The notes beneath the pieces are model-generated. The model was not told the origin of the DNA and searched no databases. It saw only the letters and a list, made by a program, of their open reading frames with translations. Both the position numbers and the translations under genes were made by a program. A DNA stretch of 51,961 nucleotides from an uncultured Thermoleophilia bacterium (GTDB taxonomy: Bacteria > Actinomycetota > Thermoleophilia > Miltoncostaeales > Miltoncostaeaceae). This document shows, in pieces, positions 1-51,961 of this stretch. Position 1 is the first letter of the stretch. Every line of letters starts with the position of its first letter. The stretch spans positions 1 to 51,961 of the forward strand of contig CALIKX010000017.1 in NCBI GenBank assembly GCA_938017905.1, written 5' to 3'.

Positions 1-839
1 ACGCGCGCGCGCAGGGCACGCATGTACCGGGTGGCCCGCGCGTAGCGCCCGCGCAGGCGCTCGAACTCCACCTCGGCGTCCACCATGAAGCAGTCGGCCC
101 CGGCCCGCACCGCCCGCGCCGCCACCGCCGCCTCGGCAACCGGCCGGCGGCCGCGCACGTACTGCCACGCGCACACCCGCAGCCCCGCGGCCTTCAGGGG
201 GCCCACTGCGCGACCGAACTGGCTCCAGTAGTCGGTGCCGTCACCGGACTTGATGTGCACCGTGCGGATGCCGTTGGCCTTCGCACGGGCGACGATGGCG
301 TCCAGCGACCGCTCGGAGCGATTGACGTACCAGATCCACATGCCGGTGCCCTGCACCGGCTCGGGCAGCTCATCCACCGGCACCGACCCCGGCAGCGGAA
401 CGCCCGGATCACCCGGTGTGCAGTGCGGTGCGAAGCCCCACGCCTCGCGCAGGGCCAGCGGGATGCCCGGGCACATGCCCTGCATCACCACGGCGCCCTT
501 GGGCTCCAGTACCCCGGGCGCGGCCTCGCGGAACACCTGCATGTCGGTGAGGCCCGGCACGCCCATGTCGGCCATCACCCACAGCACGCCCTCCACGCGG
601 GCGGCCCACATGCCCCCACTGCCGTCGGTGGCGCGGCCCGTGGCCGCCCACGTGGCCACCACCAGCTGCCGCAGGGCGTCGTCCACGGGCACCGGCTGCA
701 CCAGAGCGGGGGCAACGGCAGGGGCCACGGCGGGTGCCGGCGCCGGGGCGGCGGCACCGGCACCCCCGGGGGGAACCTGTGCGGTGGCGATGCCCGCCGG
801 GGCCAGGGCCGCACAGGCGGCGACGGCCCAGGTGATCAG
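1..839 (-). CDS. Secreted protein, TIM-barrel/glycoside-hydrolase-like, C-terminus cut by window edge
   Basis: The frame is open from the window edge to about 839; about 279 residues are visible and the C-terminus is missing. The N-terminus reads as a signal peptide (hydrophobic AVAACAALAPAGIATA, likely cut before Q). A low-complexity Ala/Pro/Val linker follows, and then a region with TGMWIWYVNRS, GIRTVHIKSGDG and a later AGADCFMVDAEVEFE strand. That pattern of repeated strand-helix units ending in acidic residues resembles secreted TIM-barrel proteins, but I do not recognise a named family. No ATG, GTG or TTG lies in frame before the signal peptide. The best candidate is CTG at 839; GTG at about 734 or 701 would remove the signal peptide. 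The gene follows hpf by 13 bases on the same strand. Confidence 0.6.
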   Translation of the reverse strand, partial: MITWAVAACAALAPAGIATAQVPPGGAGAAAPAPAPAVAPAVAPALVQPVPVDDALRQLVVATWAATGRATDGSGGMWAARVEGVLWVMADMGVPGLTDMQVFREAAPGVLEPKGAVVMQGMCPGIPLALREAWGFAPHCTPGDPGVPLPGSVPVDELPEPVQGTGMWIWYVNRSERSLDAIVARAKANGIRTVHIKSGDGTDYWSQFGRAVGPLKAAGLRVCAWQYVRGRRPVAEAAVAARAVRAGADCFMVDAEVEFERLRGRYARATRYMRALRAR

Positions 840-852
840 GCGGCGGCGCGCC

Positions 853-1440
853 TCAGGCCCCCTCGATCAGCCCGAAGTCACCATCGCGACGGCGATAGAT
901 GACGCTCACCTCGCCGCTGGCCTCGTTGCGGAACACGAAGAACTCGTGGTCGATCAGCTCGAGGCGCACGGCGGCATCCTCCGGCGTGAGCGAGGGCATC
1001 TCGAATCGCTTGCTGCGCACGATGCGGATGGGCGGCGGCGACTCCACGGCGTCCGTGGCGTCCTTGCCCAGGCGGTCCAGCGCCGCGATCTCGGCAGGGG
1101 TGGCGGCGACGGCCTGGATGCCCGGACCGTGGTGATCCTTGTGACGCTCGCGCAGCCGCTGGGCGGCGCGCTCCACGCGGTGTGCCGCCAGGTCGATGGC
1201 GGCGTACATGTCGGAATCAGCCTCGCGCACGCGGATGACCGGCCCCTTGGTGCGCACGGTCACCTCGGCGATCTGCCCCTTCGCGATGCTGGGGTTGTGC
1301 TCGACCGCGAGCTCCACCTCCACCTGGGCCTTGTCGGCGAATGGCCCGAGCACCCTCTCGATCTTGTGCATGCGCTTCTCGGCGTGCACTTCGAGGGCGT
1401 CCGTGATCGGGACGTTCCTGCCCCTCACCTGGAGTTCCAT
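853..1440 (-). CDS. hpf: Ribosome hibernation promoting factor, long form
   Basis: The 195-residue protein starts at ATG 1440 (MELQVRGRNVPITDAL). It binds the 30S decoding region in resting cells and, in the long form, drives 100S ribosome dimerisation. Residues 1-100 form the basic S30AE/RaiA domain (EKRMHKIERVL, the VTVRTKG strand, AAIDLAAHRVERAAQRLRERHKD). A linker follows, and residues 135-190 hold the C-terminal dimerisation domain with IVRSKRFEMPSLTPEDA and LIDHEFFVFRNEASGEVSVIYRRRDGDFGLI. The length is normal for long HPF. comF ends 28 bases upstream on the same strand, and the comF-hpf neighbourhood is common in bacteria. The family call is firm. Confidence 0.95.
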   Translation of the reverse strand: MELQVRGRNVPITDALEVHAEKRMHKIERVLGPFADKAQVEVELAVEHNPSIAKGQIAEVTVRTKGPVIRVREADSDMYAAIDLAAHRVERAAQRLRERHKDHHGPGIQAVAATPAEIAALDRLGKDATDAVESPPPIRIVRSKRFEMPSLTPEDAAVRLELIDHEFFVFRNEASGEVSVIYRRRDGDFGLIEGA

Positions 1441-1468
1441 GTCCGTATCCCCCTGACTGGATCTGCCG

Positions 1469-2167
1469 TCATCCGACTCTACTGCGCGAGGCCCCGGGGG
1501 CAACCCGGGCCAGTGCCACCGCGCCGACACGCGCGCACCCCGCACCGCGCAGTGCGCGGGCCGCCGCCGACAGGGTGGCGCCGGTGGTGACCACGTCGTC
1601 CACCAGCACTGCATGCAGCGGTGGGCGGCCGCTGAAGGAGTGGAACGCGGTCCGCACCTGCGTGCGGCGGGCACGCGCGGCCGACCCCCGCTGCGACGGC
1701 GCGGAGTCGTCCCGCGTCAGGCACTCGAGGACCGGGAGGCCCCAACTGCGGGCCAGGTACCCGGCGAGCAGTGCCGCCTGGTTGAAACCGCGATCCGACA
1801 GGCGCGACCGGGTGAGCGGAACGGGCACCAGCACCGCCCCCGGGGGAGGCGGCGCAAGGACGGTGCGCATGACGGCGGCGAGCGGGTCGGCCAGGGCGCG
1901 CCGGCGATGATCCTTGAACGCCATGACCAGCGTGGGCACCGGTCCCGAATAGGAGGCGGCCTGACGGGCGCCCACGACCCCCGCAATGCACTCGGGGCAC
2001 GCGGGCACCGGCCGGGGCCACGGGTATCCGCACCCGTCGCACCCGGAACCGCCCAGAATGGGGATGCCCGCGCGGCAGCGCGTGCACAGCGGGGGCCCGG
2101 GCATGTCGCAGGCCGCGCAGCCGTCGCCGATGATGGAATCGAGCAACGCGGTGAGCAGCCGGGACAT
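1469..2167 (-). CDS. comF: ComF-family phosphoribosyltransferase
   Basis: The 232-residue protein starts at ATG 2167 (MSRLLTALLDSI). The N-terminus has four cysteine pairs suited to zinc binding (C17/C20, C28/C31, C43/C46, C57/C60). A PRTase domain follows, with the PRPP-binding loop VLVDDVVTTGATLS at residues 187-200 and the conserved DRGFNQ-LA segment near 126-133. ComF proteins are linked to DNA uptake in competent bacteria, but many actinobacterial members have no proven role and the substrate is unknown. The frame stays open upstream to 2341, but that extension overlaps the infA leader and lacks homology. It is divergent from infA and probably co-transcribed with hpf. Confidence 0.88.
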   Translation of the reverse strand: MSRLLTALLDSIIGDGCAACDMPGPPLCTRCRAGIPILGGSGCDGCGYPWPRPVPACPECIAGVVGARQAASYSGPVPTLVMAFKDHRRRALADPLAAVMRTVLAPPPPGAVLVPVPLTRSRLSDRGFNQAALLAGYLARSWGLPVLECLTRDDSAPSQRGSAARARRTQVRTAFHSFSGRPPLHAVLVDDVVTTGATLSAAARALRGAGCARVGAVALARVAPGASRSRVG

Positions 2168-2257
2168 GACCCGGCAGGATGCTCCGGAAAGCCGTGCGCC
2201 GGTGCCCCGCATGTACCGGAATGGCCGCGCGCGGGTGCCGATCGCGCCCATTGGCGC

Positions 2258-2263
2258 TAGCGT
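2258..2263 (+). promoter_or_regulatory. Candidate -10 element for infA
   Basis: TAGCGT lies in a GCTAGCG context, like other TANNNT candidates in this window (for example 37003). Transcription from about 2270 would give infA a leader of about 44 bases that includes its Shine-Dalgarno sequence. No convincing -35 is visible. Confidence 0.3.
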
Positions 2264-2300
2264 TGCGTCCGCAGGCGGGGTACCGGCCCCGGAACGCGAC

Positions 2301-2308
2301 GAGAGGAG
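2301..2308 (+). promoter_or_regulatory. Shine-Dalgarno that positions the infA start at ACG
   Basis: GAGAGGAG is the best ribosome binding site in the infA leader. It lies 5 bases before ACG 2314 and nowhere near a canonical start codon, so it argues for a near-cognate start (or for a consensus error that turned ATG into ACG). Confidence 0.6.
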
Positions 2309-2313
2309 CCGCC

Positions 2314-2541
2314 ACGGCCTCCACCGAGAAGGAACAGGCAATTGAGTTCGAGGGCGAGGTCACCGAGGCCCTGCCCAACACGTTCTTCCGCGTCGAGCTG
2401 GACGGCGGGCATGTGGTGCTCGCCAAGCTCGCCGGGCGCATGCGGCGCAATTACATCCGCGTGAACCCCGGCGACCGCGTGAAGGTGGAGGTCTCCCCCT
2501 ACGACCTCACCCGCGGCCGCATCACCTACCGCCTCAAGTAG
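2314..2541 (+). CDS. infA: Translation initiation factor IF-1
   Basis: The protein is a 75-residue IF-1 if translation begins at ACG 2314. It binds the ribosomal A site and helps IF-2 and IF-3 select the start codon. The body matches the family across its whole length ([54 protein letters not shown]), which is an OB fold of normal size. There is no nearby ATG or GTG. A strong Shine-Dalgarno GAGAGGAG (2301-2308) sits 5 bases before ACG, and the following Ala-Ser-Thr-Glu-Lys-Glu fits IF-1 N-termini. In-frame TTG codons at 2251 and 2263 would add 17-21 unusual residues, and ATG 2179 would overlap the comF promoter region. ATT at 2341 is another near-cognate option. A 12-bp stem terminator follows. 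Confidence 0.9.
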
Positions 2542-2547
2542 CCCCCG

Positions 2548-2580
2548 CGAAATCCCCGCATCCGGCGGGGATTTCGTCTT
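2548..2580 (+). terminator. Intrinsic terminator after infA
   Basis: There is a perfect 12-bp stem, CGAAATCCCCGC (2548-2559) with GCGGGGATTTCG (2565-2576), a 5-base loop, then TCTT. It begins 6 bases after the infA stop codon. Because the arms are A/T-rich at the base, it could also stop transcripts coming from mtnA on the other strand. Confidence 0.85.
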
Positions 2581-2653
2581 GACATCCGAGACGCCGGGTA
2601 CCGTCATCCGCGTCGGGCGTCCCCCTGGCTCCCGGCCATGGCGTTCGCGCCAG

Positions 2654-2688
2654 CGGACCCCGCGGTTCTCGGCAGGCCGCGGGGTCCG
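2654..2688 (-). terminator. GC-rich hairpin downstream of mtnA
   Basis: There is a perfect 12-bp stem, CGGACCCCGCGG (2654-2665) with CCGCGGGGTCCG (2677-2688), and an 11-base loop. It lies 28 bases after the mtnA stop. No T-run follows on the minus strand, so a terminator or 3' end stabiliser is inferred from position and stability only. Confidence 0.45.
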
Positions 2689-2715
2689 TTCGCGCAGGGG
2701 GCCGTCGCAGCGGCG

Positions 2716-3765
2716 TCAGCCCGGGGCATCGTGGGCAGCGGCGTCCCAGGCCTGGCGCAGCGAGCGCTCATACGGAGCCCGATGCACGCCCTGCTCGGTG
2801 ACGATGGCCGCCACCAGCCGCGCGGGCGTGCGGTCGAAGGCCGGGTTCGCCACCGGCGCGGCCCCAGGTGATGCCGCGCGGCCGAACAGCGCCAGGTCGC
2901 GCACCTCATCCGGGTCGCGCTCCTCCACCGGGATCTCGGCTGCCGAGGGCATGGCGAGGTCCAGCGTCGACGTGGGCGCCGCCACGATCACCGGTATTCC
3001 GTGCTCGCGCGCCAGCACGGCCACGCCGTAGGTGCCGATCTTGTTGACGACATCCCCGTTGGCGGCGATGCGGTCGGCTCCCACCACCACGTGGGTCACG
3101 CGCCCCTCCGACATCAGCATGGCTGCCATGTTGTCGGTGATGAGCGTGTACGGGATGCCCTCCTGCTTCAGCTCCCATGCGGTGAGACGCGACCCCTGCA
3201 GCAGCGGGCGCGTCTCGTCCACGATCACGCTCACGCCCGGGTCGGCCGCATGCGCGGCGCGCACGACGCCCAGCGCCGTTCCGTAGCCGCCCGTGGCGAG
3301 GGCCCCGGCATTGCAGTGCGTGAGGATCCGCGCGCCCCGGGTGAACAGCGCCAGCGAATGGCGGCCGATCGCCATGCAGCGGTCCACCTCATCCGAGTGG
3401 ATCGCACGGGCGGCGGCGTCGAGCTCATCCGCGATCTCGGCGGGCGTGCCCTCGTGGTCGGCCACGATCCCCGCCAACCGGTCGACGGCCCATGCCAGGT
3501 TCACCGCGGTGGGCCGGGCGTCCCGCAGTTCGGCGATTGCACGGCCCATCTCGGCGTCGAACGCCTGCCGGGTGGCGCTGGTGGCCGCGGCGTTGCGGGC
3601 GGCGAGGGCCACCCCCATCGCGCCGGCCACGCCGATGGCGGGCGCCCCGCGCACCACCATGGTGCGGATGGCGTCCACCACGTCGGGCCAGCCCGGCAGA
3701 GTCACATGCACGACCTCACCGGGCAGGCGCGTCTGGTCCAGCATCACCACCGCGCCGTCGCGCAG
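2716..3765 (-). CDS. mtnA: S-methyl-5-thioribose-1-phosphate isomerase
   Basis: This enzyme converts methylthioribose-1-phosphate to methylthioribulose-1-phosphate in methionine salvage. It belongs to the eIF2B-like superfamily. The frame shows LDQTRLPGE, IRTMVVRGAPAIGVAGAMG, ILTHCNAGALATGGYGTALGV (catalytic Cys), DETRPLLQGSRLTAWEL and VVVGADRIAANGDVVNKIGTY (catalytic Asp), and ends with a normal C-terminus. GTG 3750 is the first canonical start, but homologues have an extra strand before LDQ, and the residues RDGAVV upstream match that pattern. CTG 3765 would include it, with GGAGG 11 bases further upstream. It lies 83 bases after ahcY, and both genes clear products of SAM metabolism. Confidence 0.9.
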   Translation of the reverse strand: MRDGAVVMLDQTRLPGEVVHVTLPGWPDVVDAIRTMVVRGAPAIGVAGAMGVALAARNAAATSATRQAFDAEMGRAIAELRDARPTAVNLAWAVDRLAGIVADHEGTPAEIADELDAAARAIHSDEVDRCMAIGRHSLALFTRGARILTHCNAGALATGGYGTALGVVRAAHAADPGVSVIVDETRPLLQGSRLTAWELKQEGIPYTLITDNMAAMLMSEGRVTHVVVGADRIAANGDVVNKIGTYGVAVLAREHGIPVIVAAPTSTLDLAMPSAAEIPVEERDPDEVRDLALFGRAASPGAAPVANPAFDRTPARLVAAIVTEQGVHRAPYERSLRQAWDAAAHDAPG

Positions 3766-3790
3766 CGCGAGGATGTCCTCCGGGGCCAGG

Positions 3791-3820
3791 CCCGGCGGGG
3801 GGGTCGATCCCCCCGCCGGG
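3791..3820. other. Strong 12-bp hairpin between ahcY and mtnA
   Basis: CCCGGCGGGGGG (3791-3802) pairs perfectly with CCCCCCGCCGGG (3809-3820) around a 6-base loop. There is no T-run. It could act as an attenuator, a processing site or a partial terminator between two genes that are otherwise placed like an operon. Its role is not shown. Confidence 0.5.
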
Positions 3821-3848
3821 CGGCCCTGCGACGAGGTGCCGCCGGGGC

Positions 3849-5117
3849 TCAGGTGCCCTGGTCCCAGGAGGCCAGGTACTTCTCCTGCTCCTCGGTGAGC
3901 GCATCGATCTCCACGCCCATCGAGTACAGCTTGAGCCGGGCGATCTCGGCGTCGATCTCCTCCGGCACCACGTACACCGTCTTGTCGAGCGAGCTGGCGT
4001 TGCGCGCCATGTACTCGGCTGACAGCGCCTGGTTGGCGAAGCTCATGTCCATCACGGCTGCCGGGTGCCCCTCGGCGGAGGCCAGGTTGAGCAGGCGCCC
4101 CTCTGCGAGCAGGTAGACCTTGCGGCCGTTGCGCAGCGAGTACTCCTGCACGAAGGGACGCACCTCCCGGGCCCCGTCAGCCAGCTCATCCAGGCCGGGG
4201 ATGTCGATCTCCACGTTGAAGTGGCCGGTGTTGGCGATGATCGCGCCGTCCTTCATGTGCTCGAAGTGCTCACGCCGCAGCACGTGGATGTTGCCGGTGG
4301 CGGTGATGAAGACATCGCCCTCCTTCGCGGCCTCCGCGATGGGAAGCACCTCGAAGCCGTCCATCACGGCCTCGAGGGCCGCGAGCGGATCCACCTCGAC
4401 GACGATCACGTGGGCACCCATTCCCTTGAGGCGCGAGGCCAGTCCGCGGCCGCACCACCCGTAGCCGCCCACCACGCACTTGCGGCCGGCGATCAGGATG
4501 TTCGTCGCGCGCAGCAGGCCGTCCAGCGTGGACTGGCCGGTGCCGTACCGGTTGTCGAACATGTGCTTCGTGTTGGCGTCGTTCACCGCGACCACCGGGA
4601 ACGCCAGCTTGCCCTCCGACTCCAGGGCCTTCAGGCGGATCACGCCCGTGGTGGTCTCCTCCGTGCCGCCGATCACGCCGTCCAGCATCTCGCGCCGGTC
4701 ACCGTGGAGCACGCCGATCACGTCGGCGCCATCGTCCATCGTGATCTGCGGGGAATGGTCGATGGCGGCCGTGATGTGCGAGTAGTAGGTGTCGTCGTCC
4801 TCGCCCTTGATGGCGTAGGTCGAGATGCCGTACTCCTGCACCAGCGCCGCCGCCACGTCGTCCTGGGTGGACAGCGGGTTCGACGCCACGAGGACCACGT
4901 CCGCACCACCCGCCTTCAGCGTGCGCGCCAGGTTCGCGGTCTCCGTGGTCACGTGCAGGCAGGCGGAGATCCGGATGCCGTCGAGCGGCTTCTCCTTCTC
5001 GAATCGTGCCCGGATCTGCTGCAGCACCGGCATGTCGCGATCCGCCCACTCAATGCGCTGGCGGCCCAGTTCGGAGAGGCCGAGATCGGCCACGTGATGC
5101 TTGTTGGTCGTCGTCAC
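3849..5117 (-). CDS. ahcY: Adenosylhomocysteinase (SAH hydrolase)
   Basis: This NAD-dependent enzyme splits S-adenosylhomocysteine into adenosine and homocysteine and so relieves product inhibition of methyltransferases. The 422-residue protein shows [37 protein letters not shown], the NAD-binding segment [11 protein letters not shown], the [10 protein letters not shown] strand, [13 protein letters not shown] and [22 protein letters not shown]. It is the shorter form without the long insertion, and its C-terminus ([12 protein letters not shown]) is typical of that form. GTG 5117 is preferred over TTG 5123 because AAGGGA lies 7 bases upstream of it. A candidate promoter and TTAA direct repeats lie upstream. 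Confidence 0.96.
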
Positions 5118-5150
5118 AGACAATTCCCTTTTTCGCTTCGAAGCGGTCGC

Positions 5151-5156
5151 AGGCTA
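5151..5156 (-). promoter_or_regulatory. Candidate -10 element for ahcY
   Basis: On the minus strand this reads TAGCCT, about 34 bases upstream of the ahcY GTG. It is supported by the pair of CTTAA direct repeats placed just above the expected -35 position. There is no separate -35 hexamer. Confidence 0.35.
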
Positions 5157-5183
5157 CCAGCGCACCGGCGCGGGGCCGCGATG

Positions 5184-5200
5184 GTTAAGAGACGATTAAG
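5184..5200 (-). promoter_or_regulatory. CTTAA direct repeats upstream of ahcY, possible OmpR/PhoB-type operator
   Basis: The minus strand reads CTTAAT-N5-CTTAAC, two half-sites one helical turn (11 bp) apart in a region that is otherwise almost pure G+C. OmpR/PhoB-family response regulators bind direct repeats with this spacing, often replacing the -35 of activated promoters. The nearer half-site ends 27 bases above the candidate -10, which fits that arrangement. The regulator is unknown. Confidence 0.4.
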
Positions 5201-5235
5201 TCCCTGACACCGGAGCGGCGGCGCCGGCCCGCAGG

Positions 5236-6336
5236 TCAGATGGAGCCGCTCTCGCCGGCGCGCAGTCGCTGGTTGCCCGTGGTGGCGAGGCCGGCCTTAA
5301 GCACGCCGATGCTCTCCACTGGCTCGGGGTCCACCCGACGCAGGCACGCGGCGTACAGCGAGACGTAGTCGCCCAGGAGGACCAGGTCGATCGCACGGGC
5401 CAGCGGGCTCTCGCCCTCGCCCTCGATGGTGAGCACGCCGCTCACGCGGGGGCTGATGATCTCCCGGGTCAGCGCGAGGCGGCGCTCCACCTGGCGATGC
5501 TGGCGGGGGTCGCGCAGCATCACGATCCGGGCGAGGTCGCCGAACTCCCGGGCGTCCTCCCAGCCCACGATCTCGTTGTGGTTCATCTCGGGCAGGGCGG
5601 CCCAGAACGCGGGCTGCTTGGCGTTCTCGTTGAACTGGCACTTCCAGCGGAACGCGATGCCCGCCGTCACCTCTGCCCCGTACACCACCGGCACACGGTC
5701 GTGCAGGCGCTCGGCCAGTTGCTTGGCGGGGTTGGCCTCGGTGGGCCGGTCGGGTCCGTAGGCGTCGATGGCTGCGGCGATGGCATCGCGGGCGGCGTCC
5801 AGTTCCTGGTCCTGCGGCGGGATGACCCCCAGCCGCGCGAGGATCACCACCGCCGGGATCAGCATGTGCAGCAGGGCCATGCGCGGCTGCAGTCCGGGCG
5901 GGATGGGCAGCACCGGCACGCCGTGCTTGCCGTTGTACCAGGTGTCCAGCTTGCCACCGCTGGTGATGGCCACCGCCGGCGACTCGCGCTCCAGCGCCTG
6001 CATGGCGGCCGTGAGGGTCTCCTCGGTCTCGCCTGAGTACGACATCAGCACGGCGAGCGTGCGGTCGTCGGCCCAGCCGGGCAGGTAGTAGCCCCGGTGG
6101 ACCAGCAGCGGCACGCGGGTGCGCTCGTAGTAGAGGCTCGCGATGAGGTCGCCGGCCACTGCCGATCCGCCCATGCCGCAGATGAGCACGTTGGCGATGG
6201 CATCCGCGGCGAAGGGGATGTCCAGGGCCGCGGCGCCCGCCCGCGCGGCGTCGAAGACGTCCACGGATGACGCGAGGCCGTCAATGAGGCCCGCGCGGTC
6301 CACGGCGAGCACCTCGGGAAGATCAAGTTCCGCCAT
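5236..6336 (-). CDS. Bifunctional phosphoglucose/phosphomannose isomerase
   Basis: The 366-residue SIS-domain protein resembles the archaeal/actinobacterial bifunctional glucose-6-P/mannose-6-P isomerases, which are much shorter than classical PGI. It shows the first SIS domain NVLICGMGGSAVAGDLIASL (from about residue 49), MSYSGETEETLTAAM and AITSGGKLDTW. The second half has YGAEVTAGIAFRWKCQFNENAKQPAF and EMNHNEIVGWE, the catalytic Glu/His region. It links fructose-6-P to glucose-6-P and mannose-6-P and so supplies precursors for the sugar nucleotides made by its neighbours. Its ATG overlaps the stop of the upstream pyrophosphorylase by one base (TGATG), indicating translational coupling. Confidence 0.92.
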   Translation of the reverse strand: MAELDLPEVLAVDRAGLIDGLASSVDVFDAARAGAAALDIPFAADAIANVLICGMGGSAVAGDLIASLYYERTRVPLLVHRGYYLPGWADDRTLAVLMSYSGETEETLTAAMQALERESPAVAITSGGKLDTWYNGKHGVPVLPIPPGLQPRMALLHMLIPAVVILARLGVIPPQDQELDAARDAIAAAIDAYGPDRPTEANPAKQLAERLHDRVPVVYGAEVTAGIAFRWKCQFNENAKQPAFWAALPEMNHNEIVGWEDAREFGDLARIVMLRDPRQHRQVERRLALTREIISPRVSGVLTIEGEGESPLARAIDLVLLGDYVSLYAACLRRVDPEPVESIGVLKAGLATTGNQRLRAGESGSI

Positions 6337-7400
6337 CAGGTGGAGGCTACCGACCCGGTGGCCACCGTGGCGGGACCCTCCAGCACCATGCCGTCGGGAA
6401 CGGTTGCGCCGTCGCCCGCCACCACCAGACCCGTCACCCGGGCGCCGGGGCCCACCGCGACGTCGCGACCAAGCACCGCGCCATCCACCGTCGCACCATC
6501 CCCCACCCGGGCGCCCCCGGCGATCACGCAGCGGCCCACCGTGGCTCCTGCGCCCACGCGCGCGCCCGGGCCCACGCTGGCGCCGTCGGCGATGGTGGCG
6601 GACGGGTCCACCCGCGCGCCATCTGCCACCCAGCTCGCACCGGGGGGCGTGATGAAGCCCACGCGACCGGCCAGCACGTCGAGGTGGGCATCCAGGTACG
6701 ACTCCGGCGTGCCGATGTCGCGCCAGTAGCAGTCGGATCCCAGGGCGCCGACGCCCCCGCGCGCGGCGAGCAAGGGGAACGTGTCGCGCTCGATCGAGAC
6801 CTGCTCCCCACGGGGGATGGCCGCCCGGGCCGACGGGGTCAGCACGTAGGTGCCGGCGTTGATCCGATACGGCTCGCCGGGGATGAGTTCATCGGCACCG
6901 GGCTTCTCCACGAACTCGGTCACACGCCCGTCGCGATCGGTGCGCACCAGCCCGAAGGCGCTGGGGTCCTCCACCGGGGTGAGCGCGATCGTGGCCTCGG
7001 CACCGAGCGCGCGGTGGTGCGCCACGAGGGCGCCCAGGTCGAGGTCGGTGAGGATGTCGCCGTTCAACACGAACACGTCGTCATCGCCATCGAGCAGCGA
7101 CTCGGCGTTGGCGATGGCCCCTGCGGTGCCGAGGGGCTCGGGGTCCACCACGTAGCCCATCTCAAGGCCCCGCGGCGATCCGTCGCCGAAGTACTCCTCG
7201 ATCTCGCGCGGACGGTAGCCGCACGAGAACACGATCCGGTGCACGCCCGCACGCGCCAGGTGCTGCACCTGGCGCTCCACGAAGGGCAGGTCCAGCAAGG
7301 GCAGCATGGGCTTCGGCATGGTGTCGGTGAGCGGGCGCATGCGCGTGCCCTGTCCGCCCACGAGGATCACCGCCTGCGCCACGCCCCGGGGATCGCTCAC
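6336..7400 (-). CDS. Sugar-1-phosphate nucleotidyltransferase (mannose-1-P guanylyltransferase-like)
   Basis: The 354-residue protein starts at GTG 7400, overlapping the end of the dehydrogenase gene by 4 bases. The nucleotidyltransferase domain shows VGGQGTRMRPLTDTMPKPMLPL (residues 14-35), DPEPLGTAGAI, VLNGDILTD (metal-binding Asp), EFVEKP and YRINAGTYVL. The C-terminal 100 residues are hexapeptide repeats of a left-handed beta helix (SATIADGASVGPGARVGAGA and similar). Such fusions make GDP-mannose or other NDP-hexoses, and some act as acetyltransferase fusions. The context of isomerase and UDP-glucose dehydrogenase fits cell-surface glycan synthesis. The exact sugar and nucleotide cannot be told from sequence. 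Confidence 0.88.
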   Translation of the reverse strand: MSDPRGVAQAVILVGGQGTRMRPLTDTMPKPMLPLLDLPFVERQVQHLARAGVHRIVFSCGYRPREIEEYFGDGSPRGLEMGYVVDPEPLGTAGAIANAESLLDGDDDVFVLNGDILTDLDLGALVAHHRALGAEATIALTPVEDPSAFGLVRTDRDGRVTEFVEKPGADELIPGEPYRINAGTYVLTPSARAAIPRGEQVSIERDTFPLLAARGGVGALGSDCYWRDIGTPESYLDAHLDVLAGRVGFITPPGASWVADGARVDPSATIADGASVGPGARVGAGATVGRCVIAGGARVGDGATVDGAVLGRDVAVGPGARVTGLVVAGDGATVPDGMVLEGPATVATGSVAST

Positions 7401-8701
7401 GCGGGCGCGCCCCGGCCGATGCCCTCGTACGCGAAGCCGGCGGCCGCCATGGCCACGGGGTCGAGCGCATTGCGCCCGTCCACCAGCACATCACCACGCA
7501 TCACACGAGCCACCTGCGCCCAGTCCAGCCCCACCACCTCGGGCCACTCGGTCACGATCACCACCGCGTCGGCCCCCGTCACGCATGCCAGGGCGTCGTC
7601 GTGCAGGTGCACTGCCGCCAGCCGCCCACGGGCCGCCGGGAGGGCCACGGGGTCGAAGGCGCGCACGCGGGCCCCCTCGGCCAGCAGGCGACCTGCCAGC
7701 ACCACGCTGGAGGCCTCGCGCATGTCATCGGTGCCGGGCTTGAAGGCCAGGCCCAGCAGGGCGATCTCGCACCCCTCCAACTCGCCCAGGTGCCGCTTCA
7801 GCTTGCCCACGACGCGCCGCTTCTGCAGTTCGTTCACCTCGATCACCGAGGTGAGCAGCTGGAAGTGGTACCCGCTGTTTCCGGCCAGCTGCTTCAGCGC
7901 CGACACATCCTTGGGGAAGCACGACCCACCGAAGCCCACGCCGGCCTGCAGAAACTTCGGGCCGATGCGAGCGTCCAGCCCCATCCCCTCGGCCACCTCG
8001 GTCACGTCCGCACCGACCTCTTCGCACACGTTCGCGATCTCGTTGATGAACGAGATCTTCGTGGCGAGGAACGCGTTGGATGCGTACTTGATCATCTCGG
8101 CGGTCGGCACCGACGTGCGCAGGATCGGCGCGCCAAGGGGCTCATACAGGGCCACCATGCGGTCGCCGTCCGCGGCGCGGAAGTCGCCCACCACCACGCG
8201 ATCGGGGCGCAGGAAGTCGGCGATGGCCACTCCCTCCTTGAGGAACTCCGGATTGGAGCAATAGCCCACGTCGCCGAGGCCCCGGCGGTCAAGCTCGGCC
8301 CGCACCCTGTCCCCCGTCCCCACCGGCACCGTGCTCTTCATCACCAGCACGTGCCCCGCGCAGGCATCGGGGCCGAGCGCCTCCAGTTCATCCACCACGC
8401 CCAGCACCCGCGACAGGTCGGCATCCCCGGACGGCATGGGCGGGGTATCCACGGCAATGAACACGATCTCCGAGCGCGCGAGCATCTCGCCCAGGTCCAG
8501 CGTGGCGGTGAGGCGCTCGGCGCACTCGCGCATCAGCGCCGCAAGGCCGTCCTCGTGGATGGGCGGATCGCCCGCGTTGATCATGTCGACCTTCGCGGCG
8601 TCGATGTCACGGAGCGTCACGTGGTGGCCCATCGAGGCCAGGCACGCCCCGGTCACCAGGCCCACGTAGCCCGCGCCGATAACTCCGATGCGGGCGGGCA
8701 T
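7397..8701 (-). CDS. ugd: UDP-glucose 6-dehydrogenase
   Basis: This enzyme oxidises UDP-glucose to UDP-glucuronate with two NAD. The 434-residue protein has the N-terminal Rossmann motif IGVIGAGYVGLVTGACLA (residues 5-22), VDTPPMPSG, KSTVPVGTG, SNPEFLKEGVAI, and the catalytic segment GVGFGGSCFPKD with Cys261. The C-terminal NAD-dependent domain has LGLAFKPGTDDMREASS. UDP-glucuronate would feed acidic exopolysaccharide or glycan synthesis. It starts at ATG 8701, sharing bases with the stop codon of the LCP gene upstream. The family is certain; the sugar specificity is inferred. Confidence 0.95.
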   Translation of the reverse strand: MPARIGVIGAGYVGLVTGACLASMGHHVTLRDIDAAKVDMINAGDPPIHEDGLAALMRECAERLTATLDLGEMLARSEIVFIAVDTPPMPSGDADLSRVLGVVDELEALGPDACAGHVLVMKSTVPVGTGDRVRAELDRRGLGDVGYCSNPEFLKEGVAIADFLRPDRVVVGDFRAADGDRMVALYEPLGAPILRTSVPTAEMIKYASNAFLATKISFINEIANVCEEVGADVTEVAEGMGLDARIGPKFLQAGVGFGGSCFPKDVSALKQLAGNSGYHFQLLTSVIEVNELQKRRVVGKLKRHLGELEGCEIALLGLAFKPGTDDMREASSVVLAGRLLAEGARVRAFDPVALPAARGRLAAVHLHDDALACVTGADAVVIVTEWPEVVGLDWAQVARVMRGDVLVDGRNALDPVAMAAAGFAYEGIGRGAPA

Positions 8702-10581
8702 CAGGGGGTGTACGCGTCCTGCTCGATGGGGATCTCCACAGGCGAGGCCCCAGGGCGCAGCGTGGCCCGGCCAACCGGGCGGGCTGACTTGGCGATGGCG
8801 TACATGTCCTCGGGCGAGAGCTTGTAGTCGAGTGTGTTCGAGATCCAGTACGTGATGCCGTCCTTCTGCCAGGCCAGACGCATCAGGTTCTTGCCGTCGT
8901 AGAAGGTGGAGTACTCGCGGCCACCGGTCTTCACCACTCCGGTGCGGCCCTCCAGAAGGGGCGGGTCAGCCCAGTCGGCCACCTGATAGCCCCAATAGGT
9001 GCCCGACGGCACGCGGAACACCATCTTCAGCGCCTGCGGACCCTTGCCGCCCGTATTCACCCGGTATGCCCGGACGATCTTGAGTTCCGAGCCGGTCGGC
9101 ACGCGCATCGGCACCATCAACTTCAACCCCGTGCCCTTCTGAATGCGCTTGCCGAGGGCAACCAGCGAACGCGTGTCCACGACGTTCGCCCGGGGCTTCG
9201 GCTGTGCCTTCTTCTTCTTCTTCTTCTTCACCAACGCGCCGCTGTACGACTCACCCAGCGTCACGCGCACGTCCACGCCCTCGGGGGTGTTCTTGCGCGG
9301 CAGCGCCGCGATGACCGCGTCGGAGCCGAACAGGGCGGCCAGGTTCTTCGCGGCCTCGCGCTGCCCCTCCGCGTAGGCCACCACGGTCTCGGATGTGCCG
9401 AATGAATCCGCATTGCCACCCGAGACCGCGTCAAAGCCCTTCTGGCGCAACTGGTCGGTGGCGGTCTCGGCGTCCAGCAGGCGCCCGTTGCCGTTCCGCA
9501 CCTGCACGCGCACGGAGTTGGGGCTCACCACAGTGGTGGCGGAACCCTGCTCGAACTCGGGATTCAGCCAGGCCTCCACCTTGGCGTCGATCTCCGACTG
9601 CGGAGCCTCCACGATGGATGCGCCGTTCCGCATGTTCGGTGTACCCGAGATGCTGTTGCGGGCGATGCGGTCCTTGTCGGTGGTGATCGCCTGCTCCATG
9701 ATGCCCAGCAGGCGCGGTACCGAGCGCACGTTGGTGGTGATGTTGTCCGCGAAGATGCTGGCGTACGCGGGGATCTCGGGCAGGTTGCCGAAGCGGTTGG
9801 TCTGACGCTTCAACTCGGATAGAAACGCCTGCTGACGCGCGATGCGCGCGAAGTCCGAGTCGGTGTGCCGGTAGCGCACGTAGTCGAGGGCGTCCACGCC
9901 GTTCAGGCGCTGGTACCCGGGCTTGAGGTCGATCTCCTCGTAGTCGTCGATGCCGTCGCCCGGCACGTTCTCGTGGAAGTACTTGCGATCGACGTCCAGG
10001 TACACCCCGCCCACCTGGTCCACCAGCTTCTCGAAGCCGTCGAAGTCGATGTTCACGAAGTAGTTGATGGGCTGGCCGGTAAGTGCCTTGATGGTCTCGA
10101 TCGTCTTCGCCGGACCGCCGGCCGAGAACGCGGCGTTGATCTTGTTGGTGCCGTACCCGGGAATCTTCACGTACAGGTCGCGGGGGAAGGACAGCATCGA
10201 GATGAAGCCCTTGTCACCGTCCATCCGCAGCAGGATGAGCGAATCGGACCGGCCGGGATCGCCCGCGCCCTCCGCGCCCGCACGCTTGTCGGAGCCGATC
10301 AGCAGGATGTTCACCGGGCGGCCCGGAACGTCGGGGTCCACGGCCTTCTGGGCTTCCTTCACCAGCGTGGTGTCGGGGCTGGCCTTGTCAAGCGTGTTGT
10401 CCAGCAGCTGGTAGCTGGCCACGGCCAGGCCGGCGCCCGCGCCCACCACCAGGAACGCCAGCCACATGAATACCCACGGCCAGCGGCGACGACGGCGCGG
10501 CACGCGGTACCAGCGCGCCGGGCGCTCGGCGTCGTCCAGTTCCACGTCGGGGTCGGGAGGAGTGCCCTGGTCGTCGCTCAC
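8701..10581 (-). CDS. LytR-CpsA-Psr (LCP) family cell-wall glycopolymer ligase with LytR_C domain
   Basis: The 626-residue protein starts at GTG 10581 (VSDDQGTPP), overlapping the upstream M20 gene by 4 bases. A cytoplasmic basic stretch RRRRRW precedes one membrane helix (about 36-57). The extracellular LCP domain (about 90-245) has NILLIGSDKR, GRSDSLILLRM with R111 and D113, SFPRDLYVKIPGYGTNKINAA, and VDALDYVRYRHTDSDFARIARQQ. These arginines and aspartates bind the polyprenyl pyrophosphate. A LytR_C domain follows (VRVQVRNGNGRLLDAETA), then a seven-lysine tract and a C-terminal domain ending in YWISNTLDYKLSPEDMYAIA. LCP enzymes attach teichoic acids, arabinogalactan or capsule to peptidoglycan. 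The operon partners make sugar precursors for such polymers. Confidence 0.93.
   Translation of the reverse strand: MSDDQGTPPDPDVELDDAERPARWYRVPRRRRRWPWVFMWLAFLVVGAGAGLAVASYQLLDNTLDKASPDTTLVKEAQKAVDPDVPGRPVNILLIGSDKRAGAEGAGDPGRSDSLILLRMDGDKGFISMLSFPRDLYVKIPGYGTNKINAAFSAGGPAKTIETIKALTGQPINYFVNIDFDGFEKLVDQVGGVYLDVDRKYFHENVPGDGIDDYEEIDLKPGYQRLNGVDALDYVRYRHTDSDFARIARQQAFLSELKRQTNRFGNLPEIPAYASIFADNITTNVRSVPRLLGIMEQAITTDKDRIARNSISGTPNMRNGASIVEAPQSEIDAKVEAWLNPEFEQGSATTVVSPNSVRVQVRNGNGRLLDAETATDQLRQKGFDAVSGGNADSFGTSETVVAYAEGQREAAKNLAALFGSDAVIAALPRKNTPEGVDVRVTLGESYSGALVKKKKKKKAQPKPRANVVDTRSLVALGKRIQKGTGLKLMVPMRVPTGSELKIVRAYRVNTGGKGPQALKMVFRVPSGTYWGYQVADWADPPLLEGRTGVVKTGGREYSTFYDGKNLMRLAWQKDGITYWISNTLDYKLSPEDMYAIAKSARPVGRATLRPGASPVEIPIEQDAYTP
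9208..9228 (+). repeat. (CTT)7 trinucleotide repeat inside the LCP gene
   Basis: Seven perfect CTT units on the plus strand are seven AAG lysine codons on the coding strand, at the junction of LytR_C and the last domain. Slippage here would change the lysine count without a frameshift. Confidence 0.9.
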
Positions 10582-11708
10582 GCGCGGGCCCCCGCTCCGC
10601 GGCCCATGGCCGCTCCCTCGGGTGCCGCCGTGGCGGCGCACTCCGCGAACTCCCTGATCGCCTGCCGGTAGGCCATCAGGCTGGGGATCTCCACGTACTC
10701 ATCGGGACCATGATGCCCGGCGCCGCGGGGGCCGAACTCCACGGCGGGTACGCCCACCTTCAGGAACGCCACGGCATCCGACGCGCCGTCGCGCCCCACC
10801 GATGTGGCTGAGGAGTCATGGCGCGACGCGCAGTCCACCAGCGCGGCCACCAGCGGGTGCGCCGGATCGGTATCGGCGGGCGGACGGGCAATCGCCACCT
10901 CCACCGATGCCGCCCCCACATCACGGGCCTGCCGCAGGATCTCGTCGGGGTCCTGCCCCGGCAGGTAGCGCACGTCCACGTGCATCAGGCAGTGGTCGGG
11001 CACCTTGTTCACCGCGTCGCCGCCCTCGATGCGCCCCAGGTTCACCGACGGGCGCGCGAACAGGCGCGTGGATGCCCGCGTGAAGGGGAGCGACTCCAGG
11101 CGCCGGTACACCTCCAGCGCCCGCACGATGGCGTTGTCGCCCAGCCACGGCGTGGACCCGTGCGCGGAGCGGCCCTCCACGCGCACCTCCAGGATCATCA
11201 CGCCCTTGGCCTGCACCCCCACCTGCATGTCGGTCGGCTCGCCGCACACCACGATGTCCGCGCGCATCCCCCGGTCCACCAGCATCTCCGTGGCATTCGG
11301 CCCCGGCTGGGTACGCTCCTCGTCCGGCACGATCACCAGTTCCACCTGCACGCCGTCGGGCGGTGCCGCGGCCAGGTCGGAGGTGGCGAGCATCATCGCG
11401 CCGAGGGCGGCCTTCATGTCGTACGCGCCCCGACCGATCAGACGGTCACCGTCAATGCGGGGCGAGAACTGCCCGGGGTTGCCCGGCACGACATCCATGT
11501 GGCCGTTCAGGATCACCCGGACGGGCCCGGTGCCGGCGGTGGCCACCAGGACCTCGCGGTCCCCCAGGTCGTGTCGGCGGAGATCGACGCCCCTGCCCTC
11601 CAGCCATCCAGCGGCGAAGTCCATCGCCACGGCGAGTCCTGCCGGGTCGGAGGTGTCATGGGCGATGAGCCGCTCGGCGAGACGGACTTCATCCACGTGG
11701 GCGAGCAT
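10578..11708 (-). CDS. M20-family metallopeptidase (ArgE/DapE/CPG2 type)
   Basis: The 376-residue zinc amidohydrolase starts at ATG 11708 (TTG 11714 also fits). The metal-binding motifs are visible: VILNGHMDVVPG, GRGAYDMKAALGA (bridging Asp), IVPDEERTQPGPNA (Glu pair) and a C-terminal FGPRGAGHHGPDEYVEI. The dimerisation insert holds KGVMILEVRVEGRSAHGSTPWLGDNAI. Substrates in this family include acetylornithine, succinyl-diaminopimelate and small peptides; the sequence does not decide. It is the first gene of the tight LCP-ugd operon. A role in diaminopimelate or peptide turnover at the envelope is possible but inferred. Confidence 0.85.
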   Translation of the reverse strand: MLAHVDEVRLAERLIAHDTSDPAGLAVAMDFAAGWLEGRGVDLRRHDLGDREVLVATAGTGPVRVILNGHMDVVPGNPGQFSPRIDGDRLIGRGAYDMKAALGAMMLATSDLAAAPPDGVQVELVIVPDEERTQPGPNATEMLVDRGMRADIVVCGEPTDMQVGVQAKGVMILEVRVEGRSAHGSTPWLGDNAIVRALEVYRRLESLPFTRASTRLFARPSVNLGRIEGGDAVNKVPDHCLMHVDVRYLPGQDPDEILRQARDVGAASVEVAIARPPADTDPAHPLVAALVDCASRHDSSATSVGRDGASDAVAFLKVGVPAVEFGPRGAGHHGPDEYVEIPSLMAYRQAIREFAECAATAAPEGAAMGRGAGARA

Positions 11709-11748
11709 AGCCAATGCCGCGGGCGCCCCGGGTGCCCTGGGTTCCCAC

Positions 11749-12969
11749 TCAGGTGCGGATCGTGCGGATATCGCGATCGATCTCCGGCACCGGGTGCGTG
11801 ACCGACCACGCCCCCCATGCCAGCAGGCACATCGAGGCGATTCCCAGGCTCCAGCCGATGCCGAGCACCCCCGCTACGGCGCCGAATGCCACCGATCCGA
11901 CGGCGATCGGCGTGATCACCGACAGCTGGTAGAAGCCCAGCATGCGCCCCAGCATCTGCGAGGGCGACGACAGCTGTATCGCGGTGTTGGTGAGGGTGAG
12001 GATCCAGATCCAGAACGAGCCCGCCACCAGCATTCCGGGCACGCTCACCCACAGCACCGGCGAGGCCGCCACCACGCCGAGGGCCGCACCGAACCCCAGG
12101 GTGCCGATGGGGATGGCCAGGTGGCGCGGCAACCCGCGTCCGGAGAGCACCTGCAGCGCCCACGCGCCCGCAAGGGCACCGGCGCCCATCGCGCCCAGCA
12201 GCAGCCCCAGGGCCACCGGCCCCCCGCCCACCCGGCGCGCCACAACCGGCGCGAGTTCCTGGATGGGACCGGCGAACACCATGAACACGAACATGCCCAC
12301 CAGAAGGCGCCGCGCCGCGGCGTCACCCGCCGCGTAGGTCAGCGCCGTCCGGAGCCGCTCCGGCACCTTGCTGCCCTGCTGCACGTGCGGGGCCGCGATC
12401 AGCGCCACCACCAGCGCGAGGAACGAGCAGGCGTTCAGCAGGAAGCACCACGTGGCGCCCGCGAACGCCAGGGTCACCCCGCCCAGCAGGGGTCCGATGG
12501 CGCGGGCCACGTTGATGCCCGCCGCATTCAGCGCCACGGCCTCCTGCAGACGGGCGGTGGGCACGAGCGCCGGCACGAGGGCCAGCACCGAGGGCAGCCC
12601 GATGGCGAACGCCGCCCCCATCACCGTGGTGGCCACGAATATCGCGCCCACCGACAGGTGGCCCGTCGCGGCCAGGACCCCCAGCGCCACCGCCCCCAGG
12701 GCCTCGACCGAGAACGTGGTGATACCCACCCGGCGCCAGTCGTGGCGGTCGGCGATCTTGCCGCCCCACGCCGACAGCACGAACGCGGGCGCACGGTAGG
12801 CCAGCGCCAGCAGGCCCACCATGGTCGCGCTGCCGGTGATCTGCAGCACCAGCCATCCCGCGGCCACGGCCTGGAACCACGTGCCACCGTTCGATAGCAC
12901 GCTGCCGGCCCACACGTTGCGGAAGGCCGGGACGCGCAGCACGGCGGGTATTCCGAGGGCTCCGGCCAC
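11749..12969 (-). CDS. MFS transporter, EntS/MFS_3-like
   Basis: The 406-residue integral membrane protein has about 12 hydrophobic helices and starts at GTG 12969. It shows FRNVWAGSVLSNGGTWFQAVAAGWLV in the first helix pair and the loop GGKIADRHDWRR (an MFS motif A variant, G-x-x-x-D-R) after helix 2. A central cytoplasmic loop around residue 200 separates the two halves. It resembles the MFS_3 group that includes the enterobactin exporter EntS, whose members export siderophores or drugs. The substrate is unknown. An unusual structured inverted repeat lies directly upstream and could be its 5' leader. Confidence 0.85.
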   Translation of the reverse strand: MAGALGIPAVLRVPAFRNVWAGSVLSNGGTWFQAVAAGWLVLQITGSATMVGLLALAYRAPAFVLSAWGGKIADRHDWRRVGITTFSVEALGAVALGVLAATGHLSVGAIFVATTVMGAAFAIGLPSVLALVPALVPTARLQEAVALNAAGINVARAIGPLLGGVTLAFAGATWCFLLNACSFLALVVALIAAPHVQQGSKVPERLRTALTYAAGDAAARRLLVGMFVFMVFAGPIQELAPVVARRVGGGPVALGLLLGAMGAGALAGAWALQVLSGRGLPRHLAIPIGTLGFGAALGVVAASPVLWVSVPGMLVAGSFWIWILTLTNTAIQLSSPSQMLGRMLGFYQLSVITPIAVGSVAFGAVAGVLGIGWSLGIASMCLLAWGAWSVTHPVPEIDRDIRTIRT

Positions 12970-12992
12970 GGACGAACGCTAACCGAGCCCGG

Positions 12993-13119
12993 GCACCCGG
13001 CGGGCGGAGCGCGTGATGGGCTCGGGAAAAGGCGCGACCGCCGCATCGCGACGGTTCCCGTCGCGGGCGGAGTGCTGCGGTATTCCCTCCGCCCATCGCG
13101 CGCTCCGCCCGCCGGGTGC
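12993..13119 (-). repeat. Structured 28-bp inverted repeat with nested hairpin, upstream of the MFS gene
   Basis: The arms 12993-13020 and 13092-13119 are reverse complements with 27 of 28 matches. The 71-base interior holds a perfect 8-bp hairpin with a 3-base loop (13047-13065) and a possible second short stem. Read on the minus strand it would fold into a long basal stem ending 23 bases before the MFS start codon. Possible explanations are a structured leader RNA, a miniature inverted-repeat element or an unusual terminator. The whole gene-free stretch 12970-13224 is taken up by this and the hairpin at 13153. Confidence 0.7.
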
Positions 13120-13152
13120 GCAGACGCAGATCGGGGAACCCCCCGGAACGCT

Positions 13153-13178
13153 GCGAGGGGCCCTCTCGGGCCCCTCGC
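13153..13178 (-). terminator. Hairpin downstream of mdh
   Basis: There is a perfect 11-bp stem, GCGAGGGGCCC (13153-13163) with GGGCCCCTCGC (13168-13178), and a 4-base loop, 47 bases after the mdh stop. No T-run follows. It is probably the 3' end of the ATP synthase-mdh transcription unit. Confidence 0.5.
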
Positions 13179-13224
13179 GCGATTCCCACGTTATCGCCCT
13201 GCGGGCTGCACGAAAGAACGGTTC

Positions 13225-18532
<5,308 letters not shown>

Positions 18533-18576
18533 CGGTCGGTGAATACCTTTCTCGGTTGATGCGGCGGTGCCGCGCG

Positions 18577-19134
18577 TCAGGCCTCGACGGCGGTGGACAG
18601 GTCGACGGGCGCGGTCTCGAGGGAGCGACGCATCTCCTCGAGCCGGGTGCGGAGCGACGCGTCCACGACGACGTCGCCCACGCGCAGCACGAGCCCGCCG
18701 ATGATCGACGGATCCACGGTCTCCTCGAGTTCGGCGTCGCGGCCCGTCTGGGCGCGCACCTTGTCGCGGATCTTCTCGCGCAACTCGGGCGTGAGCGGCA
18801 CGGCGGTCACAGCGGTCACCACCACGCGCCCCTCGGCCGCGTCGACGCGGCGGCCGTAGGCGGCGATGACATCGTCGATCTCCGCGATGCGGCCACGGTC
18901 GAGCAGCACCTGCACGAACCCGAGGGACACCGGGTGGGCGCCCTCCATGAGGTCGGCGACGGCCGCCCTCTTGGCCGTCGTCTCGATCTCGGGGCTCGTG
19001 AGTGCCTCGCGCAGTTCGGTGCCGGGGGCCATCGCGCCGGCGAACTCGGTGAGCTCGGTGCGCACCTGGTCCACGGCGGACTGCGCCTCGGCGGCCTCGT
19101 ACAGGGCCTCCGCGTATGTGGCCGCGACGCTCAT
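18577..19134 (-). CDS. atpH: ATP synthase delta subunit (OSCP)
   Basis: The 185-residue subunit ties the peripheral stalk to the top of the alpha/beta ring. It starts at ATG 19134, sharing one base with the atpF stop (TGATG). The helical N-terminal domain ([23 protein letters not shown]) and the C-terminal [52 protein letters not shown] signature match the family. The length is normal, with no fusion to atpF as is seen in mycobacteria. Confidence 0.95.
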
Positions 19135-19676
19135 CAGGCCTTCTGCAGCCCGCTGAGGTCGGCGTCGGCGAGAGCCTCCTCGACCAGCGCGCGGTGATCG
19201 TCGTCGGACAGGGACTTCCTCGTCACCTTCTCGGCGGCGGTCAGCGCCAGCACCACCACGTCGTCGCGGAGCCCCGCCACGGCCGCCTGGGCCTGGGCGT
19301 CGATCTGCGTCTGGGTGTCGCTGACGATGCGCTCCCGCTGCTCCTGGGCCTGGCCCACGATCTCCGTCTTCTGGCGCTCGCCTTCACGGCGACCCGCCTC
19401 GCGGAGCTCATCGGCCTCGCGACGGGCCTCAGCCAGCTTGGCCTTGTACTCGTCGAGGAGCCTCACGGCCTCATCCCGGCTGGACTCGGCCTCCTCGATG
19501 GATGCGGAGATCGAGGAGCGGCGCTTCTCGATCGCCTCGCCCACCGGGCCGAACACGAACTTCTTGAGGATGAGGAGGGTGAGCAGGAAGACGACGACGG
19601 TCCAGATCATGAGACCCGGACTTACCTCGAGGAGCGGATTCGCCCCCACGGGATCGACGCCTGAGAGTGGACTCAT
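19134..19676 (-). CDS. atpF: ATP synthase b subunit
   Basis: The 180-residue peripheral stalk subunit has one N-terminal membrane helix (about 22-41, [20 protein letters not shown]). A long charged coiled coil follows, rich in Glu, Arg and Ala ([28 protein letters not shown] and on). This is the normal single-b arrangement. It lies 3 bases after atpE. Confidence 0.95.
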
Positions 19677-19679
19677 TGC

Positions 19680-19952
<273 letters not shown>

Positions 19953-20834
19953 CTAGTGCTCGGACATCGCTGCGTAGCCGATGTAGATACCGGACAGCAG
20001 GGCGAAGATGAATGCCTGCAGGCCGGCGATCAGCACGAGCTCGAACACGTAGAAGAAGAGGGCGAAGGGAATCCCGAGGACACCGAGGAGGCTGCCCACG
20101 AGGATCGAGAAGCCCGCGGCCATGATGATCAACAGGTGACCGGCGAGCATGTTTGCGAACAGTCGCACCGAGAGGCTGACAAGGCGCAGAACCTGCGACA
20201 GCAGCTCGAGCACGAAGATGAAGGGCGTGATGCCCTTGCTGGAGCCCGGCGGGATCAGGGTCTTGAAGTACCCGATGAACCCGTGGGTGGTGAAGCCTTC
20301 ATAGAGGAAGGCCACGAACGTCATGAGGGCCAGCGCGAGCGTCACGTTGATGTTCGCGGTGGCCGCATACAGCCCGAGGTCACCCACCACGACGAAGGTG
20401 TCCGTGTGGGGGGCCGTGGGCAAGGGGATGAACGAGATGAGGTTGTTGACCGCGATGAAGAGGAAGAGCGTGGCCAGGTAGGGGAACCACTTCCTGAAGA
20501 CGTGCTGCGGCAGCGAGGCCCCGGCGATCTGCTCCTCCGAGAACTCGTAGGCGATCTCCAGCACGTTCTGCGAGCGGTTCGGCTTCATCTTCAGGCCGCC
20601 GCGCACCACGAGGATCCCGAACAGGATGATGATGGCGCTCGACACGACCATGTAGAAGACGGCCTTGTTGATGCTGAGGTCGATGGGGCCCAGTTCGATC
20701 GGCACCCATGCGGTGAGCTCGAACTCGTCCTGCGGCTTGAACTCCTCGGCCGCCGACGCCAGGGCCGGCGAAGCCAGCAGCATGGCCACCAGGCCCAGGG
20801 CCCACCAGCGCACGCGGGTCAGGGAACCCCTCAC
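19953..20834 (-). CDS. atpB: ATP synthase a subunit with N-terminal signal-like segment
   Basis: The 293-residue Fo subunit forms the proton half-channels. It starts at GTG 20834, overlapping atpI by 4 bases. Helix 4-5 features are clear: PFIFVLELLSQVLRLVSLSVRLFANMLAGHLL holds the essential Arg in SVRLFAN, and the last helix has ELVLIAGLQAFIFALLSGIYIG. The N-terminus (MRGSLTRVRWWALGLVAMLLASPALASAAEE) looks like a cleavable signal peptide with an AxA-type site, an extra not found in most a subunits. A periplasm-facing N-terminus would follow from it. Confidence 0.96.
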   Translation of the reverse strand: MRGSLTRVRWWALGLVAMLLASPALASAAEEFKPQDEFELTAWVPIELGPIDLSINKAVFYMVVSSAIIILFGILVVRGGLKMKPNRSQNVLEIAYEFSEEQIAGASLPQHVFRKWFPYLATLFLFIAVNNLISFIPLPTAPHTDTFVVVGDLGLYAATANINVTLALALMTFVAFLYEGFTTHGFIGYFKTLIPPGSSKGITPFIFVLELLSQVLRLVSLSVRLFANMLAGHLLIIMAAGFSILVGSLLGVLGIPFALFFYVFELVLIAGLQAFIFALLSGIYIGYAAMSEH

Positions 20835-21334
20835 TCGGCGTCCTCCCCGGCCGGTGCATTGGCCTTCTCCCGGGCGGCGAATGCGATCGCGCGGCCCAGC
20901 AGGTCGGCGGTGAACGCGGCAAGGAACACGGCGGCGCCCACCAGGGCCACGGTCTCGTCGAAGCGCAGGGCGGTGATGAACAGGACCCCCGCGACGGTCC
21001 AGGCGCGGATGATGAACGAGATGCCCGTCACGCCCACGGCGGCGGTCTGCCCCATCTTCATGGCGTGCTTGGCGGTGAACAGCTGCACGGCCCAGTTAGC
21101 GACCCACAGGGCGATGCCCAGCACCCAGCCGTTCAGCGGCCCGCCGAGGGCGAGCACGATCGGCAGGGCGACCAGGCAGGCGAGGATGCTGGCGGCGGTC
21201 GCGATGATCGTGACGCGGCGCGGTGCTTCCTTCGAAGCGGGCGCAGGCGCGAAGTGATCTGCAGCCTGGCCAGGGGCGGCTGAGATGATGCTCTTCCCTC
21301 CGGGCGTGGAACATTCGCCGCGGGACCGCGGCAA
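20831..21334 (-). CDS. atpI: AtpI-like ATP synthase accessory membrane protein
   Basis: A small membrane protein sits at the head of the ATP synthase operon, the usual place of atpI (ring assembly/Mg uptake factor). It has about four hydrophobic helices (TIIATAASILACLVALPIVLAL, VLGIALWVANWAVQLF, AAVGVTGISFIIRAWTVAGVLF, VALVGAAVFLAAFTADLLG) and a polar tail. Sequence identity to known AtpI is weak, so the name rests on position and topology. The start is uncertain. TTG 21334 opens the frame (167 residues), but the only good Shine-Dalgarno, GGAGGG, lies 6 bases before ATC 21289, a near-cognate codon that would give 152 residues. Confidence 0.7.
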   Translation of the reverse strand: MPRSRGECSTPGGKSIISAAPGQAADHFAPAPASKEAPRRVTIIATAASILACLVALPIVLALGGPLNGWVLGIALWVANWAVQLFTAKHAMKMGQTAAVGVTGISFIIRAWTVAGVLFITALRFDETVALVGAAVFLAAFTADLLGRAIAFAAREKANAPAGEDAE

Positions 21335-21342
21335 CGGGCGGG

Positions 21343-21348
21343 AGCATA
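21343..21348 (-). promoter_or_regulatory. Candidate -10 element of the ATP synthase operon
   Basis: On the minus strand this is TATGCT in a GGTATGCT context, the same hexamer as seen upstream of etfB. It lies between the hairpins that follow tagO and the atpI start. Transcription would begin close to TTG 21334. Confidence 0.4.
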
Positions 21349-21356
21349 CCCATCAG

Positions 21357-21396
21357 TCACCCCGGCGCCCCACGCACGGCGCCCGCCGCGGGGTGA
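21357..21396 (-). terminator. Hairpin between tagO and the ATP synthase promoter
   Basis: The outer stem is TCACCCC (21357-21363) with GGGGTGA (21390-21396), continued by GGCGCC (21364-21369) with GGCGCC (21378-21383). A second small hairpin, TCCCGC-GTTG-GCGGGA, lies at 21403-21418. Together they fill the gap after the tagO stop. No T-run follows on the minus strand, so termination is inferred. Confidence 0.45.
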
Positions 21397-21425
21397 CAGG
21401 CGTCCCGCGTTGGCGGGAAAAAGAC

Positions 21426-22550
21426 CTAGCGCTTGGTGGTGGCCACCCCGTCGCCCGACGCCCGGCGCCGGCGCACGATCTGCACCACCGGCTCGCTGCG
21501 CCACTTGAGGATCTCCAGCACGTATACCAGGTACACGGCGCCGGCCAGCCCGGCGGCCGCGATCACGGCCAGCAGGGCCGCCCAACCCGCGTTCCAGTTG
21601 CCGCTGCCGTCGGTGTAGGGCACGAACCGCATGGCCAGCGCGAGGGCCGACATCAGGCCGGTCCAGGCGTAGATGGCCAGCACGGTGCGGCGCTGGCTCC
21701 ACCCAATGGCGAGGAACCGGTGATGGAAGTGGCTCTTGTCCGCGGAATACACCGGGTTTCCATGCTTGATGCGCTTGAGGATCACGAACGACGTGTCGAG
21801 GATCGGGATGGCCAGCACCACCAGCGGCAGCACGATCGCCACCGCGGCGGCGCTCTTCATCACCCCGCTGATCGCGATGCCGGCCAGCATGAAGCCGAGG
21901 AACATCGATCCGCCGTCACCCATGAACGTGCGCGCAGGGTTGAAGTTGAACCGGAGGAACGCCAGGCACGCCCCGGCGAGGGCGGCGGCCAGGATCGCCG
22001 CGTCGGCGCGCCCCAGGGATGCGGCGATGATCGCGAAGGTCGTGGATCCGATGCCCACCACCCCGGCGGCCAGTCCGTCCATGCCGTCGGTGAAGTTGAT
22101 GATGTTCACGATCGCGACGAACCACAGGATGGTGAGGGGGTACTGGGCCGCCCCCAGGTCGAACGCGCCCACGAACGGCAGCGTGAGGTGATCGATGGTG
22201 AGGCCCGCGGCCACCGGCACCGCTGCGCATGCCACCTGCCCCACCAACTTGACGGCGGGCTGCATGCCCAGGATGTCGTCGGCCATGCCGAGGGCCGCCA
22301 CCAGCACGCCCCCGGCGATCAGCCCGCGCACGGCGGGGTCGCCCGGCAGGAACCACACGGCGGGCAGCAGGAATCCCAGCACGATGGCGAGGCCGCCCAG
22401 GCGCGGTACGGGGCGCACATGGATGCGCCGCGCCGACGGCTGGTCCACGGCGCCCACCCGACGCGCGAGGGCCATGGTGGCGGGCGTGAGCACCAGCACA
22501 ACGATGGCCGCTGCGATCGCGCTGAGTATGGGGATCAGCGTCGTGGTCAT
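21426..22550 (-). CDS. tagO: Undecaprenyl-phosphate GlcNAc-1-phosphate transferase (WecA/TagO family)
   Basis: The 374-residue integral membrane enzyme transfers a sugar-1-phosphate from a UDP-sugar to undecaprenyl phosphate, the first step of teichoic-acid-like or arabinogalactan linker synthesis. Eleven or so hydrophobic helices are visible. The family motifs are RRIHVRPVPRLGGLAI, GMADDILGM (Asp pair), IVNIINFTDGMDGLAAGV, FNFNPARTFMGDGGSMFLGF and KSHFHHRFLAIGWSQRR. Location just ahead of atpI matches the mycobacterial order. With the LCP ligase and sugar-nucleotide enzymes it suggests a polyprenyl-linked wall polymer. Confidence 0.94.
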   Translation of the reverse strand: MTTTLIPILSAIAAAIVVLVLTPATMALARRVGAVDQPSARRIHVRPVPRLGGLAIVLGFLLPAVWFLPGDPAVRGLIAGGVLVAALGMADDILGMQPAVKLVGQVACAAVPVAAGLTIDHLTLPFVGAFDLGAAQYPLTILWFVAIVNIINFTDGMDGLAAGVVGIGSTTFAIIAASLGRADAAILAAALAGACLAFLRFNFNPARTFMGDGGSMFLGFMLAGIAISGVMKSAAAVAIVLPLVVLAIPILDTSFVILKRIKHGNPVYSADKSHFHHRFLAIGWSQRRTVLAIYAWTGLMSALALAMRFVPYTDGSGNWNAGWAALLAVIAAAGLAGAVYLVYVLEILKWRSEPVVQIVRRRRASGDGVATTKR

Positions 22551-22560
22551 GTCATCAGAT

Positions 22561-22574
22561 GGCCGCGCGCGGCC
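22561..22574. promoter_or_regulatory. 14-bp perfect palindrome in the tagO leader
   Basis: GGCCGCGCGCGGCC is a perfect dyad between the candidate -10 (22586-22591) and the tagO ATG. It could be an operator or only a GC-rich coincidence. Confidence 0.3.
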
Positions 22575-22585
22575 GACGTGACCTC

Positions 22586-22591
22586 ATTCTA
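22586..22591 (-). promoter_or_regulatory. Candidate -10 element for tagO
   Basis: The minus strand reads TAGAAT, one of the best -10 matches in the window, 35 bases before the tagO ATG. There is no clear -35. Confidence 0.4.
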
Positions 22592-22633
22592 CGATCGCCG
22601 CCCGGGCACCTGCGCACGCCCGGGCATCCGGTG

Positions 22634-23428
22634 TCAGTGGCGCGGCCGGTGGTACAGGCCCGCGCCCCACGCCGACAGGGCCTCGCCCAGCACGGCAACC
22701 AGCGGCATCGTGACCGGCGCCAGCGGCCCGCTTGCCACCACGGGGTTGCGGCGCCGGCGACCCAGCACGCGCACCACCCGCGCGGCCACCGACCCCGCCG
22801 ATTCCGTCGGCATGAGCCGCGGCAGGTCCTTGCCCCACCCCCGGCGATGGAACGCCGTGCGCACCGGACCCGGGCAGATCGCGAACGCCCGCACGCCGGT
22901 CCCGCGCAACTCCCCGTGCAGGCCCCGCACAAACCGCATCTCGAACGCCTTAGTAGCCGCGTAGGTGGACATGAAGGGAATCGCCTGCGATGCCGCCGCC
23001 GATGACATCACCACCAGATCGCCCCTGCCGTTGGCCACCATGCCCGGCAGCACATGCGCGGCCAGGTCCACCACCGCCACGCAGTTCAGGCGCACCTCGC
23101 GCACCTCCTTTTCGCGGTCCAGGTCGCTGAACCGCCCCTGTGTGCCGATGCCGGCATTCAGCACCGCCACCTCCACCGGCCCACGCAACTGGTCGAGCAC
23201 GCCGCGCACCGCAGCCCGCCCCTCCTCGCGCGAGAGGTCGGCCGCCACGCCGCGCACCTCCACCCCATGCTCGCGCCGGGCCTGCTCGGCCAGGGCCGCC
23301 AGCCGGTCGCCGCGGCGCGCCACCACCACCAGCGGATACCCGCGCCGGGCCAGCCGCAGGGCCACCTCGGCCCCGATCCCGGACGACGCACCGGTCACCA
23401 GCGCCCAACCGCGGGTGTCAGACCTCAT
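22634..23428 (-). CDS. Short-chain dehydrogenase/reductase
   Basis: The 264-residue classical SDR has the nucleotide-binding TGASSGIG at residues 12-19, a basic ARRGDR after strand 2 (suggesting NADP), LNAGIG (NNAG-like) near 90 and the catalytic Tyr156-x3-Lys160 in STYAATKAF with the preceding SSAAAS serine. Then comes CPGPVRTAFHRRG. The C-terminal stretch has a hydrophobic segment (LAPVTMPLVAVLGEALSAW) that may touch the membrane. It sits between tagO and glyA, where related genomes often carry other genes, and shares no obvious pathway with them. The substrate is unknown. Confidence 0.88.
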   Translation of the reverse strand: MRSDTRGWALVTGASSGIGAEVALRLARRGYPLVVVARRGDRLAALAEQARREHGVEVRGVAADLSREEGRAAVRGVLDQLRGPVEVAVLNAGIGTQGRFSDLDREKEVREVRLNCVAVVDLAAHVLPGMVANGRGDLVVMSSAAASQAIPFMSTYAATKAFEMRFVRGLHGELRGTGVRAFAICPGPVRTAFHRRGWGKDLPRLMPTESAGSVAARVVRVLGRRRRNPVVASGPLAPVTMPLVAVLGEALSAWGAGLYHRPRH

Positions 23429-23500
23429 GCGCGCTCGGTGTCGGGCAGTCGATCCCGTGAAGGCCGGGCAGGTATGCCTCCGGTGGACGCCGCGCCGACG

Positions 23501-24793
23501 TCACACGCGGGTGGTCTCGGCGATGAGCTGCGGGTACAGGGGGAACCGCGCGCCCAGGGCGATGCTGCGCTGGCGCAGTGCATCCAGGTCGGCGTCGGTG
23601 GCATCCGGCGCGAGCGCCTCGGCGATGATGGCGCCCACCTCGCGCAGCTCGGCGGGGCCCATGCCCCGGGTGGTGAGCGCGGCGGTGCCGATGCGCACGC
23701 CCGATGTCACCGTGGGCGGGCGCTCGTCGAAGGGCACGCCGTTCTTGTTGACTGTGATGCCGGCACGCTCCAGCCGCTCCTCGCCATCCTTGCCGGTGAG
23801 GGGCGTGGCCGAGAGGTCCACCAGCACTAGGTGGTTGTCGGTGCCGCCGGTCACCAGGGCCACGCCGTTCGCCATGAGCACCTCGGCCATGGCCGCGCAG
23901 TTGTCCACGGTGCGCTGCTGGCGCTCGCGGAACTCGGGCGTGAGGCACTGGCCGAATGCAATGGCCTTGCCCGCGATCACGTGCATGAGCGGACCGCCCT
24001 GCAGCCCCGGGAACACCGCACGGTCGATGGCGCTCGCGAACTCCTCATCGCACATGATGAACCCGGCGCGGGGGCCGCCCAGGGTCTTGTGCATGGTGGA
24101 GGTGACCACATGCGCGATGCCCACCGGGCTGGGGTGCGCGCCACCGGCGACGAGACCCGAGATGTGGGCCATGTCCACCATCAGGCGGGCTCCCACCTCA
24201 TCGGCGATCTCGCGGAATGCCGGGAAGTCCAGCGTGCGCGGGTAGGCGCTGGCCCCCGCCACGATCAGCTTCGGCTTCACCTCGTGCGCCTGGCGGCGGA
24301 TCTCGCCCATGTCCAGGCGGTGGGTGTCCGGGCTCACGCCGTAGCCGTGGAACTCATACATGCGGCCCGAGAAGTTGACCTTCAGGCCGTGGGTAAGGTG
24401 GCCGCCGTGCGCCAGCGACATGCCCATCACACGGTCACCTGGCTCGATCAGCACGCTGTAGGCGGCTTCGTTCGCGGTGCTGCCCGAGTGCGGCTGCACG
24501 TTCACGTGATCGCAGCCGAACACCTCCTTCGCGCGGGCAATCGCCAGGTCCTCGACCTCGTCCACCACCTCGCAGCCGCCGTAGTAGCGCTTGTGCGGGA
24601 GCCCCTCGGCGTACTTGTTGGTGAGCACCGAGCCCACCGCCTGCAGGATCGAGATGCTCGTGAAGTTCTCGCTCGCGATCATCTCGAGCGTCTCCGCCTG
24701 CCGCTCGAGCTCGCGGCGCATCAGCGCCGCGACGGCCGGATCGGCCTCGGAGACATCCTGGGACAACTGGCTCTCGGGATCGAAGAAGCTCAC
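23501..24793 (-). CDS. glyA: Serine hydroxymethyltransferase
   Basis: This PLP enzyme interconverts serine and glycine and charges tetrahydrofolate with a one-carbon unit. The 430-residue protein starts at GTG 24793 (VSFFDPESQ) with GGAG 5 bases upstream. It shows [72 protein letters not shown] and the PLP-lysine segment [15 protein letters not shown] (the usual TTTHKTLRGPRGG in slightly altered form). A candidate -10 TACCCT is at 24832-24837. Confidence 0.97.
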
Positions 24794-24831
24794 GCGCGCG
24801 CTCCGGCGTTCGACTGCTGGGGAACGCCCCA

Positions 24832-24837
24832 AGGGTA
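24832..24837 (-). promoter_or_regulatory. Candidate -10 element for glyA
   Basis: On the minus strand this is TACCCT in GGCTACCCTT, giving a leader of about 32 bases that includes the GGAG ribosome binding site. Confidence 0.35.
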
Positions 24838-24869
24838 GCCCACCAACCGGGGGAGGCCGGGGCCCCCGT

Positions 24870-25718
24870 TCAGGGCATCCGACCCCAGATGGCGCGCGGA
24901 ATGCCCGCGAGGTCGGCGCGCGACCCGAGGTCCGCGAAGCCCGCGGCGGTGAAGATGCCCGCGACCGCCTCCGCCTGCCCCTCCCCCGCCTCCAGCACCA
25001 CGAGCCCGCCCGGGGCGAGCACGGCCATTGCCTCGTGGATCACCCGCTCGTGGTCCTCCGTGCCGAGCGGGCCGGCCACGAGGGCGGCCACCGGCTCGTG
25101 GCGCAGGGCCGGGAAGGCGTCCAGGTCCTCCGGCACCAGGTAGGGCGGATTCGATACCACCACGTCGAAGCGCTCGCCCGCAACGGCGGCCATGCCGTCG
25201 CTCTCCAGCATGCGCACGCGCGTCCCCAGGGGCGGATGGGCGGCGAGGTTGCGCCGCGCCACGGCCAGGGCCTCCGGGCTGCGCTCGAGCGCGACCACCG
25301 CCACGTCGGCCCGCAGATCCGCCACCGACAGCGCGATGGCCCCCGATCCGGTTCCCCAGTCGGCGATCGCCGCGCCCTGCGGTGCGAGCTCCACCACCAC
25401 GTCCACCACCACCTCGGTGTCGGGCCGGGGCACCAGCACGTCGGGCGTCACCTCCAGGTCCAGCCGGCCAAACGCACGGGAGCCGGTGATGTACGCCACC
25501 GGAACCATCTCGCCCCGCCGCGCGATGAGCGCCCGGCATTCCCCGAGCTCATCGGACGTGAGCGGGCGATCGGCCTCGGTGTAGAGGGCGATCCGCTCGA
25601 GCCCGAGGGCGTGCGCGATCAGGACCTCGGCATCGAGACGCGGCGTGTCGCTGCCGCGCGCGCCCAGCCAGTCGGTGGACCGCCGGAGGATCTCGGCGAT
25701 CGTGAGGGCCTGGCTCAG
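24870..25718 (-). CDS. prmC: Release-factor glutamine methyltransferase, CTG start
   Basis: The enzyme methylates the Gln of the GGQ motif in RF1 and RF2, using SAM. The full 282-residue protein is recovered only if it begins at CTG 25718. The N-terminal helical domain ([31 protein letters not shown]) matches PrmC and precedes the first ATG (25508). No ATG, GTG or TTG occurs in this frame from that ATG back through the last 30 or so codons of prfA. CTG overlaps the prfA stop as CTGA, the same geometry as the GTGA/ATGA overlaps around it. The catalytic domain has [16 protein letters not shown], the SAM loop [12 protein letters not shown] and NPPY at 190-193. It modifies the product of its neighbour prfA. 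Confidence 0.93.
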
Positions 25719-26812
25719 GCCGCGCCCCCGGCGAGCTCGGCCTCCTGCTGCTCCAGCAGCAGGCGCCGCTCCTCGGCCTGCAGGGCATCGGTCAGCGACG
25801 CCAGCTGCCCCTGCAGCACCTGCTCCTTCAACGGCACGGTCACGCCGATGCGGTGGTCGGTCACCCGGTTCTGGGGGTAGTTGTAGGTGCGGATCTTCTC
25901 GGACCGGTCGCCGCTGCCCACATGCGCCCGGCGGGTATCGCGCATCTCGGCCTCCTGCTCGGCCTGCGCCTTCTCCAGCAGGCGCGCGCGCAGCACGCGC
26001 ATCGCGCGCTCCCGGTTCTGTAGCTGGCTCTTCTCATCCTGCATCGACACCACGATGCCCGTGGGCACGTGGGTGATGCGCACGGCGGAATCGGTGGTGT
26101 TCACGCTCTGGCCGCCGGGCCCGCTTGACCGGTAGACGTCGATCTTCAGGTCGTTCTGGTCGATCTTCACATCCACCTCCTCGGCCTCGGGCATCACGGC
26201 CACCGTGGCGGTGGAGGTGTGGATGCGCCCCTGGCTCTCGGTGGCCGGCACGCGCTGCACGCGATGCACGCCGCCCTCATGCTTGAACACGCTGAAGGCG
26301 CCGGTGCCCTTCACCGCGAAGGTGGCCTCCTTCACGCCGCCGGCGTCCGCCTCGCTCACATCCAGCAGCTCCACGCGGAAGCCGCGAGCCGCCGCGTAGC
26401 GGCTGTACACGTCCAGCAGGTCGCGGGCGAAGAGCGCGGCCTCCTCGCCGCCGGCGCCGGCACGGACCTCGACGATCACATCACGGGAGTCGTTGGGGTC
26501 GGGCTCGACCATCGCGTGGCGGATGAGGGGCTCGAGTTCGCCGATCGCGTCCTCGGCCTCCTTCAGCAGGGCACGGATGTCCTCATCCTCGCCCTCGGCC
26601 AGCATCTCGCGTGCCTCGGCCGCCTGTTCATCGGCGTCGCGCCACCGCGCGGCCAGCCCCGCGGCCTCCTCCAGCCCCGCGTACCGGCGCGTCAGGTCGG
26701 CGTAGCGCGAGCGGTCGGACGCCGCATCGGGGTCGGAGAGGGCCTCCGACAGTTCCGCGCGCGTGCGCTCCACCTGCTCCACCAGGCCGCGGACCCCATC
26801 ACCCATCTGCAT
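25715..26812 (-). CDS. prfA: Peptide chain release factor 1
   Basis: The protein recognises UAA and UAG and triggers peptide release. It is 365 residues from ATG 26812 (ATG 26806 is also possible). The GGQ motif is at 233-235 within [15 protein letters not shown], and the codon-recognition tripeptide PAT is at 189-191 in [14 protein letters not shown], as in RF1 rather than RF2. An N-terminal coiled coil and a C-terminal Gln/Glu-rich end complete it. It is translationally linked to prmC and follows rpmE, an order conserved in actinobacteria. Confidence 0.97.
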
Positions 26813-26878
26813 GCCGCCGGTGCGAGTGCATGGTCATCACCGGGGGGACGACCACCGCACGGGGATCGTCCCCGCCGA

Positions 26879-27082
26879 CTACTTCGCCTGCTGCCGCTTC
26901 TTGTTGAAGCGCTCGATGCGGCCGCCGGTGTCCACGATCTTCTGCTTGCCCGTGTAGAACGGGTGGCACTCGGAGCAGATCTCCACGCGGATCTCGGGCT
27001 GGGTGGAGCGGGTCGTGAACTGGTTTCCGCAGGTGCAGGTGACCTCGGAGACGACGTACTCGGGGTGGATCTCGGCCTTCAC
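26879..27082 (-). CDS. rpmE: 50S ribosomal protein L31, zinc-binding form
   Basis: The 67-residue protein starts at GTG 27082 (VKAEIHPEY) after GAGAGGGAA. It carries the zinc ligands of the C+ type (TCTCGNQF and [25 protein letters not shown]). Zinc-dependent forms are replaced by C- paralogues under zinc limitation in many actinobacteria; no Zur site is evident here. The frame extends upstream, but without homology. Confidence 0.95.
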
Positions 27083-27136
27083 GTTCCCTCTCGATTCCCT
27101 CGGTGTGCGTGGCCCGGTCGGTGCCACGGAGGCGGC

Positions 27137-27142
27137 ATGATA
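27137..27142 (-). promoter_or_regulatory. Candidate -10 element for rpmE
   Basis: The minus strand reads TATCAT just downstream of the hairpin at 27145-27169 and about 55 bases ahead of rpmE. No -35 is apparent because that region is the hairpin itself. Confidence 0.3.
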
Positions 27143-27144
27143 GC

Positions 27145-27169
27145 GCGGCCGGGGCAGTGCCCCGGCCGC
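27145..27169 (-). terminator. Hairpin downstream of etfA
   Basis: There is a perfect 11-bp stem, GCGGCCGGGGC (27145-27155) with GCCCCGGCCGC (27159-27169), and a 3-base loop, 25 bases after the etfA stop. No T-run follows. It separates etfBA from rpmE. Confidence 0.55.
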
Positions 27170-27194
27170 GGCCCATCCATGCGTGGCGCGGGGC

Positions 27195-28169
27195 TCAGCC
27201 GTTGCGCTGGTTGATCAGCTCGGTGAGCTTGGGCACCACGTCGAAGAGGTCCCCCACCACGCCGAAGTCGGCGAACTGGAAGATGGGGGCCTCCTCGTCC
27301 TTGTTGATCGCGACGATCACGTCGGATGTCTGCATGCCCACCTTGTGCTGCACGGCGCCCGAGATTCCGCAGGCGATGTACAGGTTGGGGGACACGGTCT
27401 TGCCCGTCTGGCCCACCTGGTTCGGGTGGGGGTACCAGCCGGCGTCCACCGCGGCGCGCGATGCGCCCACCGCCGCGCCCAGCGAGGCCGCGAGGGCCTC
27501 GACCACGGCGAAGTTCTCGGGCGCGCCAAGGCCACGGCCGCCGGAGACGATGATGCTGGCCTCTTCAAGGCTGACCTTGCCCTCCTCGACGGGCTTCCGC
27601 GCGGTCATCTTCGCGCGCAGCGCGGCCTCGGAGATGTCGGGCGTGACCGCCACGACCTCGGCTGAGCCACCGCTCTCGCTGGCCTGGAACGAGTTGGGGC
27701 GCACGAGCGCGATCTGCGGTCCGCCGACCCACTCGCTGGTGACCAGGTTCTGGCCGCCGAATGCCGGGCGGACGGCCTGCAGGCCGCTGCCGCCGGCCGC
27801 GAGGTCGGTGGAGTCGCTGTTCAGCCCGGCGCCCAGGCGCACGGCCAGCGCGGCGGCGGTGTCGCGGCCCTGCGCGGTGCCGCCGACGAGGATGGCGGAG
27901 AAGTCGTTCTCCTGCTGCAGCTTCGCGATCACGTCCACATGCGGGGCGGCAAGGCCGGTGCCCAGCGCCTCGTGGTCGGCCACGAACACCTTCTCGGCGC
28001 CGTACGCGCCGAGTTGCGCGGCCTGGTCGGCCACGCCCGAGCCGCCGACGAACGCCGCGAGCGGGCCGCCGGTGGAGTCCTTGAGTTCGCGTGCCTTCGA
28101 GAGGATCTCGAGGCCAACGCGACGGAAGCCGCTGCCCTGGGGCTCGGCGACGACGAGGATGCCTGCCAT
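27195..28169 (-). CDS. etfA: Electron transfer flavoprotein alpha subunit
   Basis: The 324-residue FAD-binding half of ETF takes electrons from acyl-CoA dehydrogenases. The C-terminal FAD domain is complete: [63 protein letters not shown], and [31 protein letters not shown]. The N-terminal domain carries [11 protein letters not shown]. Together with etfB, 32 bases upstream, it forms the soluble heterodimer. Nearby enoyl-CoA hydratase and mutase genes support acyl-CoA oxidation. Confidence 0.97.
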
Positions 28170-28201
28170 GTCGTTAGGTCCTTTCGGTTCCGAGTCCGGG
28201 T

Positions 28202-28984
28202 TCAGACGATCTTCTTCTCGATCAGGAAGTCGAGGATCTGCTGGGCGCCGTCGCCCTCGTCCTTGACCACCTGACCCGCGGTGCGCGCCGGCGGGGTCTC
28301 GACCCCCACCACCTTGGTTTTCGCGCCCTGCTCGCCGACGGCCGCGGCATCGACGCCGGCCTCGGCGAGCGACTTCACGTCCTGCGGCTTCTTCTTCGCG
28401 CCCATGATGCCCTTGAGCGACGGGTAGCGCGGCTCGTTGATGGCCTTGGTCACCGAGACCACGGCGGGCAGCGGCGCCTCCACGGTGTCCACGCCGTCGT
28501 CGCTCTGCCGCTCGACGGTGATCGAGCCGCCACTTACGGCGAGGGAGTTGGCCGAGGTCACCCAGGCGCGGCCGGAGGCCTCGCCGAGCGCGGCGGCCAT
28601 CACGCCCGAGCGGGCGTCGGTGGCCTCGGAGCCCAGCAGGGCCAGCTCGGCGCCGGTCTCCTCCAGCACCTTCGACAGCGCGGCGGCCGTGCCCAGGTAG
28701 TCGGATCCGACGGCGGCCGGGTCGCTCACCAGCACCAGCCGGTCAGCGCCCATGGCGAGCCCCTGGCGCAGGGACTCCACGGCCTTCTCCGGCCCGAGGG
28801 AAATGAGGATCACCTCGTCGGCGGCGCCGGCCTCCTTCAGGCGCACCGCCTCCTCGACCGCGTACTTGTCGAACTCATTGAGCATCCGGTCACCCTCGTC
28901 ACGGACGAGGCGGCCGGTGCTCGGGTCGATCCGCTTCTCCGCGGTCGTGTCCGGCACCTCTTTGACGCATACGGCGATCTTCAC
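28202..28984 (-). CDS. etfB: Electron transfer flavoprotein beta subunit
   Basis: The 260-residue AMP-binding subunit starts at GTG 28984 (VKIAVCVKEVPDT) with GAGGAG 9 bases upstream. It shows NEFDKYAVEEAVRLKE, LAMGADRLVLVSD, the beta-subunit recognition loop region LALLGSEATDARSGVMAAALGE, and PAVVSVTKAINEPRYPSLKGIMGAKKKP. It is co-transcribed with etfA. Upstream frame extension to 29065 has no homology. Confidence 0.97.
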   Translation of the reverse strand: MKIAVCVKEVPDTTAEKRIDPSTGRLVRDEGDRMLNEFDKYAVEEAVRLKEAGAADEVILISLGPEKAVESLRQGLAMGADRLVLVSDPAAVGSDYLGTAAALSKVLEETGAELALLGSEATDARSGVMAAALGEASGRAWVTSANSLAVSGGSITVERQSDDGVDTVEAPLPAVVSVTKAINEPRYPSLKGIMGAKKKPQDVKSLAEAGVDAAAVGEQGAKTKVVGVETPPARTAGQVVKDEGDGAQQILDFLIEKKIV

Positions 28985-29055
28985 GAAGACGGGCTCCTCG
29001 GAGTTGATACGTGCGGGCCGCAGGGGAGCGCGCGCACGCCCCCCGATCGGCGGCG

Positions 29056-29061
29056 AGCATA
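29056..29061 (-). promoter_or_regulatory. Candidate -10 element for etfBA
   Basis: The minus strand reads TATGCT in GGTATGCT, identical to the candidate upstream of atpI, about 70 bases ahead of etfB. Confidence 0.4.
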
Positions 29062-29118
29062 CCAACGGGTGGCGGCCCCGGTGCGGGGGAACCGCGACGG
29101 GGGGCGTCTGTCAGGCGG

Positions 29119-29882
29119 TCAGGCCGCCCAGTCGGGCGGGCGCTTGCCCAGGAAGGCCTCCATGCCCTCGCGCCTGTCCGGGTGCGCGAACTGCCGGGCG
29201 AAGGCCTCCGCCTCGGCCTCGAGCAGGGCGGGGCGGGCGCCCAGGGCATCGTGGATGAGGGCCTTCGACAGGGCGACCGCCGACGGCGAGGCCGCGGCGA
29301 TCGTCCCGCCCATCGCCACGGCGGCGTCGAGCAGGTCGTCCGGCGGGTGCAGCGACGACACCAGCCCCATCGCCAGCGCCTCCTCGGCCCCCACCATCTC
29401 GCCCGTGAGGATCATGCGCTTGGCCGCGCCCTCGCCGACGATCCGCGGCAGCCGCTGCGTACCGCCCCACCCCGGCGGGATCCCCAGCGTCACCTCGGGC
29501 TGCGCCATCTTCGTGCGCTCGGACCCCACCCGGATGTCGCACGCGAGGGCGACCTCGCAGCCACCACCGAGGGCGAAGCCGTTGATGGCCGCGATCACGG
29601 GCACGCCGAGGGCCTCGATGGCGTCGCACATGCCGTGGCCGAGGGCCGCGAACTCACGGGCGCCGTCAACGTCCATCCCGGCCATGCGGGCGATGTCGGC
29701 CCCGGCTGAGAACGCGCGGCCCGCCCCGGTCAGCACCACGGCGCGCACGCCCGGGTCGGCCGCCACCTCATCGAGCGCCGCCCGCAGGTCGCCGATCAAC
29801 TCGGGCGAGAAGGCGTTCAGGGCGTCCTGGCGGTCGAGCACCAGCACCTGCACGGCGCCCCGGCGGTCGCGGACGACCGGCA

Positions 29883-29883
<1 letters not shown>
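29119..29883 (-). CDS. Enoyl-CoA hydratase/isomerase (crotonase) family
   Basis: The 254-residue crotonase starts at GTG 29883, which shares a base with the preceding stop (TAGTG). Oxyanion-hole segments AFSAGADIARM and NGFALGGGCEVAL are present. Both catalytic glutamates of true hydratases are seen, Glu110 in GGGCE and Glu130 in QPEVTLGIPPGWGGTQRLPR, so hydration of 2-enoyl-CoA is plausible rather than only isomerase activity. It is coupled to the cobalamin-binding protein upstream. The chain-length or branched substrate is unknown. Confidence 0.93.
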
Positions 29884-30278
<395 letters not shown>

Positions 30279-30299
30279 AGGGCGGGCAGGATACCCGCT

Positions 30300-30323
30300 C
30301 AACCGCGGGACGGGACGCGGTTG
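30300..30323. other. 8-bp hairpin in the mutase-pepA divergent region
   Basis: CAACCGCG (30300-30307) pairs with CGCGGTTG (30316-30323) around 8 bases. It lies midway between two divergent genes, so it may be an operator dyad. No clear promoter elements were found beside it. Confidence 0.25.
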
Positions 30324-30389
30324 CCCGTGGCCCGGCTGCCCGGCGACGTGCACACTTACCGCGACCGACCGCAACCGATGGGAACGCCC

Positions 30390-31868
30390 ATGAACGTCAC
30401 CACCAGCCGCGCCACCGACCCGTCCCGGATCCGCGCCGATGTGCTGGTGGTGCCCGTGGCCTCCCCCCCGGGCGACATGCAAGGGGCCCTCGCCGCGGTG
30501 GATGCATCCCTCGGCGGCCTCGTGTCCGCGGTTATCGCCGACGGCGAGGTGACCGGTGCGGCGGGCCAGGTACGCGTGCTGCACACGCGCGGCGACCTGC
30601 CCGCGGCCCGCGTGCTCCTGGCAGGCGTCGGCGACGATCCCGATCGGGGCGCGTGGGCGGCCGCGGGGCGGGCAGCGGCCCGCGCCGCGCGGGATGCCGG
30701 CGCGCGGCGCATCGCCCTGCTGCCGGCGGCCGACGCCAATGCGGGTGACGTCCGCGCGATGGCCGAGGGGCTCGCCACGGGGGCATGGAGACTCGAGGCG
30801 TTCCGCTCGGGCACCGGCAGCCGACGGGCGTCCCGGGCGGCCGATCCGGCGGTGACCGTGGCGGGTGGCGCGCTGCCGTCCCGGGCCGCCACCGCGGTCG
30901 GCGCCACGGCGGAGGCGATCAACCTGGCCCGCGAACTCGCCGAGACGCCGTCCAACCACATGACCCCGACCATCCTCGCGAAGCGTGCCCAGAAGGTGGC
31001 GCGCGGACGGCGCAGCCTGTCCATCGACGTGCTGGGCCCGCGGGAGCTCACCACCCTCAAGGCGGGGGCCCTGCTGGCTGTGGCTCAGGGCTCGGCCGAG
31101 CAGCCGCGCATGATCGTGATGCGCCACCGCCCGCCGAAGTCCGCGCGCCGCACGCGCGAGGTACTGGGGCTGGTGGGCAAGGCCGTCACCTTCGACACCG
31201 GAGGCATCTCCATCAAGCCGTCGGCGGGCATGGAGGAGATGAAGATGGACATGGCGGGCGGTGCGGCCGTCATCGCCGCCATGGGCCTGATCGCCGACCT
31301 GGAGATCCCCACTGAGGTGATCGCCGTGGTGCCGTCCACCGAGAACATGCCGAGCGGCACGGCCATGAAGCCGGGCGACGTCTTCACCGCGATGAATGGC
31401 CGGACCATCGAGGTGACCAACACCGACGCCGAGGGCCGGCTGATCCTCGCCGATGCCCTCACCTACTGCGCGCGGCAGGGCGCCACGCGCATGATGGACA
31501 TGGCCACGCTCACCGGCGCCATCGTGGTGGCGATCGGCGAGGTGTACGCGGGCCTGTTCGGCTCGGACCCCGCGTTCACCGAAATGGTGCGCGAGGCCGG
31601 GGACGAGACCGGCGACCTCTGCTGGCCCATGCCCCTGCACCCGGGCTACGACCCGCTGGTGAAGAGCGCCGTTGCGGATCTCAGCAACTCGGCCAAGAAG
31701 CGCCAGGCGGGCGCCGTGTACGCCGCGCGGTTCCTGCGCGAGTTCACCGAGGGCACCCCGTGGTGCCACGTGGACGTGGCCGGCACCGCGATGCAGGGCG
31801 ACCACGCATCCGGGTTCGGCGTGCGCCTGGCCGCCGACGTGGCCCAGCGGGTGGCGCATCTCGGGTGA
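30390..31868 (+). CDS. pepA: Leucyl aminopeptidase (M17)
   Basis: The 492-residue cytosolic two-metal aminopeptidase starts at ATG 30390 (MNVTTSRAT), or ATG 30378. The C-terminal catalytic domain has LVGKAVTFDTGGISIKP, MKMDMAGGAAVIAA, ENMPSGTAMKPGDVF and the M17 signature NTDAEGRLILADAL from residue 344, then MMDMATLTGAIVVAIG. These supply the zinc/manganese ligands. The N-terminal domain is more variable, as in the family. It hydrolyses N-terminal residues from peptides; some members also bind DNA. The downstream gene overlaps by 4 bases. Confidence 0.95.
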   Translation: MNVTTSRATDPSRIRADVLVVPVASPPGDMQGALAAVDASLGGLVSAVIADGEVTGAAGQVRVLHTRGDLPAARVLLAGVGDDPDRGAWAAAGRAAARAARDAGARRIALLPAADANAGDVRAMAEGLATGAWRLEAFRSGTGSRRASRAADPAVTVAGGALPSRAATAVGATAEAINLARELAETPSNHMTPTILAKRAQKVARGRRSLSIDVLGPRELTTLKAGALLAVAQGSAEQPRMIVMRHRPPKSARRTREVLGLVGKAVTFDTGGISIKPSAGMEEMKMDMAGGAAVIAAMGLIADLEIPTEVIAVVPSTENMPSGTAMKPGDVFTAMNGRTIEVTNTDAEGRLILADALTYCARQGATRMMDMATLTGAIVVAIGEVYAGLFGSDPAFTEMVREAGDETGDLCWPMPLHPGYDPLVKSAVADLSNSAKKRQAGAVYAARFLREFTEGTPWCHVDVAGTAMQGDHASGFGVRLAADVAQRVAHLG

Positions 31869-32557
31869 GGCGCCTCCTCGCCTTCATCCTGCTGATGGCC
31901 GCCGCCGCGGGGGTGGCCTTCCTCCTGCTGCGCACCGTCGCGCGCACGGAAGTGACCGACGTCTTCACGGCCCCGGCACCCGTCCGGGAGGTGGCCATTG
32001 AGACGGGATCGGGCGGCGTGGCCGTGGATGCGGGCCCCGATGATGCGCTCACGGCCCGCATCACCCGCGGCTATGCGTTCTTCGCGCCGGAGGTGACCAC
32101 GACCTCCGCGGACGGGCGCGTAGTGCTGGACACCGACTGCCCCGTGCTCGGGGTGCTCACCGGCTGCTCGGTGGACTTCGACGTCATCGCCCCCGCGTCG
32201 GCGGGGGTGAGCGCCACCAGCACGGCCGGCGCGGTGCTGGTGTCCGGCATCGGGGGATCCACGCGGGCCAGCAGCACCGCGGGAGCCGTCACGGTGCTCC
32301 GCGCCCGGGCGCGCGACATCCGCGCATCCAGTACCGCGGGCGATGTGCGTGTGGAATCCGATGCGGCACCGGCGCGCGTGGAGGCCACTACCACGGCCGG
32401 CAGCGTGACGGTGGTGGTACCCGGCGGCGCCTATCGCGTGGATGCCAGCGCCGGCGCGGGGTCGGTGACCCTCCAGGGCATCACCGATACCCCGTCGGCC
32501 ACGTCAGTGATCATCGCGGACGCAACCGCGGGTGATGTGACCATCCGCGCGCGCTGA
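31865..32557 (+). CDS. DUF4097-like protein with membrane anchor and TAG-repeat beta strands
   Basis: The 230-residue protein starts at GTG 31865, overlapping the pepA stop (GTGA). An N-terminal hydrophobic helix (LLAFILLMAAAAGVAFLLL) anchors or exports it. From about residue 110 the chain has repeated units with the pattern TAGxVxV (STAGAVLV, STAGAVTV, STAGDVRV, TTAGSVTV, GAGSVTL, TAGDVTI). Each is about 20 residues long and suits a right-handed beta helix. This is how DUF4097 putative adhesins look. The function is unknown. Coupling to pepA may be incidental. Confidence 0.75.
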   Translation: MRRLLAFILLMAAAAGVAFLLLRTVARTEVTDVFTAPAPVREVAIETGSGGVAVDAGPDDALTARITRGYAFFAPEVTTTSADGRVVLDTDCPVLGVLTGCSVDFDVIAPASAGVSATSTAGAVLVSGIGGSTRASSTAGAVTVLRARARDIRASSTAGDVRVESDAAPARVEATTTAGSVTVVVPGGAYRVDASAGAGSVTLQGITDTPSATSVIIADATAGDVTIRAR

Positions 32558-32560
32558 GGA

Positions 32561-33169
32561 TCAGCCCAGGCGGGCCTCCAGGCCGTCGAGCAGGGCCTCC
32601 AGCCCGAACTCGAACACATCGGCCTCCCCGCGGGCGATGTCGGTGAACACCTCCACCAGCAGCGGCTCGTCGAACTGCCCGGCAGACTCGCCGTCCTCCA
32701 CCGCCGAGGCCTCGCCCAGGGTGAAGCCGATCGTCCAGCGCGACACCACGCGCACCGCGCGCAGGGCGTCCTCGCGCGCGAACCCGGCGTCCTCCATCGA
32801 GGTGAAGAGCGAGCCCACCAGCACCGTGCTACTGCGGTAGGCCACGGACGGGCGCGCCGCGATCATCGCCACCACGTTGGGGTGCCGCGACAGGGCGTCC
32901 CGGTAGGCCCGGGCGAAGGCGCCCATGTCCTGCCGCCACTCATCGGACAGGTCGAGGGACTCCACGAACTCGGCCTGCACCATGGCGACGACGCCATCGA
33001 GCATCTCGTCCTTGCCACCGGGCACGTGGTGGTATAGCGACATGGCCTCCACCCCCAACTCCCCGGCCACCGCGCGCATGCTGCACCCCTGGATGCCAGC
33101 GCGGTCGATCACGGCAAGCGCGGCCTCGACCACCCGTTCGCGCGACAGCGGCTCGCGGGTGGTGCTCAC
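32561..33169 (-). CDS. TetR-family transcriptional regulator
   Basis: The 202-residue regulator starts at GTG 33169. The N-terminal HTH is clear (LSRERVVEAALAVIDRAGIQGCSMRAVAGELGVEAMSLYHHVPGGKDEML). The C-terminal domain resembles the TetR_C group of drug-responsive members (WRQDMGAFARAYRDALSRHPNVVAMIAARP). It overlaps the stop of the LapA-like gene by 4 bases and converges on the DUF4097 gene with 3 bases between the stops. Target and ligand are unknown. Confidence 0.9.
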   Translation of the reverse strand: MSTTREPLSRERVVEAALAVIDRAGIQGCSMRAVAGELGVEAMSLYHHVPGGKDEMLDGVVAMVQAEFVESLDLSDEWRQDMGAFARAYRDALSRHPNVVAMIAARPSVAYRSSTVLVGSLFTSMEDAGFAREDALRAVRVVSRWTIGFTLGEASAVEDGESAGQFDEPLLVEVFTDIARGEADVFEFGLEALLDGLEARLG

Positions 33170-33447
33170 CGCGCACCCTGCCCGGGATCGCGGTCGCGCG
33201 GTGCGCTCTCGGGCCGGCCCGCGGGGCGCACGCGCGTGAAGAGGTACGTGAGGCCCGCGCCCAGGAGCGCCGACACCAGGATCACCACGATGAGGCTGGT
33301 GGAGGTGGTGAAGACCCACCAGGTGACCTCCACCTGACGGGAGTTCGCGATGATGAACCACACCAGCATCACGCCCCCGCTGACCGCGAGGATGGCCTTC
33401 CAGTTGGTGTCGTTGCGGCGCCGGGGCGGCCGTCGGTCGCGCTCCAT
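33166..33447 (-). CDS. Small LapA-domain (DUF1049-like) membrane protein
   Basis: The 93-residue protein has two hydrophobic helices (ILAVSGGVMLVWFIIANSRQVEVTWWVF and LIVVILVSALLGAGLTYLF) and basic, polar ends. The pattern of a helix ending in IANSRQVEVTWWVF followed by a second helix is that of LapA/DUF1049 proteins. In E. coli a relative helps assemble the lipopolysaccharide control complex; the actinobacterial role is unknown. It starts at ATG 33447, overlapping the meaB stop by one base. Confidence 0.8.
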   Translation of the reverse strand: MERDRRPPRRRNDTNWKAILAVSGGVMLVWFIIANSRQVEVTWWVFTTSTSLIVVILVSALLGAGLTYLFTRVRPAGRPESAPRDRDPGQGAR

Positions 33448-34397
33448 CAGGGCTCCTCCACAGGAGACACTCCGAGGATACTGTCGACCGCGGTGGAGGG
33501 ATCGATCTCCCGCGCCACCACGCGCTCCACCAGGGCGTCCAGCGCCTGCGCGTCGGAACGGGCGTTGAGGTCACGGGCCATGCGCTCGAGCGCCAGCGAG
33601 CGCAGGTGCCGGCGCACGCCGTCGCGCGCCCGTGCGCCGGCCGTGCCCGTGGCGGCCAGGTCGGCGCGGTGACGCTCCACGGCATCCCAGGCATCGGCGA
33701 CGCCCTGGCCGTCGAGGGCCTGCGTGAGGATGACCGGGGGCACCCAGCCATCGGGCGGCACCAACGTGAGGGCCGACTCCACCTCGCCGGCCAGCACGTC
33801 GGCGCCGGGCCGGTCGCACTTGTTGATGACGATCACGTCGGGGATCTCCATCACCCCCGCCTTGATCGCCTGAATGGCATCGCCGCTGCCCGGCATCAGC
33901 ACCAGCACCACCGTGTCGGTGAGCGCCTGCACCTCGACCTCGTTCTGGCCCGCGCCGACGGTCTCCACGATCACCACGTCGTAGCCCGCGGAGTCCAGGA
34001 TGGTCACGGCGTCACCCGTGGTCTCGGAGAGCCCGCCCAGGTGGCCCCTGCTGGCCATCGAGCGGATGAACACCCCATCGTCCAGGAAGTGATCCACCAG
34101 GCGGATGCGGTCGCCCAGCACGGCGCCGTGCGTGAACGGGCTGGTGGGGTCCACGCTCACGATGGCGACGGTCACACCGCGCCCGCGCAGCAGGCGCACG
34201 AGCGCCGCGGAGAGCGTGCTCTTGCCCGCCCCGGGGGACCCGGTGATGCCCACGCGCATGGCGCGCCCCGCCAGGGGGTGCAGCGCCCGCATCACCGCAC
34301 GCCCCTCGGGGCCCAGCGATTCGGCCATCGTGATGGCGCGGCCGATCGCCCGGCGGCGACCCTCCCGCACCCCGGCCACCACCTGCTCGGGCGTCAC
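33447..34397 (-). CDS. meaB: Methylmalonyl-CoA mutase-associated GTPase
   Basis: The 316-residue G3E GTPase protects and reloads the cobalamin-dependent mutase. It has the P-loop GITGSPGAGKST (50-61), SVDPTSPFTHGAVLGDRIRL, RSMASRGHLGGLSETTGDAV, DVVIVETVGAGQNEVEV and VINKCDRPGAD. The start is GTG 34397, overlapping the hisC end by 4 bases. It was formerly annotated as ArgK, an older and misleading name. The partner mutase subunit is encoded at 29883-30278. Confidence 0.95.
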   Translation of the reverse strand: MTPEQVVAGVREGRRRAIGRAITMAESLGPEGRAVMRALHPLAGRAMRVGITGSPGAGKSTLSAALVRLLRGRGVTVAIVSVDPTSPFTHGAVLGDRIRLVDHFLDDGVFIRSMASRGHLGGLSETTGDAVTILDSAGYDVVIVETVGAGQNEVEVQALTDTVVLVLMPGSGDAIQAIKAGVMEIPDVIVINKCDRPGADVLAGEVESALTLVPPDGWVPPVILTQALDGQGVADAWDAVERHRADLAATGTAGARARDGVRRHLRSLALERMARDLNARSDAQALDALVERVVAREIDPSTAVDSILGVSPVEEP

Positions 34398-35518
34398 GGG
34401 GCCTCCTCCAGCGCGGTCCGCATGGCGGCCAGCAACCGGTCGGTCTGCTCGGGCGTGCCCGCGGTGATGCGCAGCCCGCCGGGCGCGCCGAACCCCGCGG
34501 TGGGCCGCACGATCACCCCCTGCGCCGTCAGCGCACGATCGAGTTCCGCGGCGCGGCCGGGCCCGACGTCCACGAACACGAAGTTGGCATCGGACGGCAG
34601 CGGGTCGAGGCCGAGGTCGCGCAGGCCCTGCGCCATCCGCTCGCGCTCGGTGCGCGCCATGGCCACGCGCGCGGGCAACTCGGCCGGTCCCTCGGCCAGC
34701 GACGCCAGGGCGGCGGCCTGCGCGACGGCGTTCACGTCGAAGGCGTTGCGCACCGGGGCAAGGGCCTCGGCCATCCCCACGGGCCCCGCCATCCAGCCGA
34801 TGCGCAGCCCGGCCAGGCCGTACGCCTTGCTGAAGGTGCGCATGGCCACCAGCCGCCTGCCCTCGCGCACCATCGCCACCGCATCGTGGCTGCCCTCCGG
34901 GAGGTACTCGGCGTAGGCCTCGTCCACCACGGGCAGCACGTGGGGTGGCAGGGCATCGATGAACCGTCCGAGGGCGGCCGGGTCCACCGCGGCGCCCGTG
35001 GGGTTGTTGGGGCTCACCACGGCCACAATCCGCGTGCGCGGCCCCACCGCCGCGGCGAGGGCGTCCAGGTCGTACGCGCCGCGCGCGTCCAGTGCAACCG
35101 GGGTCACTGTGGCGCCCTGCGCCATCGCGCCCTGGCGGTACGAGATGAACGACGGCCAGCCCATTACCAGCTCATCGCCCGGATCCAGCATCGCCATGCA
35201 GAGGATCTTGATGAGGCTGTCGACGCCGTTGCCCACGATGATCCGGTCGGGGTCGATGCCATGGATGTCCCCCAGGGCGTCACGCAGGCCCCACGCGCCC
35301 GGGTCGGGGTACAGGTTCTGGTCGGCCGCGGCATCGGCGATGGCGCGCAGGGCGGCGGGGAACGGCGGCAGCGGGCCCTCGTTGGAGGCCAGCTTCGTGA
35401 TGGGCACGTCGCCCAACTCGCGCTGCAGGTCGACCAGCGGGCGACCCGGCACGTAGGCCTGCACCGACGGCAGCGCGGGGCGCAGCAGGGCCGGGTCGAG
35501 ATGCGGCGCGTCGGGCAC
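34394..35518 (-). CDS. hisC: Histidinol-phosphate aminotransferase
   Basis: The 374-residue PLP-dependent class I/II aminotransferase starts at GTG 35518. It shows KLASNEGPLPPFPAALRAI, NLYPDPGAWGLRDAL, VVSPNNPTGAAVD, VVDEAYAEYLP, the PLP-lysine FSKAYGLAGLRIGW, and the C-terminal arginine region VIVRPTAGFGAPGGLRITAGT. It is HisC-like; some relatives use aromatic or imidazole substrates, and no other his gene is near, so the role in histidine synthesis is likely but not proven. A minus-strand -10-like TAGCCT lies 7 bases before the start, suggesting a leaderless mRNA. Confidence 0.9.
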   Translation of the reverse strand: MPDAPHLDPALLRPALPSVQAYVPGRPLVDLQRELGDVPITKLASNEGPLPPFPAALRAIADAAADQNLYPDPGAWGLRDALGDIHGIDPDRIIVGNGVDSLIKILCMAMLDPGDELVMGWPSFISYRQGAMAQGATVTPVALDARGAYDLDALAAAVGPRTRIVAVVSPNNPTGAAVDPAALGRFIDALPPHVLPVVDEAYAEYLPEGSHDAVAMVREGRRLVAMRTFSKAYGLAGLRIGWMAGPVGMAEALAPVRNAFDVNAVAQAAALASLAEGPAELPARVAMARTERERMAQGLRDLGLDPLPSDANFVFVDVGPGRAAELDRALTAQGVIVRPTAGFGAPGGLRITAGTPEQTDRLLAAMRTALEEAP

Positions 35519-35525
35519 GGCACGG

Positions 35526-35531
35526 AGGCTA
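35526..35531 (-). promoter_or_regulatory. Candidate -10 for hisC (leaderless), overlapping the opposite promoter
   Basis: The minus strand reads TAGCCT, 7 bases before GTG 35518. It shares the bases TA (35530-35531) with the plus-strand -10 at 35530-35535. Confidence 0.4.
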
Positions 35532-35535
35532 CACT
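35530..35535 (+). promoter_or_regulatory. Candidate -10 for the Lon-N-domain gene (leaderless)
   Basis: TACACT lies 8 bases before ATG 35544, the spacing expected when transcription starts at the first base of the start codon. No -35 is obvious. Confidence 0.4.
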
Positions 35536-35543
35536 CGCCGCCG

Positions 35544-36167
35544 ATGCCGGAATTGGATGATCTGGGGTTGTTCCCGCTGGGGCTGGTGCTACTGCCGGGC
35601 GAACGGGCGCCCCTCCACCTGTTCGAGCCGCGCTACCGGCAACTGCTGGCCGACTGCGTGCTGGACGACCGCCCCTTCGTGATCCTGCAGGACCACGGAG
35701 ATGGCGCGTCACCCATCGGTTGCAGGGCGCGATTCATCGCCCTGGGACGCCGCTTCGCCGACGGCCGCATGAACGTGACCGTGGTGGGTGAAGAGATCGT
35801 GCGGGTGCTGGAGGAAACCAGCGGGCGCACATACCTGACCGCGTGGGTCGAGCAGGTTCCGGATGACGCCGCGGACGCGCCCGACGCCGCACGCGCGGAG
35901 GTGCTCGACCTCTTCGCGCGCCTCGTCGCCGAGGTGGCCGGGTCGGCCACGCCGCCCCCGGTGCGCGACGACATCCCGCTCTCGTACGCCATCGCCGGGA
36001 TGATCGAGATGCCCGCCGAGCCCAAGCAGGAACTGCTCGAGTGCCGCGACGAGCCCACCCGCCTCGCGATGGTGCACGACATCCTCGCGGCGGCGCTCGA
36101 GGGCGCCGACCGCGAGCGCCTGGCGGCGGCCCGCGCCCGCACCAACGGCAAGGTCGCGCTGCCGTGA
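35544..36167 (+). CDS. Lon N-terminal (substrate-binding) domain protein
   Basis: The 207-residue protein consists only of the Lon substrate-binding domain, without AAA or protease domains. It shows LGLFPLGLVLLPGERAPLHLFEPRYRQLLADC (the classical N-terminal signature), IGCRARFIALGRRFADGRMNVTVVGEEIVRVLE, and a helical C-terminal half with LSYAIAGMIEMPAEPKQELLECRDEPTRLAMVHDIL. Stand-alone versions are widespread in actinobacteria. Their role is uncertain and they may bind unfolded proteins. It overlaps ygfZ by 4 bases. Confidence 0.92.
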   Translation: MPELDDLGLFPLGLVLLPGERAPLHLFEPRYRQLLADCVLDDRPFVILQDHGDGASPIGCRARFIALGRRFADGRMNVTVVGEEIVRVLEETSGRTYLTAWVEQVPDDAADAPDAARAEVLDLFARLVAEVAGSATPPPVRDDIPLSYAIAGMIEMPAEPKQELLECRDEPTRLAMVHDILAAALEGADRERLAAARARTNGKVALP

Positions 36168-36991
36168 CGGACGGCGTCGCGGTGGTCCGGCCCCGGCGCA
36201 TCGCCTGGGTGGAGGGCCCCGACGCCTGCGACCTGCTGCACGGCCTGCTCACCGCCGACATCCGGGCGGTGCCGGTCGGGGGTGCCGCGCGATCGCTGGT
36301 GCTCGATGCCCAGGGGCACCTGGTGGCCGGCATGGCCGTGGCGCGTGATGCCGACGATGCCTTCACCCTCGTGCTGGATCCGCCGCCTGCCCCCGACGGC
36401 ATGGCGGTGATCAGTGCCCACCACGTGTCGGAAGACGCCGAGGTGCTCGGCCCCGAGGACACCCGGGTGCTGGTGGCCACCGCCGATCTGGCACCCGCCC
36501 TCGTCGGGGCCGGGGACCTGCAGGTACCCGGCGCGATACCGGGCACCATCGAGGTGCTGGCCGACGACCCCGCATTGGTCGCCCGGGAGCGCGGCATCGA
36601 ACTGGCGGCCGACCCCGTACTTGAGGCCCTGCGGATCTGGAGCGCCACGCCCGCGATCGGCGTGGACACCTCGGCGCGCACCCTCGTGCAGGAGGCCCGC
36701 CTGGATGATGCGGTCTCGTTCGACAAGGGCTGCTACCTCGGGCAGGAGACCGTCGCCCGCCTGCACTACCGCGGGCACGCCAACCGCCGGCTGGCGCGGA
36801 TTGCCCTGTCGGCGCCGGTCCCCGTCGGCACGCAGGTCACCGCGGACGGACGCGAGGTGGGGACGGTCACCAGCGTGGCGGAGGTGCCCGGCCATGGCTG
36901 GACGGCGCTGGCGATGGTGCGCCGCGAGGCGGCCGACCACGCGGACGTGGACGCCGGCGGCACGCCCGGGCGGGTCCTCCCCGCCCCCTGA
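36164..36991 (+). CDS. ygfZ: YgfZ/GcvT-domain folate-binding protein
   Basis: The 275-residue protein starts at GTG 36164 in a GTGA overlap. It is related to aminomethyltransferase (GcvT), with the diagnostic KGCYLGQETVAR (Lys188, Cys190) for YgfZ. YgfZ uses tetrahydrofolate to help make or repair certain iron-sulfur proteins. N-terminal LLHGLLTADIRAVPVGGAARSLVLDAQGHLVAG and C-terminal GREVGTVTSVAEVPGHGWTALAMVRR are also family-like. The neighbouring Lon-N gene is a frequent companion only by position; no functional link is known. Confidence 0.92.
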   Translation: MTDGVAVVRPRRIAWVEGPDACDLLHGLLTADIRAVPVGGAARSLVLDAQGHLVAGMAVARDADDAFTLVLDPPPAPDGMAVISAHHVSEDAEVLGPEDTRVLVATADLAPALVGAGDLQVPGAIPGTIEVLADDPALVARERGIELAADPVLEALRIWSATPAIGVDTSARTLVQEARLDDAVSFDKGCYLGQETVARLHYRGHANRRLARIALSAPVPVGTQVTADGREVGTVTSVAEVPGHGWTALAMVRREAADHADVDAGGTPGRVLPAP

Positions 36992-37002
36992 CGACCCGGT
37001 GC

Positions 37003-37008
37003 TAGCGT
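37003..37008 (+). promoter_or_regulatory. Candidate -10 for the small membrane gene (leaderless)
   Basis: TAGCGT in GCTAGCG lies 7 bases before ATG 37016, the same spacing as the leaderless candidates near 35530. Confidence 0.35.
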
Positions 37009-37015
37009 CGGGTCC

Positions 37016-37534
37016 ATGGGAGTCGGACGCGATGATCGCGCGCGGGCAGCCCGCCAGTCGTGGGCGGTGCGCCTGTTCTACGACACCGACGGTGACCTGC
37101 GCGGGTGGCGTGCGCTCGGCGTGGTGGCGTTCCTTGCCGCAGCCGTGGTGTTCGGCACGGTGGTGGCGTCGTTCGCCGGTGCGGCGTTCGGCCCGGATAC
37201 CCTCGCGACGGCCGCGCTCATCGTGTTCCTGGGCATCAAGCTGCCGCTGCTCGGGTTCGTGTTCTGGATCCTCATGCGCCAGGGGGGCGGCTACACGCAG
37301 GCCGAGCTCACGACGCGCGAGCGCACGCGCGTGCTGGAGAGCCTGGTGGAGCAGGCGCGCGCCGCACGCGGTGCGCCGGACGGGGCCGAGCGCCTGCGCT
37401 GGGCCGCGCGCGAGGCCTGGCGCATCGCCGACGAGGCCCCGGACGATGAACGGCAGGCGGCGATCGCTGTGGCGGTGGAGATCAGCGGCATGACGCCCGC
37501 CGCCAGCCCACGGCAGCCCCAGCCACCGGCCTAG
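37016..37534 (+). CDS. Two-helix membrane protein, unknown function
   Basis: The 172-residue protein starts at ATG 37016. It has two hydrophobic segments (about 34-57 ALGVVAFLAAAVVFGTVVASFAG and 63-86 TLATAALIVFLGIKLPLLGFVFWIL), then a cytoplasmic helical, Arg/Ala/Glu-rich tail. The arrangement suggests an inner-membrane protein with a soluble coiled region. I do not recognise a family. Its stop TAG shares the tetranucleotide CTAG with the stop of the convergent gene. Confidence 0.7.
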   Translation: MGVGRDDRARAARQSWAVRLFYDTDGDLRGWRALGVVAFLAAAVVFGTVVASFAGAAFGPDTLATAALIVFLGIKLPLLGFVFWILMRQGGGYTQAELTTRERTRVLESLVEQARAARGAPDGAERLRWAAREAWRIADEAPDDERQAAIAVAVEISGMTPAASPRQPQPPA

Positions 37535-37833
37535 GCGAAGACCAGCGCGTCCTCCACCTCGCCGGCGGCGAGGCCATCGGCGATCTTGTCGAACGCCATC
37601 CCGTGCACCACGGCCGCGATGTCCTCCGCCGTGCCCGCAAGGGCCTCGGGGTGGCGGGCCTGCACCGACACGCGCCCCACGAAGCAGGTCTTCACCGCGA
37701 CCACCGCGCCACCCTCCACGACCTGCACGTTGAACCCCCACAGCGTGTGGGCCTCATCGGTCAGTGACGTGCGCGGGGGCTCGGCCCGCAGTTCGAAGGT
37801 GCGCTCCCCGGTCTCCACGATGCGCGTGCTCAC
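37531..37833 (-). CDS. Conserved-looking small protein, unknown function
   Basis: The 100-residue soluble protein starts at GTG 37833, overlapping the gamma-glutamyltransferase end by 4 bases. It has alternating beta strands (TFELRAEPPR, TLWGFNVQVVEGGAVVAVKTCFVGRVSVQARHP) and a C-terminal helix (TAEDIAAVVHGMAFDKIADGLAAGEVEDALVF). No catalytic motif is evident. Tight coupling to the upstream gene argues that it is real. The function is unknown. Confidence 0.65.
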   Translation of the reverse strand: MSTRIVETGERTFELRAEPPRTSLTDEAHTLWGFNVQVVEGGAVVAVKTCFVGRVSVQARHPEALAGTAEDIAAVVHGMAFDKIADGLAAGEVEDALVFA

Positions 37834-39392
37834 AGGTCCACCACCCGTCCTTGGTCGTCCACCCCGGCGGCACCCCCGCCGCGGCGGGGATCGCCCGCGG
37901 CCCGCAGGCCCCGGGGCGTCGCCCCGGCCACCGACACGCCGCCGAAGTAGAGGTTTGCCTCGGTCCAGAGACGCAGGTCGAAGCTCTCGTCCCGAAGCGC
38001 CATGATGGCATCAGCAGGCACGCCGCCCTCCACGTCCAGCCCATCGCCCTCGTGATGGATGCGCGGCATGCGCACCGCGTCGGCGGGATCATCCCCGCCA
38101 TCCACCATCCCCGCGACGACCATCAGGATGGCGGAGCGCAGGCGGTTGGAACCTGCCGATCCCAGCGCGGCAATGGGCGCGTCGCCATGCAGCAGCATGG
38201 TGGGCGCCATCATGGACGTCATCCGCAGGCCCGGTGGCAGCGAGCCGAACCCGGCAGGGTTCAGGTCGCTCTCGCCCAGCATGTTGTTGAGCAGCACCCC
38301 GGTGCCGGGCGCGACCACGCCCGAGCCTGAGCCGTTCGACGACGACAGGCTTGCCATTCCCCCATCGGCGTCGATGGCGCTCACGTGTGTCGTGCCCGTG
38401 GGCTTCCGTGACGGCGGAAGGCCGGACGCCTCGGCATCGCGCAGGGCGGCCCAGAACCGCTCGAGGAACCCCTCGTCCGCGAGGCCCTCGTGGAACTCCG
38501 GCCCGCGCATCGCATTGGCGCCGGCCTGGGCGGCCGCCATGCGCGCATAGAACCCGGCCTCGCCACCGCCCGCGGGAAGCCGCTGCAGGTGCTCAAGCGC
38601 CGCGGCGATCAGCACGCCACCGCTGGACGGCGGCGGGTTGGTCAGCACGGTCATATCCCGGAACGTCACCTGCACCGGCGTGCGCTCCACCACCCGGTAT
38701 GCGCGCAGGTCATCCGCCGTCACCAGCCCGCCGGTGGCGGCGAGATACGCCGTAATGCGATCCCCCACGGGGCCGTCGTAGAGGCACCGTGCGCCATCGG
38801 CGCCGAAGGCCTCCAGCGTGTGCGCCAGGTCCTCGAACACCAGGGCCTCGCCCACGTCCGCCACGCGGCCCGTCGGCAGGAACTGTTCCGCACTCGCCGG
38901 GGTGTGTCCCAGCATCTCGGCGAGGATCCGATGGAGGTAGGCGGCCTCCTCCCCCACCGCCACGCCCGCCCGGGCCAGCGCAACCGCGGGTGCCACCAGA
39001 TCGGACAGCGGAAGGCGGCCGAACCTCCGCGCGGCCTCGTCCAGGCCCGCGAGCATCCCCGGCACGGCGACCGACGCGGGACCGATGTGGAATACCTGCT
39101 CCGCGGTGCCGAACGGCACCGTGAACGCATGGAGGTCGGCGGGGTCGAGTCGTTGGCCGGTGGGCCCGAGACCGGGCACGGCCACAAAGAAGTCGAGGAT
39201 GGTGGCGGGTCCGCCGGGCGGACGCACCATCAGGAATCCGCCGGCCCCCGGGCCGGTCAGCACCGCCTCGGCGACCGCCGAGGTGAGTGCCCCGGCGATC
39301 ACGGCATCGGTTGCCGTACCGCCCGCGGCGAGCGCCGTCGCCCCCGCGCGTGCCGACAGGGGATGCCCTGCGGCGACCGCGCCCGTGATCAC
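37830..39392 (-). CDS. ggt: Gamma-glutamyltransferase family protein (Ntn hydrolase)
   Basis: The 520-residue protein begins at GTG 39392 (VITGAVAAGHPLSARAGATALAAGGTATDA), the usual family N-terminus. The frame upstream is antisense-like and overlaps ftsZ. The self-cleavage site and nucleophile is Thr334 in GTTHVSAIDADGG. The later SSSNGSGSGVV, LNNMLGESDLNP and MAPTMLLHGDAP segments match the small subunit. A GPGAGGFLMV motif lies in the large subunit. It cleaves or transfers gamma-glutamyl groups, or acts as an acylase. No signal peptide is seen, unlike secreted GGTs. It lies 13 bases after ftsZ. Confidence 0.9.
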   Translation of the reverse strand: MITGAVAAGHPLSARAGATALAAGGTATDAVIAGALTSAVAEAVLTGPGAGGFLMVRPPGGPATILDFFVAVPGLGPTGQRLDPADLHAFTVPFGTAEQVFHIGPASVAVPGMLAGLDEAARRFGRLPLSDLVAPAVALARAGVAVGEEAAYLHRILAEMLGHTPASAEQFLPTGRVADVGEALVFEDLAHTLEAFGADGARCLYDGPVGDRITAYLAATGGLVTADDLRAYRVVERTPVQVTFRDMTVLTNPPPSSGGVLIAAALEHLQRLPAGGGEAGFYARMAAAQAGANAMRGPEFHEGLADEGFLERFWAALRDAEASGLPPSRKPTGTTHVSAIDADGGMASLSSSNGSGSGVVAPGTGVLLNNMLGESDLNPAGFGSLPPGLRMTSMMAPTMLLHGDAPIAALGSAGSNRLRSAILMVVAGMVDGGDDPADAVRMPRIHHEGDGLDVEGGVPADAIMALRDESFDLRLWTEANLYFGGVSVAGATPRGLRAAGDPRRGGGAAGVDDQGRVVDL

Positions 39393-39405
39393 CGGGTGGT
39401 GCGCC

Positions 39406-40842
39406 CTAGGCGGCCGGGCCGCCGTCCGGGTCGGATGGCTCCCGGTCGTCGTCCACGGAGAACAGGCGGGTGGATTCGGCGTCCGCCGGCCCCGGGGGTG
39501 CGCCCTCGGGCGGGGCGGGAAGCTCGCGCGCCGCCGAGGGGTCGGCGGGCAGGTCGGCCGGCGGGTCGGGTGCCGCGGCCAGCGCGGGCGGTGCCTCGGG
39601 TGGTGCCTTCGGGGCAATGGGCGGCGGGACGTCGGCGGAGAGGTCAGGCGCCTCGGGCGGCTCGGCGATGTCGCTGCCGCCACCGATCGTGGCGGGCGCC
39701 GACTGCGCGGGGCGCGCGCGGCGGCCGCGCTCCACGCGGGTGGCGGGGGTGCGCGACGCCGAGGCGGAGGACTTCGCGGGCACGCCGGACAGGCCGGCCG
39801 CGATCACCGTCACCCACACCTGATCGTCGAGGTCGTCGTCGATGGTGGCGCCGAAGATGATGTTCGCGTCCGGGTCCGCGGCGTCGGCCACCACCTGCGC
39901 GGCCTCGGTCACCTCGATCAGCGACATGCTGGGGCCGCCGGTGATGCCCAGCAGGATGCCCCGGGCACCGTCGATGGGCGTCTCGAGAAGCGCCGAGGAG
40001 ATCGCGGCAGTCGCGGCGTCGGTGGCGCGGCTGCCGCCGCTGGCGTACCCGATGCCCAGCAGCGCCGTGCCGGCGTCCTTCAGGATGGTGCGCACATCGG
40101 CGAAGTCCACGTTGATCAGCCCGGGCAGCGTGATGAGGTCGCTGATGCCCTGGACGCCCTGCCGCAGGAGGTCGTCGGCGACGGCGAACGCCTGCACCAC
40201 GCTGGTGCCGCGCTCGAGCACGCTCATCAGACGGTCGTTGGGAATGACGATGACAGTGTCGGCGGCCTCGCCCAGGTGCTGGATGCCCTGGTCGGCCGTG
40301 CCGGACCGCTTGTTGCCCTCGAAGCCGAATGGCCTCGTGACCACTGCCACCGCGAGCGCACCCAGTTCGCGCGCCACCTTCGCCACGATCGGCGCGCCAC
40401 CCGTGCCGGTGCCGCCACCCTCGCCCGCGGCGATGAACACGAGGTCGCTGCCGCGCAGCACGCGGCGCAGGTGCTCCTCGCTCTCGCGGAAGGCCATCTC
40501 CCCAAGGGCGGGATCGCCACCGGTGCCCAGCCCACGGGTGACCTCGGCACCCACGGGGATCACCACATCTGCCCGGCTGCTGTCCAGCGCCTGGCGATCG
40601 GTGTTGATCGCGATGAACTCGACGCCATGCACGCCGGCCTCGATCATGCGGTCAACGGCGTTGCACCCGCCGCCGCCCACGCCCACCACGCGGACCACCG
40701 CATGGCCCTCGGCGCGCAGCGGCACCTCCTGGCGCATCTCGGCGGGACTCTCGGACTGGAGGCCCTGGGCGCCACCCTCACCGGGGGTGGTGCTCCTGAA
40801 GAGGTCCGCGAGCGGCCCCTCGCGCATGGACTGCTTCTTCAC
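39406..40842 (-). CDS. ftsZ: FtsZ-family tubulin GTPase with unusual tails
   Basis: The 478-residue protein starts at GTG 40842 (or ATG 40827), overlapping parA by 4 bases. The GTPase core is complete: VVGVGGGGCNAVDRMI, AINTDRQAL, the tubulin signature GGGTGTG at 142-148 (followed by GAP where FtsZ has AAP), NDRL, T7 loop NVDFAD at 244-249 and DGARGILLGITGG. It should polymerise. A 45-residue N-terminal extension and a 130-residue Pro/Ala-rich C-tail are present. The tail ends DDREPSDPDGGPAA and lacks the usual conserved FtsZ end peptide that binds FtsA/SepF. The locus is not the dcw cluster, so this may be a second FtsZ or a relocated one. Confidence 0.9.
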   Translation of the reverse strand: MKKQSMREGPLADLFRSTTPGEGGAQGLQSESPAEMRQEVPLRAEGHAVVRVVGVGGGGCNAVDRMIEAGVHGVEFIAINTDRQALDSSRADVVIPVGAEVTRGLGTGGDPALGEMAFRESEEHLRRVLRGSDLVFIAAGEGGGTGTGGAPIVAKVARELGALAVAVVTRPFGFEGNKRSGTADQGIQHLGEAADTVIVIPNDRLMSVLERGTSVVQAFAVADDLLRQGVQGISDLITLPGLINVDFADVRTILKDAGTALLGIGYASGGSRATDAATAAISSALLETPIDGARGILLGITGGPSMSLIEVTEAAQVVADAADPDANIIFGATIDDDLDDQVWVTVIAAGLSGVPAKSSASASRTPATRVERGRRARPAQSAPATIGGGSDIAEPPEAPDLSADVPPPIAPKAPPEAPPALAAAPDPPADLPADPSAARELPAPPEGAPPGPADAESTRLFSVDDDREPSDPDGGPAA

Positions 40843-41687
40843 GAGGCCAGTCTAAGGCCTGGCCCGGACTGCGGCCTCACCTCGCGCACCGGACGCCGCA
40901 TGCGCTCGAGCTCATCGGTCCACTTGCCGTCGCGCTCCAACACCTCGCGGGCCAGCTGCCGGTACCACCGCGCCGCCTGCCCGCTGGGATCGAACGAGAG
41001 GATGCTGCGGCCCTGCACCGGGGCCTCGGCAAACCGCACGGTCTTGCCCACGCGAGTGCGGAAGACGGTGTCCCCGAAGTTGTCCATCAGCACATCCACG
41101 GCCTCCCGGCAGTGCATCGTGCGGCCGTCGTACATGGTCGGGAGGATCCCGAAGATGTGCACCTCGGGGTTCAGGTGCTCGCGCACCTGCTCGAGCGTGT
41201 GGGTCAGCTGGGCAAGACCGCGAAGCGACAGGTACTCGCATTGCACGGGCACGATCACGCCCTGCGCGGCAACCATCGCGTTGATGGTGAGCAGCCCGAG
41301 CGACGGCGGGGTGTCAAGGATGATGTAGTCGTACTGCGATCGCACCGGCTCCAGCGCGCGCTGCAGTGCGCGCTCGCGGCCGATCATGGACGACAGCGAT
41401 AACTCGGCGCTGGCGAGCTCGATGCCGGCGGGCGCGATGTCGATCTCGCGCACCTGCACGATCTCCGCGATGGGCAGCGACTTCACCAGCACGTCGTACA
41501 TGCCGTCGCGCAGGTTCTCGACGTCGATGCCCTGACTCATCGAGAGGTTGCTCTGCGGGTCCAGGTCCACCACCAGTACCCGCTGCCCCTTCTCGTGGAG
41601 GGCGGCGGCAAGGCTGAGCGACGAGGTCGTCTTCGCGACCCCGCCCTTTTGGTTCGCCATCGCCAGAACGCGCGCCTGACGCGTCAT
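40839..41687 (-). CDS. parA: ParA/Soj-family partitioning ATPase
   Basis: The 282-residue deviant-Walker ATPase starts at ATG 41687 after GGAGGG. The Walker A is KGGVAKTT (14-21), with Ala in place of the usual Gly before Lys, and the signature Lys14 is kept. DLDPQSNLSMSQGI, YDYIILDTPPSLGLLTINAM and VQCEYLSLRGLAQL follow. Such proteins position chromosomes, plasmids, chemoreceptors or division proteins. No parB or parS follows; the next gene is ftsZ, coupled by a GTGA overlap. A positioning role for FtsZ is an attractive inference. Confidence 0.93.
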   Translation of the reverse strand: MTRQARVLAMANQKGGVAKTTSSLSLAAALHEKGQRVLVVDLDPQSNLSMSQGIDVENLRDGMYDVLVKSLPIAEIVQVREIDIAPAGIELASAELSLSSMIGRERALQRALEPVRSQYDYIILDTPPSLGLLTINAMVAAQGVIVPVQCEYLSLRGLAQLTHTLEQVREHLNPEVHIFGILPTMYDGRTMHCREAVDVLMDNFGDTVFRTRVGKTVRFAEAPVQGRSILSFDPSGQAARWYRQLAREVLERDGKWTDELERMRRPVREVRPQSGPGLRLAS

Positions 41688-41760
41688 CTCATGCCCTCCA
41701 GGAAGTGTGCCGGTGCGCCTGTCGTTTCCACGCGCGCGTGCCGACTCCTCCCGGGCCGCG

Positions 41761-42732
41761 TCACCCCGCTCGCGGAACCAGCGCCGCGGGCGCCACGGGG
41801 CCCCCGGCATACCCTGCGCTGTCGGCTGCCCGCACCATCCGCTCCATGGCGCCGGGCGCGACCGCCGTGGACGCGTGGGTGCCGTCCAGCGCCCTGAGCA
41901 GCACCTCCCTATCCAATCGCGTTCCGGTCGACTCATCCAGCAGGTCGTTGAACCGCAGCGCCACCGCGCGCGGAGCGGCATCGGCTCGCGCCACCGCCCG
42001 GGCGCTCGCGCGCACCAGTGCACGCGTGGCCGCCGGGTTCGCCCGCGCGAACTCCTCGGTGGCCACCAGGACGGTCGCCGGGATCTCCCACGCCGCGATG
42101 GTCCGGTCCATGGCGGGCACCGGCGCGGCCAGGCCGCGCGCCGCGAGCAGTTCACCGAAGGGCGCGGGCGCGAGCGCGGCATCCACCACCCCTTGGCGGA
42201 AGGCCTCCACCAGCGCCGCGTTCTTCACCGGCACCACCTCCACGTCGCCACCCTGATCCGACGCCCGCAGCCCTGCGCGGTCGAGCAGCAGCCGCAGGGT
42301 CAGGTCCTGCGTGTTGCCGTGCGCGGGCACCGCCACGCGCCGCCCGGCGAGGTCGCCGGCATCCCGGATGCCCGTGCCCGGCCGGGCAACGAACGCCTGC
42401 CCGCCGGTCACGACGCCCGCGAGCAGGCGCAGGCGGCCAGGGGCCCTGCCCTCCGCGAGCACGTAGGGACCGGGGCCGATGTACGCGGCATCGAGCGATC
42501 CGCTGAGCAGCGCGCTCACCTCCTCGGGCCCGCTGGCAAACACCTGCGCGTCCACGGGCCGCCCGGCGAGACCCGGGTCGAACTCATCCTCCAGCGCGAT
42601 CAGGGCCGGGCCGTGGGTGATGGCGGGCATCAGCCCCACGCGCACCGCGTCGGGCGCGTCGCCGCCGCATCCGGCAACCGCGACGGCGAGCACCGCGGCG
42701 GCGGCCATGGCGGCGATGGACCTAGCGCGCAC
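41761..42732 (-). CDS. ABC transporter substrate-binding lipoprotein (NitT/TauT/SsuA-like)
   Basis: The 323-residue secreted lipoprotein has signal peptide and lipobox LAVAVAGC (acylated Cys), then a periplasmic-binding-protein fold of the NMT1/SsuA type. It shows VRVGLMPAITHGPALIAL, SALLSGSLDAAYIGPGPYVL, AGDLAGRRVAVPAHGNTQDL and ATEEFARANPAATRALVRAS. The ligand is perhaps sulfonate, nitrate, taurine or a thiamin precursor. It starts at GTG 42732 inside the end of the permease gene. It is the last of the three-gene importer operon. Confidence 0.92.
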   Translation of the reverse strand: MRARSIAAMAAAAVLAVAVAGCGGDAPDAVRVGLMPAITHGPALIALEDEFDPGLAGRPVDAQVFASGPEEVSALLSGSLDAAYIGPGPYVLAEGRAPGRLRLLAGVVTGGQAFVARPGTGIRDAGDLAGRRVAVPAHGNTQDLTLRLLLDRAGLRASDQGGDVEVVPVKNAALVEAFRQGVVDAALAPAPFGELLAARGLAAPVPAMDRTIAAWEIPATVLVATEEFARANPAATRALVRASARAVARADAAPRAVALRFNDLLDESTGTRLDREVLLRALDGTHASTAVAPGAMERMVRAADSAGYAGGPVAPAALVPRAG

Positions 42733-43561
42733 CCACCAGGCCCCACCGCCGGTTGACCCAGCGCTCGAGGCGAGCGAACACCAACTGCTCGGTGGCGATG
42801 CCCACCACGAGGATCACGAGGATCACCGCCATCACCACGTCGATGGCCCCGATCTCGCGGCCCAGCTCCAGCACGCCACCCAGGCCCGCCGCCCCGGTCA
42901 CCACGATCTCGGCCGCCATCAGCGCCCGCCAGGCGAACGACCACCCCATCTTCAGGCCCGTCACCAGGCTGGGGACGATGGCCGGGAACACCAGGGTGCG
43001 CTGCAGGAACAGTCCGCGCGCGCCCAGCGCACGCCCCGCCATCAGCAGCGTGGGTGATATCTGGTGCATCGCGCCGTAGGTGGCGAGCGCCATGGGCTTG
43101 AACGTGCCGAAGGCCGTGATGGCCAGCACGGCGGTCCCGTTGAACCCGAACCAGAGGATGGCGAGCGGGAGGAAGGCGATGGTCGGGACGGCCTGCAGGC
43201 CGGCGATCACAGGGCGGATGCCGTCCTCCAGCACGCGCGACCCGCCTGTGAGGATGCCCAGCAGCACCCCGGCGACGACGCCGATCGCCCATCCCTCCAC
43301 CAGCCGGAGGAGCGTGGCCCCCAGATCCACCAGCAGCGCGCGCTCGGTGAGCAGCGTGCCAAGGGTGCCGAGCACATCACCGGGGGAGGGCAGCTTGTAG
43401 GGGTCCACCCACCCGGCGGCGGTGACAAGCCACCACACGAGCATGATGAGCAGCACGAACCAACTGCGGCGGAGGAACCCGATCGCTGCTGCCCGGGCCC
43501 CCCGCGAGGCCCGGGCCGTGCGGCCGCCCGCGGCGCCCGCACCCCCGGCGGCGGTGCTCAC
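42722..43561 (-). CDS. ABC transporter permease (SsuC/TauC-like)
   Basis: The 279-residue BPD_transp_1 permease has about six membrane helices. The EAA loop region is seen as ALGARGLFLQRTLVFPAIVPSLVTGLKMGWSFAWRALMAAEIV. The N-terminus is Ala/Gly-rich and basic. It starts at GTG 43561, with a 4-base overlap after the ATPase gene. It is specific to the nitrate/sulfonate/taurine group by order and sequence. Confidence 0.93.
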   Translation of the reverse strand: MSTAAGGAGAAGGRTARASRGARAAAIGFLRRSWFVLLIMLVWWLVTAAGWVDPYKLPSPGDVLGTLGTLLTERALLVDLGATLLRLVEGWAIGVVAGVLLGILTGGSRVLEDGIRPVIAGLQAVPTIAFLPLAILWFGFNGTAVLAITAFGTFKPMALATYGAMHQISPTLLMAGRALGARGLFLQRTLVFPAIVPSLVTGLKMGWSFAWRALMAAEIVVTGAAGLGGVLELGREIGAIDVVMAVILVILVVGIATEQLVFARLERWVNRRWGLVGAR

Positions 43562-44412
43562 AGGGCGACGACCTCGGCCACCTGAGCGCGCTGCTCGACG
43601 GCGTCGTCCACCTCGGCGCGCAAGCGCTCGAGCATGTCATGGCGCAGGTCGAGCAGTGCGGGGTCCGCCTCGTCCCGCGGGCGCGGGATGTCGATGTCGT
43701 AGGTCCGGACGATCCGCCCGGGCCCGGACGAGAGCAGGTGCACCGTGTCCGACAGGAAAGCGGCCTCGATGAGGTTGTGGGTCACGAACACCACGGTGGG
43801 CCGCGTCTCCAGCCAGATGCGCTGCAGCTCGTCCGACAGGATCGTGCGCGTCTGGGCATCCAGGGCGCTGAAGGGCTCATCCATCAGCAGGATCTCCGGG
43901 CGCATCACCAGCGCACGCGCGATGGATGCGCGCTGGCGCATGCCGCCTGAGAGCTCATGGGGCCGACGGTCCACCACGTGGTCCAAGTGCACCAGCCGCA
44001 CCGCCTCGAGGGCGCGCTCGCGCCGCTCCGCACGGCCCACGCCATGCGCACGCAGCCCGTACTCCACGTTGCCCAGCACGGTGAGCCACGGGAACAGCGC
44101 GGCGTCCTGGAACACCATGGCGCGCCCCTCCCCCGGCCCCGCGACCGGACGGCCCAGCGCCTCCACGCTCCCGGCATCCGGGCGGAGCAGCCCGGCGATC
44201 ATGCCCAGCAGGGTGGACTTGCCGCACCCGCTCGGGCCCACGAGGCTCACGAACTCGCCGCGCTCCACGGTGAACGAGGTGGTCAGGAGCGCCGGGCGGT
44301 CGCTGCCCTCGTAGGTCTTGCACGCCCCGTCCACCCGGATGGCGGGCGCGTCCGGGTCGTGGCCCCCACTGCGTGATCCGGCTCGTTCGCGCATCGCGCG
44401 GAATCTAAGCAT
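43558..44412 (-). CDS. ABC transporter ATP-binding protein (SsuB/TauB-like)
   Basis: The 284-residue ATPase has Walker A GPSGCGKST, a Q-loop FQDAALFPWLTVLGNV, signature LSGGMRQRASIARAL, Walker B ILLMDEPFSALD and H-loop FVTHNLIEAAFL. It energises the importer encoded by the next two genes. ATG 44412 is in frame with ATG 44394; neither has an obvious Shine-Dalgarno, so the start is open. The AT-rich control region at 44412-44460 lies directly upstream. Confidence 0.94.
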   Translation of the reverse strand: MLRFRAMRERAGSRSGGHDPDAPAIRVDGACKTYEGSDRPALLTTSFTVERGEFVSLVGPSGCGKSTLLGMIAGLLRPDAGSVEALGRPVAGPGEGRAMVFQDAALFPWLTVLGNVEYGLRAHGVGRAERRERALEAVRLVHLDHVVDRRPHELSGGMRQRASIARALVMRPEILLMDEPFSALDAQTRTILSDELQRIWLETRPTVVFVTHNLIEAAFLSDTVHLLSSGPGRIVRTYDIDIPRPRDEADPALLDLRHDMLERLRAEVDDAVEQRAQVAEVVAL

Positions 44413-44460
44413 TACTTATGAGAGGAATCAAAGATTCTTTTATTTGTGTTTCCCCCAACA
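44413..44460 (-). promoter_or_regulatory. AT-rich control region of the ABC importer with GAATC dyad
   Basis: About 48 bases here are markedly AT-rich in an otherwise very GC-rich window. They contain a perfect 13-bp dyad, GAATC-AAA-GATTC (44425-44437), and a further GAATC at 44401-44405. A -35-like TTGATT on the minus strand overlaps the dyad. The arrangement is that of an operator over a promoter. No regulator is encoded next to it, though a two-component pair lies just upstream. Confidence 0.5.
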
Positions 44461-44513
44461 CGCCGATCCGACGATGAGGTTCCCGCGCGGAGTGGCCGCA
44501 CCGTGCCGGGACG

Positions 44514-44724
44514 CCGGTGGGTTCGGTGTTACCTCCGGCGAAAAAGCGCGAGAGGCGGATGGCGCCGGTGTATCGGTTGGCGACTACCGCAGGCGGGCCA
44601 CCCGCGTGAGCGCACGGGCGGAGTCCGTTCGCACGCGGCGGCGTCGGCGAGTTGTCGCTAACCGATACACCGGGTCCAGCCGGACTGCTGTGATTATCGC
44701 CAGGGGTAACACCAAACCCACCGG
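44514..44724. repeat. 211-bp symmetric nested palindrome (MITE-like or structured RNA)
   Basis: The outer arms 44514-44533 and 44705-44724 match 19 of 20 as inverted repeats. The inner arms 44565-44584 and 44654-44673 also match 19 of 20. Inner and outer arms are separated by 31 bases on both sides, so the element is symmetrical about 44619, and the segments between arms are partly complementary too. All four arms begin or end with CCGGTG/CACCGG. It lies between the response-regulator stop (44748) and the ABC promoter, and fills the rest of this gene-free gap. No open reading frame is convincing. Confidence 0.8.
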
Positions 44725-44747
44725 CTGCGCGCCACGGCGCACGGCCG

Positions 44748-45419
44748 CTACTCGGGCGGAAGCTCCAGGCGGCGCTCTCCAGCCCAGGCGGCGGCTTGCG
44801 ACCGGCGCTGGAAGCCCAGCTTGCGGAGGAGCTGCGACACGTGGTTGCGGACGGTCTTCTCGGAGAGGTGGAGCACCTCGCCGATGGCACGGTTGGTGTA
44901 GCCCTCGGCGATCAGCGCGAGCATCCGGCGCTCGCGGTCGGTGAGCCCGGCCAACTCGGCCTCGGCCTGCTTGGCCGAGAGCTCGCGGAACTGGCTGAGC
45001 AGCGCACCGGTGGCGCGGGGGTCGAGCGTGGACGCACCCGATGCGGCGTCGCGGATGGCCTGGGTGAGGCGCTCGGCGTCGGCCTGCTTCAGCAGGTAGC
45101 CGGACGCCCCGGCCATGACCGCGCCGACGATGGCCTCCTCATCGGAGTACGAGGTGAGCATGACCACCCGGATGTCCTCGTTCTCCTGCTTGATGCGGCG
45201 GCAGGCATCCACCCCGCTGCCGTCCGGCAGCCGGATGTCCATCAGCACCACGTCGGGCGTGAGTTGCGCGGCCATCTGCACGGACTCGGCCACCGACCCG
45301 GCCTCGCCCACCACGCGGAAGCCACCGGTGTGCGACAGAAGCGATCGCAGGCCCAGCCGCACGACGTGGTGGTCGTCGACGATGAGCACGCGGATCGGAT
45401 CGGTGGGACTGGGCGTCAT
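44748..45419 (-). CDS. NarL/LuxR-family response regulator
   Basis: The 223-residue protein has a receiver domain with the acidic pocket Asp15/Asp16, phospho-acceptor Asp61 (LMDIRLPDGSG), Thr89 and Lys111. The C-terminal LuxR helix-turn-helix is LTDRERRMLALIAEGYTNRAIGEVLHLSEKTVRNHVSQLLRKLG. It resembles the DevR/LiaR branch in overall layout. ATG 45419 overlaps the kinase stop by 4 bases. Its targets are unknown; the divergently placed features around 44413-44724 are candidates by proximity only. Confidence 0.95.
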   Translation of the reverse strand: MTPSPTDPIRVLIVDDHHVVRLGLRSLLSHTGGFRVVGEAGSVAESVQMAAQLTPDVVLMDIRLPDGSGVDACRRIKQENEDIRVVMLTSYSDEEAIVGAVMAGASGYLLKQADAERLTQAIRDAASGASTLDPRATGALLSQFRELSAKQAEAELAGLTDRERRMLALIAEGYTNRAIGEVLHLSEKTVRNHVSQLLRKLGFQRRSQAAAWAGERRLELPPE

Positions 45420-46885
45420 GTGCTGATCACCTCATCGGGGACCCCGGCCCGGGTAGCCGGCATCTCGGTTGCCTCGACGTCGTCGAGCGGGACGGCCAGC
45501 ACCACGCGGGTGCCGCCCGTGGGATTCGGTTCGATCACCACCCGGCCGCCGAGGCGGCGGGCGCGTTCCTCCATGTTAGGGACCCCATTGCCATGTCCCT
45601 CCGCAGAGCGGTCGGGGATCCGGTCCGGAAACCCGCGGCCGGTGTCGGCCACGAGCAGGTTGATCTCATCCGCGCGGAAGCACAGGTTCACCTCCACGGC
45701 GCACGGGCCGGCATGCCGGGCGACGTTCGCGAGGGCCTCGCGCAGCACGTGGCTCAGGTCCTGCCCGGCATCGTCGGGCAGCGGCCCGCAGGCCTCGATG
45801 CCGGAGACGCGATAGGCCACCTCGAAGCTCGGGTCGGCCGCGAAATCCGTGACGATGCGGTCGAGGTCGGATGCGATGCCGGCGGGTCCGCCATCGGGCG
45901 CCTGCAGGCCGCGGATGTACCCGCGCAGGCCGTCAATCGTCGCGTTCAGGCTGCCCACCACGCGGCGGATCTCGTCCCGTGCGTGGGGGTCGGCGGTGTC
46001 GAGCGCAATGGCCTCGAGATGCAGCCCCGAGGCGTAGATCGACTGGATGGTGCCGTCATGCAGGTCGCGCCCGAAGCGGGCGCGCTCCTCGGCCACCAGG
46101 CGCGCGCGATCCAGGCCCTCCTCGCGCTGCGCGATCTCCACCTCGAAGATGTCGAGCAGCTTGATGAATGCCAACAGGAGAACCAGCGCCACGAGGGTGC
46201 GCACCACCTCCAGCGGGAAGCCCGTGGCGTCGAACCAGGCGGCCTCGTTCAGGAAGCCGCCCGGCGCCCACGGAGCGGGCTCCACCACGAAGCCCCCGAC
46301 CATGGCGTAGGCAAGGAATGCCCCTGCGGCCACGGCCGCGTAGGGGCCGATGCCGGACATCCCCTCGCGCGGAAGCTGCTCGCGCTGCAGCCACATGCCG
46401 TACGCCGACAGCAGCGCACCCGGGATCACGAACACGTAGCGCGACAGCGCGGCGCTGGTGGACTCCCACTCGAGCACCCCCCACTGCTCCTGCGCGGCCA
46501 CCATGGTGGAGATGACGATGATGGCGGCCCATGCCGCCACCGACGCGACGGTCAGCGCCGCCAGATGCCGCCGCGCCCATGGGACCAGCCGCAGCCCGAA
46601 CTGGAGCAGGAACACGACCGCGACGGTCTGCAGCACGGCGCGGATCACGACCAGTGCCTCGATCACCTCGGGCGCGAGGTACGTCGCCTGGATGGGAATG
46701 AACACATAGCCCCACACCACGAGTGCGGAGAGGAAGGCGAACGACGCCAACCAGATCAGCGACGACGTCAGCGCCAAGCGGGTCGCACGCCGTCGCTGCA
46801 GCCACAGGGCGAAGCCGAGCGCGAACAACACCACCCCGTGCACGAACACGAGGAGCGAGTCGTTCTGCTGGAAGAAGGTGCCCAT
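45416..46885 (-). CDS. Membrane histidine kinase, HisKA_3 (NarL-partner) type
   Basis: The 489-residue kinase starts at ATG 46885 (GTG 46888 also possible). Seven hydrophobic helices form the N-terminal sensor (residues about 10-255), with no large extracellular domain, so it may sense a membrane or internal signal. The dimerisation box ARFGRDLHDGTIQSIYASGLHLEAI carries the phospho-acceptor His276. The ATPase domain has HVLREALANVARHA (N box), VADTGRGFPD (G1) and GHGNGVPNMEERARRLGG (G2). It pairs with the response regulator just downstream. Confidence 0.94.
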   Translation of the reverse strand: MGTFFQQNDSLLVFVHGVVLFALGFALWLQRRRATRLALTSSLIWLASFAFLSALVVWGYVFIPIQATYLAPEVIEALVVIRAVLQTVAVVFLLQFGLRLVPWARRHLAALTVASVAAWAAIIVISTMVAAQEQWGVLEWESTSAALSRYVFVIPGALLSAYGMWLQREQLPREGMSGIGPYAAVAAGAFLAYAMVGGFVVEPAPWAPGGFLNEAAWFDATGFPLEVVRTLVALVLLLAFIKLLDIFEVEIAQREEGLDRARLVAEERARFGRDLHDGTIQSIYASGLHLEAIALDTADPHARDEIRRVVGSLNATIDGLRGYIRGLQAPDGGPAGIASDLDRIVTDFAADPSFEVAYRVSGIEACGPLPDDAGQDLSHVLREALANVARHAGPCAVEVNLCFRADEINLLVADTGRGFPDRIPDRSAEGHGNGVPNMEERARRLGGRVVIEPNPTGGTRVVLAVPLDDVEATEMPATRAGVPDEVIST

Positions 46886-46924
46886 CACATGACCGCCCGC
46901 GCCGTGCTGGTCACTCTAGCCCGG

Positions 46925-47179
46925 TCAGGAGGAGGCCAGTTCCTCCAACCGCGTGCGGATCTCCTCGAGCGACTCGGCCTGCGCGGCCGCGACGATGTCC
47001 GGCTCCTCCACCAGTGCCCGGCGCTCCATCGGGTTGAGGCGATTGGTGACGTACGGGTCCTCCACGATGGCCGCAAGGGAGCGGCCCTGGCTGAGCTGCC
47101 CGGTCACGTACTCGATCAGCCGCTTGTGGGCGGCGCTCTCATCCGTGATGAGGCTGGCGATGGTCTCCTTGATGCTCAT
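46925..47179 (-). CDS. Small helical protein, unknown function
   Basis: The 84-residue soluble protein (MSIKETIASLITDESAAHKRLIEYV) starts at ATG 47179, overlapping the htpX stop by 4 bases, which argues for a real gene. It is predicted all-helical, acidic, with a conserved-looking middle (LAAIVEDPYVTNRLNPMERRALVEEPDIVAAAQAE) and an amphipathic C-terminal helix. No cysteines, no membrane segment and no known motif were seen. It may be an adaptor or regulator of HtpX; that is inference from coupling only. Confidence 0.7.
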   Translation of the reverse strand: MSIKETIASLITDESAAHKRLIEYVTGQLSQGRSLAAIVEDPYVTNRLNPMERRALVEEPDIVAAAQAESLEEIRTRLEELASS

Positions 47180-48078
47180 GCGATGGCCTCCCGGGCCGGG
47201 GCCTGGCTCACCCGGCCCATGGCGCGGAGACGCCGGATCCGCTCATCCATCGGAGGATGCGTGGAGAAGAGCTTGGTGATGCCGCGACCGTGGAACGACG
47301 CGAACGGGTTGACGATATACATCTGCGCCGTCGCGGGGTTGGGGTCCATCGGCACGCGCTCCGCCCCGGCCTGCAGCTTCTCGAGCGCGCTCGCAAGGGG
47401 CTCGGTCTCGCCCATCAGCTCGGCACCGGTGCGATCGGCCTCGTACTCCCGGCCGCGCGAGATGGCCAGCTGGATCATGGTGGCGGCAAGCGGGGCGATG
47501 ATCATGGCCGCGAGCGTTCCGATGAGGCCGAGGCCGCCCTCGTCGTCGCCACCCCCGAAGATCAGCGAGAACTGCAGCCAGTTGGCAACGGCCGCGATCG
47601 CACCCGCGGCCATGGCGGCGACGCTTGCGATGAGGATGTCCCGGTTCTTGATGTGGGCCATCTCATGCGCCACGACGCCCTCGAGCTCGCGGGCCGACAG
47701 CTGGTACTGGATGCCCTGCGTCACGGCGATCGCCGCATGGCGGGGATTGCGCCCGCAGGCGAATGCGTTCGCCTGCTGGTCCGGGGTCACATACACGCCC
47801 GGCTTCGGCACGCCGGCGCGCCGCGCAAGGCGATCCACCATCGCGTGCAGCTCGGGCGCCTGCTCGGGCGTCACCGCAACGGCCTTCGACATCTTGAGCG
47901 CCATCGGGCCGCTCATCCAGTACATGGCGAAGTTGAACACGACGGCGATGCCGGCCATGAGGATGAGGCCGGTGGTGCCGCCGATGAGTCCGCCGAGCAG
48001 GATGAGGACCGCCGTGAGGGCGGCCATCAGCATGCCGGTCTTGGTGTAGTTCCAGGCGGTGGTCGCGCCGGAGCTCAT
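47176..48078 (-). CDS. htpX: HtpX-family membrane zinc metalloprotease
   Basis: The 300-residue M48 protease starts at ATG 48078. The zinc motif HEMAH is at 138-142, and the third ligand is in the later REYEADRTGAEL. Two N-terminal membrane helices (about 15-55) and a second pair after the active site (from about 150) anchor it, with the catalytic domain facing the cytoplasm. ARRAGVPKPGVYVTPDQQANAFACGRNPRHAAIAVTQG is typical. HtpX degrades damaged membrane proteins and is usually stress-induced. Confidence 0.96.
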   Translation of the reverse strand: MSSGATTAWNYTKTGMLMAALTAVLILLGGLIGGTTGLILMAGIAVVFNFAMYWMSGPMALKMSKAVAVTPEQAPELHAMVDRLARRAGVPKPGVYVTPDQQANAFACGRNPRHAAIAVTQGIQYQLSARELEGVVAHEMAHIKNRDILIASVAAMAAGAIAAVANWLQFSLIFGGGDDEGGLGLIGTLAAMIIAPLAATMIQLAISRGREYEADRTGAELMGETEPLASALEKLQAGAERVPMDPNPATAQMYIVNPFASFHGRGITKLFSTHPPMDERIRRLRAMGRVSQAPAREAIA

Positions 48079-48104
48079 CGGGCCTCCAGATCGGGGTCGC
48101 AGGG

Positions 48105-48119
48105 CCGGGGAAACCCCGG
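48105..48119. other. Small 6-bp hairpin in the htpX-lipoprotein divergent region
   Basis: CCGGGG-AAA-CCCCGG (48105-48119) lies about 12 bases upstream of the plus-strand -10 candidate, so it may overlap a promoter or operator. Nothing else is notable in this gap. Confidence 0.3.
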
Positions 48120-48130
48120 ATGCGTGCCAG

Positions 48131-48136
48131 TATAAG
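48131..48136 (+). promoter_or_regulatory. Candidate -10 for the lipoprotein gene
   Basis: TATAAG is the strongest -10-like hexamer on the plus strand here. It lies only 10 bases before ATG 48147 and 4 bases before GTG 48141, which points to a leaderless or near-leaderless mRNA. Confidence 0.45.
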
Positions 48137-48146
48137 AGTGGTGCCA

Positions 48147-48767
48147 ATGCGAATCCGACGAGCGGGCGTTGTGCCTCGGTTAAGACTCGCGGCCGCCTGC
48201 GCGGCCCTGCTCGCCGTGTCGGTCGGCATGGTGGCGGGCTGCGGCGCGGGGGGACGCGTGCAGCAGGAATCCCTCGAGGCCGACCCGGCATTCGTGCTGC
48301 GCGTGCTTCCCACGCGGCCGGGACTGGACATCGCCGGGCCCGAGCGCTCCCCTGGTCCGGGCGGCATCGACCGGGCGGCGCTCGACGAGTCGATTCCCGA
48401 CCTCGTGGCAAGCGCGCGTGACGCCGGGCTGCGCACGCTGTCGGTACGCGAGTGGACGGGACCCGATGGCGCGCGATTGGTCGCGGTCGCGGGCCTGTGG
48501 GACGACGGTGACGCCGCCGGGGCGATCGGCGGCGAGATCGCGCGCGAGGCCGTGCCGGATGGCAGCGCGTGGACGCCAGTGGAATACGGCGCGTCCCGCG
48601 GCTACCGGTCCGAGGAGGCGCGTGCTCTGAGCGTCGTGATCGGCCGGGTGTGGCTGTTCGTGCGGGCCGAGGGGCCCGTGGACGACGACGCCGTGCTGCG
48701 GACGGTCGAATTGATGCGCAAGGCGGCCGCTCAGCAGGATGAGCGGGGGTCGGCCCCCGATGGGTAG
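48147..48767 (+). CDS. Putative lipoprotein, unknown function
   Basis: The 206-residue protein starts at ATG 48147 (MRIRRAG), or in-frame GTG 48138/48141. It has a signal peptide with lipobox VGMVAGC and the acylated Cys at about residue 32. The mature part is a single alpha/beta domain with ADPAFVLRVLPTRPGLDIAG, TLSVREWTGPDGARLVAVAGLWDDGDAAGAIGGEIA and SVVIGRVWLFVRAEGPVDDDAVLRTVELMRK. I recognise no family. It overlaps hflX slightly and may be co-transcribed with it. Confidence 0.75.
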   Translation: MRIRRAGVVPRLRLAAACAALLAVSVGMVAGCGAGGRVQQESLEADPAFVLRVLPTRPGLDIAGPERSPGPGGIDRAALDESIPDLVASARDAGLRTLSVREWTGPDGARLVAVAGLWDDGDAAGAIGGEIAREAVPDGSAWTPVEYGASRGYRSEEARALSVVIGRVWLFVRAEGPVDDDAVLRTVELMRKAAAQQDERGSAPDG

Positions 48768-50091
48768 GGAACTGCAGCGCACCTACCGCGGCCGCGCCTG
48801 GCGCGAGGAGGATCCCGACGGCAAGCGCGGGCTTCACGAGGTGGACCGCGCGGAGCACGCGGTGCTGATCGCCTCGATGGGCTGCTCCCCCGTGGAGGAG
48901 GCGGATCGCCTCACCGAGATGGCCGAACTCCTGCGCACGGCCGGCGCCACCGTGGTGCACCGCGTGGTGCAGCACCGCGACCGGCCCGATCCCCGCCTCT
49001 ACCTGGGCCGCGGGCGCCTGGACGAAGTCGTGGAGTGGGTGAGGGAGCACAAGCCCGATCTCGTGGCATGCGAGGGCGAGCTGTCCGCGGGGCAGCAGCG
49101 CCACCTAGAGGATCGCCTGAAGACCCGCGTGGTGGACCGGGCGGGGATCATCCTGGACATCTTCGCCCTGCACGCGCAGTCGGCCGAGGGCAAGCTGCAG
49201 GTGGAGCTCGCGCAACTCGAGTACTCGTACTCGCGGCAGGAGGGCCTGTGGCAGCACCTCGAGCGCCTGGGTGGCGGCGTGGGTACCCGCGGCCCCGGCG
49301 AGAGCCAGCTCGAGAGCGACCGGCGGATGATCCGCAACCGCATGGGCGTGCTGCGCAAGCGCCTGGGCGAGGTGGAGCGCAGCCGCGAGACCATGCGCGA
49401 GGAGCGCCTGGCGTCACCCACCACCCGCGTGGCCCTGGCCGGGTACACCAACGCCGGCAAGTCGAGCCTGATGAACGCGCTCACGGGGGCGCACGTGGAT
49501 GTGGAGGACGCCCTCTTCGAGACCCTCGACGCCACCACCCGAGCGTTCTCGCAGGACGGCATGAAGGTGCTGGTCAGCGACACGGTGGGGTTCATCCGGC
49601 ATCTCCCCCACCAGCTGGTCGAGTCCTTCCGCTCGACCCTGGAGGAGGTGCGCGATGCCCACCTGATCGTCCATGTGGCCGACGCCAGCGAGGACGACGA
49701 GGGGCGTGCCGCCCGGGAGATAGCCGTCGAGGAGGTGCTCGACGAGATCGGCGCCCATGATGTGCCGCGACTGCTGGTGCTGAACAAGGTGGACCTGCTC
49801 GACGACGAGGACCGCCACGCCCTGGCACGACGGCACCCGGCCGCCGTGCTGGTGTCGGCGCGTACCGGCGAGGGGGTCGACGACCTGCGCGGCCGGCTTC
49901 TTGCCACCGCGCGGGCACGATGGGAGCGCGTGGAACTGGAGGTCCCCTACGCGCGGGGCGATGTCATCTCCGCCGTGTATGCCCAGGGGCGCGACGTCAC
50001 CCAGGACGCCGGACCCGACGGCACCACCATCCGCGCACTCATGCCGCCGGCCGCTGCCGGCCGGGTACGCGCGCTGCTCGCCCGCGGCTAG
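48760..50091 (+). CDS. hflX: GTPase HflX
   Basis: The 443-residue GTPase rescues or splits stalled ribosomes. The N-terminal HflX domain has LYLGRGRLDEVVEWV and GELSAGQQRHLEDRLKTRVVDRAGIILDIFALHAQSAEGKLQVELAQLEYSYSRQ. The linker GGGVGTRGPGESQLESDRR follows, then the G domain with P-loop GYTNAGKSS (from residue 228), DTVGFIRHLPHQLVESFRSTLEEV and NKVDLL. ATG 48760 overlaps the lipoprotein gene by 8 bases; ATG 48739 would add seven residues. Its stop shares CTAG with the convergent L,D-transpeptidase gene. Confidence 0.95.
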   Translation: MGRELQRTYRGRAWREEDPDGKRGLHEVDRAEHAVLIASMGCSPVEEADRLTEMAELLRTAGATVVHRVVQHRDRPDPRLYLGRGRLDEVVEWVREHKPDLVACEGELSAGQQRHLEDRLKTRVVDRAGIILDIFALHAQSAEGKLQVELAQLEYSYSRQEGLWQHLERLGGGVGTRGPGESQLESDRRMIRNRMGVLRKRLGEVERSRETMREERLASPTTRVALAGYTNAGKSSLMNALTGAHVDVEDALFETLDATTRAFSQDGMKVLVSDTVGFIRHLPHQLVESFRSTLEEVRDAHLIVHVADASEDDEGRAAREIAVEEVLDEIGAHDVPRLLVLNKVDLLDDEDRHALARRHPAAVLVSARTGEGVDDLRGRLLATARARWERVELEVPYARGDVISAVYAQGRDVTQDAGPDGTTIRALMPPAAAGRVRALLARG

Positions 50092-51107
50092 GCGCGGATG
50101 AACACGGGCGTGCCGATGCGCACGCGCCCGTACAGGTTCTCGACGTCCTTCATGTACATGCGGACGCAGCCATGCGATGCCGCAGAGCCGATGGATGAGG
50201 GATCCGGCGTGCCATGCATCCCGATGGCCGGCGCCGAAGTGCCGATCCACCGTGTGCCCAAGGGGTTGCTCCCGCCGGGCGGAACGGGGTCGAGGCCCGC
50301 CGCCCAGGGTGAGTCGGGCGGGAACCACGTGGGATTCTTCTGCTTCTGGATCACCGAGTAGTTCCCGGTGGGCGTCGGGTACGCCGACTGCCCGATGGCG
50401 ATTGGATACGTGCGCACGCGCTTCATCACCGAGCCGCCACGCTTGGTGGTGCCCCGGTAGAGACGCAGTTTGAAGTCGCTCTTGTCGATGACGACCACTG
50501 AGCCCACCGACGTCCGGCTGGGCCGCACCCGCTTGCCGATGAGCGCGTACGGGGTCGCCGGGCGGGGCGCGGTAAAGGCGGGTGCGAGCAGGGCGAGCGA
50601 CTTCGGGACGTTGATCTGCTCGCCCAGGCGGGGCTTTCGGATGATCGGCTGCCTGCCGCGCAGCACCACCAGGGCATCGCGACCTTCCACCTCGTACTGG
50701 GTGGCACGCCAGTTCAGCACGCGGCGCAGTTTCGTACGCGAAATCGACTCGCGCACCGGGAGGTTCACATAGGTGCCCGGGGCGGGGGCCTGCGCGAACG
50801 CCTGCATGATCGCCGCGTCGACGTCAGCCCGGTACCGGACCGCATCCGGGCGGATCACGAACTCGCGCCCGCGGAAGGTCACGGGCATCGGCGCGCGGCG
50901 GCCGGCGACGAACTGGTCGTACATGCGCTGGCGGGCGTCGAGGCCCGCGAGGCCCGACACATCCACGCCCTCGATGAGGACCCCGGCGGGGATCGTGCCC
51001 GCAGGAAACGCGGGGGCATTGGTGGCCTGGCCCACGGCGAGCGCCGGGGTGGCGGCCAGGGCGGCGAGGGCGAGGCGGAACGCAGGGCGACGGTACGGCT
51101 GTGGCAC
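50088..51107 (-). CDS. L,D-transpeptidase (YkuD) with N-terminal peptidoglycan-binding-like domain
   Basis: The 339-residue secreted enzyme has a signal peptide (LALAALAATPALAVGQA). A middle region resembles PG_binding_4/VanW-type domains (GVLIEGVDVSGLAGLDARQRMYDQF). The C-terminal YkuD domain has VVVIDKSDFKLRLYRG, PTPTGNYSV and the catalytic IGMHGTPDPSSIG...SHGCVRM with His312 and Cys314. It makes 3-3 peptidoglycan crosslinks, which resist most beta-lactams. The start is GTG 51107, with a TAGCAT-like -10 some 25-30 bases upstream on the minus strand. Confidence 0.94.
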   Translation of the reverse strand: MPQPYRRPAFRLALAALAATPALAVGQATNAPAFPAGTIPAGVLIEGVDVSGLAGLDARQRMYDQFVAGRRAPMPVTFRGREFVIRPDAVRYRADVDAAIMQAFAQAPAPGTYVNLPVRESISRTKLRRVLNWRATQYEVEGRDALVVLRGRQPIIRKPRLGEQINVPKSLALLAPAFTAPRPATPYALIGKRVRPSRTSVGSVVVIDKSDFKLRLYRGTTKRGGSVMKRVRTYPIAIGQSAYPTPTGNYSVIQKQKNPTWFPPDSPWAAGLDPVPPGGSNPLGTRWIGTSAPAIGMHGTPDPSSIGSAASHGCVRMYMKDVENLYGRVRIGTPVFIRA

Positions 51108-51255
51108 GACTTCTCCGGTTGGCGCAGACGGGCTGAGGCCATGCTAACCACGACCACCGCGGACACCCTTCGCGGGCGTGCGCGGGGCACGCCTGCCACA
51201 TGGAACGGTTGACTCCCATGCCGTCCCGTATCGAGCGTAGTGTTGCGGCAATTCC

Positions 51256-51657
51256 GTGATCACCGACTCCCGACACATCGAGGCCACCATCGGGGATGAC
51301 CCCGGTGAGATCGCGTCCGTGCGTGCTGCGGTGCACGACCTCGCGGAGCGGGCCGGATACGGCGAGCGGGCGGATGACCTTGCGCTCGCCATCAACGAGC
51401 TGATCGCGAATGCGCAGGAGCACGGCGCCGCGCCGATCCACGTCGTGGCGGATGCGGGCGATGGCGTGCACGTCGAGGTGCGGGATGCCGGGTGCGGCTT
51501 CGACTGGACCGAGGCCGTGCGCGAACACCCGCCCCGGCCGGACTCGCGCCGCGGGCGCGGCCTCTGGATCGTGCGCCAACTGGTGGACCGGGTCACCGTG
51601 GAGCGCGATGGCGAGCATGCCACGCGCATCCGCGTGGACCTCGACCAGGCCGCCTAG
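51256..51657 (+). CDS. RsbW/SpoIIAB-type anti-sigma histidine-kinase-like ATPase
   Basis: The 133-residue HATPase_c_2 protein starts at GTG 51256. It has the N box AINELIANAQEHGA (46-58, with Glu48 and Asn52), G1 DAGCGF (77-82) and G2 RGRGLWIVRQLVD (99-111). These are the ATP-binding boxes of the serine kinases that hold alternative sigma factors, without any phospho-acceptor domain. No sigma factor or anti-anti-sigma gene is next to it in the window. The upstream 148 bases (51108-51255) hold no other gene. Confidence 0.9.
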   Translation: MITDSRHIEATIGDDPGEIASVRAAVHDLAERAGYGERADDLALAINELIANAQEHGAAPIHVVADAGDGVHVEVRDAGCGFDWTEAVREHPPRPDSRRGRGLWIVRQLVDRVTVERDGEHATRIRVDLDQAA

Positions 51658-51961
51658 ACCGCACCGCCCCCGGGGCGGTCACCCACCAGCGGCAGCGGGC
51701 GCGTGCCCAGGCGCCACCGCACCGCGGTGATGCGCAGGGCCACCACCAGCGCCACGCAGGCGACCACGGCGATCGCCGGGCTGCCGGGCTCAACGGCCGC
51801 GTAGGCGCCCGCCCCGGCGAGGGCGATGAACGCGTAGAAGACACCGGGCACCAGCACCGCGGGGGTCACACCGCGAAGCAGGGCCACGAGCACGCCGCCG
51901 ATGACGCCCGCGGTCACGCCCACGAACAGGGCGCCCACCACCGACACCCCGGCCTGCAGGG
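51654..51961 (-). CDS. TRIC/UPF0126-like membrane protein, 5' end outside the window
   Basis: The frame is open to the window edge, so this is the C-terminal half (about 101 residues visible) of a larger membrane protein. GTG 51947 is an internal codon rather than the likely start. Helices SVVGALFVGVTAGVIGGVLVALLRG, PAVLVPGVFYAFIALAGAGAYAAV and AIAVVACVALVVALRITAVRWRLGTRPLP follow the layout of UPF0126 (trimeric intracellular cation channel or glycine-transporter-like) proteins. The stop overlaps the end of the convergent RsbW-like gene by 4 bases. Confidence 0.65.
   Translation of the reverse strand, partial: LQAGVSVVGALFVGVTAGVIGGVLVALLRGVTPAVLVPGVFYAFIALAGAGAYAAVEPGSPAIAVVACVALVVALRITAVRWRLGTRPLPLVGDRPGGGAV

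Follow-up and report, generated by a model that had tools for sequence, protein, structure and literature searches.

A dispersed hairpin repeat family of one Miltoncostaeales genus, whose locus-specific arms and flipped centres suggest template switching

ERIC/IRU sequences, which are counted among the prokaryotic MITEs (PMC10969869), share with the hairpin family described here a size of about 115–210 bp, an imperfectly palindromic, intergenic and non-coding nature, a modest copy number and a genus- to family-wide distribution. Compared by description, our family differs in its unrelated host group, its conserved inside, its locus-specific arms and its inversion in place. MITEs are likewise small, non-autonomous and palindromic, with presence/absence polymorphism at orthologous sites, whereas we found no conserved terminal repeats, target-site duplication or related transposase for the hairpin family. 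REP and REPIN sequences mobilized by RAYTs are also intergenic hairpins with conserved mismatched positions, and RAYTs are present in the genus; however, the RAYT-associated REP of this genus, CCCCGGTGTCAGGCACTTAA, is unrelated to our family, and the genome under study has no RAYT. Finally, inverted repeats are documented to undergo template switching that homogenises their arms and inverts their spacers (PMC8604942), and the same process can both generate hairpins and keep them intact (PMC8794818). Those quasi-palindromes and our family have these two effects in common, but the effects were published for short inverted repeats (PMC8604942) with much shorter spacers (2–5 bp substitutions), whereas the family reported here, if our reading is right, is a repeat family with spacers of about 150 bp at several loci across a genus.

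The window, a stretch of 51,961 nucleotides from an uncultured Thermoleophilia bacterium (contig CALIKX010000017.1 of assembly GCA_938017905.1), had been noted to contain a symmetric nested palindrome between a two-component operon and an ABC importer. Direct reading bore this out: two nested arm pairs (outer, 44514–44533/44705–44724; inner, 44565–44584/44654–44673), each complementary at 19 of 20 positions, are separated by equal gaps of 31 bp (44534–44564 and 44674–44704) around a symmetry centre at 44619, and all four arms carry CCGGTG at their outer end. Gene and domain assignment of the flanking ORFs agreed with the proposed neighbourhood, with the kinase and regulator upstream of the palindrome, the importer downstream and all genes on the minus strand; 23 bases separate position 44724 from the end of the response regulator gene at 44748. 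The features of the locus are as follows.

41761–42732, minus strand: NMT1-like substrate-binding protein.
42722–43561, minus strand: ABC importer permease.
43558–44412, minus strand: ABC importer ATPase, downstream of the palindrome and on the same strand.
About 44480–44760, no strand assigned: full quasi-palindrome, comprising locus-specific outer arms and conserved core and including the response-regulator stop codon (44748–44750).
44514–44533, plus strand: outer left arm CCGGTGGGTTCGGTGTTACC, locus-specific.
44529–44711, plus strand: core unit, matched over its full length by covariance model R1 at 172 bits (R1 was built including this copy).
44540–44558, plus strand: outer internal loop, conserved 5' side GAAAAAGCGCGAGAGGCGG.
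44565–44584, plus strand: inner left arm CCGGTGTATCGGTTGGCGAC, covarying stem.
44585–44653, plus strand: inner module, with loop motifs TACCGCAG (44585–44592) and TCGGCGAG (44644–44651).
44654–44673, plus strand: inner right arm GTCGCTAACCGATACACCGG, covarying stem.
44680–44699, plus strand: outer internal loop, conserved 3' side CCGGACTGCTGTGATTATCG (family form CCGCACTGCTGTGGTWWTCG).
44705–44724, plus strand: outer right arm GGTAACACCAAACCCACCGG, locus-specific.
44748–45419, minus strand: response regulator of the LuxR/GerE type, contributing its 3' end as the outermost right arm.
45416–46888, minus strand: histidine kinase (HisKA_3).

The palindrome is larger than first described, reaching from about 44480 to 44760 with the response-regulator stop codon inside. 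A repeat finder widened the outer arms to 44498–44544/44694–44740, score-based extension placed the limits of palindromy about 104 nt beyond the inner module in both directions, and the stretch, aligned with its reverse complement, matched at 72% over 243 bp. The RNA folds of the two strands had z = −10.7 and −9.3, with none of 200 shuffles equally stable, and the DNA fold had z = −7.1; this order is far beyond chance. Nearby, the region upstream of the importer (44360–44440 of the window; loci L106, L112 and L116) contains a conserved GATTCCTSTCATAAGNAATRCTTGTAT-like motif that includes AAG/CTT as an inverted repeat and, judging from its sequence, is a candidate for an operator or promoter.

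A search of the genome and its relatives confirmed that the palindrome is a repeat. The same genome contains at least four further near-identical copies (90–96% identity over 179–201 bp; contigs C6, C20, C7 and C75) and a partial copy on contig C38, these numbers being lower bounds; the genome search scored 22 candidates per genome. Strong matches were confined to the same genus among the 60 relatives searched, and model R1 detected the family in 17 of the 20 genus genomes, against 0 of 99 genomes outside the genus. The loop sequence GAAAAAGCGCGAGAGGCGG is restricted to the genus, save for chance single matches elsewhere, and the 16-mer GAAAAAGCGCGAGAGG occurs in nine genus genomes, including the one under study, with a single one-mismatch match in a more distant genome. 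Among public contigs, the longer motif was found mostly in MAGs labelled Miltoncostaeales or Thermoleophilia; a few other contigs were apparently mislabelled (Bifidobacterium, Acidobacteria), and two more were chance hits with no model match. Hits of 16–20-mers in viral contigs and distant genomes also had no model match and were discarded as chance, and no match to a phage or plasmid was found. The palindrome is thus a real multi-copy, genus-specific, non-coding intergenic hairpin repeat, and its family, hosted by one genus of aquatic actinobacteria (Miltoncostaeales), is previously undescribed.

Most copies adjoin the 3' ends of genes or lie between convergent genes. The original suggestion of a large binding platform for the two-component/ABC locus found no support, the same element being present at many unrelated loci, and a response-regulator platform in particular was dropped because the copies adjoin unrelated genes. 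Many family members are shorter, at about 110–125 bp, with an inner module GATCGCAGCCGGGGAT..GCATTTGCGG.CCCCGCAAATGC..GATCCCGYTTCGGCGAG within locus-specific stems; an extended subfamily, which includes the window copy, carries an extra GAAAAAG loop. The window also contains a second member.

12993–13119, plus strand: divergent family member, with GAAAAGGCGCGA (13026–13037) and TGCTGCGGTATT (13073–13084) within arms; model E values of 0.0007 and 0.0013.

This member, located between minus-strand ORFs at 11749–12969 and 13225–14211, has a 29-bp stem with 97% complementarity, and its inner module is replaced by a short apical hairpin, indicating that the modules of the family occur separately.

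Alignment of copies with their flanks delimited a shared core of about 152–159 bp, with outer arms that vary with the locus yet are complementary within each copy. Conservation lies inside, in an inner hairpin and in two asymmetric internal loops, GAAAAAGCGCGAGAGGCGG opposite CCGCACTGCTGTGG and AYCGCAG opposite TCGGCGAG, and copies of the family carry one or two such loop motifs in their centre; the 31-bp gaps correspond to the opposite strands of one such loop. The TACCGCAG/TCGGCGAG pair of the window is a divergent version of the genus-wide GATCGCAG...TTCGGCGAG. In an alignment of 14 distinct cores (A1), one long hairpin of 59 pairs accounted for 97.5% of cells, and 21 of the 59 pairs had changes on both sides, an upper estimate because indels shift some columns between two sequence clades. 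A covariance model had been proposed as a check, and covariation was indeed found: 0.357, compared with 0.142 in shuffled and at most 0.078 in slid alignments, the alignments being partly built on palindromic sequence.

This strong covariation, together with the conserved unpaired motifs, the extreme fold stability and the position mostly at gene 3' ends or between convergent genes, is what would be expected of a structured RNA or bidirectional terminator under RNA-level selection, in which compensatory mutations hold the stem and the internal loops bind a protein. Conversely, Rfam 15 gave no match at the gathering score, only sub-threshold matches, mostly of microRNA type, to hairpins, and no T-run typical of an intrinsic (rho-independent) terminator was found after the stem. 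Additionally, arm pairs over 44 copies comprised 2,506 Watson-Crick pairs, 81 G-T, 90 A-C and 264 other mismatches, in a tally that mixes transcribed strands; that G-U is not in excess over A-C suggests upkeep at the DNA level. Orientation flips at the same locus, the invasion of coding ends by the arms and double changes at folK that bypass G-U (all below) also count against RNA-level selection, which we consider rather unlikely. The earlier guess of a structured RNA keeps some probability through the strong pairing covariation, with neither an Rfam match nor the G-U excess to accompany it. Other hairpins, CGATCTTCGCC..CCGACCTATGA..GGTCGG..GGCGAAATCG, occur downstream of the response regulator (loci L102–L106 and L169/L175; genomes G015, G006, G004, G010 and G013) and have locus-specific outer stems. 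A putative second family at that position, CGATCTTCG...CGACC (G004, G006, G010 and G015), was largely local when searched with a wider pattern, and was dropped.

To compare occupied and unoccupied sites, we inspected orthologous gene pairs across the genus. The SerA/leuA site is filled in G000 (the genome under study), G005, G006 and G013, and empty in G018, G019, G004, G012 and others; the response regulator/ABC site is filled in G000 and G005 and empty in G014 and G007. Between PlsY and folE2 the element is present in nine species, with a decayed copy in the genome under study, and both core and palindrome are absent from G014, G001, G002, G017, G008 and G009. The site between folK and the next gene is filled in eight species, partially so in G000, and lacks the element in G005, which is the closest relative of G000 (93.9% identity on concatenated genes); neither the element nor a long hairpin was found at this site in outgroups.

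These comparisons bear on the idea that a mobile hairpin lands in the middle of terminator palindromes that were already there, the locus-specific arms being the old terminator. Such insertion would account for a common core with locus-specific arms, and short hairpins do exist at some empty sites (SerA/leuA in G016 and G019). However, there is no matching palindrome at the empty PlsY/folE2 sites (G001, G002, G008, G009, G014 and G017) or at empty SerA/leuA sites (e.g. G018), and this arrival of the arms together with the core argues against insertion into an existing terminator. Arms at the same locus also differ between species with their complementarity kept, and the other short-loop hairpins of the window are short, with 10–13 scored pairs, so that we judge this explanation quite unlikely. 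Two further observations concern these gaps: in G012, the PlsY-folE2 gap (L088) contains a palindrome alike in layout with an unrelated centre, TCGCGAATCGGAATCGCGAG..., and upstream of leuA (L120–L132; for instance L121, right after the SerA stop) a short ORF, MSATANTNLLAGRGTLGALLLLPR followed by a stop, is conserved in almost every species of the genus and from its sequence looks like the leucine leader peptide of an attenuator.

Left and right arms scored 17–36 against each other within a copy, at loci with pairing arms, and mostly 0–12 across unrelated loci. At the folK locus, both arms contain GGGATGAAGG in G013 and G010, and both contain GGCATCAAGG in G015, whereas in G006 the two arms differ at one position, each carrying one of the two states. 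The between-species change was made identically in both arms, as expected from arm homogenisation, and G006 is a mixed intermediate. Since these are changes from C-G to G-C, passage through G-U is impossible. The arms also extend into coding ends, namely those of PlsY (...CCCACCTGA), folK (GACGCGTAG) and the response regulator.

The orientation of the core differs between species at two loci, which is the spacer inversion expected from template switching. Between PlsY and folE2, the cores of G010, G015, G018 and G019 are opposite to those of G005, G006, G011 and G013, flipped cores including copies deep within long contigs, and at folK those of G010, G013 and G018 are opposite to those of G006 and G015. 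Considered with the species tree, this pattern requires several independent flips. The arms at PlsY/folE2 are compatible with inversion of the core only and with inversion of the whole element. A site-specific invertible element would have common recombination sites; none were present, and the arms at inverted loci differ between loci. An apparent swap of the whole element at the response regulator locus between G000 and G005, where swapped arms match better (47.5 versus 33.5), was not used as proof because the ABC-side contig of G005, C66, is apparently chimeric, its own arms being unpaired.

Because several copies sit at the ends of contigs, and because some contigs are chimeric, not all flanks can be trusted. 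In C7 and C20 of the genome under study and in C66 of G005, the two arms of the copy do not pair with each other and each pairs with an arm of another contig (the left arm of C7 with the right arm of C20, and the left arm of C66 with the right arm of the window), making these contigs likely chimeric assemblies at the repeat. In C6 and C75 of the genome under study and in C176 of G010, both sides of the copy carry flanks of the same gene in mirror image; the two flanks are not identical, which would fit co-assembly of strains or species that differ in orientation. Wrong or mirrored flanks joined at the core in these six contigs could suggest that fold-back of short-read contigs made the palindrome or the inversions. 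That reading is already contradicted as to the presence of the element, because full elements lie deep in long contigs of different assemblies (the window; 194 kb in G018; 113 kb in G006) and the flanking genes are the same ones in several species; we give it almost no weight. Arm complementarity can itself serve to detect chimeric or fold-back joins (L065, L072, L077 and L079; L043; L064; in G000, G005 and G010).

The earlier guess of a MITE was right in that the repeat is dispersed, palindromic and non-coding, with near-identical copies and with both filled and empty orthologous sites. Conversely, conserved terminal inverted repeats are missing, the outer arms differing by locus and the inside alone being common, and so is a target-site duplication: the nonamers at 44505–44513 (GCCGGGACG) and 44725–44733 (CTGCGCGCC), proposed earlier as the places to look, differ. 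No direct repeat was seen at folK when comparing G000 with G005. An ordinary MITE, mobilized by a DDE or HUH transposase and with decayed target-site duplications, would agree with the size, palindromicity, dispersal and intergenic position of the family; yet common termini and a target-site duplication are absent, no transposase copy with matching ends was seen, and we regard it as very improbable. No larger copy was seen among the model hits. Where two hits lie 1.6–2.6 kb apart (G018, G013, G006 and G015), what they flank is the folP-folB-folK operon, with no transposon, and a transposon with hairpin ends was accordingly rejected.

The transposase search across the genus covered Y1 (RAYT) enzymes. 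None was found in G000 or in five other carriers of the family (G005, G006, G013, G015 and G019), and Y1/RAYT genes are present in 11 of the 20 genus genomes (L135–L144) with REPs of the CCCCGGTGTCAGGCACTTAA type alongside. Mobilization by RAYTs was rejected because these REPs are unrelated to the hairpins and Y1 is absent from the genome under study. A REPIN-like sequence of the same REP type is located downstream of the response regulator in G007 (L116). Neither the genus-wide Y1 search nor the inspection of paired copies revealed a mobiliser. The element works in an ERIC/MITE-like manner yet fails two defining tests of a MITE, those of common termini and target-site duplication.

Together, the locus-specific near-perfect arms, their outward growth and the flipping make template switching the most economical account. 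We favour, with a probability of roughly 55%, a genus-restricted family of dispersed DNA hairpins whose arms are homogenised and whose centres are flipped by template switching, and which spreads non-autonomously; the mirroring of arms and flipping of centres probably record repeated switches during DNA copying. During replication, the polymerase would switch templates so that one arm is copied from the other, and the long quasi-palindrome would thereby be maintained at the DNA level. Such homogenisation would yield near-perfect, locus-specific arms and let them grow outward into a neighbouring stop codon, an intermolecular switch would invert the spacer, and the unit would spread as a non-autonomous element. 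In transcripts, the element would fold into a very strong hairpin at the end of the mRNA; this may be tolerated, or may serve the cell as a 3' barrier or as a terminator lacking a U-tract.

Template switching leaves the arrival of the core at new loci and the conservation of its loops unexplained. The conserved unpaired motifs imply recognition by some factor, for which pure template switching does not account, and loop conservation together with spread to new loci points to a putative recognising protein or RNA. A bolder proposal, to which we assign only a slim chance, is that of a selfish palindrome that carries just a central signal, the asymmetric internal loops, and builds its arms from landing-site DNA by hairpin-primed template switching; such an element would need neither fixed ends nor a transposase of its own to propagate and repair itself.

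Repeat families are usually known by their conserved ends; here the ends vary, so that standard repeat-finding programs break the family up or overlook it. The family is also a caution that processes acting on DNA can produce covarying pairs, a pattern commonly taken to prove a structured RNA, as argued previously (PMC8794818). If the proposed mechanism is true, the genus would constitute a natural record of template switching: its orthologous palindromes, dozens in number, would allow arm homogenisation, the outward growth of arms into coding sequence and the inversion of spacers to be dated on a tree.
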